From: Psychroflexus maritimus
GTDB taxonomy: Bacteria > Bacteroidota > Bacteroidia > Flavobacteriales > Flavobacteriaceae
Direction of reading: 5' to 3'
NCBI RefSeq assembly: GCF_011089875.1
Contig: NZ_JAANAS010000001.1
Location: 186,001 to 250,000, forward strand
Length of the DNA: 64,000 bases
In this document: positions 1 through 64,000 of the stretch, piece after piece
Layout: each line of letters opens with the position of its first letter
Position numbering within the stretch: the stretch's first letter is position 1
Made by a program: the position numbers and the translations under genes
Notes under the pieces: model-generated
Told to the model about the DNA's origin: nothing
Seen by the model: the letters and a program-made list of their open reading frames with translations, nothing else
Database searches by the model: none

Positions 1-275
1 TCATTCACAACTTCAGGTTCCTCCTCAAGTCCTTCATTAAACTCAATAACTTCACCAGACAAAGGCATAAACAAGTCGGAAACTGTTTTTACAGCTTCTA
101 CTGTTCCAAAAACCTCATCTTTAACTATGGTTTCGTCTAAAGTTTCTACTTCAACATAGACAATATCGCCCAATTCTCCCTGAGCAAAATCGGTAATTCC
201 AACTGTTGCAATGTCTCCATCAATTTTCACCCATTCGTGATCTTTTGTGTACTTTAAATCCTGTGGTATATTCAT
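1..275 (-). CDS. gcvH: Glycine cleavage system H protein, N-terminal 91 residues (gene runs off the left edge)
   Basis: GcvH carries the aminomethyl group on a lipoyl-lysine between the P, T and L proteins of the glycine cleavage system. The visible part opens with [17 protein letters not shown], the typical family start, and contains the lipoylation segment [11 protein letters not shown] with the acceptor at Lys63. The family is about 126 residues long, so roughly the last 35 lie outside the window. Its ATG is 15 bp after the sprA stop, so it is probably the third gene of ruvA-sprA-gcvH, an order I recall as common in flavobacteria. Identification is firm; the truncation is only the window edge. 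Confidence 0.95.
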
Positions 276-290
276 TTTATAAGTGTTATA

Positions 291-3200
291 TTAATTTCCA
301 AAGTTGTAAGTTAATGTCAATCCAGATCTAATTGTTGTTTGTGGAAAAATAGTAGAAATTGCGTTTTCCGTAAAAATGTGATCATAAAAGAAAATAACTG
401 TCAATTGTTTAGACAGCATATAGTCTGCTGTAAAATTAATTTGCCAAATATTCTGTCCAGACACAGTTCTATTATTATCAACATCCAGCGCTCTAATTAA
501 GGTTTCATTTTGCCTTAATGCTAAATCTAATTTCAAATTTAGGTCTCCACTTAACACCCTTCTGTTTCCTTCAAATTGAGTTACTATTCGTAAGTCTTTA
601 ATTCGATAACCTAAACCTACTACGTATTCTTGTCCTTGCATTTCGGTTAAAAGGTTGTTATCAAAACTCAATGACAAAGAACGATCTCTTCTAATTTCAG
701 TAAGTACGCTCACTGAATTCTTCATTTCAAAATCTAATCGAATTAATGGTGAAAACAACTCGGTTAAATTTACGTTCGCAATATACAATTCATTTCTGAA
801 GTTTCCATTAGAGTCTTTATTGAATTGACCAAAAGGGTCTCTTCTATCATACTGCAAATTGGATTGGAACATATTCATGGTGTACATAGATTGGTAACCA
901 TGCTGAACAGAAAAACGATTAAACCTATCCTTAAACCACTTTACTTTCATCAAACCGGTGTACTTTAAGTTCCAATTCGGTAAAGGGGTTTCTCTAAAAG
1001 CACCAAGACTTACAGATTCGGGATTTTCTCCCATATAAGCAGCCAAAAATGCGGGTAAAAGCACCGATTGACTTGATCTACCAAAACCATTTGGGTAACC
1101 GTTTTCATCTAAATTTTCTGGATTATTTGGATTAATCCCAGCATTTTCTGCTAATCTTCTTGCTATTACCAATCTATTGTCTCTAAACTCTTGGAAAACA
1201 GGCGAATTTGTTCTAGTACTTTCAGAAAAAGCAGTTTTAATCAACATGGTTGAGATACTATAATTCCCAAAGGTATTAGGAGTAAGCGATTGGTATTGAA
1301 GGCTTTCTCTATCTACTCTAAAGTTTTCTGTATAGGTGTCTGAATACATGCGGTTAGCCATAACATCTATAGTTAAGCCTTGCATAGGTTTTAAGCCTGC
1401 ATTAAAATCTAGTTGTTTGTTTAGAGTTCTATTGTATTGCTCGTTAAAACCTTGAAATTCTGTTAATTGACCATTCAATGCCGCTCTATTTCTAATATCC
1501 CGCTGACTTCCAAAAGTAAATAGTGGTGAAGGCTGCAACGTTCCAAAACCTATATCGTGGGTAAACCCTGGTAAGAACATACCTCTTGTTTCAGACATAT
1601 TGAGCTGAAGCCTTTCTATCATCGTAATAAGGCTAACTCCTAAATTATAAAAGTGGTCTCCAAAATTCAATTTGTCTTTTAAATTATTATCATCCTTTTT
1701 TGGATTATCGCTTACCTTAGCAGAGACTGATGCTCTTCTTCGGTCTCCTCCTCTTCGGTTCAATTGTTGTTGACGTTGCCCCTGACCTTTGTCAACCTTT
1801 CGTTTTTTTAAGTTTAAATAATTATACAAACTTGCCATATTCAAGTTTGTGTTTAATTGATGCACCTGAGAATTCTGAATAGTGTTTCCAATGTTTGGAA
1901 TTCCTTCTAAGTTTCTTAAAATCTCTGAACCTCGTTGCCATTGAAATGTTCCTGTGTATGAATAATCTGCTTGAATAAATTCTAACGCAGGAATTTTATC
2001 AAAGGGAATACTATAATTCATTTGTAAATTCTGAAGATGGTTATTAGCTTCTCCGGTATTAAAAAAACCATCCCAAATACCCACTCTCGGGTCTTGATTA
2101 AGATTTTCATCCAAGTAATTTCTAACTATTCGATTATTGTTTACATTAAAATTGAAGGTTAGATTTTGAGTTAAACTCCAATCAATGGCGTACTGCAAAT
2201 CAAAAAAGTAGTTTCTTTGAAATAAGGTTGGAAGACCTAGGCTATCTTCAGGCAAATTAAACTCTCTAAAATTAACTTCGCTATATTGTCTTAACACACT
2301 TGTACTAGCGGTAATACTATTAGGCAACAAATTAAGGTTGAAATCTTTAAACAAATCAAAGTATTCACTTTTATCAAAAAAACCTACATTTTTTAGAGGC
2401 TCAAACTCTAGGGGAGTAAAGTTAAAACCATAGTTAGCATTAAAATCTATATTTTGATCTAAACTTCTGCTAATTTCAAAATCTCTATGGTTGGTCTGAT
2501 TATAAGTTCCTGAAAAGGTAAAATTTTCAATATCCCAGGGCATAGGCACATTCCCTTCGCCTACTCGCTCTTTTCTTAAGCCAATAATACTAAGGCTTTG
2601 GCGTTTGGTATAGCTTTCTGCTCTTCGTTGAAATTCTTCTCTATCATTGGCATCTTCTGTATTGGCAAGTAAAGTTTCAAGCTCAATGTCTAATAAAATT
2701 GGGTCAAATTGAGGGGTAATTAATTCTTCTCCAATACTGTAATTAAATGGAATTTTAATTCCCCAATCTTCCGGAAGTAATTGACCAATATTTATACCTG
2801 TTACTACTTCATATTGTTGTGCATCTTCCCTGCTTCTTTGGTTAGGTTTTTCTTCTATACCACCAAAACCAATTGTATTTTTACTTGCTGAAGCTGTAAC
2901 ATTCATAAAATCGGCTACATTAGCATCCATATCTAAAATAGCCGCCCAACCGCCTTGATTTCTAAGTTCAGAAATTCTTAATTCGTTGAACCAGACCGAA
3001 CCAGAAATATCTCTATCTGAAGCATTTCTAAGTCCGAGCATTAAGACTCTAATATTTCCAAAACTGGGATTTCCCTTTATTCCTACCCTAATATTTCCTG
3101 CCTCTGTAAAATCGGGTGCGGGGTTTCCGTCTTCATCAAAAAAGTTTAAATCTAATGAGCTAAATTGGTCACTACCAATTACAGTTGATTTAATTTGTTG

Positions 3201-6200
3201 AAGTAACTCTAACGGAACTTCCATATCGTTTTCTAAAGGCCACACCTCTCGCTCTGCAGTAGCCTGACGGTCTGAAACCTTAAGAGGCACCTCTATTTCA
3301 TAAAAATTATTGGTAAAATCAATTCCCATTCTAATAACCGCAACCATTTCATTATCTTCCAATTGAACTTCTGGAGGCGGTAGTGCCTCTGCGTGCAGGA
3401 ACATTTCTAAGTATTTATATTGCCGCATATCAATCTGGAAGTTCTTAAAAACAGCTCTAGAGTCGTTAGGTTGTAGGTTTTTTGTAGTTAAGGCTAAGGA
3501 TTGTTCATCTTCTCTAATCGCTACATTGTTATTCACCATTTGTTCTCTAATTACACCAGGCGGAGTTACATAACGCGATGTTATTTCCTCGCTTACAGGA
3601 GCCACTTCAAGGGTAGTTGCAGAGTTGGTAATGGGGTCTGTACCATTGGGAACAACTGGTTGGTCATAGGTCAAGTAATCCCCACGCACTAAATCCATTG
3701 TTCCAAACCTTAATACAGTTTCCTGCTGAAATTCGGTTAAGAACATACGCATAAAACGCACCGCTCTTAAATCTGAAATTCCACCTACGGAAAATTCTGG
3801 CGATGTTCTTAAGGGAACTCTAAACTGAACCCATCGAGCTGGTATTTCGGCTCCGTTTGGAGCGGTGGTAACCACTTCCTTAACATCAGTTATATAGTCA
3901 CTATTTACACCTGAAACACTACTTGTATTATTTTCTACACTCATACCTGGATAAATAGGCACTTCGTATTCAAAGTAACTATCTATGGTATTCATGGTAT
4001 TATCACGATCTACATCCTCTACATCGGGCTGGGCAGAATTTCCACGATTGTTTTGTCCTACACCTACGGGATTATTTCCTTCCATACCGTTGTATAATTC
4101 GTAACGCTCTAAAATCCCTCCTTCACGTTGTAAATAAAATTGATAATCATCTCTTGCAGGATCATCAAAATTAGCAAATTGAGGAAATTGTTGTGTTTCT
4201 AGGGCATTATTAAAACCATCTAATCCAACATCTTGATTTACACGATCGTCTCCCTCTGTATCAAAGGCATAAACTAAAGATTGGTTGGAAGGTACTTTAG
4301 CAAAATTTGTGGTAATGGTGTTTTGGGTTCCTCCGTCCTCTGGAAGTCCATTTTCAAATTGCTTTCTTCCATCTTTGAGAATGTCTTCTGAAATACTTCC
4401 AAAATTAAGAACAACTTTTCCTCCTGGATTGTTTTGATTTTCTTCGTAAATGAAGGGATCCATTAACCAAAATTCAACAAACTCTACATTGGCTCGCTCA
4501 AAGTCTGTGGTTTCCATACCTCGCATTATCCCGGCAAAATTTTGTTCTGGATTTGGAAGTGAATTATCTCCAGCGCCGGCTGGATTGTAGTTGTACATAC
4601 CTCTTTCGTCAGGTTTATAAACCAAATCTAAAGAGAAGATAGTTTGAAATTGTCCTGGTACAATATCTCTATTAGGAAAAATCTCATTAATCAGTATTCG
4701 CCTAGAATACCAATGCGATAAATCATCGTCAGTCATTCCTGGTGGGCGCTGAGTGCTGTAAAATATTGGGTCAATACTGTACCAATTTAATTTTCCTCTA
4801 TAGTAGCCTGTACTAATTTGATCGTTTCCATCAAAGTTGCCATTTATGTCGTTAGGCCCTCTATAGCCAACAGGTACACTTGAGAGTCTCCAAGCATCTG
4901 CACCAAGCACAGAAATTGTAGTTTGCGATGCTTCAAAATCATCAACATAAGAAGCATCTCTTCCGCTAAAGTTATCGGCAGATGGTGTACTTGGACTCAA
5001 ATAAGCAAACTCACCTCTAAGGGAAAAATTAGATTCTACTTCGGTATTGATATTGGGTAATTTGTTAACCATTCGGGTTAAAAAAGGAACCTCTGTGTTA
5101 TAATTAAAATTGACACCATACATGGTATTATTAACCGGCTCACTTCCAAAGTTAGCTTTTTGTGTGAGTGGTCTTTCATTCATGTTGAGGAAAGTACCTC
5201 CAATCAAAAGCTCTTCAGAGAATTCGTGTTGAACGTCTATACCCGTAAACCGTTTAGTCTGTCTTCCGAATACAGCATTGTTTTCAGTAGAAACCTGAAT
5301 AGGTGTATCTGAAGCTAATAAAGCATCATCTAAAATCTGGACCAATCCAAGCTCGTAATTAACGGTATAATCAACTCCTTCTTGAAGTTGTCTTCCTCCA
5401 GCAGTAACTTGCACAGAACCTCGCGGTACATTCATTGCTCCAATAGGAATTCCTTCCTGACTAGAGGCTTTGTATTGCCCTCTAAGCTGAAATTTATTTC
5501 GTTCAGCTTCTTGTTGCATGGCTTGTGTTTTAGTAGTGTTATAAAGGGCTTGAAAGACATAGAATTCTTGATTTTCATTCCAAGTATCTTGGTCTGTATA
5601 ATCTTCAGTAAGTTCATCCTGCAACTCTTCAAATAAAAACTCACCAAAAGGTTCAACTTTAGTAAACATAATTAAACCATTTTGAGGGTTTATAGTTACA
5701 CCTGGAATAAAATCAAAAAAACCATCACTTCCGGGTAAGTTACCGCCGGCATTAAGTCGGTCAAAATTAAATAATTGAAGTAAATTCAATTCATTGACTT
5801 CATCAGGTAAAGGCAAAGCACTTTCTGGGGGTTGCTGAAGGAAATTAACAGGTTGTGGATCTGTATATAAAAGATTAAATCGAAACCTGTCCTCCTCAAT
5901 ATCAAAACCTCCAATACTGTAGATGTTTTTCATCATCAAATCCCAAACTGGTTCTGTTATGTTGGTAATTGGACTTTTAAGCATCTTCACAATTAAGGCT
6001 TGGTTGGAGGAAATATTTTGTTCTTCTTCTTGGTCAGGGTCTTGGTTTGGGTCCGATATAGGTTGCGAAGAATCTACACCATCATTTGCAAATTCACCTA
6101 CTTTAAATACTTTACCATTAGAAGTATATTCATAAGCAACTGCTAAAATTTCATCATTATTAATTCGTTGATTTAAGCTAATGTAACCCAGTTGCGGATA

Positions 6201-7565
6201 AAGAGTGTATTCATTTGAGCTTAGCTGTCTTGCATTTTCTAGGACTGCATAATCCCTTCCTTCGCTCACCGCTGGGTTGGCTGGACCAAAGCCTTGTCCA
6301 ACAGTAGAGATATCTCTAATCTGCGAATTTAGAATAGTAGAACCTGCTCCTGTGATTGCTGTGGGATTAAATAAGTTATTTCTATTATCGGGCAGGTTAT
6401 TGGGTTGTGTAATAAAGTTTGGAACTGGAGAAGGAATAGAATTTCCATTATTATCCTGAAATAGGCCCATTTTTGTATCATCTGATTCTCCTATATCTTG
6501 AATAGCAACAATGTTTCTAGCATTTTGAAAACTTTGAGGATTATTTGTTCGGTTAGTGACCCAAATTTGGACACGTGTAATTTGAAACTGACTATTAATA
6601 AAAGGATAGTTAAGCAAGGCCTTATCATATTCGTCTCTAAATCGTTGCGCTAAGAAAAAGTGTCTATTCTCATCGTATTCAAGAATAAATTTATCAAATT
6701 CTTCTACTGTTCCACCTCCTTCTACATTGACACTTTGGCGTTCAGAATTTAATTCAGAAAAAACTCCTGTGATTGTTGTTTTACCAAATTGAAGTTGTGC
6801 TTTCACCCCAAACAAACTTTCAGCGCCTTGAATTAAGGAGCTATTGAGCGGCATATTAATGTTACCTACTTCAATGCTTCTTAGAATGTCATCTTCATCA
6901 GGTTCATATTCTAGACGAATTTGATTTTGAAAATCAAATGTAGATTGGGTGTTATATTCAGCAGCAATGGATACACGTTCACCCACTTGCCCATCCATGC
7001 TCAAATTAATACGCTGATCAAAATCTAGGGTGGTATTACTTTGGTTTCTAGGAGAAATGGAAGGGTTATCTTGTTTAGAATACAAAACACCTAAATCCAT
7101 AGAAACCTGACCTCTAGGAGTGATTTCAATTTTATTTCCACCAAATATGCGTTCAAACAAACCATTATTAACATAAAAAGCAGGTATCAAGTTTTTATCT
7201 TCATCACCTTCTTCTGCTTTTTTAGCGGCATCTGCTTTCTGCTTAAAATAGTTTTTCATTTCCTCTCTAAGAATTAAGTCTTCATATTCTTCGGGAGTTA
7301 AAACTAGGGGGTAATCTATATCAACATTATTAATCTGTGCGGTAAAAATATAGCGATTGATGATGGGGTCATAGGTGTAGGATTCTTGAACGCTTTTTAG
7401 TTTTGGAAGTTTTACATTTCCAAGTGTGTAACTTGTTTCTAAAGAATCCTGCTCAGTCTCTTCTTCTTCCTGAGCCTGAAGCTGGGCAACAGAGAAAAAC
7501 AGAACAAAGAACAAAAATGCAATCTTACAGCAAAGCTTTCCTAATGAATTTATCACTCTAAACAT
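291..7565 (-). CDS. sprA: SprA, outer-membrane translocon of the type IX secretion system
   Basis: SprA forms the giant outer-membrane barrel through which type IX substrates leave the cell; it is also needed for gliding in flavobacteria. The protein is 2424 residues, within the usual 2300-2500. It has a signal peptide (hydrophobic stretch about residues 15-27, likely cleavage after QLQA, residue 31), long runs of alternating polar and aromatic beta-strand sequence rich in Asn, and a typical outer-membrane C-terminus ending in TLTYNFGN. The longest open frame begins with TTG at 7568, but ATG at 7565 is the next codon and is the better start. ruvA ends 7 bp upstream and gcvH follows 15 bp downstream. 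With sprE/porW at 40037-42655, two T9SS genes are present, though in separate units. Confidence 0.95.
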   Translation of the reverse strand: MFRVINSLGKLCCKIAFLFFVLFFSVAQLQAQEEEETEQDSLETSYTLGNVKLPKLKSVQESYTYDPIINRYIFTAQINNVDIDYPLVLTPEEYEDLILREEMKNYFKQKADAAKKAEEGDEDKNLIPAFYVNNGLFERIFGGNKIEITPRGQVSMDLGVLYSKQDNPSISPRNQSNTTLDFDQRINLSMDGQVGERVSIAAEYNTQSTFDFQNQIRLEYEPDEDDILRSIEVGNINMPLNSSLIQGAESLFGVKAQLQFGKTTITGVFSELNSERQSVNVEGGGTVEEFDKFILEYDENRHFFLAQRFRDEYDKALLNYPFINSQFQITRVQIWVTNRTNNPQSFQNARNIVAIQDIGESDDTKMGLFQDNNGNSIPSPVPNFITQPNNLPDNRNNLFNPTAITGAGSTILNSQIRDISTVGQGFGPANPAVSEGRDYAVLENARQLSSNEYTLYPQLGYISLNQRINNDEILAVAYEYTSNGKVFKVGEFANDGVDSSQPISDPNQDPDQEEEQNISSNQALIVKMLKSPITNITEPVWDLMMKNIYSIGGFDIEEDRFRFNLLYTDPQPVNFLQQPPESALPLPDEVNELNLLQLFNFDRLNAGGNLPGSDGFFDFIPGVTINPQNGLIMFTKVEPFGEFLFEELQDELTEDYTDQDTWNENQEFYVFQALYNTTKTQAMQQEAERNKFQLRGQYKASSQEGIPIGAMNVPRGSVQVTAGGRQLQEGVDYTVNYELGLVQILDDALLASDTPIQVSTENNAVFGRQTKRFTGIDVQHEFSEELLIGGTFLNMNERPLTQKANFGSEPVNNTMYGVNFNYNTEVPFLTRMVNKLPNINTEVESNFSLRGEFAYLSPSTPSADNFSGRDASYVDDFEASQTTISVLGADAWRLSSVPVGYRGPNDINGNFDGNDQISTGYYRGKLNWYSIDPIFYSTQRPPGMTDDDLSHWYSRRILINEIFPNRDIVPGQFQTIFSLDLVYKPDERGMYNYNPAGAGDNSLPNPEQNFAGIMRGMETTDFERANVEFVEFWLMDPFIYEENQNNPGGKVVLNFGSISEDILKDGRKQFENGLPEDGGTQNTITTNFAKVPSNQSLVYAFDTEGDDRVNQDVGLDGFNNALETQQFPQFANFDDPARDDYQFYLQREGGILERYELYNGMEGNNPVGVGQNNRGNSAQPDVEDVDRDNTMNTIDSYFEYEVPIYPGMSVENNTSSVSGVNSDYITDVKEVVTTAPNGAEIPARWVQFRVPLRTSPEFSVGGISDLRAVRFMRMFLTEFQQETVLRFGTMDLVRGDYLTYDQPVVPNGTDPITNSATTLEVAPVSEEITSRYVTPPGVIREQMVNNNVAIREDEQSLALTTKNLQPNDSRAVFKNFQIDMRQYKYLEMFLHAEALPPPEVQLEDNEMVAVIRMGIDFTNNFYEIEVPLKVSDRQATAEREVWPLENDMEVPLELLQQIKSTVIGSDQFSSLDLNFFDEDGNPAPDFTEAGNIRVGIKGNPSFGNIRVLMLGLRNASDRDISGSVWFNELRISELRNQGGWAAILDMDANVADFMNVTASASKNTIGFGGIEEKPNQRSREDAQQYEVVTGINIGQLLPEDWGIKIPFNYSIGEELITPQFDPILLDIELETLLANTEDANDREEFQRRAESYTKRQSLSIIGLRKERVGEGNVPMPWDIENFTFSGTYNQTNHRDFEISRSLDQNIDFNANYGFNFTPLEFEPLKNVGFFDKSEYFDLFKDFNLNLLPNSITASTSVLRQYSEVNFREFNLPEDSLGLPTLFQRNYFFDLQYAIDWSLTQNLTFNFNVNNNRIVRNYLDENLNQDPRVGIWDGFFNTGEANNHLQNLQMNYSIPFDKIPALEFIQADYSYTGTFQWQRGSEILRNLEGIPNIGNTIQNSQVHQLNTNLNMASLYNYLNLKKRKVDKGQGQRQQQLNRRGGDRRRASVSAKVSDNPKKDDNNLKDKLNFGDHFYNLGVSLITMIERLQLNMSETRGMFLPGFTHDIGFGTLQPSPLFTFGSQRDIRNRAALNGQLTEFQGFNEQYNRTLNKQLDFNAGLKPMQGLTIDVMANRMYSDTYTENFRVDRESLQYQSLTPNTFGNYSISTMLIKTAFSESTRTNSPVFQEFRDNRLVIARRLAENAGINPNNPENLDENGYPNGFGRSSQSVLLPAFLAAYMGENPESVSLGAFRETPLPNWNLKYTGLMKVKWFKDRFNRFSVQHGYQSMYTMNMFQSNLQYDRRDPFGQFNKDSNGNFRNELYIANVNLTELFSPLIRLDFEMKNSVSVLTEIRRDRSLSLSFDNNLLTEMQGQEYVVGLGYRIKDLRIVTQFEGNRRVLSGDLNLKLDLALRQNETLIRALDVDNNRTVSGQNIWQINFTADYMLSKQLTVIFFYDHIFTENAISTIFPQTTIRSGLTLTYNFGN

Positions 7566-7572
7566 CAATTGA

Positions 7573-8154
7573 TTACAAGTTTTTTAAAGCTAACTTTATT
7601 ATTGATTCTACAGAAGCATCAGGAGTTTGTTTAACAATTTTAGCAACTACTTTTTCTGCTTGTTTTTTTGTATATCCTAATGTCTCTAGTGCTGATAACG
7701 CTTCTTCCTTATGAGTATTGTCTTTAAATGTTAATTTTTCTAAAGAAGTTTCAACTTGAGTAATCTTATCTTTTAAGTCTATAATAACTCTTTGGGCTGT
7801 TTTTGCTCCTATTCCTTTTATACTTTTAATGGTATCTACATCAGCTTGAGCTATAGCTTGGATAATTTCTTCAGGGCTTAAGGAAGAAAACATAAGTCTA
7901 GCGGTGCTCGCACCTATACCAGAAACGCTTATCAATTTTCTAAAAACTTCTCTTTCTGGCTGAGTATAAAAACCATATAAGGTATGGGCATCTTCTCTAA
8001 CTTGAAGATGAGTATAGAGTTTTAAAAATTCTTCGTTAGGAATTTGCTCAAAAGTATATAATGATATATTTAAAAAATACCCAACTCCATTGCAGTCAAT
8101 TACTACATGAGTTGGGTTTTTTTCAACTAATTTTCCAGCTATTTGAGTGATCAT
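7573..8154 (-). CDS. ruvA: Holliday junction branch migration protein RuvA
   Basis: RuvA binds four-way DNA junctions as a tetramer and loads the RuvB motor for branch migration. The 193-residue protein has the OB-fold N-terminal domain, two helix-hairpin-helix motifs (VSGIGASTARL near residue 77 and IKGIGAKTAQRV near 112), and a small C-terminal domain III containing EEALSALETLGYTKKQAE that contacts RuvB. Length is normal. ruvB lies about 4.7 kb upstream on the same strand, separated by P450, queG and maeB, so the two are not a classical ruvAB operon. A TACTTTTG element lies 21-28 bp before the ATG, so ruvA may start its own unit with sprA and gcvH. Confidence 0.97.
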   Translation of the reverse strand: MITQIAGKLVEKNPTHVVIDCNGVGYFLNISLYTFEQIPNEEFLKLYTHLQVREDAHTLYGFYTQPEREVFRKLISVSGIGASTARLMFSSLSPEEIIQAIAQADVDTIKSIKGIGAKTAQRVIIDLKDKITQVETSLEKLTFKDNTHKEEALSALETLGYTKKQAEKVVAKIVKQTPDASVESIIKLALKNL

Positions 8155-8175
8155 TTCGTTTCATTTTGAAGTGAC

Positions 8176-8203
8176 CAAAAGTAACAAAAAAATTGAAAGC
8201 AAA
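8176..8203 (-). promoter_or_regulatory. Putative Bacteroidetes-type promoter for ruvA-sprA-gcvH
   Basis: On the minus strand a TACTTTTG element (8183 to 8176) matches the Bacteroidetes -7 consensus TAnnTTTG, with TTTG (8203 to 8200) 16 bp upstream as a -33 candidate. The predicted transcript start is about 15 nt before the ruvA ATG. The spacer is slightly short, and such AT-rich motifs occur by chance. Confidence 0.45.
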
Positions 8204-8230
8204 AACTATCATAAAAGAAAATCAGGCGGT

Positions 8231-10528
8231 TTATTCGTGTTTTGTTTTTCGCTTTGCTTTTTGTTGTGCGTCAATTACAGCAACCGCAGTCATATTCAAC
8301 ATTTCTTCCACACTTGCTCCTAGCTGAAACACGTGAGCAGGTTTATCCATACCTAACAAAATTGGACCAATTGAGTCTGCCTCATTTACCTCTTTAAGCA
8401 ATTTATAAGTTGAATTAGCTGCATCCAAATTAGGATAAATCAAAGTGTTTACTTTTTTATTGTTTAATTTAGTAAAAGGAAAATTATTTGCTCTCATTTT
8501 TCGGTTTAAAGCAAAATCTGCCTGCAATTCTCCATCAACATTAATCTCTGGATGATTCTCATGCAAGTATTCTACCGCTTTTGCAACCTTTGAGGCCATT
8601 GGGTTTTTGGAAGAACCAAAATTAGAATAAGACACCATAGCCACATTGGGTTCTAAACCAAACATTTTAACCGTGTAGGCTGTCATTTGAGCTATTTTAG
8701 CTAACTCTTCAAAATTAGGGCTTATGTTGATTGAAGTATCAGAAATAAATACAGGTCCTTTAGAAGTGTTCATTAAGTTAGTTGCAGCCACTTTAGAGAC
8801 TCCATGCTCTTTACCAATAATTTCTAAAATTGGTTTTAAAGCAGACGGATAGGCTCTTGAATAGCCTGTTAACATGGCGTCTGCATCAGCTTCAACAACC
8901 ATCATAGCAGCAAAGTAATTACGTTCTCGCATTAATTTTTCGGCATCAAACAATGTAATCCCTTTACGTTGTCTTTTTATCCACAAAGCTTTAGCGTATT
9001 TCTTAAGTTGCTCTTTTTGCTCATCAGATTTAGGGTCAATAATTTGAATTTTATCGGTTTCAAAATCTAATTCATCCATTAGTTCTAAAATAACCTCTCT
9101 ACGTCCTAACAGAATGGGGATAGCAATGCCCTCGTCATAAGCAATTTGAGCTGCTTTCAAAACATCAAGGTGATCTGCTTCTGCATATACAACTTTTTTA
9201 GGGTTTGATTTAGCTCGGTTATGAAGTAAGCGTGTTATTTTGTTTTCATTACCCATTCGCTCAAGCAAATCTTTAGCATATTGATCCCAATCTTCAATTG
9301 TTCCTTGAGCTACGCCAGAAGCAATAGCTGCTTTAGCAACAGCTGGAGGAATCTCTCCAATCAATCTTGGGTCAAAAGGTTTGGGTATGATATAGTCTCT
9401 ACCAAAAGCTAATCGAGTTTCTGCATAGGCAATATTTACTTCTTCAGGAACTGGTTTTTTAGCCAACTCTGCAATGGCTTTCACAGCTGCCATTTTCATT
9501 TCTTCATTAATTTTGGTAGCCCTAACATCTAAAGCTCCTCTAAAGATAAACGGAAATCCTAACACATTATTTACCTGATTGGGAAAATCTGTTCTGCCTG
9601 TAGCCATGATTACATCCTCCCTAGTATCTACTGCGGTTTGGTAATCAATTTCTGGGTCTGGATTAGCCATTGCAAAAACAATTGGATCATCGGCCATTGA
9701 CCTAAGCATTTCGGGGCTTACAATTCCTCCCACAGATAAACCCAAAAGCACATCTGCGGCTTTCATAGCCTCTGCTAAGGAGGTATATTTTTTGGCAGTA
9801 GCGTAGTTCATTTGACGCTCAGATAAGTCTTGACGCTCTTTGTGTAGCACACCTTGACTATCAAACATCACTACATTTTCTGGTTTAACTCCTAGCAAAA
9901 CATAAAGATCTGTACAAGCCATTGCGGCTGAACCTGCTCCTGACACAACCAATTTTACTTGTTCTATGTTTTTGTTTGCTAATTCTAGCGCATTAAGCAA
10001 GGCTGCTCCAGAAATGATTGCGGTTCCATGTTGGTCATCGTGCATCACTGGAATGTTTAGCTCTTCCTTTAATCGGTCTTCTATTTGAAAAGCTTCAGGG
10101 GCTTTTATATCTTCTAAATTAATTCCTCCAAAAGTAGGAGCAATTGCTTTTACAGTTTCAATAAATTTTTCTGGATCTTTTGCATCTACTTCTATATCGA
10201 AGACATCAATATCAGCAAAAATTTTAAACAAGAGCGCTTTTCCTTCCATTACCGGTTTAGATGCTTCTGGACCAATATCTCCAAGCCCTAAAACAGCAGT
10301 TCCATTAGATATTACGGCTATTAAATTTCCTTTGTTAGTGTATTTATATACTTCTTCAACATCTTTGGCTATCTCTTTACAAGGCTCAGCAACCCCAGGC
10401 GAATAGGCTAAACCTAAGTCCCGTTGTGAACTGTGCTTCTTAGTTGGGACTACTTCAATTTTTCCTGGTTTTGGTTTAGAATGATAGACTAACGCGTGTC
10501 TTCTCAGTCTTTTTTTACTTACATCCAT
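8231..10528 (-). CDS. maeB: NADP-dependent malic enzyme with C-terminal phosphotransacetylase-like domain (MaeB type)
   Basis: This enzyme decarboxylates malate oxidatively to pyruvate, making NADPH and linking the TCA cycle to biosynthesis. The 765-residue length is that of the two-domain MaeB family. Residues about 1-420 form the malic enzyme part, with [12 protein letters not shown] near residue 75, the metal/substrate segment [10 protein letters not shown], and a Rossmann motif [12 protein letters not shown] near 193. Residues about 430-765 resemble phosphate acetyltransferase ([27 protein letters not shown]) but in this family the domain is regulatory rather than catalytic. The ATG at 10528 fits the usual N-terminus. 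It is isolated by 64 bp from queG and 76 bp from ruvA, so it may be transcribed alone or with either neighbour. Confidence 0.95.
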
Positions 10529-10592
10529 AAGTTATAATTTAAAACGGTGTCTTTATTAGCTTGAGAAATTTATCGGCAAAATAAAATTTTAA

Positions 10593-11525
10593 TCATTTTT
10601 GATTGATAAACTTTATATTTCTTTTTAAGCCTTCAAATTTAGTTCTTTTTACGGCAGATTTCTTGAAAATTTCATTAAAAACCTCCTTTGTTATTTCCTT
10701 CCAATCTTCTTTAGAATTTTTAAGTAAGCGCTGGTCTGGATTAAATAAAGGTTGATTGTGTGGTTTACTAAATTTATTCCAAGGGCATACATCTTGACAA
10801 ATATCACAACCAAAAGCCCAATCTTCAAATTGATTGGCCATTTCTGTTGGCAATTCATCTTTGAGTTCAATAGTAAAATAAGATATACACTTGCTTCCGT
10901 CCACCACATAAGGTTCAACTATAGCTTGGGTGGGGCACGCATCTATGCACTTTGTACAGCTTCCGCAATGATCTGTAACTGGTGTATCATAAGCTAAATC
11001 TAAATCAACAATTAATTCAGCAATGAAATAAAATGAACCTACTTGCTTAGTAAGCAGGTTAGAATGTTTACCAATCCAGCCTAGGCCACTTCTCTTAGCC
11101 CAAGCCTTATCTAAAACTGGAGCAGAATCTACAAAAGCCCTTCCTTCAATAGTTCCTATTTCTGCTTGAAGTTCCTGCATTAACTGCTTAAGTAAATCTT
11201 TAATTACAAAATGATAATCTCTTCCGTAAGCATATTTACTAATTTTGTAGGTGTCTTCTTGCTGAAGCTCTTGTGGATAATAGTTATAAAGCAAAGAAAT
11301 AACCGACTTACTTCCCTCTACTAATTTTGTTGGATCAAGGCGTTTATCAAAGTGGTTTTCCATGTATTTCATTTGCCCATGTTTGCCTTCATTTAACCAC
11401 TTTTCAAGACGAGGCGCCTCGTCTTCAAGGAATTCTGCTTTACTTATACCACACGATAAAAAGCCCAACTTTTTAGCTTTTTGCTTAATGGTGTTTGATA
11501 GCTCTTGTTTCCTTTGGGTATTCAT
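10593..11525 (-). CDS. queG: Epoxyqueuosine reductase QueG
   Basis: QueG performs the last step of queuosine biosynthesis in tRNA, reducing epoxyqueuosine with cobalamin and two [4Fe-4S] clusters. The 310-residue protein contains both ferredoxin-like cluster motifs: [15 protein letters not shown] near residue 188 and [13 protein letters not shown] near 240. Upstream lie the family segments YGRDYH and [20 protein letters not shown], the latter carrying the proposed catalytic Asp. Length is in the range of short QueG proteins without a HEAT-repeat tail. The gene starts 1 bp after the P450 stop and is therefore almost certainly cotranscribed with it and ruvB. Confidence 0.95.
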
Positions 11526-11526
11526 T

Positions 11527-12852
11527 TTATTTTAGTTTTAATGAAATGATGGCATTCTTAGGTTTTAAGCTGATTAATGGTGTTATTTCAATATCTTCAA
11601 AATGAGGTATTAATTCAAATTTTTTAAACATAAAATGAAAGATTAAAGTCATTTCATACATTGCAAAATTATTTCCAATACATTTTCTTGGTCCCGCCCC
11701 AAATGGGAAAAATTGTTTTGAGAAATTTTTAGCTTGACTGAAGCGTTCTGGTTTGAATTTCAGTGGGTCTTCCCATAAGTTTTCTTTTCTATGCATAGCA
11801 TAAAGTGAAAACAAAAATGTTGTATCTGAAGGAAAATCGAAACCATTATAGGAAAAACTTTCATTGTTAACACGATCTATAAAATACACCGGAGGATATA
11901 AACGCATTGATTCGTTGATTGTGTTTGATAAATATTCACTTGAACCAACTATATTCATTAAATAATCGCCTTCTTTGGCTGAAATTTTATTTATTTCAGC
12001 AGTTATAGCAGCATAAACATCTTGATTTTGAGCCACCAACTGAGTAGTAAAAGTAAGTGCATTAGAAGTAGTTTCATGACCCGCAATAAACAGAATTAAA
12101 ATTTCATCTAAAAGTTGGTTCTCAGTCATCACCGAACCATCTTCATAAGTTGACTGTAACAACAAATCTAACAAGTCTTTATTTTGAGTGGGTTGTTTTT
12201 TTCGTTGAGCAATAATGTCAAGGATTAAATGGCGGGCATCATTGGTAAGTTGAATTTTATCTTTTAGTTCACCGCTTAAACTAAACCACCATCTTTTATA
12301 AGGTTGTCTTAATTCTTTAACAAGCATAAGTTGAGCTTCCTCTGTGATCAACTGAAGTCGTGCAATCTCACTATCAGAAATAGCGTCTCCAAATAAAGAT
12401 TTGGCAACTACCTTAAAAGCTAAAGTGCTAAAAAATGGAAAACTATCAAATTCTTGATTCTTAGGAAGATTCTCAATTTCTTTTTCAATGGTTTGCCGCA
12501 TAAGTTGAAGCAGAGAGAAAATATTTTTTTTATAGAACGTAGGTTGAAGTAACTTTCGTTGTTTTTTCCAATCATCCCCTTCATTAGTAAGTAATCCTTT
12601 GCCCACATATTTCACTAAGTCTTTAGTTTGAATAGCTGACTTTCTGAAGTTTTTTTGATCTTGTTGAAGGGCGTGTAAAGCCAACTCAGGATTCCTGCAA
12701 AACAATACAGATTTTCCTAATCCTAAGTTTAATTGAAATAAGTCACCATGTTTATCAAAATTAGATTTATGAAAAGGCAAAGGGTTTTTTAAAATTTGAG
12801 TAGAATTTCTTAAAAACTGAAAGACTGAAACTTCTGGTATTTTTTTTTGCAT
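11527..12852 (-). CDS. Cytochrome P450
   Basis: A haem-thiolate monooxygenase of 441 residues without a signal peptide or membrane anchor. All P450 hallmarks are visible: I-helix oxygen-binding motif [12 protein letters not shown] near residue 255, the K-helix ExxR in NESMRLYPP, and the haem loop [13 protein letters not shown] with the ligand Cys near residue 391. The general look is closer to fatty-acid-oxidising P450s (CYP102/CYP4-like ExxR-RLYPP region) than to bacterial camphor-type enzymes, but the substrate cannot be read from sequence. It sits between ruvB (2-bp gap) and queG (1-bp gap), an apparent operon of unrelated functions. No ferredoxin or reductase partner is adjacent, so electrons must come from elsewhere. 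Confidence 0.93.
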
Positions 12853-12854
12853 AA

Positions 12855-13880
12855 TTAAAATAATCCTCCTTGATTGGTACTAGGCTTAACAACACCTAAG
12901 TGTTTATAGGCCTCTTGAGTAGCTTCTCTACCTCGTGGAGTTCGCATTAAAAAGCCTTTTTGAATAAGAAAAGGCTCATAAACTTCTTCAATGGTTTCTG
13001 CATTTTCGCTTACTGCTGTAGCTAATGTTGAAATTCCTACGGGACCACCTTTGAATCGATCTATAATAGTGCGAAGAATTTTATTATCCATTTCGTCTAA
13101 TCCATGAGCATCAACACTTAATGCATTTAAAGAATACTTAGCTATTTTCATGTCTATTTTACCATTGCCTTTAATTTGAGCAAAGTCTCTTACTCTTCTT
13201 AAAAGCGAATTGGCTATTCTAGGAGTACCGCGACTTCTACCAGCGATTTCGATGGCTGCTTGTTGCTCTATAGGAACATTTAAAATTCCGGCGCTTCGCT
13301 GAATAATATGCGTTAGTAATTCTGTGGAATAATACTCTAAGCGACTAGAAATACCAAATCTTGCTCGCATAGGAGAGGTAAGTAATCCGGAACGAGTGGT
13401 AGCACCGATTAATGTGAAAGGATTTAAATTAATTTCAACGGTTCTAGCATTGGGACCACTTTCAATCATGATATCAATTTTGTAGTCTTCCATTGCTGAG
13501 TACAAATACTCCTCTACTACAGAGGACAATCGATGAATCTCATCAATAAATAGCACATCACGTTCTTCTAAATTAGTGAGCAAACCAGCTAAATCGCCAG
13601 GCTTATCAATCACAGGTCCTGAGGTTACTTTAATATTAACCTCTAGTTCATTGGCAAGAATGTGAGCTAGTGTAGTTTTACCAAGCCCTGGCGGGCCATG
13701 AAGCAAAGTATGGTCTAAGGCATCTCCCCTAAGATTTGAAGCTTTTACAAAAACCTGAAGATTTTCTAAAGCGTGTTGCTGACCAGCAAAATCATCAAAC
13801 GAAAGTGGCCTCAAAGCTTTATCTATTTCAAAATCTTCATTAGAGAAAGATTCACCAGTAGGGTCTAAATGTTCATTCAT
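12855..13880 (-). CDS. ruvB: Holliday junction branch migration ATPase RuvB
   Basis: RuvB is the AAA+ ring motor that pulls DNA through the RuvA-bound junction. The 341-residue protein has the Walker A motif [13 protein letters not shown] near residue 62, Walker [10 protein letters not shown], sensor segment [18 protein letters not shown], and the C-terminal winged helix with RTPRGREAT. Everything expected is present. It is the first gene of ruvB-P450-queG. A TATATTTG string (13892 to 13885) lies only 4 bp before the ATG; if it is a real -7 element the mRNA would be essentially leaderless, so I do not rely on it. Confidence 0.97.
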
Positions 13881-13940
13881 GATACAAATATAAGCATTAC
13901 AAAAGTAGAAAATTTGTGTTTGATAAAATGATATAAAAGA

Positions 13941-13974
13941 AAAAAAGCCTTTTGTTATCCAAAAGGCTTTTTTA
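13941..13974 (-). terminator. Rho-independent terminator of the act-cox operon
   Basis: A perfect inverted repeat AAAAAAGCCTTTT / AAAAGGCTTTTTT with a six-base loop (GTTATCC region) lies 18 bp beyond the cox1 stop. Read on the minus strand it is a GC-containing stem with A-rich 5' and T-rich 3' flanks, the classical form. It is symmetrical and could also stop transcription from the other side, but ruvB is oriented away. Confidence 0.9.
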
Positions 13975-13991
13975 AAATATTATTGCTTAAA

Positions 13992-15809
13992 CTAGTGATT
14001 TAATTCTTCTTCATTGTCATGTAAAGGAACATTTTGAGGAATAAAATCTTGACCAGGAATAACATAATCGGTTTCTTCTTTATTCATTTTGCTATAGTCA
14101 TAAGACCAACGATAAACCTTTGGTAATTCACCATACCAATTGCCATGAATATGCTCAACAGGTGCAGTCCATTCAAGCGTATTTGCTCTCCAAGGATTTT
14201 GAGAAGCTTTTTTGCCGTAGAATATGGAGTGAATAAAATTATAAATAAAGAACAACTGTGCAAATGCAGTTAAAAAGGCAAATAAGGTAATCAAGACATT
14301 CACATCTGCTAAGTCGTCAAAATAAGGAAAAGCAGTATTTGTATAGTAACGTCTAGGCAAACCAGCCATTCCAATAAAATGCATTGGGAAAAAGACGCCG
14401 TAAGCACCTACAGCAGTAATCCAGAAATGAACATAACCTAAGTTTTTGTTCATCATTCTTCCAAACATTTTCGGGAACCAATGATAAACTCCGGCAAATA
14501 GCCCATACAATGCAGATATACCCATTACTAAGTGGAAGTGGGCTACTACAAAGTAAGTATCATGAACATTAATGTCAAGTGTAGAATCACCTAAAATAAT
14601 TCCTGTTAAACCACCAGTGATAAAAGTAGAAACTAAACCAATGGAAAATAGCATACCAGGATTCATCTGTAAATTACCTTTCCAGAGGGTGGTAATATAA
14701 TTAAATGCTTTTACCGCCGAAGGAATGGCAATTAATAAAGTAGTAAATGTAAAAACAGAACCCAAGAATGGATTCATACCCGAAACAAACATGTGGTGTC
14801 CCCAAACTATTGTTGATAAAAAGGCGATAGCTAATATTGAAGCGACCATAGCTCTGTAACCAAAGATTGGTTTTCTTGCATTGGTAGCTATTACTTCAGA
14901 GGTAATACCAAGGGCTGGAAGTAAAACAATATAAACCTCAGGGTGACCTAAGAACCAAAACAAGTGCTCATAAAGAACTGGTGATCCACCTTGATGACTT
15001 AAAACTTCACCTTGAATATAAATATCACTTAAAAAAAATGAGGTGCCAAAACTTCTATCCATAATTAACAACAATGCTGCTGATAATAAAACAGGGAAAG
15101 ATACAGTACCGATAATTGCTGTTACAAAGAAAGCCCAAACCGTAAGAGGGAGTCTAGTCATAGACATTCCTTCAGTTCTAAGATTTAAAACTGTTACAAT
15201 GTAATTTAGAGAACCTAAGAGTGAGGAAGCAATAAAAATAGCCATTGATATAAGCCACAATGTCATTCCCATACCAGAGCCTGATATTGCTTCAGGTAAA
15301 GCACTTAAAGGAGGGTAAACGGTCCATCCTGCAGAGGCAGGTCCAGATTCAACAAATAATGAAGACAGCATGATTACTGAAGAAATGAAAAATAACCAGT
15401 AAGAAACCATATTCAAAAAGCCAGAAGCCATATCTCTTGCACCAATCTGAAGTGGAATTAGTAAATTACTAAACGTACCACTTAGGCCTGCAGTTAAAAC
15501 AAAAAAGACCATGATAGTACCATGAATAGTTACTAAGGCAAGATAAACCCCAGGATCCATAACTCCATCGCTTCCAAATCTACCAAGTAAAGCTTCAAAA
15601 ATCCAGAAAGATTTTTCAGGCCAAGCCAATTGGATTCTAAATAAGAGGGACATAGCAATTCCTATGAAACCCATAATCAAACCAGTAATTAAATACTGTT
15701 TTGCAATCATTTTATGATCTGTACTAAAGATGTACTTTTCAATAAAAGTTTGTTCGTGGTGATGATCATGTGAATGATCCTCTACATGTGCTTGAGATAC
15801 TGCAGACAT
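13992..15809 (-). CDS. ctaD: Cytochrome c oxidase subunit I (aa3 type, A-family haem-copper oxidase)
   Basis: The catalytic subunit of the terminal oxidase, holding haem a, haem a3 and CuB in a 12-helix membrane core. The 605 residues contain TIHGTIMVFF (haem a ligand His), the CuB/His-Tyr motif GHPEVYIVLLP whose Glu marks the A1 subfamily, VWGHHMFVSGMNP (CuB histidines), and VHDTYFVVAHFHLVMG (haem a and a3 ligands). The D-channel Asp is present in IGARDMASGF. A histidine-rich N-terminus (about residues 8-19) precedes the first helix. The gene ends the operon actA-F-cox2-cox1; the oxidase thus probably works with complex III of the same operon, as in the known flavobacterial ACIII-aa3 supercomplex. 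No cox3 gene is adjacent. Confidence 0.97.
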   Translation of the reverse strand: MSAVSQAHVEDHSHDHHHEQTFIEKYIFSTDHKMIAKQYLITGLIMGFIGIAMSLLFRIQLAWPEKSFWIFEALLGRFGSDGVMDPGVYLALVTIHGTIMVFFVLTAGLSGTFSNLLIPLQIGARDMASGFLNMVSYWLFFISSVIMLSSLFVESGPASAGWTVYPPLSALPEAISGSGMGMTLWLISMAIFIASSLLGSLNYIVTVLNLRTEGMSMTRLPLTVWAFFVTAIIGTVSFPVLLSAALLLIMDRSFGTSFFLSDIYIQGEVLSHQGGSPVLYEHLFWFLGHPEVYIVLLPALGITSEVIATNARKPIFGYRAMVASILAIAFLSTIVWGHHMFVSGMNPFLGSVFTFTTLLIAIPSAVKAFNYITTLWKGNLQMNPGMLFSIGLVSTFITGGLTGIILGDSTLDINVHDTYFVVAHFHLVMGISALYGLFAGVYHWFPKMFGRMMNKNLGYVHFWITAVGAYGVFFPMHFIGMAGLPRRYYTNTAFPYFDDLADVNVLITLFAFLTAFAQLFFIYNFIHSIFYGKKASQNPWRANTLEWTAPVEHIHGNWYGELPKVYRWSYDYSKMNKEETDYVIPGQDFIPQNVPLHDNEEELNH

Positions 15810-15827
15810 ATTTAATTAGTTTTCTTT

Positions 15828-16874
15828 TTAATTATTCATTAATTCGCCAAAAGTCTGTTGCTCAGAGAGCCATTCTTGGAATTCTTCTTCTTCTTCAACT
15901 ACTATTTTCATTTGCATATTGTAGTGAGAAACACCACATATTTTATTACAAAGAAGGTAGTATTCAAACTCATAGTTTTTTTCTTCATCATCCAAGTCTT
16001 CTCTTTCTTTGCGAATATCGTTAATAGTTGAAACTTTATCAACCATATAATCTGTATTTCGTATTTCTTTAGTAGTTGTTGTGGGTGTGAAACCAAATTC
16101 TGTTACCATACCAGGTACCACATTCATTTGTGCTCTAAAATGAGGAAAATAGGCAGAGTGTAAAACATCTTGCGATCTAAACTTAAACAAAACCGAACGA
16201 TTTACGGGTAAATGTAACTCGTTAACTATAACGTCATCAGCAGCATAAGGGTCGGATTCGTCAACACCGAGCTGATTAACACCTTCAATAAACCTTACAT
16301 TAGCTTTACCTAGCGTTTTATCTTCGCCAGAGTACCTAGCTCTCCAGTCAAATTGGTAAGCATAAATTTCAACTACTAATGTATCTTCTGTTTCTTCAGG
16401 ATTCATGATTTCAGACCAGCTAAATAATCCATAGATAATAAGTCCAGCTAGTACAACCACAGGAATAATAGTCCAGATAAATTCTAGTTTATCATTATCG
16501 GCATAAAAAAGGGCTTTTTGTCCTTTTTTTCCTCGATATTTATAGCTAAACCAATGCAGTAGGGCTTGCGTAAAAACTTGTACGACCATAATTATACCAA
16601 TAGATATAAACATCAAGCGGTCATAATCAGCACCATGCTCTGCAGCTGCTTCAGGTAAATAAAGTTTGCTGTAATTCCAGAAAGAATAAGCCATTAATAG
16701 GTAAAAGAATACCATAAAAGCAAGCATAATTTTCCCTTGTGTATTATTGTCTTTGTTGTCGGCTATTTGAGAATCATCTGCATCGGCAGGCTTCGACAAT
16801 TCTAAAATCTTAGAAATTTGCCAAAAAGTTACTCCTAAAAGTGCTACAACAATTATGATAAGAAAAACTGTCAT
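15828..16874 (-). CDS. ctaC: Cytochrome c oxidase subunit II with CuA site
   Basis: Subunit II accepts electrons from cytochrome c domains at its binuclear CuA centre and passes them to subunit I. The 348-residue protein has an N-terminal helix (residues 1-20), two further membrane segments near 50-66 and 130-150, and a C-terminal periplasmic cupredoxin domain. CuA ligands are all visible: His in DVLHSAYFPHF, and CNKICGVSHYNM providing two Cys, His and Met. The residue between the cysteines that is often Glu is Lys here; since it binds through its backbone, function should be kept. There is no fused cytochrome c domain, unlike caa3 subunit II. The gaps are 18 bp to cox1 and 21 bp to actF. Confidence 0.96.
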   Translation of the reverse strand: MTVFLIIIVVALLGVTFWQISKILELSKPADADDSQIADNKDNNTQGKIMLAFMVFFYLLMAYSFWNYSKLYLPEAAAEHGADYDRLMFISIGIIMVVQVFTQALLHWFSYKYRGKKGQKALFYADNDKLEFIWTIIPVVVLAGLIIYGLFSWSEIMNPEETEDTLVVEIYAYQFDWRARYSGEDKTLGKANVRFIEGVNQLGVDESDPYAADDVIVNELHLPVNRSVLFKFRSQDVLHSAYFPHFRAQMNVVPGMVTEFGFTPTTTTKEIRNTDYMVDKVSTINDIRKEREDLDDEEKNYEFEYYLLCNKICGVSHYNMQMKIVVEEEEEFQEWLSEQQTFGELMNN

Positions 16875-16895
16875 TTTATATAGTTCTATAAGTTA

Positions 16896-18173
16896 TTAAT
16901 AATGGAAATGTTTACTTTCTTTAAGTAATGGAAAATTCTTAGCTACTAATGGAGCTTTTGTAAGGGCGTTAAATATAACATATAAGAAAAGACCTCCTAT
17001 AAGTAATACGGAACCGATTTCAGCAGCACCGAACGACCAAGATTCTCCAACAGTTCCAGGCATAATCATCACGTAAAAATTAATGTAATGACCAACTAAA
17101 ATAATTACACCTGCCAAAGATACAATCCACGGAATTCTTTTAAACTCGGTATTGATTAAAATTAACATAGGTAAAAGAAAGTTCAAAAAGAAAGTTCCGA
17201 AAAATAAAAGTGGGTATTGTTCTATACGTTGCACATAGTACACTGCTTCTTCAGGAATATTAGCGTACCAAATCAACAAGAATTGCGAAAACCACAAGTA
17301 TTCCCAAAATATACTAATTCCAAACATAAATTTAGCTAAATCGTGGATATGACTATTATTAACTTGTTCTAAGTAACCTTTAGATTTTAAATAAAGAGTT
17401 ACTAAAGCAATAACTGTAATTCCTGAAACAAACATACTAGCAAATACAAACCATCCAAATAATGTACTGAACCAGTGCGTGTCTATACTCATAATAAAAT
17501 CCCAAGAAAGCATAGATTCAGTAACAATAAAGAACACTAAGAATCCAGCAGATAATTTAAAATTCTTCTTAAACAAAGCTGGGTCAAATCCTTCATCGAG
17601 TTTAATTGAGTTTTTTCTTAAACGGCTGTAAAAGAATGCCCATCCAACAATATAAATAGCAGCTCTAATCAAGAAGAAAGGTATATTTAAATAGCCGGTT
17701 TTATTGGCAATTATTTCGTCATGAGCTACTACATCAGCATCCATCCAAATAAAAAGATGGTTAAGATGCAAGGAGGATAAAACCAACAGCACGAAGACAA
17801 TAACACCACCTGGAAAAATATAGGCAGAAATTCCTTCCATAACCCTAAATAAAATTGGGGACCAACCTGCTTGTGCAGCGTTTTGAATAGCATAAAAAGC
17901 AAGAGCTCCAGCTGCTATTAGAAAAAAGAATAAAGCTGCAGTATAAATTGAAGCCCAAGGTTTATTCTGCAGTTGATGAAAAACATGCTCTGCATGTTCA
18001 TCATCATGAGCGTGAGCTTCATCAGCATGTCCGTGGGCATCACTTGAAGCTAATATTTCATGAACTTCTTCAACAGAGGAAGGCACATTTATAAATCCAT
18101 AGATTAATCCAATTGCACCTACTACCATAAGAATGATAGCTGTTAGCTTAAGATTTTTTGATATTGTATACAT
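16896..18173 (-). CDS. actF: Alternative complex III subunit ActF, integral membrane protein
   Basis: ActF is a multi-helix membrane subunit of alternative complex III, related to ActC/NrfD but without a quinone-site role firmly assigned. The 425 residues hold about ten hydrophobic segments, the first at residues 8-28. A periplasm-facing loop around residues 45-66 is strikingly rich in His, Asp and Glu (HGHADEAHAHDDEHAEH). The family motif region around WDFIMSIDTHWFSTLFGWFVFASMF near the middle is recognisable. Position between actE and cox2 is the standard order. The His-rich loop might bind metal ions, which is inference only. Confidence 0.92.
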   Translation of the reverse strand: MYTISKNLKLTAIILMVVGAIGLIYGFINVPSSVEEVHEILASSDAHGHADEAHAHDDEHAEHVFHQLQNKPWASIYTAALFFFLIAAGALAFYAIQNAAQAGWSPILFRVMEGISAYIFPGGVIVFVLLVLSSLHLNHLFIWMDADVVAHDEIIANKTGYLNIPFFLIRAAIYIVGWAFFYSRLRKNSIKLDEGFDPALFKKNFKLSAGFLVFFIVTESMLSWDFIMSIDTHWFSTLFGWFVFASMFVSGITVIALVTLYLKSKGYLEQVNNSHIHDLAKFMFGISIFWEYLWFSQFLLIWYANIPEEAVYYVQRIEQYPLLFFGTFFLNFLLPMLILINTEFKRIPWIVSLAGVIILVGHYINFYVMIMPGTVGESWSFGAAEIGSVLLIGGLFLYVIFNALTKAPLVAKNFPLLKESKHFHY

Positions 18174-18198
18174 AGTTACAAATTGTCTTTATAATTAG

Positions 18199-18804
18199 TT
18201 ATCTTACTACAGGATTTTCAACATCCTCCACAAATTCTTTTTGTTCTTTATCTTCTAAAAGATCCTTAAGGGTCATCACATAATGAGTAAGCTGCCATAA
18301 CTCTTCATTGCTCATTTGAGAAGCATAAGATCCCATGGTATTGATGCCATGATACATTACGTGATAAACACTTCCTTCGGTAATTGCCCTACCAACATCA
18401 TCATAGCTAGGAACACCTAAAATCTTCTCCCGTTCAACAAGGTAGCCTTTACCATTGCCTTTATCACCATGACAAGTGGCACAATAAATAGCATACATTT
18501 CCTCCCCCTTATTGTAATTTTCTTCAGTATAAGGTAGCGGATTTTTGAGTTCTGCTTTAGCTAAGTCGTAGCCCTCAGCAGAATCTTCATAATCATAAGG
18601 CAACCAGCCTCTTGAAATAGATTCAGCAACAGGCTCTAAGGCTTGCTGACCATCTTGAAAGATACTATACTCACCATAAGTTTCATAAGAAATTGGTTCA
18701 TACATATCAGGAAAATATTGAAAGTTAGGCTTACTTTTATCGAAACAGGAAGTCAGGATAAAACTAAACATCAATACATATATTAAACTACTATAGCGCT
18801 TCAT
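18199..18804 (-). CDS. actE: Alternative complex III subunit ActE, monohaem cytochrome c lipoprotein
   Basis: A 201-residue lipoprotein: the signal peptide ends in FILTSC, with the lipidated Cys at residue 20. One haem-binding motif CATCH, followed by GDKGNGKG, lies near residue 110, and a Met ligand is likely in the segment HGINTMGSYASQM. ActE is known to be the mobile-like electron exit of alternative complex III towards the oxidase. Spacing to actD (9 bp) and actF (25 bp) shows cotranscription. Confidence 0.93.
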   Translation of the reverse strand: MKRYSSLIYVLMFSFILTSCFDKSKPNFQYFPDMYEPISYETYGEYSIFQDGQQALEPVAESISRGWLPYDYEDSAEGYDLAKAELKNPLPYTEENYNKGEEMYAIYCATCHGDKGNGKGYLVEREKILGVPSYDDVGRAITEGSVYHVMYHGINTMGSYASQMSNEELWQLTHYVMTLKDLLEDKEQKEFVEDVENPVVR

Positions 18805-18813
18805 ATTTATTCG

Positions 18814-19335
18814 TTATTTTTTTAAATCAATTTCTACCGCACCAGTGGTATTTAAAAACTCTGCTACTTCTTGTATATCATTATTACCAACGCTAACTTG
18901 CATTAAAAAATGATCATCTGTAGTTCTAGGATCAGGGTTTTCGGCTTTTTTGAAAGGCCATAATTTACTTCTCATATAAAAAGTAATAACCATCAAGTGA
19001 GCAGCAAAAAACACAGTCATTTCGAAAGCAGTAGGTATAAATGAGGGTAAATTTTCAATTAAGCTAAAACTTGGTTTACCTCCAATATTTTGTGGCCAAT
19101 CAATAATCATTATATAATTCATCATTGTTAAGGCAACAGAAATACCTACCAAACCGTAAAGGAATGAGGTTATGGCTAAGCGAGTGTGCTTAACTTTAAG
19201 TAATTTATCTAATCCATGAACAGGAAAAGGGCAAAATACTTCTTCAATGCGATAGTTTTTGGACTGCACTTTTTTTACAGCTTCCATCAAAATATCGTCA
19301 TCTTTATAGAATACATTTAAAACTTTAGATGCCAT
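18814..19335 (-). CDS. actD: Alternative complex III subunit ActD (DUF3341)
   Basis: ActD is a small two-helix membrane subunit of alternative complex III with no cofactor. The 173-residue protein has a cytoplasmic N-terminal domain with the characteristic YRIEEVFCPFPVHGLD, then helices around residues 57-75 and 101-120, and a soluble tail. Its exact role in the complex is not established; it lacks redox motifs here as elsewhere. It begins 2 bp after the actC stop. Confidence 0.93.
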   Translation of the reverse strand: MASKVLNVFYKDDDILMEAVKKVQSKNYRIEEVFCPFPVHGLDKLLKVKHTRLAITSFLYGLVGISVALTMMNYIMIIDWPQNIGGKPSFSLIENLPSFIPTAFEMTVFFAAHLMVITFYMRSKLWPFKKAENPDPRTTDDHFLMQVSVGNNDIQEVAEFLNTTGAVEIDLKK

Positions 19336-19337
19336 AA

Positions 19338-20837
19338 TTATTCGCTTTTAGAGTTTGCATCAGAAGAATCGTTCTTCGAATTTGCTTCTGCTATTAATTT
19401 TTTAAAATCAGGAAGTGTTTTTGGTTCAGGCATTTCATACAAATTAGCATCATCACCTTTTTCCTCTCTAATTTTCTTGTATTTTTCACCTGAAGATTTC
19501 ATTATCGATTTAACCTCTGCTTGAGCAATTACCGGGAACGTTCTTGCATAAAGTAAAAATAAAACAAAGAAAAATCCAATCGTTCCGATGTAAATTCCTA
19601 TATCAACAAAGGTTGGTGAGAACATAGTCCAAGCAGACGGCATGTAATCACGGTGTAGAGAAGTTACAATAATAACAAATCGTTCAAACCACATCCCTAT
19701 ATTTACAACTATCGAAATAAAGAAAGAGAACATGATACTTCTTCTTAATTTTGGAAACCACATAAATTGTGGAGAAAAAACATTACACGTCATCATAGCC
19801 CAATAAGCCCACCAATAAGGCCCTGTTGCTCTATTTAAGAAGGCATATTGCTCGTATTCAACTCCTGAGTACCATGCCATGAATAATTCGGTAATATAGG
19901 CCACCCCTACAATTGAACCTGTAATCATGATGACAATATTCATTAACTCTATATGCTGAACAGTAATATAATCTTCAAGACTAACAACTTTACGCATAAT
20001 AATAAGAAGCGTATTTACCATAGCAAAACCAGAAAAAATTGCCCCAGCTACGAAGTAAGGTGGGAAAATAGTGGTATGCCATCCTGGAATTACCGAAGTA
20101 GCAAAGTCAAAAGATACAATAGTATGTACAGAAAGTACAAGTGGTGTAGCTAATCCAGCTAATACCAAAGAAACTTCTTCAAAACGTTGCCAGTCTTTAA
20201 CTCTACCACTCCATCCAAAGGAAAGAATACCGTAAATATGTTTTTGAAATGGCTTTACTGCACGATCTCTTAGCATAGCAAAGTCAGGAAGAAGTCCTGT
20301 CCACCAAAATACTAATGAAACCGACAAATAAGTTGAAATAGCAAATACATCCCATAAAAGCGGTGAATTAAAATTAACCCACAAAGACCCATATTGATTG
20401 GGAATTGGAAGTACCCAATAAGCTAGCCATGGGCGCCCCATGTGAATAATTGGAAAGAGACCTGCTTGCACAACAGAGAATATAGTCATTGCCTCTGCAG
20501 AACGGTTAATGGCCATTCTCCATTTTTGTCTAAAGAGGAGAAGTACAGCAGAAATAAGTGTACCAGCGTGACCGATACCTACCCACCAAACAAAGTTGGT
20601 AATATCCCAGGCCCAGCCAATGGTTTTATTTAGACCCCAAGTTCCAATTCCAGTAGATACCGTATAAACTATACACCCTAATCCCCATAAAAAGGCAATT
20701 AAAGCAATTGAAAATACTATCCACCATGATTTATTAGCCTTACCTTCTACAGGACGCGCAATTTCCACGGTAATATCGTGGTAGGACTTATCTCCTGTAA
20801 CTAAAGGCTTTCTAATAGGTGCTTCGTAATGAGACAT
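19338..20837 (-). CDS. actC: Alternative complex III subunit ActC, NrfD/PsrC-type quinol-oxidising membrane protein
   Basis: ActC is the membrane subunit thought to bind menaquinol and hand electrons to the iron-sulphur subunit ActB. The 499 residues include about ten membrane helices and the NrfD-like signature around FVWWVGIGHAGTLISAVLLL near residue 87, with the conserved His at the quinone site. The N-terminal tail KPLVTGDKSYHDITVEIARP and the charged C-terminus (EKGDDANLYEMPEPK) are cytoplasmic. Length is normal for the family. It lies 33 bp after actB and 2 bp before actD. Confidence 0.95.
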   Translation of the reverse strand: MSHYEAPIRKPLVTGDKSYHDITVEIARPVEGKANKSWWIVFSIALIAFLWGLGCIVYTVSTGIGTWGLNKTIGWAWDITNFVWWVGIGHAGTLISAVLLLFRQKWRMAINRSAEAMTIFSVVQAGLFPIIHMGRPWLAYWVLPIPNQYGSLWVNFNSPLLWDVFAISTYLSVSLVFWWTGLLPDFAMLRDRAVKPFQKHIYGILSFGWSGRVKDWQRFEEVSLVLAGLATPLVLSVHTIVSFDFATSVIPGWHTTIFPPYFVAGAIFSGFAMVNTLLIIMRKVVSLEDYITVQHIELMNIVIMITGSIVGVAYITELFMAWYSGVEYEQYAFLNRATGPYWWAYWAMMTCNVFSPQFMWFPKLRRSIMFSFFISIVVNIGMWFERFVIIVTSLHRDYMPSAWTMFSPTFVDIGIYIGTIGFFFVLFLLYARTFPVIAQAEVKSIMKSSGEKYKKIREEKGDDANLYEMPEPKTLPDFKKLIAEANSKNDSSDANSKSE

Positions 20838-20870
20838 AATTTACTATTATAAGTTATTCTAATTAATTAA

Positions 20871-23800
20871 TTAAGCTTCGTTTGTGTTTCTAATTTTTGT
20901 GTGATAGAAAACATTTGGTTTGGTACCGAGGTACTCTAACAAGTGATAAGTTCTATCGTCTTCTTTCTTTTTAGCAACAAGGCTTTCTTTATCATTTATA
21001 TCTCCAAACACCATCGCACCATTGTCACAAGCATTAGAACAAGCGGTTTGGAATTCTCCATCTTTAATAGGTCTTCCCTCTCTTTTTGCTTCTAAAATTG
21101 CTAATTGAGTCATTTGAATACACATTGAACATTTTTCCATTACCCCTCTTGAACGAACTGTAACATCAGGGTTTAATACCATTCTTCCTAAATCATTATT
21201 CATGTGGTAATCAAACTCATCATTCTTGTTGTATCTAAACCAATTGAATCGTCTTACTTTATAAGGGCAGTTATTAGCACAATACCTTGTTCCTACACAT
21301 CTGTTATAAGTCATGTGATTTTGACCTTGTCTTCCGTGAGCAGAGGCCGCTACGGGACAAACAGTTTCACAAGGCGCATGATTACAATGCTGACACATTA
21401 CAGGTTGGAAAACAACTTCTACATTTTCTTCAGAAGGCTTTTCTAATTCACCAAATTCAGATAATGCACTTGAAAGTCCTTTAATATTATCTTTCTTTTC
21501 GTAATCTCCAATCAATGTTTCATTAGAAGAATAGTAACGGTCTATACGCAACCAGTGCATATCTCTACTCTTTCTAATTTCAGATTTTCCTACAACTGGC
21601 ACATTATTCTCACTATGGCAAGCAATTACACAAGCTCCACAACCTGTGCAAGCATTTAAATCGATAGATAGATTGAAGTGATGTCCAATTGAACGATCAA
21701 ATTCATTCCAAAGATCAACATCAGGAGAATCTACAGGTGTTTCTTGGTGATCTAAAGAAACCTGAGGTGTTTTATTCCAATAGTCTTTATCTTTTGTATT
21801 AAATATTTCTAAGGTAGTTTCTTTGATAATGTCTTTTCTACCCATCATGGTATTGTGCAGCTGAATACAAGCAAATTCATGCATTCCTGAAGCTTTTTCA
21901 ATCTTCACTTCTTGCACTTTGCTGAATTGATTATACAATGGGTAAGCGTTTACCCCCACCTGCATTTCTTCTTGAATAGATTCTTTTTTCCCATATCCCA
22001 AGGCTAAACCAACAGATCCATTAGCTTGTCCTGGTTGTATGTAAACAGGAACGTTTTGAAGTGTTGTATTTCCTACACTAACATTTGCATAGCTTCCATT
22101 TAATGCACCATTAGATACATTTTCATTGATTAATTTTAGGCTTTCTGCATCAGCTCTTGAAATAGTTAAGTAGTTATCCCAAGAAGTACGCGTAATTGGG
22201 TCTGGGAATTCTTGTAGCCATGGATTATTAGCCTGCTGTCCATCACCAAGACCTGATTTAGTGTATAAAGTCAACTCAAGTTCTTGAGCATCGGACTTAA
22301 CTAGCTTTGAAGCTGCAGAATTTGCATTAAAAGCAGGAGATTCTTCAGTTGGCACAAAATCTTCAGAGACTTTGTAAAATCCATCGTGCAATGTACGATT
22401 CCATGAAACGCCTTCATGTCTATTAGAAAAACCTGCTTTTATATAATCGTAATAAGCTAAAGAATTATCAGTCCAATCAAGCAAACACTCTTGGAAGTGT
22501 CTTGTATTAAAAATAGGCTTAATTGTTGGCTGAATAAGCGAATAATCTTGATAAGTTAAGCGAACATCACCCCAGCTTTCAAGATAGTGTGGAAGAGCCC
22601 CAACGTAAGTCGAAACTTTTGCAGTTTCATCCATTGTTAAGGAAAAATCAACTGTGGTATCAACTTTTTCAATTCCAGAGATAAATTCATCTGAATTTGG
22701 CAAAGTATATACAGGGTTAACTCCACACATAATAAGCGCTCCAACTGAGCCAGCATTCATATCTTTAACAAGCTGTGCTACTTTTTTAGCATCGCCTTGT
22801 CTAATCATTCTTGGATTAGCAAGGTTAGTCAACTGACTTCCTAAAGCTTCATTGATCTCTAAAGTCATCATTTGAGCATCCAAATCATCAATTCCGCAGA
22901 GTAGAACAGCGTTTTTACCTCCTTTTTTCAAAGACTTGACTGCTTTAGCCACTGCTTTTTTATGTGCATCACCTAAATTAGTGCTCGCAACACGGCTAAC
23001 AACTTGGTTATAAATTTCAACTAAGATTTGTTTTTGGGCAGATGGTTTAGTTGCAAATCGTTCATCTGAATTAGCTCCAGACAAAGTCATATTAGCTTCA
23101 AATTGATAATGCTTAGACATCTTTCCGTCTTTTGGCACTCTAGATTTAGAGTAAGCCTCATCAAATCCTCCGCCTAGCCAATCGCCTAAGAAGTCGGCTC
23201 CAATACCAACTATACTTTCTGCATTGGTTAAATCATAGTTAGGCAAAGCCCTTAGTCCGTACTTACTTTCAAAAGCATCAAGCGCGGTAGTTTCCGAAAC
23301 ACTATCGTAAACCACGTGCTCTACATTGGTATATTTTTCAGAAAACTCTTTTATCAATTGTTGTGTAGAAGGAGAAGCAAAAGTTTGTGTTAGCAATACT
23401 ATTTTATTGGAAGTATTTTCCAATTTAGCACGAACTTCTTTATTAAAAGTTGACCATTTAGAAGCTTGTCCATCAATCATAGGATTTTGAAGGCGCTTGA
23501 TATCGTAAAGCGACAACACAGAAGCATGAACTCTAGGCTTTCCAGCAGTTAAAGACGTAGCTTCTTTGTTACTTTCTATTTTGATTGGCCTTCCCTCTCT
23601 TGTTTTAACTAAAACACTAGCAAAATCAAAACCATCGGCAATGGTAGTTGCGTAGTAATCGGCCACGCCAGGAACCAAACGCTCAGGCTGAACAACGTAA
23701 GGAATCGATTTGATAACGGGTCCTTCACAGGCAGCTAAAGAAGCTGCTGCGGTACTAAATCCAACATATTTAAGAAAATCTCTTCGTGAGGTTTTTGAGC

Positions 23801-23966
23801 CTTCAAGGTTTTCTTTATCTCCTAAAAACTCATCAGTAGGTATATGCTCTACAAACTCATTTTGCTCAAGCGCATCAACAACAGGACTATTTTCCTTAAG
23901 TTGCTCTGCACTTTTCCAATATTTCTTTTCTGATGACATATCTTGATTCAAATTTTCTTCGTTCAT
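20871..23966 (-). CDS. actB: Alternative complex III subunit ActB, iron-sulphur protein with vestigial molybdopterin-type domain
   Basis: ActB is the periplasmic electron-transfer subunit. The first two thirds of its 1031 residues resemble molybdopterin oxidoreductases but hold no cofactor in characterised members. The last third is a ferredoxin-like domain with four cysteine clusters: CTGCGACVIAC, CQHCNHAPCETVC, CVGTRYCANNC and CSMCIQM, plus ACSNAC. These would hold three [4Fe-4S] and one [3Fe-4S] centre, as in known ActB. A twin-arginine signal SRRDFLKYVGF is at residues 60-70, ending at AACEGP, which could also be a lipobox. The longest frame starts at GTG 23993, overlapping actA; ATG 23966 avoids this and gives MNEENLNQ, so I prefer it. 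Confidence 0.95.
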   Translation of the reverse strand: MNEENLNQDMSSEKKYWKSAEQLKENSPVVDALEQNEFVEHIPTDEFLGDKENLEGSKTSRRDFLKYVGFSTAAASLAACEGPVIKSIPYVVQPERLVPGVADYYATTIADGFDFASVLVKTREGRPIKIESNKEATSLTAGKPRVHASVLSLYDIKRLQNPMIDGQASKWSTFNKEVRAKLENTSNKIVLLTQTFASPSTQQLIKEFSEKYTNVEHVVYDSVSETTALDAFESKYGLRALPNYDLTNAESIVGIGADFLGDWLGGGFDEAYSKSRVPKDGKMSKHYQFEANMTLSGANSDERFATKPSAQKQILVEIYNQVVSRVASTNLGDAHKKAVAKAVKSLKKGGKNAVLLCGIDDLDAQMMTLEINEALGSQLTNLANPRMIRQGDAKKVAQLVKDMNAGSVGALIMCGVNPVYTLPNSDEFISGIEKVDTTVDFSLTMDETAKVSTYVGALPHYLESWGDVRLTYQDYSLIQPTIKPIFNTRHFQECLLDWTDNSLAYYDYIKAGFSNRHEGVSWNRTLHDGFYKVSEDFVPTEESPAFNANSAASKLVKSDAQELELTLYTKSGLGDGQQANNPWLQEFPDPITRTSWDNYLTISRADAESLKLINENVSNGALNGSYANVSVGNTTLQNVPVYIQPGQANGSVGLALGYGKKESIQEEMQVGVNAYPLYNQFSKVQEVKIEKASGMHEFACIQLHNTMMGRKDIIKETTLEIFNTKDKDYWNKTPQVSLDHQETPVDSPDVDLWNEFDRSIGHHFNLSIDLNACTGCGACVIACHSENNVPVVGKSEIRKSRDMHWLRIDRYYSSNETLIGDYEKKDNIKGLSSALSEFGELEKPSEENVEVVFQPVMCQHCNHAPCETVCPVAASAHGRQGQNHMTYNRCVGTRYCANNCPYKVRRFNWFRYNKNDEFDYHMNNDLGRMVLNPDVTVRSRGVMEKCSMCIQMTQLAILEAKREGRPIKDGEFQTACSNACDNGAMVFGDINDKESLVAKKKEDDRTYHLLEYLGTKPNVFYHTKIRNTNEA

Positions 23967-23973
23967 AAATAAA

Positions 23974-25296
23974 TTAATAGTGACACTTACCACATTCTAA
24001 GCCACCCATTTCAGCAGCCGTAAGTTGATCAACACCGTACTTTTTAGAAAGTTCTTCGTGTATTTTTTCATAGTAAGGATTATCATCCATTCTTACATTG
24101 GTTTCTCGGTGACAATTAATACACCAACCCATTGTTAATGAAGAATGCTGATACATAACCTCCATTTCCTCCACTGGACCATGACATGTCTGACATTCAA
24201 TTTGCCCGACAGTAACGTGTTGTGCGTGGTTAAAATAAGCAAAATCTGGCAGGTTGTGAATTCTTACCCATTTCACAGGCTTTGTTTCTCCAGTGTAAGA
24301 TTGACTATCTGGATCCCAACCTGTTGCATCGTAAAGTTTTTGAATTTCGTTATCATAAAACTCTTTAGAATATTCTTCGTTACCCGTCTCTTCAGAAACT
24401 TCAGCTATTTGCTTGTGGCAATTCATACAAACATTTAAAGAAGGAATACCTGAGTGTTTAGATTTTCTAGCCGAAGAGTGACAATACTTACACTCTATTT
24501 CATTTTCGCCAGCATGGATTTTATGTGAATAATGAATAGGCTGAACAGGCTCATAACCTTGATCTACTCCCACCAGCATCAAATACCCATAACCACCATA
24601 AGCCAACATTAAGAGAACTACCACAACACTTACTAACACTAAAAATTGATTTTCAGCAAAGGCTACCCAAATTGGTTTAGATTTTTCTTTTTTCTTGTAT
24701 AATTCTACGTTATTAGCTTCTGCAAATCGGCGTAAAGTTTTATTAACTAAAACCAAAACCACCAAAAGCATTAGAAAAACAAAAGCCAAAATACCTAAAA
24801 TCACTTCAGTTGATGCTCCACCGCCACCAGCAGCTACAGCTCCTTCTACATCATCCTTTTTTGATGTCTTTGGCTCAGGTTTTGGTTGTTCAACATAAGC
24901 TACAATATCATTTACATCTTCTTTACTCAACTGAGGGAAAGCTGGCATCGCCTGTTTATTATATTCTTCATAAATAGCTACCGCCTGAGAATCACCAGAA
25001 TCAATTAACTCTCTACTATTAACAGTCCAGCGCTGAATCCAATCTAAATCTCTACGCTCTGAAACACCATGCAAAGCTGGACCAACTGCTTTTTTGTAAG
25101 GCTTATGGCAAGCCGCACAAAGCGAATTAAAAAGCTCCTTACCCTTAGCTGGGTCTGCATCAGGCACAGCCTCTATAACTTTAGGACCGCTTTCTTCAGC
25201 AGCTTCTTCTTGAGCGTTTAACCCAAGCACAAAAAAAATAGAAAAGAGTAATAAAAAATTCTTCAATTTCGAAGGGCGAAATAACACCTTTTTCAT
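23974..25296 (-). CDS. actA: Alternative complex III subunit ActA, hexahaem cytochrome c (monohaem domain fused to pentahaem domain)
   Basis: ActA passes electrons from ActB along a haem chain. Counted from the chosen ATG, the protein is 440 residues: signal peptide to about residue 28, a monohaem cytochrome c domain with CAACH at 60-64, a charged Pro/Lys linker, two membrane helices (ILGILAFVFLMLLVVLVLV and LVLVSVVVVLLML), then a pentahaem domain with CKYCH, CMNCH, CQTCH, CINCH and CGKCH. The prototype from Rhodothermus is pentahaem only, so the extra domain may replace or feed a soluble cytochrome. The longest frame starts with TTG at 25383, inside the promoter region; ATG 25296 or ATG 25314 gives a normal signal peptide. 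It is the first gene of the act-cox operon. Confidence 0.92.
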   Translation of the reverse strand: MKKVLFRPSKLKNFLLLFSIFFVLGLNAQEEAAEESGPKVIEAVPDADPAKGKELFNSLCAACHKPYKKAVGPALHGVSERRDLDWIQRWTVNSRELIDSGDSQAVAIYEEYNKQAMPAFPQLSKEDVNDIVAYVEQPKPEPKTSKKDDVEGAVAAGGGGASTEVILGILAFVFLMLLVVLVLVNKTLRRFAEANNVELYKKKEKSKPIWVAFAENQFLVLVSVVVVLLMLAYGGYGYLMLVGVDQGYEPVQPIHYSHKIHAGENEIECKYCHSSARKSKHSGIPSLNVCMNCHKQIAEVSEETGNEEYSKEFYDNEIQKLYDATGWDPDSQSYTGETKPVKWVRIHNLPDFAYFNHAQHVTVGQIECQTCHGPVEEMEVMYQHSSLTMGWCINCHRETNVRMDDNPYYEKIHEELSKKYGVDQLTAAEMGGLECGKCHY

Positions 25297-25361
25297 ATTG
25301 CGAGTTATTAACATTTTATACAAGTTCAAGTTAATCCTATTTTGGACTAAAAAATTGGTCA

Positions 25362-25369
25362 CAAAAATA
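25362..25369 (-). promoter_or_regulatory. Putative -7 element of the act-cox operon
   Basis: TATTTTTG on the minus strand fits TAnnTTTG and would start transcription about 40-60 nt before ATG 25314/25296. No good -33 TTTG was found at the expected distance. Its position supports rejecting the TTG start at 25383. Confidence 0.4.
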
Positions 25370-25555
25370 AGATAAAAAGGCAAATTTAAGGGCTAGGACA
25401 TTTGTTAAAAAACAATTTAAAACGTTTCTAAATAAGGGTGTTTTTTTATGAAATTTAGACAGGTAGTCACAATATGCTGTATTCTAGAAACTTGGAAAAA
25501 AATAAAAAGAAAATAAAAAAATCTTCAGAAAATTAACATTTCAAAAAAATCTTAG

Positions 25556-25570
25556 CGCCTTTATAAGGCG
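25556..25570. repeat. Short hairpin in the actA / SPOR-gene divergent intergenic region
   Basis: The divergent gap 25297-25751 (455 bp) holds, besides the two promoter elements, a compact GC stem CGCCTT-TAT-AAGGCG at 25556-25570 in an otherwise AT-rich setting, and a looser inverted repeat CAATAATA (25627-25634) / TATTATTG (25653-25660). Neither is followed by a T tract, so they look more like protein-binding or RNA-structure elements than terminators. No coding region is supported here. Confidence 0.35.
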
Positions 25571-25723
25571 ACACGAATTTGACAAAAACTAATCTAAAAA
25601 AATACTTATTTAGACGGAAATCCATGCAATAATAATGCTCGTTTTCATTTGGTATTATTGTTTATTCTAATTAAGCCAATCTTCTAAAAGTTAGGTTTAC
25701 TCAAAAAGATAAAAATTAAATCT

Positions 25724-25731
25724 TAACTTTG
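25724..25731 (+). promoter_or_regulatory. Putative -7 element of the SPOR-domain gene
   Basis: TAACTTTG matches TAnnTTTG 20 bp before the ATG at 25752, giving a short untranslated leader. A clear -33 TTTG is not present; GTTTAC at about 25695 is the nearest candidate. Confidence 0.5.
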
Positions 25732-25751
25732 TAAAATATTGAAATAAAACT

Positions 25752-26123
25752 ATGAAATCATATCCTTTAACAGTGTTGCTTTTATTAACTCTAAATTTTG
25801 CTTTTGGGCAGTCTTACGATGAAGTTGAAGAAGAAGAATTAAAAGAAATCATTCAAATAAGAAAAGAATTAGAACGCAATCATCAAATCAAAGAATCTTA
25901 TAAGATTCAGGTTTTTTCTGGCAACTTAGAAGAAGCCAAAAAAGTGAAGAAAGAATTTGACAACAACAAAGACTTTGTTTGGGATAGTAAGATGATTTTT
26001 GAGACGCCCAATTATAAAGTTTGGGTAGGCCACTACAGAAATCGTTTAGAAGCAGATCGTGCCTTAAAGGTAATTATTGAGGAATTTGATAATGCTTTGA
26101 TATTAAAACCCGGAAGAGGCTAA
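25752..26123 (+). CDS. Exported SPOR-domain protein
   Basis: A 123-residue protein with an N-terminal signal peptide (hydrophobic residues 5-17, probable cleavage after AFG-Q, residue 19), a charged helical stretch (EVEEEELKEIIQIRKELERNHQ, read in parts), and a C-terminal SPOR fold recognisable from YKIQVFSGN, then NYKVWVGHYRNRLEADRAL. SPOR domains bind denuded glycan strands at division sites, so a periplasmic role in peptidoglycan recognition is inferred. It is the first plus-strand gene after the act operon. The next gene is 87 bp away and may have its own start, so its link to the arsenosugar-like cluster is uncertain. Confidence 0.85.
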   Translation: MKSYPLTVLLLLTLNFAFGQSYDEVEEEELKEIIQIRKELERNHQIKESYKIQVFSGNLEEAKKVKKEFDNNKDFVWDSKMIFETPNYKVWVGHYRNRLEADRALKVIIEEFDNALILKPGRG

Positions 26124-26210
26124 TTCAGTTTCTATTAAATTCTACGTTAAAGTGAATAATTGCTTCTTTATTTTTAATATATAATAGCATATTTGAAATA
26201 AAAAATAAAG

Positions 26211-26543
26211 ATGGCTGATTACTACGAACAAAAAGACCTTAGAAATTTTGGTAAAATCACCGAATGGTCTGAAGAATTAGGTGAAAAATTTTTCGATTAT
26301 TATTCAAAAGTTTTTGAAGAAGGTAAACTAACAGGAAGGGAAAAATCACTAATTGCCTTAGCCGTAGCTCACGTAGTGAAATGCCCTTATTGTATTGATG
26401 CTTATACCAAAGATGGTTTACAGCGAGGGATCACTAAAGAAGAGATGATGGAAGCTGTGCATACTGGCGCGGCTATGGAAGCTGGTGCCAACCTTGTACA
26501 CGCCACACAAATGATGAAAAAATACAAAAAATTAAGTCATTAA
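26211..26543 (+). CDS. AhpD-like / carboxymuconolactone decarboxylase family protein, arsenosugar-cluster associated
   Basis: A 110-residue all-helical protein of the CMD/AhpD superfamily. The redox pair is present in KCPYCIDAYTKDG. In AhpD proper the CxxC is preceded at -12 by Glu and followed at +4 by His; here those places are Ser and Tyr, so the usual proton relay is absent. NCBI families name a group of such proteins 'arsenosugar biosynthesis-associated peroxidase-like'; the assignment here rests on neighbourhood: arsS begins 4 bp after its stop. It could act as a thiol-disulphide carrier for the radical SAM enzyme or for arsenic species; that is inference. Confidence 0.8.
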   Translation: MADYYEQKDLRNFGKITEWSEELGEKFFDYYSKVFEEGKLTGREKSLIALAVAHVVKCPYCIDAYTKDGLQRGITKEEMMEAVHTGAAMEAGANLVHATQMMKKYKKLSH

Positions 26544-26547
26544 AAGC

Positions 26548-27600
26548 ATGTCCAAAAAATCATTAAAAGCTAGAGAAAACTTGATGGCGAAAGCCAATGA
26601 GCAACTCAAATTTTTAAGCAATGGCGTTTTTGAAGACGATTTACCCACTTTTAAAACAAAATTAAGTGAAGAAAATCAGTTTCCATTAAAGCCAAATAAA
26701 TTAGAAATTCTGCAGATTAATTTGGGGTATATGTGCAATCAAGTATGCGCTCATTGCCATGTTGATGCTGGACCAGACCGGAAAGAAATCATGACAAAAT
26801 CAACCATGAAATCTTGCCTAAAAGTTATTCAAGAAACAGAAGCTCATACCTTAGATTTAACTGGGGGCGCCCCAGAAATGAATCCACACTTTAGGTGGTT
26901 TGTGGAAGAAGCATCAAAGGCGGGAATCAAAGATTTTATTGTCCGTTCTAATTTAACCATTATCGAGGCGAACAAAAGATACAAGGACTTACCCGATTTT
27001 TTTAAGAAACATAAAGTTCATGTGGTAAGTTCAATGCCGCATTGGACAGAAGATAAAACAGACCACCAACGTGGGAAAGGCGTATTCAACAAATCAATTA
27101 AAGCCTTAAAAAAGCTAAATGAGGTAGGCTACGGAATGCCTAATTCTTCCTTAAAACTAGATTTGGTTTACAACCCTTCAGGAGCCTTTTTACCTACCAA
27201 CCAAGAAGTTATGCAGCGTGATTTTAAAGAAAAATTAATCGCCAATTTTGACATTCATTTTCATCAACTTTTTGCTATTACCAACCTGCCAATATCAAGA
27301 TTTTTAGATTATCTAATTGCTTCAGAAAATTATGAAGATTACATGTTTAGTTTAGTTGAAGCCTTTAATCCCGCAGCCGTAATAAATGTCATGTGCAGAA
27401 ATACACTTTCGGTAAGTTGGGATGGATTTTTGTACGATTGTGATTTTAATCAGATGCTAGAAATGAAGATTGATTCAAAAATTCAGCACATCAACAATTA
27501 CAACGAGACAAAAATTCAAGATAGAGCAATTAAAATCCACCAACATTGTTATGGTTGCACCGCTGGTGCAGGAAGTTCTTGCCAAGGAAATATTACCTAA
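26548..27600 (+). CDS. arsS: Radical SAM/Cys-rich protein of the ArsS family
   Basis: ArsS-family enzymes are radical SAM proteins proposed to attach the 5'-deoxyadenosyl group to dimethylarsenic, the first step toward arsenosugars. The 350-residue protein has the cluster motif CNQVCAHCH (CX3CX2C) near residue 63, followed by DLTGGAPEMN, a typical SAM-binding GGE-like strand. The C-terminal Cys-rich tail includes MCRNTLSVSWDGFLYDCDFNQM and HCYGCTAGAGSSCQG (each read in short pieces), characteristic of the family. Cys stands where some homologues have selenocysteine. The next gene starts 1 bp after its stop. No arsM methyltransferase is in the window, so the substrate supply is unclear. Confidence 0.88.
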   Translation: MSKKSLKARENLMAKANEQLKFLSNGVFEDDLPTFKTKLSEENQFPLKPNKLEILQINLGYMCNQVCAHCHVDAGPDRKEIMTKSTMKSCLKVIQETEAHTLDLTGGAPEMNPHFRWFVEEASKAGIKDFIVRSNLTIIEANKRYKDLPDFFKKHKVHVVSSMPHWTEDKTDHQRGKGVFNKSIKALKKLNEVGYGMPNSSLKLDLVYNPSGAFLPTNQEVMQRDFKEKLIANFDIHFHQLFAITNLPISRFLDYLIASENYEDYMFSLVEAFNPAAVINVMCRNTLSVSWDGFLYDCDFNQMLEMKIDSKIQHINNYNETKIQDRAIKIHQHCYGCTAGAGSSCQGNIT

Positions 27601-27601
27601 A

Positions 27602-28099
27602 ATGAAAACCTATTTAAGCTTTTTACTAATCCTTTTTAGTGCTTTTCAAATCGTATATTCGCAAGAGCTAGACGAGGCCTTGAAAAAGTATCTAAAAAAT
27701 GATATACCTATAATTTCTGTTGAAGAGTTACAGGCAAATTACAAGGATTATCTAATTCTTGATGCAAGAGCTATTGAAGAATTTAAAGTGAGTAAATTAG
27801 ATCAATCAGTTTGGGTGGGTTATGAAAATTTTTCAGCTGAAAGACTAAAGCAACTTTCACTTGAAAAAAACAAAAAAATAGTGGTGTATTGCTCGATTGG
27901 TGTTCGTTCAGAAGAAATAGCTAGAACGATTAAAGAAGATTTTGCAGTAGAAACATACAACCTATATGGGGGCATTTTTTTATGGAAAAACAAAGGATTT
28001 ACCGTGGTTAATAAGGAAAATAAACCCACCAATAAAGTGCACGGATATTCCAGAAAATGGGGCAGCTATCTAATTCAAGCAGAAGTAGTTTATGAATAA
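27602..28099 (+). CDS. Exported rhodanese-like protein
   Basis: A 165-residue protein with a signal peptide (hydrophobic residues 4-18, cleavage near IVYSQ) and one rhodanese domain. The active-site loop is intact: VVYCSIGVRSEE, with Cys as sulphur acceptor and the CxxGxRS shape. The motif DARAIEEF and the terminal GGIFLWKNKG are also typical. Rhodaneses move sulphane sulphur; in this neighbourhood a role handling arsenic or sulphur chemistry outside the cytoplasm is possible but unproven. An open frame extends upstream into arsS, but ATG 27602, 1 bp after the arsS stop, gives the signal peptide. The stop overlaps the next start by 8 bp. Confidence 0.88.
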   Translation: MKTYLSFLLILFSAFQIVYSQELDEALKKYLKNDIPIISVEELQANYKDYLILDARAIEEFKVSKLDQSVWVGYENFSAERLKQLSLEKNKKIVVYCSIGVRSEEIARTIKEDFAVETYNLYGGIFLWKNKGFTVVNKENKPTNKVHGYSRKWGSYLIQAEVVYE

Positions 28100-28697
28100 T
28101 GAAAACCTGGTGATTGTATTTACAAAAAACCCTATACTTGGTAAATGTAAAACACGTTTAGCTAAAAGTATTGGTCAAAAAAAAGCGCTTTACGTTTATA
28201 AACATTTACTTGAACACACCCGTAACACCCTTTCAAAAACACCCTATCAAATAGCTGTGTTTTATAACGAATTCATAGATTGGAACGATGCATGGAGCAA
28301 ACAGTATCAAAAAAAAATACAAGCTAATGGCCACCTTGGTAAAAAAATGAAAAAAGCGTTTGAATGGGCATTTGAACAAGACTACAAAAAAGTTGTGCTA
28401 ATTGGTACAGATTTACTAGATTTAGAAACTACCGACTTAAAAAAAGGCTTTGAACTACTGACTACTAATGAGTTAGTAATTGGACCAGCAGATGACGGTG
28501 GTTACTATTTAATTGGCATGAAAAGGCTTATAAATGAAGCTTTTACCTTAAAAAAATGGAGCACCGATAGCGTACTTACAAACACCTTAGAAGATTGTGA
28601 AGCTTATCAGGTAAAATTATTAGACTATAAGAATGATATTGATAATTTAGAAGACCTAGAAAAATCAACTTACGATTTAAAAAAGATAGGTTTCTAA
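28092..28697 (+). CDS. TIGR04282-type glycosyltransferase (DUF2064, rSAM-associated transferase 1)
   Basis: A 201-residue GT-A-fold nucleotidyl/glycosyl transferase. The N-terminal substrate loop is TKNPILGKCKTRLA, the metal-site region is GTDLLDLETTDL, and GPADDGGYYLIGMK is the highly conserved signature of the family. This family occurs beside ArsS-type radical SAM genes and is annotated as arsenosugar biosynthesis glycosyltransferase, although its reaction has not to my knowledge been shown directly. The start overlaps the rhodanese stop by 8 bp, so translation is probably coupled. The partner TIGR04283 transferase is not here. About 140 bp without recognisable genes follow. Confidence 0.87.
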   Translation: MNNENLVIVFTKNPILGKCKTRLAKSIGQKKALYVYKHLLEHTRNTLSKTPYQIAVFYNEFIDWNDAWSKQYQKKIQANGHLGKKMKKAFEWAFEQDYKKVVLIGTDLLDLETTDLKKGFELLTTNELVIGPADDGGYYLIGMKRLINEAFTLKKWSTDSVLTNTLEDCEAYQVKLLDYKNDIDNLEDLEKSTYDLKKIGF

Positions 28698-28837
28698 AAA
28701 ACAGAAAGATGAAGATTAAATAATTTATTTTGTTCTTCTTTATAACTGATTTTTACTACATTAGCTACTTCAGATAAACACAAAATTTGTTGCTTTTATA
28801 GCAAGGAATTTTAACTCAAATTCTTTAGAAAAAACTG

Positions 28838-29977
28838 ATGCTTAATAAGCGTTTACTTATAAAAAACTTGCTAGCCCATAATGACGAAAACAGTTTTTAT
28901 GACAAAAAATTACGTTTAGACTTGGGAAGTCAAGAGGGAAAAGCAAAATTTTTAAAGCACGTCTGTAGCCTTTCTAATACCAACCCTGAAAACAATGCTT
29001 ATTTAGTTATTGGGGTGAGGGATGACGACAATGAAATTTTGGGTGTTGATTTTTTTGATGATTCTAAAATTCAAAACCTAGTTAACGCTTATCTTGAAAA
29101 CCCACCCCTTATAGCTTATGAAAACATTCCTTTTCCACATCTTAAAGATAAAAAAGTAGTGGGCTTAGTTAGTATAAGACCAAAAAACGATTTCAGTATT
29201 TGTTCCTTGAGAAAAAATATATGGAAATACTATGGAGGAACAGTATTTATGCGTGAAGGCAGCATAAGCAAACCCAAAGCTTTTGACATAGAAATAAAAT
29301 CTTTCAATAAAAACTTTGTTGATTCCATAGAGAAACATTCCAACAACACCATAAAATATACCCTAGACAATGTCTTTGATTTCATGAAAAAAAATCAAAA
29401 CTACCAACCTAATTACGAAGTCTTTAAAGAGTATTTTGTTTTGTGCTGGGCAGGTAAAAGAAAAAAAACGAAAGATAGAAATTTCTATTCACGGGTAAAT
29501 ATTGAATTAATAAATGAACAAGTAAAGTTGTTTTATTCAGATTATGATGAAGTAGAAATTGAAATTGGCAAGAACTACTTTAAGATTCTTGAATATGTTC
29601 ATTTAGGTTTAGAGCGTGATTTCAAATACTACCCCTTAGAAAAAGTAAGAATAGACTTTACCAACAACATGGCCTACGAAATCACTTCAGAAGTAGTATT
29701 TAAAGCACCAAAATTTGACAAAAAGACATTGTTTCATTTTTACAATATCAACAATTCACTTTTTGAAAAAATGAAAAATAATGAAAAACTAGTAACGCAT
29801 GAACTCAATCACTTATTAAACCTTCCATCACTTTACCTTATCTGTTATTTAAATGACTTTGAAGATGCTTTAACACAACTAGAAGAAGTAAAACCCTTCT
29901 TAAAAAAATATAGTCCAGAAGCTTATCAGCGTCAAAAAGAAAAAATGAGAATTTTAAGAAAACTTAGGTATAATTAA
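28838..29977 (+). CDS. AlbA_2 (Schlafen-like) domain protein with unrecognised C-terminal half
   Basis: A 379-residue cytoplasmic protein. Residues about 15-145 look like an AlbA_2 / Schlafen-type domain: LRLDLGSQEGKAKFLKHVCSL, then AYLVIGVRDDDNEILGVD, and GTVFMREGSISKP, which is the usual order (acidic start, GV.D..G.I.G., ..R.GS...). Such domains occur in putative nucleic-acid-binding regulators and in some defence proteins. Residues about 150-379 match nothing I can name; they are rich in Lys, Tyr, Phe and acidic residues and end in a predicted helical, basic tail. No helicase or protease domain is fused. It stands alone between the arsS-like cluster and a metallophosphoesterase, 22 bp before the latter. 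Confidence 0.7.
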   Translation: MLNKRLLIKNLLAHNDENSFYDKKLRLDLGSQEGKAKFLKHVCSLSNTNPENNAYLVIGVRDDDNEILGVDFFDDSKIQNLVNAYLENPPLIAYENIPFPHLKDKKVVGLVSIRPKNDFSICSLRKNIWKYYGGTVFMREGSISKPKAFDIEIKSFNKNFVDSIEKHSNNTIKYTLDNVFDFMKKNQNYQPNYEVFKEYFVLCWAGKRKKTKDRNFYSRVNIELINEQVKLFYSDYDEVEIEIGKNYFKILEYVHLGLERDFKYYPLEKVRIDFTNNMAYEITSEVVFKAPKFDKKTLFHFYNINNSLFEKMKNNEKLVTHELNHLLNLPSLYLICYLNDFEDALTQLEEVKPFLKKYSPEAYQRQKEKMRILRKLRYN

Positions 29978-29999
29978 ACCTAGCATATAATTTATTTGT

Positions 30000-30743
30000 A
30001 TGAAAAATCTTACTATGAGAAGAAAACTAGTTATTGGTGATATTCACGGAGGATTAAAAGCGCTTCAAGCGCTCTTAGATAAAATAAAAGCCTCTCCTGA
30101 AGACCAATTAATATTTTTAGGAGATTATGTTGATGGCTGGTCAGATTCTGCTGAAGTTATTTCTTTTTTAATTGAACTTAAACAAGAACAAAACTGTGTT
30201 TTTATAAGAGGAAATCACGACGATTTAGTAGCTAATTGGCTAAAAACCAAGCAAGCAAACAAAAAATGGTTAGCCCACGGAGGAAAAAGCACATTATTAG
30301 CCTATAAGAACACTTCAAAAAAGCTTAAAGAACTGCATATAAATTTTTTAGACTCCTTAGAAAACTTTCATATTGACGAATCTAACAATTTATATGTTCA
30401 TGCAGGTTTTGCAAATTTGCACGGGCCAGCACTGGAGTTTTATGCCAACACTGTTTATTGGGACAGGACACTTTGGGAAATGGTTATGGCTATGGATTCC
30501 AAATTGAAACCAAAGGATAAATATTATCCTAAAAGACTTCAGCTGTTTCATGAAATTTATATCGGTCACACCCCTACTACAAGAATTGGAAAAGAAGAGC
30601 CGGTAAACTATGCCAATGTATGGAATGTAGATACAGGAGCTGCCTTTAAAGGCCCATTAACAGCTTTAGAAGTGAAATCAAAAAAAATATTTCAAAGCAA
30701 ACCTGTTTACACCTATTACCCGAACGAAAAAGGAAGAAATTAA
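30000..30743 (+). CDS. Metallophosphoesterase (PPP / ApaH-like)
   Basis: A 247-residue dimetal phosphoesterase. The order of motifs is complete: GDIHGGL near residue 14, GDYVDGW, RGNHDD, an AHGG (WLAHGGKSTL) as in bacterial PPP phosphatases, HAGF, and GHTPT. These hold Asp, His, Asn and His metal ligands. Relatives include diadenosine tetraphosphatase ApaH and serine/threonine phosphatases; length and the HGG region fit the bacterial PPP group, but the substrate is unknown. An internal ATG five codons downstream (MRRKLVIGD) is an equally plausible start. It is 42 bp upstream of tex and probably cotranscribed with it. Confidence 0.88.
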   Translation: MKNLTMRRKLVIGDIHGGLKALQALLDKIKASPEDQLIFLGDYVDGWSDSAEVISFLIELKQEQNCVFIRGNHDDLVANWLKTKQANKKWLAHGGKSTLLAYKNTSKKLKELHINFLDSLENFHIDESNNLYVHAGFANLHGPALEFYANTVYWDRTLWEMVMAMDSKLKPKDKYYPKRLQLFHEIYIGHTPTTRIGKEEPVNYANVWNVDTGAAFKGPLTALEVKSKKIFQSKPVYTYYPNEKGRN

Positions 30744-30785
30744 ACTCAATATTTGTTTATAATTGACCTCTAAACCATTTCAAAA

Positions 30786-32897
30786 ATGACTTCTCAAGCA
30801 TACATCAACCAACATACGTCCATTCATTTAGCTCAAGTAAAAAGTTGCCTAAACTTACTTGAACATGGAGCAACTATTCCTTTTATAGCCAGGTACAGAA
30901 AAGACGCCACAAAAGGTTTAGACGAAGTACAAGTTGAATTAATTAAACAACTTAATGAACAGTTTATTTCAATAGTAAAACGTCAAAAAACCATCCTAAA
31001 CACCATTGAAGAGGCGGGTAAACTTACTCCGCTTTTAAAAAATAAAATTGAACATTGTTATTCTTCTTCAGAATTAGAAGACTTGTATTTACCTTTTAAA
31101 AAAAGCAGAAAAACAAAAGCCGACAAGGCAAGGGAATTAGGCTTAGAAGGTTTAGCCAAACTCATTATGGCTCAGAAAAGCAATTCTATAAATGAAACGG
31201 CTCAATCATTTATAAAAGGAGAAATAACTAATACCAAACAGGCTATTGAAGGAGCGCTTCAAATTGTAGCCGAATGGATGAACGAGCACCTTGCACTAAG
31301 AAAAGTGTTGAGAAAAAAATTTCTAAATCGAGGAGTATTAATTACAAAGCTTAAAGAAGAAAAAAATGATACGAATAAAAAATTTAGGGCCTATTATCAA
31401 TTTAAAAAGCCTTTAAAGCATATTGCCTCTCATCAGTTTCTAGCAATTCACAGAGCAGATGACCAAGGAATAATTAGTTTACAAATAAAACTTGATGAAG
31501 CAGAAGTAAAAGCTTTAGGAAATCGTTTTTTTATCAAACAAAATTCAACTACGAAAACTTACCTAATGAGCGCATTTAAAGACTGTTATAAACGACTTTT
31601 AAAACCCTCATTAACCAATGAAAGCTTAAAAAAGAAAAAAAAAGAATCCGACCACAAAGCCATAGAAATATTTAGCAAAAATTTACGTCAGGTTCTACTT
31701 GCCCCGCCTTTAGGCAATTACAATGTTTTAGCTATGGATCCCGGGTTTAAAACTGGATGTAAAATAGTTTGTTTAGATGCTACTGGACAACTTAAACATC
31801 ACACCACCTTATATCCGCATCCGCCACAAAATAAAACAAAAGAAGCTAAGAAAGTTCTTGCATCTCTACTGAAGAAGTTTGCCATTAAAGCAATAGCTAT
31901 TGGTGATGGAACAGCTGGAAGGGAAACTTTAGAAATGGTAAAAAGCATTCACATGGATAAAGAAATTGGTACTTATCTTGTGAATGAAGATGGAGCTTCA
32001 GTATATAGTGCAAGTAGTTTAGCAAGAGAAGAATTTGGTAATTATGATGTAAGTGTGAGAGGAGCTGTTTCAATAGGCAGAAGATTAATGGACCCCTTGT
32101 CTGAATTAGTTAAAATACCGCCTCAATCTATTGGAGTTGGTCAGTACCAACATGAAGTGAATCAAAAAAAATTAGCTGAAGCACTAGAACGCGCAGTGAT
32201 TTCATGTGTTAATCAAGTAGGAGTAGATTTAAATACTACTTCAGCTTACTTACTTAGTTTTGTTTCGGGTTTAGGCCCTAGTTTGGCAAAAAAAATTATT
32301 GAACATAGAAATAAAATTGGAAAATTTACACGCATTGAAGAACTTAAAAATGTTCCTAGGTTAGGTGAAAAAGCATTTGAACAAGCCGCTGGTTTTTTAC
32401 GAATAAAGAAGAGCAAAAATCCACTTGACAATACAGCTGTTCATCCAGAATCTTATAAATGGGTAAGACTAATGGCTAAGAAAATAGGAGTTGAAATAGA
32501 AGATTTAGTAGATAACCAAGAAAGTTTAAATCAGCTTGAGTCCAAAAAATTTGAAGAAATAGATGGGTACACATTCCATCAAATCATTGAAGAATTAAAA
32601 AAACAAGGTAGAGACCCTCGAGCAGAAATTGTGCAATCTCAAATCAATGAAAAAATAAAGACAATAAACGATTTATACCTAGGTCTTATTATACATGGTA
32701 GAGTAATAAATGTTACAGAATTTGGTGCTTTTGTAGATTTAGGCATTAAAGAAAATGGGTTAATACATAAATCGAATTTAGGAAAAGACTATGTAAAGGA
32801 TATAAATTCAATAATCAATTTGAATGAGCAAGTAAAAACAGAAATCATAGCTATTGATGCTGAACGTAAGAGAATAGGATTGAAATTATTGAAATAG
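30786..32897 (+). CDS. tex: Tex, RNA-binding transcription accessory protein
   Basis: A 703-residue cytoplasmic protein that in other bacteria binds nucleic acid and affects transcription and stress tolerance. The domain order is typical: an N-terminal helical region with HGATIPFIARYRKDATKGLDE (read in parts), a YqgF/RNase H-like domain starting at AMDPGFKTGCKIV, helix-hairpin-helix motifs (VSGLGPSLAKKIIEHR, VPRLGEKAFEQAAGF), and a C-terminal S1 domain (GRVINVTEFGAFVDLG, ENGLIHKS). Length is a little shorter than the usual 720-780 but no domain is missing. The gene is convergent with upxY, 106 bp apart; a weak hairpin TGTATTT/AAATACA lies between them. Confidence 0.96.
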   Translation: MTSQAYINQHTSIHLAQVKSCLNLLEHGATIPFIARYRKDATKGLDEVQVELIKQLNEQFISIVKRQKTILNTIEEAGKLTPLLKNKIEHCYSSSELEDLYLPFKKSRKTKADKARELGLEGLAKLIMAQKSNSINETAQSFIKGEITNTKQAIEGALQIVAEWMNEHLALRKVLRKKFLNRGVLITKLKEEKNDTNKKFRAYYQFKKPLKHIASHQFLAIHRADDQGIISLQIKLDEAEVKALGNRFFIKQNSTTKTYLMSAFKDCYKRLLKPSLTNESLKKKKKESDHKAIEIFSKNLRQVLLAPPLGNYNVLAMDPGFKTGCKIVCLDATGQLKHHTTLYPHPPQNKTKEAKKVLASLLKKFAIKAIAIGDGTAGRETLEMVKSIHMDKEIGTYLVNEDGASVYSASSLAREEFGNYDVSVRGAVSIGRRLMDPLSELVKIPPQSIGVGQYQHEVNQKKLAEALERAVISCVNQVGVDLNTTSAYLLSFVSGLGPSLAKKIIEHRNKIGKFTRIEELKNVPRLGEKAFEQAAGFLRIKKSKNPLDNTAVHPESYKWVRLMAKKIGVEIEDLVDNQESLNQLESKKFEEIDGYTFHQIIEELKKQGRDPRAEIVQSQINEKIKTINDLYLGLIIHGRVINVTEFGAFVDLGIKENGLIHKSNLGKDYVKDINSIINLNEQVKTEIIAIDAERKRIGLKLLK

Positions 32898-33003
32898 AAC
32901 TAAACTTAACCATCAAATAATTTCATCCAGCTTTTTCATTTTTCTATGTATTTTCTGATTGAGAAATACAATATTCCAAAAAGTTTGAATTCAGGTTATA
33001 AGA

Positions 33004-33495
33004 TTACTCTTTCAAAGTAACTTTTACCACATAGCCAATGCTCTCTAAAATAACCCAACATTGATTACCAGATACGTATTTAACTTTACCGTGATGCCCT
33101 TCAAAACCCAACGGACTTAAGTCTATTTTTTGTCCAGGTTGTATTTTCTCGGTTTTAGAACTAATTGTTTTTTTAGAAGACAGTGATTCTTTTAGCGCCT
33201 CAACCTCCTCATTGGTAACAATAGCCGGTACTTTGGCCCAGTAAAGAAAACGAACGGCAGCGGGAACATCAAAAACTTCATTTTTCTGAGAAAATTTAAT
33301 ATTAACCAATACCATAGATGGTAAAACAGGAACCTGGACTTTTTTCTTTCGGTCAGACCAACGCCTTACTTCAGTACGAGTTGGACAATAAGCTTCAATT
33401 CCCCGATCTGATAGAAGTGTAGCTAATTTTTTTTCTGCGTTAGGACGCGAATAAAGTACGTACCAGTTATTTTCCTCTTTAATTAATTTTTTCAA
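33004..33495 (-). CDS. NusG-like (UpxY-type) transcription antiterminator, orphan, TTG start
   Basis: A 163-residue specialised NusG paralogue. The N-terminal NGN domain begins NNWYVLYSRPNAEKKLA and includes the UpxY-like AYCPTRTEVRRWSDRKKKVQVP; a KOW-like domain follows (GFEGHHGKVKYVSGNQCWVIL). UpxY proteins normally head and activate long polysaccharide operons by acting in the leader of their own operon. Here the gene stands alone: tex converges on its 3' side and the atp terminator lies upstream. No in-frame ATG exists before the upstream stop codon at 33519-33517; TTG at 33495 gives a normal N-terminus. A TAAGTTTG -7 element lies 17-24 bp upstream. Confidence 0.85.
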   Translation of the reverse strand: MKKLIKEENNWYVLYSRPNAEKKLATLLSDRGIEAYCPTRTEVRRWSDRKKKVQVPVLPSMVLVNIKFSQKNEVFDVPAAVRFLYWAKVPAIVTNEEVEALKESLSSKKTISSKTEKIQPGQKIDLSPLGFEGHHGKVKYVSGNQCWVILESIGYVVKVTLKE

Positions 33496-33511
33496 AGCTT
33501 GGTTTTGAAGG

Positions 33512-33519
33512 CAAACTTA
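33512..33519 (-). promoter_or_regulatory. Putative -7 element of the orphan upxY-like gene
   Basis: TAAGTTTG on the minus strand matches TAnnTTTG. The transcript would begin only about 10 nt before the TTG start, leaving no room for the long leader that UpxY proteins normally act on. No -33 element was found at the usual spacing. Confidence 0.4.
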
Positions 33520-33685
33520 AAGATAATATCAAAAATTAAGAAATCTTAAAGCATTTTATTTAACAAGGTTTTTCGTAGGGAATTTAATTACAAAACAATC
33601 GCTAGATAGTCACATACTTTGAGGATAGATGAAGGGCTTCACTTAGCCACCGAAACTAAGGTTGTGATTGTATTTCGCATCGTAT

Positions 33686-33719
33686 AAAAAAAGCCATTCC
33701 TCTGTTGAAATGGCTTTTT
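33686..33719 (-). terminator. Rho-independent terminator after atpG
   Basis: A perfect inverted repeat AAAAAGCCATT / AATGGCTTTTT with a ten-base loop lies 20 bp beyond the atpG stop. The minus-strand form has an A-rich left arm and T-rich right arm, as expected at the end of the ATP synthase operon. Being symmetrical it could work in both directions. Confidence 0.9.
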
Positions 33720-33739
33720 ATATACTTTTATAAAGTAAC

Positions 33740-34609
33740 TTAATTTAAAGCATCAGCTCCAGCAACAATTTCTAAAATTTCATTAGTAATGGCGGCCTGT
33801 CTAACCTTATTATAGGATAATTTAAGATCATCTCTAAGCTCTGTAGCGTTATCTGTAGCCTTGTGCATAGCAGTCATTCGGGCTCCATGTTCAGCAGCAA
33901 CAGAATCACTAATAGCTTTGTACAAGTGCATTTTTAAAGCCTTAGGTACAAGGTCGTTAATAATTTCCTTTTGATCAGGCTCATAGATATAATCTGATAA
34001 ATTATCTGTACTTTCTTTCTTAGTCGTATTTTCTAAAGGCAATAATTGCTCTGCTTTCACAACTTGAGTACCAGCATTTACAAAGTGATTATAGATTAAT
34101 ACAACTTTGTCGTAGGTTTCTAATTTGTAATCGCGCATGTACTCAGCGGCTAACTCGGCTACATGTTCATAAGTAGGTGTATTTAATAAATCGTTATGCG
34201 CGCCATCAATTATGTAGCTTTTGTTTTCTAATACTTCGTGAGCTTTTTTTCCAATTGCAGAAAGAGCAATATTCTTGTCTTTGTATTCTGAAGTAGCTAA
34301 AGACTTAACTTTCTTAACAATATTGGTATTAAATGCTCCCGCTAACCCCTTGTTGGAGGAGATAACTACAAAAAGCACATTTTCAACTTTTCTAACCTTG
34401 GTATAAGGGTTTTCAAGGTGAGATAAATCTGTATTATTATTTAAGTCACGTAATAAGTCAGATAGTTTTTCAGCATAAGGACGCATCTTAGTAATAACAT
34501 CTTGTGCTTTACTCAACTTAGCAGCCGATACCATTTTCATAGCACTAGTAATCTGCATGGTTGAACTAACCGAGCTAATTCTGTTTCTTAATTCTTTTAA
34601 ATTTGCCAT
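33740..34609 (-). CDS. atpG: ATP synthase F1 gamma subunit
   Basis: The gamma subunit is the rotating central shaft of F1. The 289-residue protein begins MANLKELRNRISSVSSTMQITSAMKMVSAAKL, here split as the long N-terminal helix; the Met-Lys-Met segment ITSAMKMV is a family hallmark. VISSNKGLAGAFNTN marks the central Rossmann-like part, and ARMTAMHKATDNATEL with NKVRQAAITNEILEI forms the C-terminal helix. It is the last gene of the operon; beta and epsilon, which usually follow in other phyla, are absent and a terminator comes next. Confidence 0.97.
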   Translation of the reverse strand: MANLKELRNRISSVSSTMQITSAMKMVSAAKLSKAQDVITKMRPYAEKLSDLLRDLNNNTDLSHLENPYTKVRKVENVLFVVISSNKGLAGAFNTNIVKKVKSLATSEYKDKNIALSAIGKKAHEVLENKSYIIDGAHNDLLNTPTYEHVAELAAEYMRDYKLETYDKVVLIYNHFVNAGTQVVKAEQLLPLENTTKKESTDNLSDYIYEPDQKEIINDLVPKALKMHLYKAISDSVAAEHGARMTAMHKATDNATELRDDLKLSYNKVRQAAITNEILEIVAGADALN

Positions 34610-34641
34610 ATTTAATTATAATTAGTTAGGCAATGATTATT

Positions 34642-36228
34642 TTATAAATCATCATTGAACTTGGCAGCTACTTCGTGGGCAGCTTTTTCTAAGGCAGTAG
34701 TAATATCGTCATTAATTTTACCTGACTTAAGCACGTCTAACTCGTTTCTGTGATTTGATTTAAGATAAGTCAAATAATCATTCTCAAACTCTTTCACACT
34801 ATCAACAGGAACATCACGAAGTAAGTTTTTCGTTCCAGCATAGATAATAGCTACTTGTTCTTCAACCGGGTAAGGATCAGATTCTGCTTGCTTAAGCAAC
34901 TCAACATTTCGTTTTCCTTTTTCAATGGTATTTAAGGTAGCTGGATCTAGGTCTGAACCAAACTTAGCAAAAGCTTCAAGCTCTCTATATTGAGCTTGGT
35001 CAAGCTTAAGTGTACCTGCTACCTTTTTCATCGATTTAATTTGCGCTGAACCACCAACACGTGATACCGAAATACCAACATCAATAGCTGGTCTAACTCC
35101 AGAGTTAAATAAATCTGAGGTCAAGAAGATTTGTCCGTCAGTAATCGAAATTACATTTGTTGGAATATAAGCTGAAACATCGCCTGCTTGAGTTTCAATA
35201 ATAGGTAAAGCTGTTAATGAACCTCCTCCCTTTACTTTATCTTTAAGAGACTCTGGCAAATCGTTCATTTCTGAAGCAATTTGATCATCATTAATGATTT
35301 TTGCAGAACGCTCTAGTAATCTTGAGTGTAAGTAGAATACATCTCCTGGATAGGCTTCACGTCCTGGAGGTCTTCTTAAAAGTAGGGAAACCTCACGATA
35401 AGCAACAGCTTGCTTAGATAAATCATCATAAACAATTAAAGCAGGTCTTCCTGTATCTCTAAAGTATTCTCCAATAGCTGCACCAGCTAATGGGGCATAA
35501 ACTTGCATTGGAGCAGGATCGGAAGCATTGGCCGCAACTATAGTTGTATAAGCGAGTGCTCCTTTTTCTTCTAAAAGATTTGCAATTCCTGCAACTGTAG
35601 AAGCTTTTTGGCCTACAGCCACGTAAATACAATACACAGGCTCTCCAGCATCGTAAAATTCTTTTTGATTTAAAATAGTATCAATACAAACCGCTGTTTT
35701 CCCTGTTTGGCGGTCGCCAATAACAAGTTCACGCTGCCCTCTACCAACAGGAACCATAGCATCAATAGATTTAATTCCAGTTTGCATAGGTTCAGCGACA
35801 GGCTCACGATAAATTACACCAGGGGCTTTTCGTTCAATGGGCATTTCGTAAGTTTCGCCTTTGATTGGTCCTTTACCATCTATTGGTTGACCTAAAGTAT
35901 CAACTACTCTACCTACTATCCCTTCACCTACTTGAATAGATGAAATACGTTTTGTTCGTTTTACAACGTCGCCTTCGCTAACTTCAGTAGAAGAGCCTAA
36001 AAGAACAACCCCAACATTATCATCTTCAAGGTTAAGGACCATTCCGTTCATTCCGCTTGCAAATTCTACAAGCTCACCGTATTGAACATTTGAAAGTCCG
36101 TAAACGTTAGCAATACCATCACCAACACGTAAAACGGTTCCAACTTCATTTAAGCTTGCTTCAGAATTGGTTTCTGAAAGTTGTTTCTTCAAGATTGCTG
36201 ATACCTCAGCAGGTTTAATTTCTGCCAT
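34642..36228 (-). CDS. atpA: ATP synthase F1 alpha subunit
   Basis: The 528-residue alpha subunit forms the non-catalytic nucleotide sites of the F1 hexamer. The P-loop is [10 protein letters not shown] near residue 173, preceded by the strand [11 protein letters not shown]; the Arg-finger region [17 protein letters not shown] is intact. The N-terminus [17 protein letters not shown] is the typical delta-binding helix. It follows atpH by 34 bp and precedes atpG by 32 bp. Confidence 0.98.
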
Positions 36229-36262
36229 AACTCTTTATCTTAAACAGGTAGTTATACCAATT

Positions 36263-36790
36263 TTAATTTACTAATTGTGTTTTAAATTTATTTAGCTGCC
36301 CCACTACGCTAGCATCGTATTGAAGGTCATTAATTGTCAAAACAAAACCGCCTAAAATGGCTGGGTTTATTTCTGTTTGAATTTCAACATCATTACCAGT
36401 AAGCGCATTAACTTTAGCTTGAATTTTGGTAAACATGTCATGGGTTAATTCTTTTGCAAGAACAACTTTAGCTCGATTAATATTATTGTTCTTTTCGTAA
36501 ATTGAAATATAAGACGAAGCTACCTCTAGCAAAAGATTGATTCGCTTTTTATTTAACAAAAAAGCAATTAGCTGCATACTATTGCTATTTGCTTCACTAA
36601 AAACAGCCTCTAAAATTAATTTCTTTTTATGTAAATCAATTACAGGGCTATTAATCACAGATTTTAATTCTTTATTCTCGAGCATTGTATTTTTAATTAG
36701 CTTCATATCAGCTAATACTTCATTCACAACATTCTTATCTTCGGTAGTTGTATAAAATGCTTTGGCGTATCTTTCTGCTGCTTTACCCAT
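36263..36790 (-). CDS. atpH: ATP synthase delta subunit
   Basis: The delta subunit (OSCP homologue) connects the F1 head to the peripheral stalk. The 175-residue protein has the helical N-terminal domain (AAERYAKAFYTTTEDKN, LLNKKRINLLLEVASSY) and the C-terminal segment INPAILGGFVLTINDLQYDASV, which is strongly conserved. It lies 3 bp after atpF. Confidence 0.95.
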   Translation of the reverse strand: MGKAAERYAKAFYTTTEDKNVVNEVLADMKLIKNTMLENKELKSVINSPVIDLHKKKLILEAVFSEANSNSMQLIAFLLNKKRINLLLEVASSYISIYEKNNNINRAKVVLAKELTHDMFTKIQAKVNALTGNDVEIQTEINPAILGGFVLTINDLQYDASVVGQLNKFKTQLVN

Positions 36791-36793
36791 TTG

Positions 36794-37288
36794 TTAGTTC
36801 AACTTAACATCTTTCAACATATTTTCAACTAATTCTTGCTGCGATTTGTCATCTTTCAAATTAGCAACAATTATTTTTTCAGCAATTTGAAGTGACAACT
36901 GAGCAACTTCAGATTTAATTTCAGCGAGGGCTGCTTTTTTATCTGCTTCTATAGTTTCTTGCGCCTTAGCTACAATTTGTGAAGCTTTTTCAGCAGCTTG
37001 TGTATTAGCCTCTTCTAGCAAGCGCTTTCTTGCTGCTTGAGCTTCTTTAAGCATTTGGTCACGCTCGGCACGTGCCTCTTTAATCATATCTTGATTCTTG
37101 TCCTGAAGACTAATCATTTCTTTTTTTGCATCTTCTGCTGCGTTAAGCGATTCATTTATATTGTCTTCACGCGCTTTGATACCTTTTAAAATAGGCTTCC
37201 ATGCAAATTTTGCTAAAAGAAAAATTAAAATAACAATAGTTACTAATTGCCAAAAAAAGAGCCCAAACTCAGGTTTAACTAAATCCAT
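36794..37288 (-). CDS. atpF: ATP synthase F0 b subunit (peripheral stalk)
   Basis: The b subunit anchors the peripheral stalk. The 164-residue protein has a single membrane helix near residues 9-27 (LFFWQLVTIVILIFLLAKF), then a long charged coiled coil rich in Ala, Lys and Glu, ending in SLQIAEKIIVANL, the delta-binding part. Its ATG is 79 bp after the atpE stop; that gap contains a perfect hairpin. Confidence 0.96.
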   Translation of the reverse strand: MDLVKPEFGLFFWQLVTIVILIFLLAKFAWKPILKGIKAREDNINESLNAAEDAKKEMISLQDKNQDMIKEARAERDQMLKEAQAARKRLLEEANTQAAEKASQIVAKAQETIEADKKAALAEIKSEVAQLSLQIAEKIIVANLKDDKSQQELVENMLKDVKLN

Positions 37289-37322
37289 ATAATTTTCAAT
37301 TAAATTTTAATCTTTTTAATAA

Positions 37323-37359
37323 TTCTGCTCATTTTTACCAACCGCAAAAATGAGCAGAA
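37323..37359 (-). repeat. 14-bp perfect stem-loop between atpE and atpF
   Basis: TTCTGCTCATTTTT (37323-37336) and AAAAATGAGCAGAA (37346-37359) are perfectly complementary with a 9-base loop. In the mRNA the stem begins 9 nt after the atpE stop. On the minus strand it is followed by TTATTAAAAAG, not a clean T tract, so termination is at best partial. A stable hairpin here could protect the 3' end of the upstream atpB-atpE message or cause partial attenuation, raising c-subunit output relative to b, delta, alpha and gamma. That function is inference. Confidence 0.8.
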
Positions 37360-37367
37360 AAAATTAA

Positions 37368-37589
37368 TTACTTTAAAACACCTAATAAAGCGGCTACTAC
37401 TCCAAAAAGAGCAACCCCTTCAACAAGTGCTGCTGCAATAATCATTGCAGTTTGAATTTTTGAAGTGGCTTCAGGCTGTCTTGCAATGGCCTCCATTGCA
37501 GCACCTCCAATTTTTCCAACTCCTAGTCCAGCTCCTACAACTGCTAATCCAGCTCCTAAAGCGGCTAATCCTACGTGTAACATTTCCAT
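37368..37589 (-). CDS. atpE: ATP synthase F0 c subunit
   Basis: The c subunit makes the rotating ring. The 73-residue hairpin has two Gly/Ala-rich helices, a polar loop ARQPEA around residues 36-41, and the ion-binding Glu57 in ALVEGVALFG. The residues next to that Glu (Gly58, Val59) lack the Ser/Thr partner of sodium-type rings, so proton coupling is most likely. It lies 24 bp after atpB. Confidence 0.97.
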   Translation of the reverse strand: MEMLHVGLAALGAGLAVVGAGLGVGKIGGAAMEAIARQPEATSKIQTAMIIAAALVEGVALFGVVAALLGVLK

Positions 37590-37613
37590 AGTAAATAAAT
37601 ATTAAAATTAAAA

Positions 37614-38681
37614 TTAATGATGTTCATGTTCTTCTACTGCCATTCCAATAAACAATGCCGATAGCATGGTAAATATAAAGGCTTGCAGAAAAGCTACCAA
37701 CAACTCCAAAACGCTAATAAACAAGGCAAATGGAACTGAAATGAAAGCTACTCCCGCACTTGATAATATAAAAATTAAACCTATTAAACTCAATATAATT
37801 ATGTGGCCAGCCGTAATGTTAGCAAATAGACGTATCATCAAAGCAATAGGTTTTATAAACAAACCTACTAACTCAATGGGCGCCAACAAAATTCGCACTG
37901 GAACAGGCACACCTGGCATCCAAAAAATATGTTTCCAGTAATCTTTAGTTCCGTTGAATATCATCAATAGAAGCGTAATTAAACCTAAAGCAACTGTTAC
38001 CGAAATACTCCCAGTGACATTGGCTGCACCAGGAAGTAAACCCAAAAGATTGGTTACCCATATAAAAAAGAAAACCGTAAGCAAAAACGGCATAAATTTC
38101 ATAAACTTTTTCTCTCCTATTTGAGGTCTAGCAATATCATCTCTTACAAAAATCACCAAAGTTTCTAAGGCGTTATTTAAACCTTTTGGCGCTTTATCTG
38201 ATTTTTTATAATGACTAGCTAATCTTGGAAACAATAACAACAATACAATTACTGAAAGAAATATTGAAGCTACATTTTTAGTAATAGACAAATCTAGTGG
38301 CCTTACAGCGTTATTTGGATAATGATCCTCACCAAATTCTAAAGCGGTTTCTCCTTCATTTAAAACGTAAGCCTTTTCATGATAATTAACAACACGCTGC
38401 CCCTCTTTTTCAACAACAACACCTCCTTCAGAATCATGATGAAACGCACTAGACATAAAGGTAATCCAACCTTGATCGGTTTTTAATATAACAGGCAAAG
38501 ACAAAGTAACGGAGGTCTCACCTAAATCGAAAAAGTGCCAATCATAAGAATCCTGGATGTGATGCATAATCATATCGGTAGGATTAAAATCAGACCCTTC
38601 TTCTTGAGTAAATGCTTTCAAATTTTGAACAAAAAACAGGACAAAAATTAAAAACAATTTCGAAATCGATTTTGTTGACAT
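37614..38681 (-). CDS. atpB: ATP synthase F0 a subunit with N-terminal extension
   Basis: Subunit a forms the proton half-channels against the c ring. The 355-residue protein is longer than the 240-270 of Proteobacteria because of an N-terminal signal-like helix and a periplasmic region of about 115 residues (DMIMHHIQDSYDWHFFDLG, HHDSEGGVV), a shape seen in Bacteroidota. The essential Arg is in IALMIRLFANITAGH near residue 285. It ends in GMAVEEHEHH. It is the first gene of atpB-E-F-H-A-G, and a promoter-like element lies 40 bp upstream. Confidence 0.96.
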   Translation of the reverse strand: MSTKSISKLFLIFVLFFVQNLKAFTQEEGSDFNPTDMIMHHIQDSYDWHFFDLGETSVTLSLPVILKTDQGWITFMSSAFHHDSEGGVVVEKEGQRVVNYHEKAYVLNEGETALEFGEDHYPNNAVRPLDLSITKNVASIFLSVIVLLLLFPRLASHYKKSDKAPKGLNNALETLVIFVRDDIARPQIGEKKFMKFMPFLLTVFFFIWVTNLLGLLPGAANVTGSISVTVALGLITLLLMIFNGTKDYWKHIFWMPGVPVPVRILLAPIELVGLFIKPIALMIRLFANITAGHIIILSLIGLIFILSSAGVAFISVPFALFISVLELLVAFLQAFIFTMLSALFIGMAVEEHEHH

Positions 38682-38720
38682 AGTTAAAAACTACTTAAAT
38701 ATATTACTTAAAATTTCGTG

Positions 38721-38728
38721 CAAATGTA
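38721..38728 (-). promoter_or_regulatory. Putative -7 element of the atpBEFHAG operon
   Basis: TACATTTG on the minus strand matches TAnnTTTG and lies 40 bp before the atpB ATG. The surrounding gap 38682-39023 (342 bp) is AT-rich and noncoding; it also contains the inverted repeat TTTACTT (38903-38909) / AAGTAAA (38921-38927) and a short CCTTTT/AAAAGG-type hairpin near 38843-38857. No gene is supported there. Confidence 0.5.
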
Positions 38729-39023
38729 GTTTATAAAAAATTAAATTAATAAACTTTTTCTGTTTTTTTTTAATCAAATCTTATTTCAAATTTTAATGCG
38801 TTTACATCGTTTTTGATTCTCATTCTAAATGTAACCGTCTTTCCTTTTATAAAAAGGCTTAAGTTTTACAGAAACAGCCTGAATTATTAATATTTCGTAT
38901 TATTTACTTTTAAACAGTGGAAGTAAAAGAATGTATAATTTGATTCTATTGCAGAAATTACAGTAAAAACCAATGAATCAAGCTCCATGTATATTGCTCT
39001 AAAAAGCTAGGCCTAGAATTAAT

Positions 39024-39407
39024 TTAATTTTCAGACCTATTAATTAATCGAATTGAAAAAACTGCTTCGTAAGTTAAAAAAATAAAATAAGGTATAAAAA
39101 ACAGCATTAAGTCCTTAAAATTGGGTTTAGGTTCTGATAAAAAACTTGGAATTAAAAACAGAATACATGCCAATCCTTTCACAAGAAGCAAGCCCATAAA
39201 AGCAAAGCCTACATAATCTTTAAAGTTTTGGTTAACCCAGGTAATTAAAAATACCACAGCTAAAGTAGAAATAAAAAAGAATAAAAACACCAACGGAACG
39301 CTGTAAAAGAATTCGGTTACAGTATTTTCTAAAAGCAAGGTGATTAACATTAGCACAAGGTGCATAACAAAAAGTATTATGCCTTGTTTAACATAAATAT
39401 TTTTCAT
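39024..39407 (-). CDS. Small four-helix membrane protein beside atp genes (DUF6168-like)
   Basis: A 127-residue integral membrane protein with about four hydrophobic helices (residues 8-26, 34-58, 66-90 and 98-120) and a charged C-terminal tail IRLINRSEN. I recognise it by position and general form as the DUF6168-type protein that lies between atpZ and atpB in flavobacteria. It may help F0 assembly, as UncI/AtpI does elsewhere, but no sequence motif proves this. Downstream is the 342-bp gap before the atpB operon; upstream is atpZ, 21 bp away. Confidence 0.7.
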   Translation of the reverse strand: MKNIYVKQGIILFVMHLVLMLITLLLENTVTEFFYSVPLVFLFFFISTLAVVFLITWVNQNFKDYVGFAFMGLLLVKGLACILFLIPSFLSEPKPNFKDLMLFFIPYFIFLTYEAVFSIRLINRSEN

Positions 39408-39428
39408 AGGTAAAACTAATAATTTTAA

Positions 39429-39668
39429 TTAGTCGAGGAACTTTTTGAGCGAACTAATAACCTGATATAAAGCAATAAACACTCCAAGCAAAGACAAAGC
39501 TAAAGTAAAGATTGGGAAATTAGTAGCTTGAGATTCGTCTAAATAAATCCCTAACCAAACAGAACCGCCTATAACAATTAGCATTTGAAGTGCTATTCCT
39601 GAAAAAAACAACCAGTTTTTAAGCGGTTTTTTCTTGTTTTCCTTTAGATTTTTTTTCTTTTTGCTCAT
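39429..39668 (-). CDS. atpZ: AtpZ/AtpI-family two-helix membrane protein
   Basis: A 79-residue protein: a very basic N-terminus (SKKKKNLKENKKKPLK), then two membrane helices at about residues 19-40 and 52-70 with GGSVWLGIYLDE between them, matching the AtpZ/AtpI domain. Such proteins are coded next to ATP synthase genes and are proposed to help c-ring assembly or carry Mg2+/Ca2+. The start lies inside the bactofilin gene, overlapping it by 50 bp in another frame, so the two are translated from one message. Confidence 0.85.
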   Translation of the reverse strand: MSKKKKNLKENKKKPLKNWLFFSGIALQMLIVIGGSVWLGIYLDESQATNFPIFTLALSLLGVFIALYQVISSLKKFLD

Positions 39669-40032
39669 TTAAACTCTTAACTCCTTTCATTTTACAAGCC
39701 GCATTAAAGACAGCTCCAGGTTCTACGCTCAGTTTTTCGGTTTCCACTTCCCCTTCAATTTGGGCGGTTGAACGTAAGCTAAGAATTGAATTTATTTTCA
39801 TTTGCCCCGAAAACTTTCCTTCAAAATCTGCGCTATCACAATTTAATGTACCTTCTATATAGCCAGTTTCACCAACTACTACTTTACCTTCAGTAACAAT
39901 ATTCCCTATTATTTGTCCTTCAATTCTAAAACTTCCTTTGGATGCTATATCACCTTTAAAAGTTGTTCCTTGAGCTATTTTGTTTTGTTCTTTTGTCACG
40001 TCTAATGTGTTTTTACTTTTTTCTTTAAACAT
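39619..40032 (-). CDS. Bactofilin (polymer-forming cytoskeletal protein)
   Basis: Bactofilins self-assemble into nucleotide-free filaments that scaffold envelope-related processes. The 137-residue protein has the beta-helical core with regular hydrophobic rungs: GTTFKGDIASKGSFRIEGQI, GNIVTEGKVVVGETGYIEG, then SILSLRSTAQIEGEVETEKL. Flanking tails are short and charged; the C-terminus is Lys-rich. The gene starts 4 bp after sprE/porW and overlaps atpZ by 50 bp, an arrangement placing a cytoskeletal gene between secretion and ATP synthase genes. Confidence 0.9.
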   Translation of the reverse strand: MFKEKSKNTLDVTKEQNKIAQGTTFKGDIASKGSFRIEGQIIGNIVTEGKVVVGETGYIEGTLNCDSADFEGKFSGQMKINSILSLRSTAQIEGEVETEKLSVEPGAVFNAACKMKGVKSLNEQKEKKSKGKQEKTA

Positions 40033-40036
40033 CTTC

Positions 40037-42655
40037 TTATTGATTTTCTAGGTACGAATTTAAGCTTTTATAAATTTGTATTTTAGTATAATTGGTTTTT
40101 TCTACACTAAAATATTCCCAATCTTGATTTGTAAACCCATTTTCTAGCAAGATATCACCTAAACCTTGGGCTCCTAATTTACTTGTTAAATCGCGAACCA
40201 ATATAAACATCACATCCTTGTCGTAAACATCTACAGATACTTTTAGATGACCATATTCTAGTTCTTTCAAACCGGCTTTTATAGTAGCATAAACCTCTCT
40301 TAAATAAGCTTTATTGTAATCCTCTTTAGGAAACCTAAAGACCAAGTTGAATTTATCTTCTTGTTCTTCTGCTATAAATTTCTGATTTTTGAATGCTTTT
40401 TTAGCTTCGGTGTGCATTTCTTTAGCTTTCTTTCCTTCTTTGGTCTGAGAATGATCAATAGCTACTTCATCTAGTTCTTTTAAGTATTCCTGATGGCCGT
40501 AAAGTCTTCCAACAGCCATGGCTTTTAAAATTTTAAACTTTGGCACCGTTGCCGTACCTATTAATTCATCTATCCAGTAATTACATTCATCTATAACGTA
40601 TTCTATGTTTTGATTTTTAAATTCTTTATAGAGTCTTGAATAAATAGTATTAGGACTATTTTCTCCATCCCGCATACTTCTTGGATTAAGAAGAATTTCT
40701 GCATACCTACTATCGGGATGGTCCTTAATTATATTAGCTTTCCATAGGTCCATTTTTTCTTGGTCGGGAATAAGCTTATAAATCAAGTATAGGTTATATT
40801 TTGCAGGAAGCAGAAGTTTTTCCTCTACACCTTCAAAATCAACTAATCTCAAAAACCTCTTTTCAGCAAGGGCTAACTCTTTAAACTTCTCCTTGTAAAT
40901 TACGCCTAATTGAAAGTAAGCATAATTTCGTTGACCTTTTATACTATCAATTACAACCTTGTCTTCTGGGATTTGACTAATATAGGATTGTGGATCAAAT
41001 TCAGGCGAATTAAAAAAATCATCTTCTTCCTCCTCTTCATCATCTTCACTTTTTGACTTTCCTTTCTTTTTAGGGTCAAACCTCCAATTATCAGCAAATT
41101 CAATAGCTCCCCATTTACGCTTAAATTTCCCCAAACCAGATTTTAATTGATTCTCATCGTAAAAATAAAAGGTTTGTTCTCCTTTCTTTCCTACGGCTGA
41201 AGTACCACCAAAACCAGGAATATCGGGAGGTTGTTGAGCCGCTAATCGATCCTGTTTATTTTGTTGCGCAAAAAGTTCTTCAGCTTCTTCTTTGAGTTTT
41301 TGAGTATGTTTATCAAAAAAAGATAAACGCTCTTGGTCTGTCATATTTACCAATTGAATAATGCTATCGGTTTCTTCTGCAATGTCTTCAAACTTAATTA
41401 CGTCTTCTAAGTTATTTCGCTTTTTTTGTATTAATCTAAATTCTCTTGTGCTATCATCTAAGTTGGTTAAAGTAGAATCATAATAAGCCCCTGCTGTTTT
41501 ATAAGAAGCCTTGTCAAAATAGATATTGGCTAAATTTAAATAATTCCTAGAAATTCTGTATTGATTGTCACCTGGCTCACGCAAGGACTTGTTGTAATAC
41601 TGAATAGCCAAATCAATTGAATCAACTTTTGAATAATGTTGTGCATATTCAAAATAAAAATGATCTAAATGGTGTCTGTTTTCCCAATCTAAGGCCCATT
41701 CTTCAAAGGTTTCTTTAACTATTGAGTCTTGCTCTGGCTGATAATCTTTTATCTTGAATTGTTCTGTTAATGAATGCACCCAATACTTTCTATTGAACCA
41801 ATATTCTCCCTTTGTTTTAGGTCTTCGTTTAAATTCAATTACTTTTTGAAAATTAGCATAAGCCGAGTCTTTTTCGCCTAGCTTATTGAATAATTGAGAG
41901 CGAATAAATTGCCATCTTGTTTTTTCTTCGTACTCACTCACATGCTCAACAGCCATAGCTAAGGCATCAATAGCTGAAGCATAGTATTGCTGATTTAGCG
42001 CTTCTGCTTCTTCATCTTCTTCATCAACTAAAGCTAAATAAATACTAGCTAATGTAGCCTGTATTTCGGCTAAATCTTCAGGCTCAAGCTCATTGTTTTC
42101 TGCTAAAATCTGATGTAAGTTTTTTAAAGCTAGCTCCGGAAAACCCATTCTGAAGTTTGTCTTCTGAAGCCATATTTCTGAGCGAACTAAAATTTCGGAA
42201 TTGGGGTAGTGATTTTTAATATAAGAAAAAGCATCCTTTGCGGGAATAAAACGCTGATCATAATACCTTGCCTGACCAAGTAATAAATAAGTTTCATCAA
42301 TTTGAAAATTGTATTCTCTACCCCCTAAAAACATAGAATGTTTACGCACTCCTTTTGCTGCTTTAGCTTCAGCTTTAGCAAACGACTCAAGCAATGGCAC
42401 GGTATCATTTCTCTCTGGTGGTACTTCGGCCATGCGTTCAATAGGAAGAATATCAAAAAAATGATCTGAATGTGAGCGTTTAACTTCCTCAACACCAAGT
42501 TCCATTTCAATATTACCATGATATAAAACATTGTAGTAAGTAGTCATGGCATGGAAGTTTCTATTCATAAACTTGTCTTCTTGCGTAGAACAAGCCGAAA
42601 TAGAAACTAGCACAAAAATAATAATTCCTAATTTATACTTTTCTTTACTATACAT
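40037..42655 (-). CDS. porW: SprE/PorW, TPR lipoprotein of the type IX secretion system
   Basis: A large lipoprotein of 872 residues: the signal peptide ends ISAC with the lipid Cys at residue 22, followed by STQEDKFMNRNFHAMTTYYN, the characteristic start of SprE/PorW, where a domain of conserved aromatic residues precedes repeated helical pairs. Several TPR-like segments can be seen (LLGQARYYDQRFIPAKDAF, AIQYYNKSLREPGDNQ, RNYLNLANIYFDKASYKTA). An acidic low-complexity stretch (DDEEEEEDDF) is near the middle. SprE is needed for type IX secretion and gliding; PorW links the outer-membrane translocon to the PorKN ring. It heads the unit porW-bactofilin-atpZ-DUF6168. Confidence 0.9.
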   Translation of the reverse strand: MYSKEKYKLGIIIFVLVSISACSTQEDKFMNRNFHAMTTYYNVLYHGNIEMELGVEEVKRSHSDHFFDILPIERMAEVPPERNDTVPLLESFAKAEAKAAKGVRKHSMFLGGREYNFQIDETYLLLGQARYYDQRFIPAKDAFSYIKNHYPNSEILVRSEIWLQKTNFRMGFPELALKNLHQILAENNELEPEDLAEIQATLASIYLALVDEEDEEAEALNQQYYASAIDALAMAVEHVSEYEEKTRWQFIRSQLFNKLGEKDSAYANFQKVIEFKRRPKTKGEYWFNRKYWVHSLTEQFKIKDYQPEQDSIVKETFEEWALDWENRHHLDHFYFEYAQHYSKVDSIDLAIQYYNKSLREPGDNQYRISRNYLNLANIYFDKASYKTAGAYYDSTLTNLDDSTREFRLIQKKRNNLEDVIKFEDIAEETDSIIQLVNMTDQERLSFFDKHTQKLKEEAEELFAQQNKQDRLAAQQPPDIPGFGGTSAVGKKGEQTFYFYDENQLKSGLGKFKRKWGAIEFADNWRFDPKKKGKSKSEDDEEEEEDDFFNSPEFDPQSYISQIPEDKVVIDSIKGQRNYAYFQLGVIYKEKFKELALAEKRFLRLVDFEGVEEKLLLPAKYNLYLIYKLIPDQEKMDLWKANIIKDHPDSRYAEILLNPRSMRDGENSPNTIYSRLYKEFKNQNIEYVIDECNYWIDELIGTATVPKFKILKAMAVGRLYGHQEYLKELDEVAIDHSQTKEGKKAKEMHTEAKKAFKNQKFIAEEQEDKFNLVFRFPKEDYNKAYLREVYATIKAGLKELEYGHLKVSVDVYDKDVMFILVRDLTSKLGAQGLGDILLENGFTNQDWEYFSVEKTNYTKIQIYKSLNSYLENQ

Positions 42656-42713
42656 TATAATTTGCAGCCTCTTAGTTGTATAACTTTTAAATTTAAAACT
42701 TATTGCAATAGCG

Positions 42714-42746
42714 CAAAAGTAATGTATTTAAAACAAATAGCTCAAA
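42714..42746 (-). promoter_or_regulatory. Putative promoter of porW-bactofilin-atpZ
   Basis: TACTTTTG (42721 to 42714), followed by CGC on the minus strand, is a good -7 element. TTTG (42746 to 42743) lies 21 bp upstream as -33. The transcript start would be about 50 nt before the porW ATG. This is one of the better promoter matches in the window. Confidence 0.6.
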
Positions 42747-42772
42747 GCTTTAATTAGCTTGTAGCAATTTAA

Positions 42773-42807
42773 AAAACAAAACCCCTCTAAAAGAAGAGTT
42801 TTGTTTT
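42773..42807 (-). terminator. Rho-independent terminator of the dcw cluster after ftsZ
   Basis: The minus strand forms AAAACAAAA-CTCT, a six-base loop, AGAG-(GGG bulge)-TTTTGTTTT with a T-rich end. It lies 26 bp after the ftsZ stop and about 26 bp before the porW promoter region. The three-base bulge weakens the stem, but the position is right. Confidence 0.75.
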
Positions 42808-42833
42808 CTAAAATCAACCAATTTATAAAGCTA

Positions 42834-44975
42834 TTAATCTACATTGTCATGTAAATAGGAATTATTTGATCTAAAATTTACATTTCCATTTTCATCTTGT
42901 TGCAAACTAGTCCTTGAGCGTTTGTTTTCAGTTTTTCTTGAGTGGTCTATTTCTACTCCTGCACGTTTATATGCTGGTTGTTTTTCAATTTCATCAATAT
43001 TTTGCTGATTATTTTTGAATTGATAATTAAAGCGTTTTAGTTTTGCTCTTCGCTGTGCTGCTGAAGCTTTTAAATCTTGAATAGAGCTACTGAAAGGGTC
43101 GATTTCATTTGAAACCTCTTCCGTAGCATTGGTATCCTCCTTTTTAACTTCTTTTTTAAGCTCCTTTTTCACCTCAAAGCTAAACTCTTCTTCAGAAGTT
43201 TCTTCAGCTTCTTGCTTAGGCTCTGAAGCTTGTTGAGGCTGGGCTTGATTCAGGTGATTTTCTAAGTCCTCATAATCGTCTAAATTATAAAGCTTTGCTT
43301 CGTTATTAGACAGCGATAGATTGTTGGCTTCTGAAGTTACCACTATTTCGTCTTTTACCTCAATATCATTAATAGTTGAATCCTCAAGACTGTCATCTAA
43401 GCTCAGGTGTTGGATGGTTGAATTATTAGTTTCATCCGTTTTACTATTATCTTTTTGAGAGGTGTCTTCCAATTCGTTATTTGCAGTTTTTTCAGTCTGC
43501 TTATTCACTGATTGTTGTATGGGAAAATCGAAGGTTAAAGGCAACTCATCCGCAAAATCATTATTCTCATTAGCTTGGTTTTTTGCCTCTTGATTATTTG
43601 GATTTACATCTTCTATCTCAAAATCATTTAGTTCAAGATGTACCTCTTCTGCATCAACTTCAATTTCTCGCATAGCAGAAGTAGTAGCTAATAAATCGTC
43701 CTCATTTAGTGATGATATTTCATTATTCTGATTTGTTTCTGCCTCTGATGTTACCGACTTATTCTCTTGATTTTGAAGTGGATTATCATTTTCAAAATTA
43801 TCTTCTTCTAAGGAATGAACAATTTTCTTTTTGGGGTAGTTGTTTTCTGGAGCAGGTCTGGCAGTCTTGTTAAAATTAGAAGAAACCGAAGTCTTTTTAG
43901 GATCCAATTTCAACTCAGCCTTCTGTTCATCTTCAAGGGTATGAACAATTTTTTTTGTTTCAGTATTAACAATCACATCTTGCTGCTCCGTATTAAAACC
44001 CGTGGCTATTACGGTTATTGAGATAGAATCTTCAAGGCTTTCATCTTCTCCTACCCCCATAATAATGTTGGCAGAATTTCCAGCTTCCGCTTGAATATGG
44101 TCATTAATTTCTCCTATTTCATCAATGGTAATTTCATCAGTACCCGAAACGATTAATAAAAGAACGTTTTGAGCTCCTTTAATTTTGTTATCATTTAGGA
44201 GTGGAGAATCTAATGCTTTTTCAATAGCATCCATAGCTCGGTTGGATCCAGAAGCTACGGAAGACCCCATAATAGCTGTACCACTATTGCTCAATACTGT
44301 CTTGGCGTCTTTCAGGTCAATATTTTGGGTATAATGATGCGTAATTACTTCTGCAATACCTCTAGAAGCAGTGGCTAAAACCTCATCTGCTTTAGAAAAA
44401 CCAGCTTTAAACCCAAGGTTGCCATACACCTCCCTTAGCTTATTATTGTTAATCACAATTAATGAATCAACTTCATCTCTTAGTTTTTCTACACCAAGCT
44501 GTGCTTGTTCGTTTCTTGTTTTTCCTTCAAACATAAACGGAATGGTAATAATTCCAACAGTAAGGATATCCATTTCTCTGGCTTGCTTAGCAATAATTGG
44601 TGCCGCTCCTGTACCCGTTCCACCGCCCATACCGGCGGTAATGAAAACCATTTTAGTATTGGTGCTTAATAGGTTTTTGATATCATCAAAACTCTCTAAA
44701 GCAGCCTGTTCTCCAACGTCTGGATTAGCACCTGCACCTAAACCTTCGGTAAGGTTTACCCCTAATTGAATTTTAGTAGGGACAGGGCTATTTTCTAAGG
44801 CTTGAGAATCGGTATTGCAAACTACAAAATCTACCCCTCTAATTCCTTGCCTAAACATATGGTTAATGGCATTTGAACCTCCGCCTCCAACGCCAATTAC
44901 CTTAATTACATTAGACTGATTCTTAGGCAAATCGAAAGAGATTTTATCGAAATCATTATTATCTTGTTGGCTCAT
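42834..44975 (-). CDS. ftsZ: Cell division GTPase FtsZ with very long C-terminal linker
   Basis: FtsZ polymerises into the division ring. Residues about 15-325 are the tubulin-like core: GVGGGGSNAINHM, the GTP signature AGMGGGTGTGAAP near residue 105, and NTDSQAL. Beyond it lies a linker of about 370 residues, acidic, Asn/Glu/Gln-rich and probably disordered, with two copies of a KKIVH(T/S)LE motif near residues 342 and 383 and a related LYNLDDYEDLE. The C-terminal peptide FRSNNSYLHDNVD is the conserved tip seen in Bacteroidota FtsZ. At 713 residues it is long even for flavobacteria (usually about 650). It is the last gene of the cluster. Confidence 0.97.
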   Translation of the reverse strand: MSQQDNNDFDKISFDLPKNQSNVIKVIGVGGGGSNAINHMFRQGIRGVDFVVCNTDSQALENSPVPTKIQLGVNLTEGLGAGANPDVGEQAALESFDDIKNLLSTNTKMVFITAGMGGGTGTGAAPIIAKQAREMDILTVGIITIPFMFEGKTRNEQAQLGVEKLRDEVDSLIVINNNKLREVYGNLGFKAGFSKADEVLATASRGIAEVITHHYTQNIDLKDAKTVLSNSGTAIMGSSVASGSNRAMDAIEKALDSPLLNDNKIKGAQNVLLLIVSGTDEITIDEIGEINDHIQAEAGNSANIIMGVGEDESLEDSISITVIATGFNTEQQDVIVNTETKKIVHTLEDEQKAELKLDPKKTSVSSNFNKTARPAPENNYPKKKIVHSLEEDNFENDNPLQNQENKSVTSEAETNQNNEISSLNEDDLLATTSAMREIEVDAEEVHLELNDFEIEDVNPNNQEAKNQANENNDFADELPLTFDFPIQQSVNKQTEKTANNELEDTSQKDNSKTDETNNSTIQHLSLDDSLEDSTINDIEVKDEIVVTSEANNLSLSNNEAKLYNLDDYEDLENHLNQAQPQQASEPKQEAEETSEEEFSFEVKKELKKEVKKEDTNATEEVSNEIDPFSSSIQDLKASAAQRRAKLKRFNYQFKNNQQNIDEIEKQPAYKRAGVEIDHSRKTENKRSRTSLQQDENGNVNFRSNNSYLHDNVD

Positions 44976-44997
44976 AACTTAAATTTTTATTGGTCAT

Positions 44998-46380
44998 TTA
45001 TTCTGCTTTATCTAAAAAATCTTTTAATCCATCAAAGAATTTTTCAAAAATATTTCTTCGTGGTCCTGTGGCTCTATCTTGCTTTTCGGGATTCTCCTGA
45101 GCAAGTTCTTCGGTATCTTCAGAGCTAGTCTGTTCTTCCTCAGAAACCGTTTGTATAGGCTGGTCTTCTTCCAGCTTTGCTTGTTCTTCTTCTTTTTCTT
45201 CTTGAACTTGGTGTTCATGTTCGTAAATAGCTTTCATCACTAGACCTACAGCTGTTGCAAAAATTGGACTAGCGGTATCTTTTTCTGTATCTCCAGCTAA
45301 ATGCTCGTTAGGTAAACCTATTCGGGTATCCATTCCAGTAATGTATTCTACTAATTGTTTGAGGTGTTTTAGCTGAGCACCACCTCCGGTAATTACAATT
45401 CCAGCAATGAGTTTTTTTCGTTGTTCTTCGTGGCCGTAATTTTTTATTTCTTGAAAAACTTGTTCAATAATTTCAACAGCTCTATAATGAATAATTTTAG
45501 ACAAGTTTTTTAAAGAAATTTCTTTAGGTTCTCTTCCTCTTAATCCAGGAATGGAAACAATTTCGTTGTCTTTATTTTCGCCAGGCCAAGCCGAACCAAA
45601 CTTTACTTTAAGTAATTCAGCTTGTTTTTCAATAATGGAACAGCCATCTTTAATGTCTTCTGTAATTACATTGCCTCCAAATGGAATAACCGCAGTATGC
45701 CTAATAATTCCGTCTTTAAAAATTGCTAAATCGGTTGTTCCCCCTCCAATATCTATTAGAGCTACGCCAGCTTCTTTTTCTTCCTGACTTAAAACGGCAT
45801 TGGCTGAAGCAAGAGGTTCAAGATTAACTCCTCCCAATTCTAAACCTGAATTTTTAACGCACCTTACAATGTTTCTGATGGAAGAAATTTGCCCAACAAC
45901 CACATGAAAGTTGGCTTCTAATCTTGCGCCGTGCATACCAATAGGTTGAGTAATTTCAGCCTGACCATCTACTTTGTATTCCTGTGGAAGTACGTGTATA
46001 ATCTCTTCGCCAGGAAGCATGACAAGCTTGTGTACTTGATTGCAAAGCTCCTCAATATCTTGTTCTTCAATAACATCATCATAATTAGCTCTAGTAATAT
46101 AATCACTGTGCTGCAAGCTTCTAATGTGTTGTCCAGCAATTCCTACAGTTACCTGGTCAACTTTTAAACCTGCGTTAGCTTCAGCATCTCTTACTGCTTG
46201 TTGTATAGATTGAATAGTTTGCGTTATATTATTCACTACTCCTCTATGTACGCCTAAGCTTTTGGCTTTTCCAATGCCTAGAATTTCCACTTTTCCGTAT
46301 TCATTTTTACGGCCAATCATAGCTACTATTTTTGTAGTACCTATGTCTAATCCAACTGCAATATTCTCTTGTTCCATCAT
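44998..46380 (-). CDS. ftsA: Cell division actin-like protein FtsA
   Basis: FtsA tethers FtsZ to the membrane and recruits later division proteins. The 460-residue protein (from ATG 46380) opens with NIAVGLDIGTTKIVAMIG, the actin-fold phosphate-1 motif; ALIDIGGGTTDLAIF is phosphate-2, and GIVITGGGAQLKHL is the adenosine motif. A long acidic Glu/Gln-rich tail precedes the amphipathic membrane-targeting end FEKFFDGLKDFLDKAE. The longest frame starts with TTG at 46434 within ftsQ; the ATGATG at 46380, 10 bp after the ftsQ stop, matches the family start and is preferred. Confidence 0.96.
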   Translation of the reverse strand: MMEQENIAVGLDIGTTKIVAMIGRKNEYGKVEILGIGKAKSLGVHRGVVNNITQTIQSIQQAVRDAEANAGLKVDQVTVGIAGQHIRSLQHSDYITRANYDDVIEEQDIEELCNQVHKLVMLPGEEIIHVLPQEYKVDGQAEITQPIGMHGARLEANFHVVVGQISSIRNIVRCVKNSGLELGGVNLEPLASANAVLSQEEKEAGVALIDIGGGTTDLAIFKDGIIRHTAVIPFGGNVITEDIKDGCSIIEKQAELLKVKFGSAWPGENKDNEIVSIPGLRGREPKEISLKNLSKIIHYRAVEIIEQVFQEIKNYGHEEQRKKLIAGIVITGGGAQLKHLKQLVEYITGMDTRIGLPNEHLAGDTEKDTASPIFATAVGLVMKAIYEHEHQVQEEKEEEQAKLEEDQPIQTVSEEEQTSSEDTEELAQENPEKQDRATGPRRNIFEKFFDGLKDFLDKAE

Positions 46381-46390
46381 CACTATATTA

Positions 46391-47098
46391 TCATATTTTA
46401 GTACAAACCACTTGATTGCCAAACCGCAAATCAACTTGTTTATAAGCAGCTAATTTATCTTCTTTTTTAGCCTTTGCATAAAATGCTTTAAGGTTCTTTA
46501 ATTTTAGTTCTATTTCATTTATTTCGCCAAAAACCACCTCAAATTTGGCTTCTCTTAAACTTAGATATAGACCATTGTTTTGATTGGTCAAACCAATTAC
46601 ATGCTGACTTAAAAACTGGTCTTTCTCAATAGCTTTTAGTAAAGGAAAAACATCCTTTATATTAGCTGAAGTAAATCCGAAAGCAACAGGCACGCGTGCA
46701 GCATAATTTTTAGATAAAGGCATAATTTCTCCATCTTCATCTAAATAATGGCTCCCTCCATCTATAAATCTCAATATTGGTCTTCGCTGAATAACTTCAA
46801 TTCCAAGGATTCCGTCAATACTATAATAAACCTGCGCTTGTTTAATCATGTCATGAGTAACCAACTGATGTTCAAAGTTATTTAGGGTAATCTCGTTCAA
46901 CTTAAGCTTATTGAATTCATCTAGAAGAATTTGTTTTTGAACTTCGCCTTCAGTGATAAAGAGCGATTCAAAAGGAAACACTTCTACATCTACCTGAGCC
47001 AAATGTTTATGGCTATGGCGGTAGTTAGCAAAACTCATCAAACCAATAAGTAAGATGACTAACAAAACCAATCTTATATGTTTCCAATACTTCTTCAT
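46391..47098 (-). CDS. ftsQ: Cell division protein FtsQ (POTRA domain)
   Basis: A bitopic inner-membrane protein of 235 residues: a basic N-terminus (MKKYWKHIR), one helix (residues 9-26), then a POTRA-like periplasmic domain where VDVEVFPFESLFITEGEVQ and IQRRPILRFIDGGSHYLDEDGEIMP are recognisable. It connects FtsA/FtsZ to the septal synthase. ATG 47098 overlaps the murC stop as ATGA; the TTG six bases upstream at 47104 is rejected. The sequence is only loosely conserved, so identity rests on both shape and position. Confidence 0.88.
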   Translation of the reverse strand: MKKYWKHIRLVLLVILLIGLMSFANYRHSHKHLAQVDVEVFPFESLFITEGEVQKQILLDEFNKLKLNEITLNNFEHQLVTHDMIKQAQVYYSIDGILGIEVIQRRPILRFIDGGSHYLDEDGEIMPLSKNYAARVPVAFGFTSANIKDVFPLLKAIEKDQFLSQHVIGLTNQNNGLYLSLREAKFEVVFGEINEIELKLKNLKAFYAKAKKEDKLAAYKQVDLRFGNQVVCTKI

Positions 47099-48441
47099 AC
47101 ACAAAGTGCTTCCTTTATTTTAATTGCTTCTTCTCCTATATCTCCTGCTCCTAAAAACAATACAATAGCGCAGTTGGTTTCTTTAATTGATTTTAATAAA
47201 TCTGATTTTTCAATTATCTTTTTGTTCTTATGTTCTATTTTATCTATTAAAAATTGTGCATTGACTCCAAGGATTGGGTCTTCTCTTGCGGGATAAATTT
47301 CAAGGATGCAAATTTCATCAAATTGTTGCAAACTACGAGCAAAATTGGTCGCAAAATTTTCTGTTCTTGAATATAAATGAGGTTGAAATATAACCATCAC
47401 ATCTTCGCCTGGATGCATCTCTCTAGCTGCTTGATGAGCTGCTGAAATTTCAGTAGGATGATGGGCATAATCATCTATTAAAGTCAATTTTGCAGATTGA
47501 TAGAGGTAATTAAACCTTCTTTTTACGCCAGAAAAACTAGCTAAAGCCTTTGCGTATAAATGAGCTTTATCTTTGTTAAAATTGATTGCTAAAGCTAATG
47601 CTGCTATGGCATTGGCTAAATTATGCTTTCCAGGTAGCTTCAATTGAAGTCCTTTTAAAAGCATATCTTGATAAACTATATCAAAATAATAACTCCCCTT
47701 TTTCACTTGAATATTAAAAGCCTGCACTTCAGCTAATTCAGAAAAACCATACTTAATGCCTTTTAATTTTAATTCTTCAGCTACAAAAAGCGTTTCGCTA
47801 ACTTGTGTAGAAAAAAGTTCAAAGCTCTCTTCTAAAGCTTGTTCTGTTTTGTAGATATCTAGATGATCTGCATCAGTAGAAGTAATTACAGCCAAATTGG
47901 GATGAAGATGAAGAAAAGAACGATCAAATTCATCTGCTTCTACCACTACAACTTCATCTCCTTGATGAATGAAATTAGAGTTTTCGCTGAGTAAAATTCC
48001 ACCTAAAAAAGCTGTTACTTTTTCATCTGCCACTTTTAATAGGTGGGTTAATAGTGCAGAGGTGGTTGTTTTGCCATGCGTCCCTGCTACGGCCAAGGTC
48101 TTTTTAGAAGCAGTGATTTCACCTAATAACGCCGCTCTTTTAATCAGTTGAAATTTTTCTTTTTGAGCAAGTTGTATGAGTCTGCTTTTGATTTGAACCG
48201 CTGGTGTATAAACCAATAATGTGCTTTTTTGATCTAAGGCATACATTAATTCTTCAGCTTCTTCTTCAATATAAACAACATGAATTCCTTCTTCTGAAAG
48301 TTTAGCAGTTAATTCTGAATCCGTTCTATCATAACCCATTACAGTTTTACCTAGCGAATTAAAATAACGCGCCAAAGCGCTCATTCCTATGCCGCCTATA
48401 CCTATAAAAAAATAGTTTGATATGTGGTTGTTTACTATCAT
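47095..48441 (-). CDS. murC: UDP-N-acetylmuramate--L-alanine ligase MurC
   Basis: MurC adds L-alanine to UDP-MurNAc. The 448-residue protein has the N-terminal Rossmann motif GIGGIGMSALARY, the ATP loop AVAGTHGKTTTSAL near residue 114, and conserved EADEFDRSFL and DDYAHHPTEI. The start was moved from TTG 48456 to ATG 48441, which overlaps the murG stop as ATGA, the same pattern as at several neighbouring junctions. Followed by ftsQ with a 4-bp overlap. Confidence 0.97.
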   Translation of the reverse strand: MIVNNHISNYFFIGIGGIGMSALARYFNSLGKTVMGYDRTDSELTAKLSEEGIHVVYIEEEAEELMYALDQKSTLLVYTPAVQIKSRLIQLAQKEKFQLIKRAALLGEITASKKTLAVAGTHGKTTTSALLTHLLKVADEKVTAFLGGILLSENSNFIHQGDEVVVVEADEFDRSFLHLHPNLAVITSTDADHLDIYKTEQALEESFELFSTQVSETLFVAEELKLKGIKYGFSELAEVQAFNIQVKKGSYYFDIVYQDMLLKGLQLKLPGKHNLANAIAALALAINFNKDKAHLYAKALASFSGVKRRFNYLYQSAKLTLIDDYAHHPTEISAAHQAAREMHPGEDVMVIFQPHLYSRTENFATNFARSLQQFDEICILEIYPAREDPILGVNAQFLIDKIEHKNKKIIEKSDLLKSIKETNCAIVLFLGAGDIGEEAIKIKEALCV

Positions 48442-49550
48442 AGTTTGAAATTCCAATGTTTTTCAACTTCATCAACAATATGCGATGTAGCCTTAGGTTT
48501 AGCCATTTTTTTTATGTTACTACTTAATTTTTTTTGCTTTTCTAAATCATTTATTAACGCTTTAAATTCAGTTTTAAAGGCATCTTCTAAATCATTTTCT
48601 GTAATACAAATTGCTCCATTTTCATTTACTATTGAATGTGCATTTTTTGTTTGGTGATCTTCAGCAACATTGGGTGAAGGGATAAAAATAACGGGTTTTC
48701 CTACTACACACAATTCACTTACCGCTCCAGCGCCAGAACGTGAAATAATGAAATCAGCCGCTTGATATGCCTTTTCCATATTCATAATAAAAGCGCTTAC
48801 TTTAACTTGTTTTGTCTCCAGGTTTTTATATTCATCTATGTAAAACTTACCTGTTTGCCAAAGGATTTGAACATTATTTTCTTTGATGAAATCAAGTTTA
48901 CTAGCCAATAGTTGATTAATTCTTCTTGCTCCTAAGCTTCCCCCAACAACTAATAAAACAGGGGATTCTGAATCTAAATCAAATTGCTTTTTAGCCTCTT
49001 GCTGCGCATTTTTTTCAGTGTAATCTTGAACAGCTAAAATTTTGCTTCTTATGGGGTTTCCTGTAATTCTTATTTTTTGGTCTGGAAAAAATTTCTCCAT
49101 CCCCTTGTAAGCAACACAAATTGAATTAGCGTCTTTAGCTAACCATTTATTAGTAACTCCAGCAAAAGAATTTTGTTCCTGTAAAAGTGTTGGTAAATTC
49201 ATTGAGTTAGCCATTTTTAGTAAAGGGCCACTAGCAAATCCTCCTGTACCTATGGCTATGTTAGGTTTAAACTTTTTAATTATTTGTTTAGCCTTTAGTA
49301 AACTTGCTACCAACTTTATTGGAAAAAGTAAATTTTGAAAATTGATTTTTCGTTGTATTCCTGCAATCCATAAACCTTCTATTGGAAAACCTGCCTGCGG
49401 AACTTTTTCCATTTCCATTTTATCTTTTGCACCAACAAAAAGAATTTCTGCATTAGGGTATCTTTGCTTAATTTCTTGAGCAATGGAAATGGCAGGAAAT
49501 ATATGACCTCCTGTTCCTCCTCCTGATATAATTACCCTTGGCATACTCAT
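48438..49550 (-). CDS. murG: UDP-GlcNAc:lipid I N-acetylglucosaminyltransferase MurG
   Basis: MurG makes lipid II at the inner face of the membrane. The 370-residue GT-B protein has GGGTGGHIFPA near the N-terminus, GTGGFASGPLLK, LVVGGSLGARRIN, and the donor-site ISRSGAGAVSELCVVGKP. The stop-start junctions with ftsW (49547-49550) and murC are both ATGA overlaps. Confidence 0.97.
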   Translation of the reverse strand: MSMPRVIISGGGTGGHIFPAISIAQEIKQRYPNAEILFVGAKDKMEMEKVPQAGFPIEGLWIAGIQRKINFQNLLFPIKLVASLLKAKQIIKKFKPNIAIGTGGFASGPLLKMANSMNLPTLLQEQNSFAGVTNKWLAKDANSICVAYKGMEKFFPDQKIRITGNPIRSKILAVQDYTEKNAQQEAKKQFDLDSESPVLLVVGGSLGARRINQLLASKLDFIKENNVQILWQTGKFYIDEYKNLETKQVKVSAFIMNMEKAYQAADFIISRSGAGAVSELCVVGKPVIFIPSPNVAEDHQTKNAHSIVNENGAICITENDLEDAFKTEFKALINDLEKQKKLSSNIKKMAKPKATSHIVDEVEKHWNFKL

Positions 49551-50776
49551 AATGTTTCACTTAAAATATCTAAAGGATTTTCTATTTCCGTAGCTCCTTC
49601 GTTTAATTCCTTGTTTTCTTCTTCCTTTGTCTCCCAGCCTGCCTTCACAGATTGTAAAATACCAATACTCAAGCAAGTCATCCAAATAGAAGTGCCCCCA
49701 CTACTAATTAATGGTAAAGTTTGCCCCGTAACGGGAAAAAGTTCTACTGCTACTCCCATATTGATAAAGGCCTGTAAAATAACTGGTATTCCAACTGCAA
49801 TAGTCAACAGTTTTCCAAAGGTATCTTCTGTTTTAGTTGTAATGATAGCTATTCGGTAAAGTAAAATTAAGTAGGCTAAAATAACACCAAGCCCTCCAAT
49901 TAAGCCCATTTCTTCTACTATAATTGCGTAGATAAAATCGGAAGACGATTGCGGCAAAAAGTTTCGCTGTACACTTTTACCTATTCCATTACCTGTAATG
50001 CCTCCGCTAGCTATGGCTATTTTTGCTTTTTCAATTTGATATTGTTCTTGGCTTGATTCTCCAGAGGAAAAGTTTTCTATTCTGTTTTTCCAGGTATCAA
50101 CACGATTTGGAAACAAATCTGGAAAAGCAAAGGCCAACAGTATAAATATTCCTATGGCTACAACTCCTGCGCCAATTACAGCAAGTAAATAGCGTTTAGG
50201 GTAACCGCCTATAAAAACCAAAATAAGAACTCCAAAAGCAATTAAAAATGTGGTAGATAAATTAGCCGGTAAAATTAAACCCAATACTAAAAACACAGGC
50301 AACCACAATGGTAACAAGCTTGACTTAAAAGTGATAGGTTCTTCTTTTGGTTTGGCTAAATACCTGGCCACATAAACCATTAAAACCAAAGAAGCTAATG
50401 CTGAAGTTTGAAAAGACATATTTACAATTGGTACCTGAATCCATCTACTTGCATTTGCGCCACCAATGGTATTTCCTTGAAGCAATGTGTAAGCTAGAAG
50501 AATAATAACAAAGGGAATTAAAATCATTGATAAACCTTTAAAATAACGATAAGGTATTTTATGCACCAAAAACATAAACACAAAGCCCACACTTAAATGT
50601 GCTAAATGCTTTAATAAATAAGAGAAGGTATTACCACTTCCCCCATTTAAATAAGCCAAGTTACTACTAGCCGTATAAACAGGAATAAAAGAAAACAAAG
50701 CTAATAAAGTAACTAAAGCCCAAATGGTCTTGTCTCCTTTTAAGTGTGATAAATATGTTTTTAATGAATTAGACAT
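49547..50776 (-). CDS. ftsW: Septal peptidoglycan polymerase FtsW
   Basis: A SEDS-family membrane protein of 409 residues with about ten helices that polymerises lipid II together with FtsI. Recognisable pieces are GGANASRWIQVP, the IASGGITGNGIGKS and QRNFLPQSSSDFIYAIIVEE loops, and LPLISSGGTSIWM near the C-terminus. It lies 8 bp after murD and overlaps murG by 4 bp. Confidence 0.95.
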   Translation of the reverse strand: MSNSLKTYLSHLKGDKTIWALVTLLALFSFIPVYTASSNLAYLNGGSGNTFSYLLKHLAHLSVGFVFMFLVHKIPYRYFKGLSMILIPFVIILLAYTLLQGNTIGGANASRWIQVPIVNMSFQTSALASLVLMVYVARYLAKPKEEPITFKSSLLPLWLPVFLVLGLILPANLSTTFLIAFGVLILVFIGGYPKRYLLAVIGAGVVAIGIFILLAFAFPDLFPNRVDTWKNRIENFSSGESSQEQYQIEKAKIAIASGGITGNGIGKSVQRNFLPQSSSDFIYAIIVEEMGLIGGLGVILAYLILLYRIAIITTKTEDTFGKLLTIAVGIPVILQAFINMGVAVELFPVTGQTLPLISSGGTSIWMTCLSIGILQSVKAGWETKEEENKELNEGATEIENPLDILSETL

Positions 50777-50784
50777 TCTTTTGG

Positions 50785-52122
50785 TTATAATTTCATTATT
50801 GCTTCTTTAAATTGTCTGCCACGGTCTTCGTAATTTTCAAATAAATCAAAACTTGCACAAGCTGGAGACAACAAAACAGTTTCGTTAACTTCTGCTAATT
50901 TACTAGCCATTACAACTGCTTCTTCCATAGAAGTAGTTTCATAAATATCGTCAATTACGTTATTAAATGCCTGAATAATTTTTTGGTTATCTACCCCTAA
51001 ACAAATAATGGCCTTCACTTTTTCATTCACTAATTCCATTAATTCAGCATAGTTGTTTCCTTTATCAACTCCTCCAACAATCCAAATGGTTGATTGCTTA
51101 ACGCTATCTAACGCATAGTAAGTAGCGTTGATGTTGGTTGCTTTAGAGTCATTGATATAACTTATTGAGTTAAGTTTTACTACTTTTTCTAAACGATGCT
51201 CTACACCTTGAAAAGTTTCCATACTTTCTCTTATAGTTTCTTTTCTAATTTTCAACAATCTAGCCACTGCATTACTTGCCATTGCATTTTTGGCATTGTG
51301 ATTTCCTTTTACATTCAAATCTGATACATTCATATCAAGTATATTGTTTTTAATTTTAATTATCATTTTTTCGTCTTCTAAATAAAGTCCATTTTCACCC
51401 TCGATCTTTTTAATTGACATAGGAATCAATTGACTTTTTACAGGATGTTTTTCTAAGGCTTTCAAAACTGATTCTTCGTCAGCATTATAAATAAGGTAAT
51501 CGTTTTCATCTTGATTCATAGCTATTCTCATTTTAGAAGCTATATACTTATCAAAATCCATTTCATACCGGTCTAGGTGGTCTGGAGTAATGCTGGTAAT
51601 TATAGCAATGTGTGGTTTAAATTTCGCTATGCCATCTAGTTGAAAACTACTCAATTCTAGAACGTAATTTTTACTAGGATTAACAGCTACTTGGAGAGCA
51701 AAACTTTGACCTATATTTCCCCCAACTGAAACATCTAGTCCAGCATTTTTGAGAATATGAAAAATCATATTAGTAACCGTTGTCTTTCCATTAGAACCTG
51801 TAATTCCTATTAGTTTTGCTGAAGTAAACCAAGAAGCAAATTCTATTTCAGAGATTACCTGAATGCCTTCTGACTTAGCTTTTACAACAAGCGGAGCATG
51901 GTCTGGAATGCCTGGACTTTTAACCAAGATTTGAGCCGCTAAAATCAACTCTTCAGAATGTTTACCTTCTTCCCATTTTATTTTATTATTTAAAAGAACA
52001 TTTTTATATTTTTCTTGAAGCTTTCCTTGATCTGAAAGAAAAACCTCATACCCTTGTTTAATGGCTAAAACCGCTGCTCCTACTCCACTCTCTCCGCCGC
52101 CAAGTACCGCCAATTTTTTCAT
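50785..52122 (-). CDS. murD: UDP-N-acetylmuramoyl-L-alanine--D-glutamate ligase MurD
   Basis: MurD adds D-glutamate in the second ligase step. The 445-residue protein has the N-terminal GGGESGVGAAVLA, the ATP loop GITGSNGKTTVTNM near residue 110, and INDSKATNINATYYALD followed by GGVDKGNNY in the C-terminal domain. The closing LSPACASFDLFENYEDRGRQF region is diagnostic for MurD. Two bases separate it from mraY. Confidence 0.97.
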   Translation of the reverse strand: MKKLAVLGGGESGVGAAVLAIKQGYEVFLSDQGKLQEKYKNVLLNNKIKWEEGKHSEELILAAQILVKSPGIPDHAPLVVKAKSEGIQVISEIEFASWFTSAKLIGITGSNGKTTVTNMIFHILKNAGLDVSVGGNIGQSFALQVAVNPSKNYVLELSSFQLDGIAKFKPHIAIITSITPDHLDRYEMDFDKYIASKMRIAMNQDENDYLIYNADEESVLKALEKHPVKSQLIPMSIKKIEGENGLYLEDEKMIIKIKNNILDMNVSDLNVKGNHNAKNAMASNAVARLLKIRKETIRESMETFQGVEHRLEKVVKLNSISYINDSKATNINATYYALDSVKQSTIWIVGGVDKGNNYAELMELVNEKVKAIICLGVDNQKIIQAFNNVIDDIYETTSMEEAVVMASKLAEVNETVLLSPACASFDLFENYEDRGRQFKEAIMKL

Positions 52123-52124
52123 CC

Positions 52125-53348
52125 TTATCTTATTTTAAGGGTTACAATAGTGATGACAGCTAACAAAATTCCTATAATCCAAAACCGAACTACAATTTTA
52201 CTTTCGTGCAAACCTTTCTTTTGGTAATGATGATGAAGTGGAGACATTAAGAAAACTCTTCTCCCTTCGCCAAATTTCTTTTTGGTATATTTAAACCAAC
52301 TAACTTGCATAATTACTGAAAGGTTTTCAATAAAAAAGATACCACACAACAAAGGAATAAGCAATTCCTTTCTAGTGGCTATAGCAATTACGGCAATTAT
52401 TCCTCCAATAGTTAAGCTTCCTGTATCTCCCATAAAAACTTGGGCTGGAAAAGTATTGTACCATAAAAATCCAACTAAAGCTCCAGCAAATGCAGCAATA
52501 AAAATTGTGGTTTCTCCCACCCTCGGAATGTTCATTACATTGAGGTAATTAGAAAAAATATAATTACCAGATATCCATGCAAAAATGCCTAAAGTAAGAA
52601 CAATAATTGCGGAGCTTCCAGCTGCTAAACCATCTATCCCGTCAGTTAAATTAGCACCATTAGAAACGGCTGTAACAATAAAAATAACAATGGGAATAAA
52701 GATAATCCAAGCATATTTCTTTAGCGCTGGATTGATCCAAGTTATTAAATCTGAATAATCCAATTCATTTCCTTTAAGAAATGGAATATTTGTTTTGGTA
52801 GATTTTATTTCTTCACTTCTTGTTAATTCAACCTCTTGAGTTGCTTCATTAACAATTGCTTCTTGGGTATCTCTAATGGTAATATCTTCATGAAAATACA
52901 TCGTAGTTCCAACAATAATACCAAGGCCTACTTGACCAATTACTTTAAATTTTCCTTGAAGCCCTTCTTTATTTTTTTTAAAGGTTTTTATGTAATCGTC
53001 TAAAAAGCCAATAGCTCCCATCCAAAGGGTGGTAACAATTAACAATAGAATATAAATATTGGTTAAGTTGGCAAATAAAAGCACCGGAATTAAGGTAGAT
53101 AAAATAATGATTAATCCGCCCATGGTTGGTGTTCCTGCTTTTTCTTTTTGTCCTTTTAAACCTAAATCCCTTACACTCTCACCAACTTGTTTAGCCAACA
53201 AAAAGCGAATTATTTTTTTACCGAAAATAGTAGAAATTAACAAGGCTAAGATAATTGACATAGCCGCTCTAAAGGAAATGTACTGAAACAAACCTGCTCC
53301 TGGTATCGTATAATTAGTATCTAAATATTCAAATAAATAATACAGCAT
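52125..53348 (-). CDS. mraY: Phospho-MurNAc-pentapeptide transferase MraY
   Basis: MraY makes lipid I by moving phospho-MurNAc-pentapeptide onto undecaprenyl phosphate. The 407-residue membrane protein has [11 protein letters not shown] near residue 72, the catalytic DDYIK ([17 protein letters not shown]), [23 protein letters not shown] and the terminal [17 protein letters not shown]. An insert of some 60 residues ([27 protein letters not shown], read in parts) between the first catalytic helices is longer than in Proteobacteria but occurs in Bacteroidota. Confidence 0.97.
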
Positions 53349-53352
53349 TGGC

Positions 53353-54819
53353 TTATTTGTTTAAATTTATGAGTGTTTCAGTTAGTATTTCCAGGTCGTT
53401 AAAAGGAGAGCGAACTCCATTCACTTCTTGATAAGTTTCATGTCCTTTACCAGCTACTAATATAATATCGCCAGGTTGAGCCATTTTACAAGCGGTTTTT
53501 ATGGCCTGTTTTCTCGAGGTTATAGAAAGTAACTTAGAAGCATCTACTGGATTAACCCCAGCCTCCATAGCTTTAATAATAGCCTCAGGATCTTCTGTTC
53601 TTGGATTATCGCTGGTTAAAATTACCTGGTTACTTAAATTAGCAGCTATAGTTGCCATTAACGGACGCTTACTAGGGTCTCTATCTCCACCACAGCCTAC
53701 AACTGTAATAAGTTGTTCATTTTTTGTTCTAATATCAGTAATTGTTTCAAGTACATTTTTCAATGCATCTGGAGTATGTGCATAATCAATAATACCCGTT
53801 ATTTTATCCTTTTTTGAAACAAAATACTGAAAACGTCCAGCTACTGCTTTTAAGCCGCTAATAGTTTTGAGATTTTCTAATTCATCTACTCCTAAAAGTT
53901 TTGCTACCGCATAGACAGCCAATAAATTAGAGGCATTAAAACTACCTATTAAGCTAGAAAACACTTCTTGATCATTGATTTTCAAAAGCAATCCGTCAAA
54001 ATTATTTTCAAGTATTTTCGCTCTAAAATCAGCATGAGATTTTAAAGCATAGGTGTATTTTTTTGCTTTCGAATTTTGAAGCATAAAAATTCCATTTTTA
54101 TCGTCTTCGTTAGTTAATGCAAAAGCATTCTTAGGCAAATCGTCAAAAAGTTTCTTTTTTACATCTCTATAAGCTGAAAAGCTAGGATGATAATCAAGAT
54201 GGTCATGACTTAAATTAGTAAAAACAGCCCCTGCAAAATCCAATCCAGCAGTTCGCTGTTGGTCAATACCGTGAGAGCTTACTTCCATAAAAGCATATTC
54301 TACGCCTTCATCACACATTTCATTAAGGTAATAATTAATGCTAAGTGAATCTGGTGTAGTAAGTTTTGTAGGGTAAATCAATTCATTCACCTTAATATTA
54401 ACTGTAGATATAAGACCTACTTTTTTTCCTAAGCTTTTAAAATGCTGAAAAAGCAAACTTGAAATAGTAGTTTTTCCATTAGTTCCTGTTATTCCAACTA
54501 ATTTTATTTTTTTTGAAGGATTATTGTAGAAATTAGAAGCAATGTAGGCCGCCGCAAGTCTTGAATCGGTTACTTTAATAAAAGTTACTCCCTTAAAACT
54601 GGAAACAGGAATCTCCTCACAAACTATTGCTAAAGCACCTTGTTGAATTGCAATTTCTATGAAGTCGTGCCCATCTGAAGCATTTCCTTTAATGGCAATA
54701 AACAAGTCGTTTAAACCTACTTTTCTAGAGTCAATATGAATTTCTCTTACCTGTTGAGAGGTGTTTCCTTCAACGGCTTCAATAGGAACTCTATACAATA
54801 TGTCTTTTAAGGTATTCAA
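53353..54819 (-). CDS. murE: UDP-MurNAc-L-Ala-D-Glu:meso-diaminopimelate ligase MurE, TTG start
   Basis: MurE adds the third residue to the stem peptide. The 488-residue protein has the ATP loop [15 protein letters not shown] near residue 111, and the amino-acid selecting motif DNPRTEDPE, which signals meso-diaminopimelate. The N-terminus [19 protein letters not shown] matches the family well, and it is encoded by TTG at 54819-54817, overlapping the ftsI TGA as TTGA. No in-frame ATG offers a normal N-terminus. The TTG start is thus supported by both homology and the overlap pattern used by other genes of this cluster. Confidence 0.95.
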
Positions 54820-56777
54820 TGAACTACTAAATTTACAGGTTGAACTTGATTAATTTTATTTCCATTAGGAATGGATTGCTGATGAACAATTTGTCCATTT
54901 CCAGTCAAACTTACTTGAAGCCCCATATTTTCAAGTAGGGTAATCGCATCCATAACCGGCATTCCTTTTACATTAGGCATTATAGTTTTGTATTTCTGAG
55001 CCATTTCAAAGTAATTTAAAAAGCTGCTTGAAGCAACTTCTATATCGGTTAAAAACACCTCATCTTGAATAGGGGTGTCTTTGTAGATTTTGTGTGCAAT
55101 TTTCTGAAAAACAGGAGCGGCAACTGTACTTCCGTAATAGCCTTTTTGCGGATTAGGTTTATGAATAACAACAGAAACGGTATATTTAGGATTAGCTGAA
55201 GGAAAATAACCCACAAACGAAGAAATGTATCTTCCTGATTCTATCCAGTATTCAGTTTGACAAGTACCTGTTTTTCCAGCCATTGAAAAATTAGGATTAT
55301 AAATACTTTTAGCTGTTCCTTTCTCCACTGTTTTTTCCATCAACTTTTGAAGAATTTGTGCGGTTTTTTTAGAACAGATAGATTTTGACTCTACCTCTTG
55401 TGTATAATCTTTTATCAGGTTATTTTTGTCTCTTATTTCCTTAACAAACCTAGGCTTAACGGCAACCCCATCATTAGCTATGGCATTGTAAAAATTGAGA
55501 ATCTGCATAGAAGTTAAGGAAACTCCATAACCAAAAGAAAGCCATGGCAATGTAGTTCCGTACCAATTAGCATCTTCAGGATGTGGAATTTTAGGTGTAC
55601 CTTCCCCTTTAATTGAAAAACCAATTTTTTCGTTTAAACCCATATTGTAAAGTCGATTTACAAATTTTTCGGGTTGGTTGCTGTAATTGTTCACCACCAT
55701 TTGAGCAAATGCAGTATTAGAGGAAACTTGAAAAGCCTCTGCCAAGCTAATTTCTCCATATCCACCTATTCTTGAATCGCGAACTATTCGGTCGTAATAT
55801 TTTATTTTTCCATTTTTAGTATCAACTAAATCGCTTGTATCAACAACTTGATCTTCTAAAGCAGCAGCAAGAGCCATCAACTTAAATGTAGAACCAGGTT
55901 CATGTGCTTCATAAATAGCATAATTTAATTTTTCATAGTACTTGCCAGAGGTGGCGCTTCTTCCTAAGTTAGAAATAGCTTTCACCTCTCCTGTCTTTGT
56001 TTCCATCACTACCACAGATCCATGGTCTGCTTCGTAAATTTCTAATTGCTCCAAAAGCGCGTGATGGGCTATATCTTGAATATTAACATCTAGAGTAGTA
56101 ACCACATCATAACCATCAATGGGTTCAATTTCATTAATATCATTTATTGGCTTCCACTGTCCTTGAGCAATTTTTTGTTTCATTCGCTGACCTTTATCGC
56201 CTTTTAAATAATGATTAAAAGCTCCTTCAAAACCAACATTACCACGACCAATACTTCGTTCTGCAATTTTACCCAGTGGGTTTTCTCTCATTACTTCTTG
56301 TTCAGCAATTAGGCCACCTTTGTAAGCCCCTAGTTCAAATAAGGGAAATTCTCTAATCTTCATGTAGTCTGAATAATCTACATTTTTTGCTAAAAACAAA
56401 TAACGATTATTGGTAGCTCGTGCTTTTTTAAATTTGTGTTGATAATGCGCAGGCGATTCACCAAACATTGCTGCTAGTGCCTTACTTAAAGGAATCAAAT
56501 TTGCTTTAAAATTCTTTTCTGAAACAGTCACCGCATCAAATCTAATTTCATATTTAGGTACTGAAGTGGCTAGCAAATTCATTTCTGAATCGTAAATATT
56601 CCCTCGGTTGGGCGGTATAGTAAAATTCCTATACACCGTTTTTTCTGCTAAATCTTTGTATTTCTCTGCTTCCAAAAACTGAATCTGAAAAAGCTTAAAA
56701 CCAACAAGCCCAGCTAAGACAACAAGGAGCCCTAACAAGAGATAAAATCTACTTAATATGTTTTTATTGTTGGTCAT
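54816..56777 (-). CDS. ftsI: Septal peptidoglycan transpeptidase FtsI (PBP3) with PASTA domain
   Basis: A class B penicillin-binding protein of 653 residues. One N-terminal membrane helix (residues 10-28) is followed by the PBP dimerisation region (VYRNFTIPPNRGNIYD) and the transpeptidase domain with active-site HEPGSTFKLMAL (Ser-x-x-Lys), SSNTAF (S-x-N) and AGKTGTCQT (K-T-G). About 60 C-terminal residues, from IMPNVKGMPVMDAI to the end, form a PASTA domain. It crosslinks septal peptidoglycan with FtsW. The start overlaps ftsL by 14 bp and the stop overlaps murE by 4 bp. Confidence 0.96.
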   Translation of the reverse strand: MTNNKNILSRFYLLLGLLVVLAGLVGFKLFQIQFLEAEKYKDLAEKTVYRNFTIPPNRGNIYDSEMNLLATSVPKYEIRFDAVTVSEKNFKANLIPLSKALAAMFGESPAHYQHKFKKARATNNRYLFLAKNVDYSDYMKIREFPLFELGAYKGGLIAEQEVMRENPLGKIAERSIGRGNVGFEGAFNHYLKGDKGQRMKQKIAQGQWKPINDINEIEPIDGYDVVTTLDVNIQDIAHHALLEQLEIYEADHGSVVVMETKTGEVKAISNLGRSATSGKYYEKLNYAIYEAHEPGSTFKLMALAAALEDQVVDTSDLVDTKNGKIKYYDRIVRDSRIGGYGEISLAEAFQVSSNTAFAQMVVNNYSNQPEKFVNRLYNMGLNEKIGFSIKGEGTPKIPHPEDANWYGTTLPWLSFGYGVSLTSMQILNFYNAIANDGVAVKPRFVKEIRDKNNLIKDYTQEVESKSICSKKTAQILQKLMEKTVEKGTAKSIYNPNFSMAGKTGTCQTEYWIESGRYISSFVGYFPSANPKYTVSVVIHKPNPQKGYYGSTVAAPVFQKIAHKIYKDTPIQDEVFLTDIEVASSSFLNYFEMAQKYKTIMPNVKGMPVMDAITLLENMGLQVSLTGNGQIVHQQSIPNGNKINQVQPVNLVVH

Positions 56778-57090
56778 TTTCTGATTTAACTATTATTTTT
56801 TGTGGTGGCTCTTCAGATGTATAAATCCCTCTCCATCTCATTTGCCGGGCTATGGTAGATTCCATACGCTTTTGCATGAGTCGCTTTCGTGTATCTACAA
56901 ATTCGCTTCTTAATTTTTTTACTTCATAATTAATAGAGGCAATTTCCATTACTTTTTGGTCTGCTTTGTGGGAGCTTCCAATCATTAAAATAGCTAAAAA
57001 AGTACAATAAAAAATGAATACCCAATTATTCAATGAGCCGTCACTAACCAAAAACTTACCTCGTATTATGTCTTGAAAATTGGTTTTCAT
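56764..57090 (-). CDS. ftsL: FtsL-like division protein
   Basis: A 108-residue bitopic protein with one membrane helix (about residues 22-39, NWVFIFYCTFLAILMIG) and a following predicted coiled coil (INYEVKKLRSEFVDTRKRLMQKRMES, read in parts), the plan of FtsL. Sequence conservation is weak, so the name comes from length, topology and position between rsmH (4-bp overlap) and ftsI (14-bp overlap). It should help activate FtsI-FtsW. Confidence 0.85.
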   Translation of the reverse strand: MKTNFQDIIRGKFLVSDGSLNNWVFIFYCTFLAILMIGSSHKADQKVMEIASINYEVKKLRSEFVDTRKRLMQKRMESTIARQMRWRGIYTSEEPPQKIIVKSENDQQ

Positions 57091-58010
57091 GAAGCCTTTG
57101 GTTTTAGTATTCTTTCTGCTATCCTCAGTTTAGCACTTCTTGCTCTCGAATTTCCTTTTATTTCAGAATCACCTGGTACAATTAACTTGCCTACTTTTTT
57201 AAAGGGCACCAAAGGATTTCCGTAAAAATCTTTCTCCGTTTCTCCTTGAAACTTAGCGTTTCTTATAAATCGTTTTACCAAACGGTCTTCTAAAGAATGA
57301 TAAGAAATCAAACTTATTCTTCCTCCTGGCTTTACCACAGCTTCAGTTTGCTCCAAAAAACTCTTTAAAGCTTCAATCTCTTGATTAACTTCAATCCGAA
57401 GCGCTTGATAAAACATAGCCAACATTTTGTTCAGTTTGCGTTCAGAAAAAAAACCACCTACCAATTCATTTAATTGCAGGGTTGTTTCAATGGGTGAAAT
57501 TTGCCGTTGAGTTACTATTGCTGATGCTATTTTAGGGGCAATTCTAATTTCTGCATAATCTCTAATTAATTGAGTTAACTGTTCTTCTGAATAAGTATTA
57601 ATGATATGATAGGCATCCAATTTGTCATTAGGATTCATTCGCATATCTAAACGCGCATCAAAGCGCAGTGAAAAACCGCGTTCCGCAACGTTAAATTGAT
57701 GTGAAGAAACGCCAAAATCACCTAAAACACCATCTACTTCTTTCACCCCATTAAACCGAAGGAAGCGCTTCATATACTTGAAATTTTCAGGAATCAAAGT
57801 AAAGCGAGGGTCATCAATTCTGTTTTGCTGTGCATCGGGGTCTTGGTCAAAGGCGTAAAGCTTTCCATTTCCAGACAGTCGAGAAAGAATTTCTTGAGAA
57901 TGACCACCCCCTCCAAAAGTTACATCTACATAAGTTCCTTCTGGGCGAATAGACAAACCATCAACGCTCTCCTTTAATAATACCGGTATGTGATAATTAG
58001 TTGCTGTCAT
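57087..58010 (-). CDS. rsmH: 16S rRNA (cytosine-1402-N4)-methyltransferase RsmH (MraW)
   Basis: RsmH methylates C1402 of 16S rRNA in the decoding centre. The 307-residue protein starts YHIPVLLKESVDGL, followed by the SAM-binding YVDVTFGGGGHSQEIL; FDQDPDAQQN, GVLGDFGVSSHQ, ERGFSLRFDARLDMRM, and ISYHSLEDRLVKRF complete the family pattern. NSRARSAKLRIAER ends it. It overlaps mraZ by 14 bp. Confidence 0.97.
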   Translation of the reverse strand: MTATNYHIPVLLKESVDGLSIRPEGTYVDVTFGGGGHSQEILSRLSGNGKLYAFDQDPDAQQNRIDDPRFTLIPENFKYMKRFLRFNGVKEVDGVLGDFGVSSHQFNVAERGFSLRFDARLDMRMNPNDKLDAYHIINTYSEEQLTQLIRDYAEIRIAPKIASAIVTQRQISPIETTLQLNELVGGFFSERKLNKMLAMFYQALRIEVNQEIEALKSFLEQTEAVVKPGGRISLISYHSLEDRLVKRFIRNAKFQGETEKDFYGNPLVPFKKVGKLIVPGDSEIKGNSRARSAKLRIAERILKPKAS

Positions 58011-58452
58011 CTTCTCCCATTACTTCTTCGGCTAAATCTGCAAAATCACTTACATCATCAATGCTAGATTCGTAGGTAGATTTATCCCAAATTTCAATTA
58101 TATTAATAGCCGAGGCTACTACAACTTCTTTTTTTATCCCTGCAAAAGCTACTAAGTCTTTTGGAATTAGCAGACGCCCATTAGCATCTACATCTACCAG
58201 CTTTACTCCTGCGGTAAACTTTCTAATAAAATCATTGTTTTTTTTCTTGAAACGATTAAGTTTATTCAATTTTTGCATAAGCCCCTCCCATTCGTTCATA
58301 GGATATAACTCCAAACAATTTTGAAACACCGAACGCTTCAACACAAAGCCTTCTTCAAGCTTTGGCAAAAGCTGCTTCTTAATCCCAGAAGGCATTGACA
58401 ATCGGGACTTAGCATCAACTTTACATTCGTATGTTCCTATTAAATGTGTCAA
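57997..58452 (-). CDS. mraZ: MraZ, transcriptional regulator of the dcw cluster, TTG start
   Basis: MraZ is a ring-forming DNA-binding protein with AbrB-like folds that represses its own operon in E. coli. The 151-residue protein opens with MTHLIGTYECKVDAKSRLSMP; the second repeat VDANGRLLIPKDL has the same DxxGRxxIP pattern. The start is TTG at 58452; an in-frame TAA lies four codons upstream and no ATG intervenes, and the protein start agrees with the family. It is the first gene of the 15.6-kb dcw unit. Three 10-bp direct repeats lie 32-61 bp upstream and fit an MraZ operator. Confidence 0.95.
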   Translation of the reverse strand: MTHLIGTYECKVDAKSRLSMPSGIKKQLLPKLEEGFVLKRSVFQNCLELYPMNEWEGLMQKLNKLNRFKKKNNDFIRKFTAGVKLVDVDANGRLLIPKDLVAFAGIKKEVVVASAINIIEIWDKSTYESSIDDVSDFADLAEEVMGEDDSN

Positions 58453-58469
58453 AACAATTATTTATAGTT

Positions 58470-58477
58470 CAAAAATA
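58470..58477 (-). promoter_or_regulatory. Putative -7 element of the dcw operon
   Basis: TATTTTTG on the minus strand matches TAnnTTTG, 18 bp before the mraZ TTG start. The place where a -33 element should be is taken by the tandem GTGG repeats, so a bound repressor would block the promoter. Confidence 0.5.
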
Positions 58478-58483
58478 TTAATT

Positions 58484-58513
58484 TTTTTACCACATTATAC
58501 CACTTTTACCCAC
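58484..58513 (-). promoter_or_regulatory. Three tandem 10-bp repeats, probable MraZ operator
   Basis: On the minus strand GTGGGTAAAA, GTGGTATAAT and GTGGTAAAAA follow one another with GTGG at exact 10-bp steps (58513, 58503, 58493). MraZ in E. coli and Mycoplasma binds direct GTGG/TGGG-type repeats at about 10-bp spacing before mraZ, matching its ring of subunits. The position just upstream of the -7 element fits autorepression. Confidence 0.75.
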
Positions 58514-58852
58514 AATTGTTGATAAGTTTTTAATTATCAACGAAATTGCCTACTATAGTTGATTTACAAAAAGATAGACTTGTGAACAACTGAATTAAAA
58601 TCCTACAAAACGAGTAAAAGAGCAAAGCTTTATCAATTAATTAGAGTCGAAATAGGAGAAAGTGGGAAAAAATAAAAAAATCAAACAAACCTAATCATAT
58701 TAAAAGTCATCAAAAATATTATGCTTGCATAACTAAAGATAACAAAATGATTCTGTGCTAGTTGAACCACTTCAAAACCTTCTCGTAAGAATAAAATAAT
58801 AGTGGGCATTAGTGTAAATACAATATTTTTATCTATACTTGTATAATTATAC
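58514..58852. other. Divergent noncoding region between mraZ and the hydrolase gene, with inverted repeat
   Basis: About 340 AT-rich bases with no supported gene. A perfect inverted repeat GTTGATAA (58518-58525) / TTATCAAC (58534-58541) stands next to the MraZ repeats. Read as nonamers, TTATCAACA (minus, 58525 to 58517), TTATCAACG (plus, 58534-58542) and TTATCAATT (58630-58638) are one to three mismatches from the DnaA box TTATCCACA. Divergent transcription starts here. This could be an operator, or at most a candidate for a replication origin; neither is shown. Confidence 0.3.
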
Positions 58853-58860
58853 TATATTTG
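58853..58860 (+). promoter_or_regulatory. Putative -7 element of the hydrolase-engB unit
   Basis: TATATTTG matches TAnnTTTG, 23 bp before the hydrolase ATG. No clear -33 TTTG is present upstream at the usual distance. Confidence 0.5.
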
Positions 58861-58883
58861 AAATTTGAAATTTTTTCAACCGA

Positions 58884-59648
58884 ATGGACAAGAAAATACA
58901 GACAGAAGGTAAGTTTAAGTTTTATGAAGAAGGTGAAGGAACCCCGTTATTAATTCTACATGGATTAATGGGTGGTCTTAGTAATTTTGATGGCGTTGCT
59001 TCTTATTTTCCTGCGAAGGGCTATAAAGTTGTTATTCCAGAATTGCCAATATATTCTCTTCCACTACTTAAAACCAACATCAAAAACATTACAAGTTTTA
59101 TTAAAGAATTCATTACTGCTAGAGGTTATGAACAGGTTATTCTTCTTGGAAATTCATTAGGCGGGCACATAGGTCTGCTAACCACCAAACTTTATCCTGA
59201 GCTAATTAAAGGCCTTGTTATTACAGGAAGTTCTGGACTTTATGAAAGTGCTATGGGTGACTCTTATCCTAAAAAAGGAGATTATGAATACATCAAAAAG
59301 AAAGCGCAAGATGTTTTTTATGACCCCGAAGTAGCTACACCAGAAATCATTGAAGACGTTTACGAAACCATTAAAGATAGAAATAAACTTATACGTATTC
59401 TAGCCATTGCTAAAAGCGCTATTAGACACAATATGGCCAAGGATTTACCAAACATGCACCAACCCACTTGTGTTATTTGGGGGAAACAAGATGAGGTTAC
59501 GCCTCCTAAAGTTGCCGTTGAATTTGACCAACTACTCCCCAACTCAGAACTACATTGGATTGACCAATGTGGACACGCAGCTATGATGGAGCATCCTGCA
59601 GAATTTAATGCAATCTTAGAAAAGTGGCTTATCAAAAACCAGCTGTAA
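58884..59648 (+). CDS. Alpha/beta hydrolase
   Basis: A 254-residue cytoplasmic serine hydrolase. The oxyanion segment is LLILHGLMGGLSNF near residue 22; the nucleophile elbow is GNSLGG with Ser near 91; the acid is the Asp in WGKQDEVTPP; and the catalytic His is in DQCGHAAMMEHP. The cap region (YPKKGDYEYIKKKAQDVFYD) is short. The fold is clear but the substrate is not. Its stop codon is followed directly by the engB ATG, so the two are cotranslated; hydrolase-engB next to mraZ is an arrangement I recall from other flavobacteria. Confidence 0.9.
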   Translation: MDKKIQTEGKFKFYEEGEGTPLLILHGLMGGLSNFDGVASYFPAKGYKVVIPELPIYSLPLLKTNIKNITSFIKEFITARGYEQVILLGNSLGGHIGLLTTKLYPELIKGLVITGSSGLYESAMGDSYPKKGDYEYIKKKAQDVFYDPEVATPEIIEDVYETIKDRNKLIRILAIAKSAIRHNMAKDLPNMHQPTCVIWGKQDEVTPPKVAVEFDQLLPNSELHWIDQCGHAAMMEHPAEFNAILEKWLIKNQL

Positions 59649-60251
59649 ATGAAAATTACTTCAGCAGAATTTGTAATTAGCAACACCGATGTTTTAAAGT
59701 GTCCCAATTCAAAACTTCCAGAATACGCTTTTATTGGAAGAAGTAATGTGGGGAAATCTTCATTAATCAACAACCTAACGGGGAAGAAAAAACTAGCCAT
59801 GGTTTCTGGAAAACCAGGAAAAACTAGGCTTATTAATCATTTTCTAATCAATAAAAACTGGCATTTAGTAGATTTACCTGGGTATGGTTACGCTAAAGTT
59901 AGTAAAACAGAAAAAAAGAAGTTTCAGCGTTTTATTGAAAGTTACTTTGAAAAAAGACATCAACTAGTCAATGCGTTTGTGTTGGTAGATTTGAGGCACG
60001 AACCTCAACCACTAGACCTCGAATTTATGCAATGGCTTGGAGTTAACGCTATTCCATTTTCTATTATTTTTACTAAAGCAGACAAACTAAAACCGAAAGC
60101 AGCAGAAAAAAATTTAGCTACTTACCAAGAGCAGTTGTTAACCCATTGGGAAGAATTACCTCCTTACTTTGTAACCTCTTCACAAACAGGTCAAGGTAAA
60201 GAAGATGTTTTAAACTACATTGACAACATCAATCAAAGCTTAATCAACTAA
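59649..60251 (+). CDS. engB: Ribosome biogenesis GTPase EngB (YihA/YsxC)
   Basis: EngB is an essential small GTPase in assembly of the large ribosomal subunit. The 200-residue protein has the P-loop [16 protein letters not shown], switch [13 protein letters not shown], the G3 motif DLPGYGYAK and the G4 motif FTKADK, with the G5 serine in TSSQTGQG. It begins at the base after the hydrolase stop. Its 3' end overlaps the convergent TetR gene by 12 bp, so no terminator fits between them. Confidence 0.97.
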
Positions 60252-60812
60252 AATTCCGTTTAAGAAAATTAATGTTACATCATCAATTAAAGTTTGCTTG
60301 TCAATCCCTCCTCTTTTTTTAATCCATAAATGTAAATTTCGAAGGGTAGAAAGCAAACTAAATAAGACTATTTCTGAATGAATTGGTTTGAATTCCTGCT
60401 GCTGAATTCCATTTTCAATAATTAACCGCAGTGCCTCTTCGTAGGAATTTCGCATAAATTTAAATTCGTGCAAACTTGTTTCATCTAGATGAATCCAATC
60501 GTTATTTAATACAGCAATAGAATTTGGCCGTGCTATACTTAAATCGATGTGATGCGCTATAATTTTCCTAAGTTGTACCGCAGCTTTTTCGTTTTTCTCT
60601 AAACAATTAATGTGTTGCATAAATTCTTTAGCTAACTGCATTATAATTAGTTCAAGAATTTGATTTTTTGAATTAACATGATTGTAAATTGAAGCAGCTT
60701 TTATCCCTAAATCTTCTGCTAGATCGCGCATACTCATCGATGCAAAACCACGTTCACGTATGAGTTTTGCTGCTTTTTTCACAATTACACCTTGTTCAAT
60801 TTTTGGTTTCAT
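60240..60812 (-). CDS. TetR-family transcriptional regulator
   Basis: A 190-residue repressor-type protein. Residues about 8-55 form the DNA-binding domain with [35 protein letters not shown] (in pieces), where [20 protein letters not shown] is the helix-turn-helix. The C-terminal part has no recognisable ligand motif. In other bacteria such regulators often control a fatty-acid or efflux operon; here the target cannot be read. The coding end overlaps engB convergently, and a good promoter lies upstream. Neighbours give no hint beyond the GSCFA-CYTH pair that precedes it on the same strand. Confidence 0.9.
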
Positions 60813-60842
60813 CTAAGCTAAAAAATAGTCGAAATTAAAAAT

Positions 60843-60874
60843 CAAATGTACTTCTTTTTAAGGAAAAAGGTCAA
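60843..60874 (-). promoter_or_regulatory. Putative promoter of the TetR-family gene
   Basis: TACATTTG (60850 to 60843) with TTGAC (TTG at 60874 to 60872) 21 bp upstream fits the Bacteroidetes pattern. The transcript would begin about 24 nt before the ATG. It makes the TetR gene probably independent of the GSCFA gene upstream. Confidence 0.55.
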
Positions 60875-60902
60875 CTATTTAATAAATCAAGAAAAACCAA
60901 GC

Positions 60903-61853
60903 TTAAGCAGGTTTCCATTTTGCTTTTTCAAGGTCTATTTCTTTTTTTAAGCGTTGCTGGAAAAGCAAAAACTGTTGGTGTTTTTCGCTCTCAGGATGCC
61001 TGCTTTTGTGATTAACGCCTCTGTTGTATTGCTCTATTTTATTCATTAATTCAAATACAGAACTTTCAATATGAGTAGCTTTAAATTTTTCCCATACATA
61101 ATCAATTCCTAAGCGATTGGGGTGTACTAAATCTGAAGCGTAAAACCTGTAATCCCTCAATTCGTCCTGAAAAATTTCAAAGGCAGGAAAATAATTTAGG
61201 CTTGGGTCTTTCGCTAATAAATCATGTAAAGCCACCTGAAGATGCGACTTGCTTCTGTTGTTTTCAATAATTCCATCTTTCACATGCCTCACCGGAGAAA
61301 TTGTAAAACCTACTTGAATAGAAGGGTTTAAGCTTTTTAATAGATTCACTGATGTATATAAGCTTTTAAACAAATCACTCACACTAGTAAGTTCTTTGTT
61401 AAACTCTTTACTTGGAAGCTGATGACAATTAGCCACATAACGATTCTCCTTCTTATGAAAATACACAAAAGCACTTCCTAAACTTATCCAAACAAAATTT
61501 GTCTGCTGCAGGTAAGCATGCGTATGACTAATAACTTCATTGAGCTGATTGACTAATTTTTCTGAAGAGGTAGCCGATAATTTTGAATGCGCATCAAAAC
61601 ACCTAAAGATTCCTTGATGCTTAAAAACAGCTGCTGAGGTAAACCTGTGTTTTTTATACACCAGCTTTAGAAAGTTCTCTATACTGTAAGGATGAAAAAA
61701 AGTACCTAAAGGATTAGTTATGCAATCAAATTCAAAATAAGCAAGTCGATTAAAAATATGATCACTAAAACAAGAACCTATAAAAGCGGTTTTATGCGAA
61801 TAATTCAAAGGTTGTTTAGCTTTTTTTAAAGGAACTTCTAATGTCAATTTCAT
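60903..61853 (-). CDS. GSCFA-domain protein
   Basis: A 316-residue protein of the GSCFA family, whose name motif appears as FIGSCFSDHI near residue 25. The remaining pattern, NPLGTFFHPYSI, SLGSAFVYFHK, TISPVRHVKDG and YASDLVHPNRLGIDYVW, resembles an SGNH-type hydrolase: a Ser in the first block and an Asp-x-x-His pair near the end. No signal peptide is seen. A role in esterase or envelope chemistry has been suggested for the family but is not established. It follows the CYTH gene by 40 bp and is probably cotranscribed. Confidence 0.87.
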   Translation of the reverse strand: MKLTLEVPLKKAKQPLNYSHKTAFIGSCFSDHIFNRLAYFEFDCITNPLGTFFHPYSIENFLKLVYKKHRFTSAAVFKHQGIFRCFDAHSKLSATSSEKLVNQLNEVISHTHAYLQQTNFVWISLGSAFVYFHKKENRYVANCHQLPSKEFNKELTSVSDLFKSLYTSVNLLKSLNPSIQVGFTISPVRHVKDGIIENNRSKSHLQVALHDLLAKDPSLNYFPAFEIFQDELRDYRFYASDLVHPNRLGIDYVWEKFKATHIESSVFELMNKIEQYNRGVNHKSRHPESEKHQQFLLFQQRLKKEIDLEKAKWKPA

Positions 61854-61893
61854 AGCTTACTATTTTCTCACCAATCAAAATTATGCATAAAAA

Positions 61894-62355
61894 TTAAGTA
61901 ATTGGATGCGATTTTAAATAGGCATTGTAGTATTCTTTTTGTCCTGTTACTTCCTGACCTAACCATACTGGTTTTTCAAAAGTTTCCTTGGCGTCTTGAA
62001 GTTCAACTTCAGCTATCAACAAACCATTATGCTTGCCATGAAATTCATCTACTTCAAAAGTATGCTTTCCTGCTTTTACTAAATAGCGGGTTTTTTCAAT
62101 CAGAAATTCTTCGCATAAAGCAAGTAATTGTTTGGCTTCCTGAAGCGGAATTTCTTTTTCCCATTCAAAACGTGAAGTTCCATCAGCAGAAGATTTTCCT
62201 TTAACAGTAATCCAGGCTTGTTCATTACTTACGCGAATTCTCACTGTTCTTTCTGGCGTAGAGTTTAAATACCCTTGCACCAAATGGGTTTGTTGAAAAG
62301 CTTCCTGTTTAAAATCGGTATTAGTTACTAAAAACTTGCGTTCTATTTCTTGCAT
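61894..62355 (-). CDS. CYTH-domain protein (triphosphate tunnel phosphatase-like)
   Basis: A small acidic tunnel-fold protein of 153 residues that typically hydrolyses tripolyphosphate or triphosphate groups using Mg2+ or Mn2+. It starts MQEIERKFLV, the near-universal CYTH motif ExExK, followed by VQGYLNSTPERTVRIRV, WITVKGK, RFEWEKEIP, KTRYLVKAG and FEVDEFHGKHNGLLIAEVEL. The longest frame starts 13 codons earlier at ATG 62394, but family members begin right before EIERKFL, so 62355 is preferred. A gap of 211 bp upstream without recognised genes separates it from DUF4136. Confidence 0.9.
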   Translation of the reverse strand: MQEIERKFLVTNTDFKQEAFQQTHLVQGYLNSTPERTVRIRVSNEQAWITVKGKSSADGTSRFEWEKEIPLQEAKQLLALCEEFLIEKTRYLVKAGKHTFEVDEFHGKHNGLLIAEVELQDAKETFEKPVWLGQEVTGQKEYYNAYLKSHPIT

Positions 62356-62566
62356 GGAGTGATTGTCTTTAGAATTCAAAGGTAAATTAAACATGACTTA
62401 GAATATGAAGAAAAGCTTCTGATTTGTTCTGCCTGAGTAATTTTATTAAAAAAACAAACGATGTTTTACTTTTGTAATAAGTTTTGACTTAAAAAAGTAA
62501 ACATCTTTGAATTCAAGAAGTTATAAAATTGACTTAATCATAAAGCATTTTTTTAATGAAACTCAA

Positions 62567-63088
62567 TTACCTTTCAGGCGGATACCTATTCAATATTTTA
62601 GCTACAATTTCATTGATAAAAGCTTCTTTTTTATCCATGCTTTGCGACAAAATACCTTCCCCCATGCCTTGCCAAACTAACCGATTGCTTTGTTTATCAA
62701 TGAAATCAATGTATAAAATACCTTCGGTGGTTCGGTGAACACTGTTCATGGGCATTCCCATTCCCCAACCCCAGCCCATTCCCCAGCCCCAGTTATTCCA
62801 CACATTTACATAATCTTGTTCTTCTGTAAAAATGTTGATTAACAAATCGGGGTTGGAAGACTTCATCATTCCTTTTTGGCTTAGTTCTCTGTCTATGGCG
62901 CGCAAAATTCGGCGTTTATCTAAATCAGAAATTTCAACTGCATCAATACCTGGCTTGTAAAAAGCAAAGGTTTTGTATTGAGAAAAATCAATCTCCCTAT
63001 CGTAATCTGAAGTTACACTTATGCTTGAACACGAACTTAGCGTGCTCAAACCAATCAAAAATCCTACAAAAATAATCGCCGCTCTCAT
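62567..63088 (-). CDS. DUF4136-like lipoprotein
   Basis: A 173-residue lipoprotein: the signal peptide ends LSTLSSC with the lipidated Cys at residue 20. The following VTSDYDREIDFSQYKTFAFY is the DUF4136 start. The middle contains a Gly/Trp/Met repeat (WGWGMGWGWGMGMPM), and the end (GILYIDFIDKQSNRLVWQGMGEG) is typical. Function is unknown. It starts 2 bp after hutU and is probably read from the same message, although there is no evident metabolic link. The 211-bp stretch 62356-62566 downstream holds no supported gene. Confidence 0.87.
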   Translation of the reverse strand: MRAAIIFVGFLIGLSTLSSCSSISVTSDYDREIDFSQYKTFAFYKPGIDAVEISDLDKRRILRAIDRELSQKGMMKSSNPDLLINIFTEEQDYVNVWNNWGWGMGWGWGMGMPMNSVHRTTEGILYIDFIDKQSNRLVWQGMGEGILSQSMDKKEAFINEIVAKILNRYPPER

Positions 63089-63090
63089 GT

Positions 63091-64000
63091 TTACATATTT
63101 TCTAGAAGCGCATCATCAACTTTATTGGGAATACTTACTTTTAGTTTTGGTTCCATTTCCATGGCGCGTTTAATAGCAAAAATAGCTTCGTCATTTCTCG
63201 CCCAAGAACGTCTTGCAATTCCGTTGTTCACATCCCAATGAAGCATTGAATGCAACTTGTTGTTTGCATTAGAACTACCATCAAGAAGCATACCAAATCC
63301 ACCGTTAATTACTTCGCCCCAGCCAACGCCACCACCGTTGTGAATACTTACCCAGGTAGCGCCTCTAAAGCTATCGCCAATTACATTGTGAATGGCCATA
63401 TCAGCCGTAAATTTACTTCCGTCATAAATATTGGAAGTTTCACGGTAAGGCGAATCTGTTCCAGATACATCGTGATGATCTCTTCCTAAAATTACGGGGC
63501 CAATTATTCCGGCTTCAATGGCTTTATTAAAAGCTTCGGCTATTTTCATTCTTCCCAAAGCATCAGCATACAAAATCCTTGCTTGAGAACCTACCACCAT
63601 TTGATTTTCTTGCGCTCCCTTAATCCATTTGATGTTATCCTCCATTTGTTGCTGAATTTCTTCGGGCGCATCTTGCTTTAAATGTTCTAAAACTTCGGTA
63701 GCAATTTCATCAGTTTTGGCTAAATCTTCTGGATTTCCAGAGGCACAAACCCACCTAAATGGACCAAATCCGTAGTCAAAACACATTGGCCCCACAATAT
63801 CTTGTACGTAACTAGGGTAAGCAAAAGGTGCATTGGGATCGCCAAGGGTTTCTTGATTTACCAAATTACCATTGCTATCTTTAAAAACTTTAGCACCAGC
63901 TCTTGAAGCTTCTAGTAAAAAAGCATTTCCATAATCAAAGAAATAGGTTCCTTTTTTGGTATGTGCATTAACTGCTTCTGCATGTCTTATCAGACTTTCT
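63091..64000 (-). CDS. hutU: Urocanate hydratase HutU, C-terminal part (5' end beyond the window)
   Basis: HutU converts urocanate to imidazolone propionate in histidine breakdown, using bound NAD+. About 302 residues of the C-terminal half are visible. The open frame continues to the right edge upstream of the first Met, beginning SLIRHAEAVNAHTKKGTYFFDYGN. Family segments include MCFDYGFGPFRWVCASG, LGRDHHDVSGTDSPYRETSN, GATWVSIHNGGGVGWG and GVGWGEVINGGFGMLLDG. The rest of the hut pathway is not in the window. The stop is 2 bp before the DUF4136 start. Confidence 0.94.
   Translation of the reverse strand, partial: ESLIRHAEAVNAHTKKGTYFFDYGNAFLLEASRAGAKVFKDSNGNLVNQETLGDPNAPFAYPSYVQDIVGPMCFDYGFGPFRWVCASGNPEDLAKTDEIATEVLEHLKQDAPEEIQQQMEDNIKWIKGAQENQMVVGSQARILYADALGRMKIAEAFNKAIEAGIIGPVILGRDHHDVSGTDSPYRETSNIYDGSKFTADMAIHNVIGDSFRGATWVSIHNGGGVGWGEVINGGFGMLLDGSSNANNKLHSMLHWDVNNGIARRSWARNDEAIFAIKRAMEMEPKLKVSIPNKVDDALLENM

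What the first reader, a model, noticed from the sequence alone, without database searches (positions are those of the whole stretch)
26211..28697. Arsenosugar-like cluster lacking arsM
AhpD-like, ArsS, rhodanese and TIGR04282 transferase genes are tightly packed (gaps 4 bp, 1 bp, then an 8-bp overlap), but no ArsM methyltransferase or TIGR04283 transferase is within the window. Either arsM is elsewhere, or this radical SAM system acts on another substrate, with the exported rhodanese as an unusual partner.
Basis: partly seen in the sequence, partly recalled or inferred. Interest (0 to 1): 0.55.

Follow-up and report, generated by a model that had tools for sequence, protein, structure and literature searches.

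The report
Arsenosugar gene cluster without methylation enzyme
A bacterium of the Flavobacteriaceae carries genes thought to attach arsenic to a sugar-like molecule but lacks the gene that first methylates the arsenic, and some of its relatives share this gap, which suggests that they may use methylated arsenic made by other organisms.

Summary
In detail: AhpD-like, ArsS, rhodanese and TIGR04282 genes lie at 26211-28697, gaps 4 and 1 bp, overlap 8 bp, all over NCBI cut-offs. No ArsM of either kind and no TIGR04283 passes cut-off in the 99.97% complete genome. Nor is it alone: 9 of 16 ArsS-bearing genomes of the genus and 12 of 93 in a 120-genome family sample show no ArsM. The usual cluster adds PNP, ArsM and TIGR04283; the rhodanese is an ordinary member, and PNP is kept here on another contig. 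ArsS keeps 188 of 194 near-invariant residues, which argues for unchanged chemistry. Best reading: a reduced arsenosugar-type cluster fed with dimethylarsenic made elsewhere. In the family sample ArsM-less arsS loci carry a SusCD importer cassette in 7 of 12 cases against 8 of 81; this is post hoc, kinship-aware pairs are too few to prove it, and the window's own locus lacks the cassette. ArsS may be under relaxed constraint, so slow decay remains a rival. New variant of a known kind.

The parts
25752..26123 (+). SPOR-domain protein, upstream neighbour; recurs beside AhpD in the genus, probably not part of the pathway
   Evidence: PF05036 23.8 of 21 bits; synteny
26211..26543 (+). AhpD-like CxxC protein, arsenosugar-associated peroxidase-like family TIGR04169; proposed thiol reductase/peroxidase for the arsenical
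   Evidence: slow evolution relative to flanking genes in most pairs
26548..27600 (+). ArsS radical SAM enzyme (TIGR04167; PF04055 + DUF3641), CxxxCxxC at residues 63/67/70
27602..28099 (+). rhodanese-domain protein NF045521; hydrophobic N-terminus read by eye as a signal peptide; CSIGVR loop read by eye as the active site
28092..28697 (+). TIGR04282/DUF2064 protein; model resembles CofC-type nucleotidylyltransferases
28838..29977 (+). SLFN_AlbA_2/DUF5929 protein, downstream neighbour here and in G139 (L138); probably not part of the pathway

Best explanation
It is a reduced arsenosugar-type cluster whose ArsS still adenosylates dimethylarsenite, but the dimethylarsenic comes from outside the cell (algae or arsM-bearing neighbours), not from an endogenous ArsM. 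Proposed path: (1) dimethylarsinate enters and is reduced to the trivalent form, perhaps with help of the CxxC AhpD-like protein (inferred); (2) ArsS joins it to the 5'-deoxyadenosyl group (reported for ArsS elsewhere; here inferred from family and kept residues); (3) PNP, encoded on another contig, removes adenine, leaving an arsenoribose-1-phosphate (inferred from family and neighbourhood); (4) TIGR04282, nucleotidylyltransferase-like by fold, activates that sugar phosphate (inferred); (5) the usual last enzyme TIGR04283 is missing, so the end product is either cut short or finished by another glycosyltransferase (unknown). Shown: gene content, absences in the assembly, conservation, model of TIGR04282. 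Not shown: any reaction, uptake or product.
For: Absence of ArsM recurs with the rest kept: 9 of 16 ArsS+ genomes of the genus, G137 in a single contig among them, and 12 of 93 ArsS+ of the family sample. In the 8 of the 11 other ArsM-less family genomes that I read further, 8 of 8 hold rhodanese-TIGR04282-PNP-(..)-TIGR04283 without ArsM. NF038099 ArsM was never seen without ArsS (72 of 72). Among ArsS+ genomes without NF038099, 9 of 21 have a classical ArsM (one, G105, with an in-frame TAA), against 3 of 72 with it (Fisher p 4e-5, not corrected for kinship): the methylating step looks exchangeable. ArsS keeps 188 of 194 near-invariant columns; 47 ArsM-linked ArsS left out in turn depart at 0-8. 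PNP ortholog kept (85.6% to G133's in-cluster PNP). SusC/SusD cassette near arsS in 7 of 12 ArsM-less genomes against 8 of 81 others (p 3.5e-4, post hoc).
Against: No uptake route is identified in the window species; its window lacks the SusCD cassette. The SusCD association does not hold up as a kinship-aware test: 5 supported independent pairs, same way 2.6, other way 0.2, no difference 2.1. TIGR04283 is missing too, so the pathway is incomplete at both ends. ArsS evolves faster against flanking genes in ArsM-less pairs (ratios 1.59, 1.14, 0.50; 1.06 in a pair of which one member has a classical ArsM) than in ArsM+ pairs (0.29-0.49), which fits relaxed constraint. Acr3, ArsR and an ArsC-like protein already stand for inorganic arsenic.
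Confidence: 0.5

Rival explanations
1. The cluster is a remnant under slow decay: ArsM and TIGR04283 are gone, and ArsS, rhodanese and TIGR04282 persist with weakened function.
For: Higher ArsS/flank rate ratios in ArsM-less pairs; long ArsS branch of the window in the family tree (0.68, median 0.12), though it is there the only row of its genus; DUF547-TIGR04283 pair missing behind the same upstream genes that precede it in G133.
Against: All four frames intact and packed; the same core stands in the nine ArsM-less genomes of the genus; AhpD, rhodanese and TIGR04282 show no consistent shift in rate (AhpD 0.24, 0.00, 0.77, 0.48 against 0.00-0.27); near-invariant cysteines kept.
Confidence: 0.22
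2. ArsS here acts on another substrate (inorganic arsenite, a monomethyl arsenical, or another nucleophile), so ArsM is not needed.
For: The ArsM-less state is old or repeated in the genus; ArsS rate shift.
Against: Six departures in 194 near-invariant columns, none a cysteine, within the 0-8 seen for ArsM-linked ArsS; neighbours are those of the arsenosugar cluster.
Confidence: 0.13
3. An unrecognised methyltransferase of the genome does the work of ArsM.
For: One methyltransferase (L011, 256 aa; Pfam Methyltransf_11) has no NCBI family over cut-off and weak ArsM-like scores (37.9 and 31.6 bits).
Against: It has 2 cysteines against 10 in a relative's arsenosugar ArsM; the other three weak hits are UbiE, RlmD and PrmC.
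Confidence: 0.1
4. arsM lies in an assembly gap.
For: 126 contigs.
Against: 99.97% complete; ArsM is missing also in eight other ArsS+ genomes of the genus, the single-contig G137 among them; in ArsM+ mates it sits between ArsS and rhodanese (15-20 bp after ArsS in five of six; the predicted start overlaps ArsS in the sixth), where the window has 1 bp.
Confidence: 0.03

Closest known systems
Arsenosugar biosynthesis gene set of bacteria (NCBI families NF038099 ArsM, TIGR04167 ArsS, TIGR04169, TIGR04282, TIGR04283)
   Same: ArsS, AhpD-like, TIGR04282 and a PNP ortholog present; order AhpD-ArsS-rhodanese-TIGR04282 as in many relatives
   Different: No ArsM, no TIGR04283; PNP unlinked
Synechocystis ArsM/ArsS pathway (Xue et al. 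2019; seen only as cited in passages of PMC8552651, the paper itself is not held)
   Same: ArsS radical SAM enzyme (family equivalence assumed by name, not compared here)
   Different: There ArsS is reported to work with ArsM; here no ArsM was found
Arsinothricin cluster arsQML (PMC8552651, passages seen)
   Same: Radical SAM enzyme forming an As-C bond, with an ArsM
   Different: [quoted passage not shown] no ArsS is mentioned by name in that paper's text
CofC-type nucleotidylyltransferases (PDB 7p97, 2i5e, 6bwg)
   Same: Fold of TIGR04282 (Foldseek E 5e-9 to 8e-9); sub-threshold CofC family hits
   Different: 15-16% identity; substrate not known

Membership tests
ArsS (TIGR04167) | score over curated cut-off | tested here: met
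   441.9 bits, cut-off 300
ArsS (TIGR04167) | radical SAM CxxxCxxC and C-terminal cysteines conserved | tested here: met
   C63, C67, C70 and C334, C337, C345 invariant in a 28-row alignment with the window first; all 8 near-invariant cysteines kept
ArsS (TIGR04167) | adenosylates dimethylarsenite | not testable with these tools
   needs an enzyme assay
Arsenosugar biosynthesis pathway | ArsM methyltransferase in the genome | tested here: not met
Arsenosugar biosynthesis pathway | TIGR04283 glycosyltransferase in the genome | tested here: not met
   best 61.7 of 182 bits; none at E 1e-35
Arsenosugar biosynthesis pathway | TIGR04169 and TIGR04282 partners | tested here: met
Arsenosugar biosynthesis pathway | purine nucleoside phosphorylase of the cluster | tested here: met
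   present but unlinked, on C82
Arsenosugar biosynthesis pathway | makes an arsenosugar | not testable with these tools
   needs arsenic speciation
TIGR04282 as glycosyltransferase (its NCBI name) | nearest folds are glycosyltransferases | tested here: inconclusive
   best match 3cgx is labelled putative nucleotide-diphospho-sugar transferase (uncharacterised); the next named ones are nucleotidylyltransferases (3-phosphoglycerate guanylyltransferase, CofC-like, FbiD, IspD, GlmU); a glycosyltransferase, ArnC, appears at rank 44 of 50 shown

The most novel reading that the evidence does not exclude
ArsM-less ArsS clusters of Flavobacteriaceae are an organoarsenic salvage system: they take up methylated or sugar-bound arsenic made by algae or other bacteria, in several lineages through a dedicated SusC/SusD importer with a symporter-like protein and a phosphoesterase placed inside the arsS cluster, and rebuild it into arsenic nucleotides, sugars or lipids. 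Arsenic sugar synthesis would then be shared between community members.
Probability: 0.3. Interest if true: 0.75.

Novelty: new variant of a known kind. Interest (0 to 1): 0.48.

Why it matters
If true, it splits arsenosugar synthesis into a methylation step and an adenosylation step that can live in different organisms, makes cross-feeding of methylated arsenic directly testable, and warns that surveys of arsM alone miss organisms with ArsS. It also offers testable roles for two poorly understood partners: TIGR04282 (nucleotidylyltransferase) and the SusCD cassette.

Tried and rejected
ArsM elsewhere in the genome: not found; the weak hits are UbiE, RlmD, PrmC and a 2-cysteine methyltransferase. 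Rhodanese as an odd partner: rejected. A substrate switch visible in ArsS residues: no such sign. In one search the six ArsM+ genus mates were themselves part of the reference set of 53 loci, which favours them; one search repeats the count with 47 reference loci and is the one quoted. The ArsS structure model was too weak to use (mean pLDDT 70.6). No solved structure matches ArsS by phmmer at E 0.01. Literature: arsS with arsM and arsenic (none), arsS with arsenosugar, radical SAM and arsM (none), arsenosugar with radical SAM (2 papers), with arsM, with dimethylarsinoyl, with flavobacter, with demethylation or marine bacteria, with gene cluster and cyanobacteri, with SusC or TonB (the five listed hold no 'arsenosugar'), TIGR04283 (none). 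Beyond the listings I saw passages of PMC8552651, PMC12608789, PMC13171826 and PMC12159101 only; none of what I saw describes ArsS without ArsM. The library holds open-licence papers only. Single gain against several losses of arsM in the genus could not be decided: in a midpoint-rooted tree of a flanking protein the ArsM+ genomes are one nested clade; their ArsM is one clade, not joined to that of Polaribacter, in a poorly resolved tree. G002 and G057 are very long branches (perhaps miscalled frames) and G058's ArsS locus holds N stretches; all were kept in the counts.

Full report
Observation. The four genes stand as described: AhpD-like 26211-26543, ArsS 26548-27600, rhodanese 27602-28099, TIGR04282 28092-28697, gaps 4 and 1 bp, overlap 8 bp. 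Each passes its NCBI cut-off: TIGR04169 180.5/120, TIGR04167 441.9/300, NF045521 173.5/145, TIGR04282 199.4/134.

Absences in the genome. The window is C38:186001-250000 of a 2.59-Mb assembly, 126 contigs, 99.97% complete. TIGR04283: 11 weak hits, best 61.7 of 182 bits. Classical ArsM NF008823: 4 weak hits, best 35.9 of 263. Arsenosugar ArsM NF038099: none at E 1e-15; a relative's ArsM as query gives 23.8 bits at best. The four weak NF008823 hits are UbiE, RlmD, PrmC and a methyltransferase without an NCBI family over cut-off, with 2 cysteines. PNP, the usual next gene, is on C82, 85.6% identical to the in-cluster PNP of G133, so it is kept but unlinked. On that stretch the window's genome has the same six upstream genes that precede DUF547-TIGR04283 in G133, but not the pair. 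A separate ArsR-DUF6428-Acr3-ArsC-like operon lies on the same contig as the window (Acr3 409 of 282.8 bits; the ArsC-like protein, 44.9 of 174.3 bits, is under its cut-off).

Taxonomy. The genome shares family f1 with G098 and G036, whose loci match L018 (a MAG titled Flavobacteriaceae bacterium) and L029 (Cochleicola gelatinilyticus) at 99-100% over several genes; the latter is in Flavobacteriaceae. So the family is Flavobacteriaceae by inference; the genus is unnamed.

Usual cluster. In 80 named loci (the best 80 of at least 590), found within the held flanks (10 kb or less): AhpD in 78, TIGR04282 in 65, rhodanese in 54, NF038099-type ArsM in 47 (loci cut by contig ends are not set aside, so these are lower bounds). 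A common order is AhpD-ArsS-rhodanese-TIGR04282-PNP-ArsM, then often a sterol-desaturase-like gene, DUF547 and TIGR04283.

How common is ArsS without ArsM. Family sample, 120 genomes, one per genus, the window's own included: ArsS over cut-off 93, NF038099 72, NF008823 14, TIGR04283 85. All 72 with NF038099 have ArsS. Of 21 ArsS+ without it, 9 have a classical ArsM (one, G105, with an in-frame TAA) and 12 have neither at E 1e-25 (NF008823) or 1e-15 (NF038099); among the 72, 3 have a classical one too (Fisher p 4e-5, not corrected for kinship). TIGR04283 is present in 9 of the 12, 64 of 72, 7 of 9 and 5 of 27 ArsS- genomes. I read further downstream or at the TIGR04283 site in 8 of the 11 ArsM-less genomes other than the window's; 8 of 8 hold the rest of the cluster without ArsM. 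The three not read further are G043, G058 and G083. Genus, 27 genomes: 16 ArsS+, 6 with NF038099 over cut-off, one (G140) with a classical ArsM, 9 with neither. The genus was searched with NF038099 only, at a threshold that also caught all 14 classical cases of the family sample. The ArsM+ genomes are one nested clade in a midpoint-rooted tree of a flanking protein.

Selection. With 47 ArsM-linked loci outside the genus as reference, 194 ArsS columns are at least 97% fixed. The window departs at 6, its ArsM-less or classical-ArsM genus mates at 1-10, its ArsM+ mates at 2-3; the reference loci, left out in turn, at 0-8; the ArsM-less family genomes at 0-10 except G058 (35; N stretches), the classical-only ones at 1-7. 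All 8 near-invariant cysteines are kept in the window (one search had counted with the six ArsM+ mates inside the reference). Distances of ArsS over those of the flanking ACIII proteins: ArsM-less pairs 1.59, 1.14, 0.50, and 1.06 for a pair with one classical ArsM; ArsM+ pairs 0.29, 0.39, 0.49, 0.33, 0.45 (not all independent). AhpD (0.24, 0.00, 0.77, 0.48 against 0.00-0.27), rhodanese and TIGR04282 show no consistent shift. Few pairs, so this is suggestive only; it fits relaxed constraint or changed use.

Import cassette. In some loci a SusC/RagA receptor, a SusD-like lipoprotein, a protein with a weak, below-cut-off symporter match and a metallophosphoesterase lie in or beside the arsS cluster, led by a second DUF2064 protein that is under the TIGR04282 cut-off (annotated on L029). 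I noticed it in maps of the ArsM-less genomes and counted afterwards, so the test is post hoc. SusC plus SusD within about 9 kb of ArsS: 7 of 11 ArsM-less genomes other than the window's, 8 of 72 with NF038099, 0 of 9 with classical ArsM only (G002 and G105 hold the symporter-like and phosphoesterase genes without SusCD). The window has none. With the window 7 of 12 against 8 of 81, p 3.5e-4, not corrected for kinship. On an ArsS tree the two traits change 10 and 8 times; among 5 well-supported independent pairs they go the same way in 2.6, opposite in 0.2, no difference in 2.1, which cannot reach significance. The genus loci L130-L144 were not searched for SusCD by sequence, nor was the window's whole genome.

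TIGR04282. Model pLDDT 93.5. Nearest folds: 3cgx, a sequence relative labelled putative nucleotide-diphospho-sugar transferase; then 3-phosphoglycerate guanylyltransferase, CofC-like MM2497, FbiD Rv2983, IspD, GlmU; a glycosyltransferase, ArnC, at rank 44. K20, R22, D107 and G131, P132, D135-Y139 are invariant in 34 rows. I read this as a nucleotidylyltransferase acting on the sugar-1-phosphate that PNP would make, against the name glycosyltransferase. The role is inferred.

Literature. PMC8552651 (passages): Synechocystis ArsS functions with ArsM in the first steps of arsenosugar synthesis. PMC12159101 (passages): adenosylation of arsenic by a radical SAM enzyme, citing Cheng et al. 2021 on ArsS. 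The primary paper of Xue et al. is not held; that of Cheng et al. was not looked up.

Other loci. A plasmid of Hymenobacter volaticus has ArsS beside TIGR04283 with no arsM annotated within 7 kb (the gene table of that collection is incomplete); a Pseudanabaena plasmid has arsM near arsS.

Verdict. A reduced arsenosugar-type cluster. ArsM-independent use of external dimethylarsenic is the best reading (0.5); decay (0.22), other substrate (0.13), hidden methyltransferase (0.1) and assembly gap (0.03) remain. The mended counts did not call for other odds.

Noticed in passing
L029:11080-18762; L145, L147, L150-L153, L155: SusC/SusD + symporter-like + metallophosphoesterase cassette, mostly with a second DUF2064 protein, inside or beside arsS clusters; commoner in the ArsM-less genomes of the family sample.
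   Followed up: partly
L186:8430-10906 (G000:C38, about 44.4-46.9 kb): Separate ars operon: ArsR, DUF6428, Acr3, ArsC-like protein, on the same contig as the window.
   Followed up: partly
L262 (Hymenobacter volaticus plasmid NZ_CP095063.1): ArsS beside TIGR04283, an epimerase/dehydratase-family protein and an SDR oxidoreductase on a plasmid, with no arsM annotated within 7 kb (incomplete gene table).
   Followed up: no
L177 against L174: DUF547-TIGR04283 pair absent in the window's genome downstream of the same upstream genes as in G133; the PNP gene lies on this stretch.
   Followed up: yes
G105:C1:464811-465596: Classical ArsM gene with one in-frame TAA, in a genome that has ArsS but no NF038099 ArsM.
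   Followed up: no
window:26211-26543: The AhpD-like protein is the slowest-evolving cluster gene in most genus pairs, and NCBI has an ArsM-AhpD fusion selenoprotein family, NF041537, hinting at cooperation with arsenic methylation.
   Followed up: partly
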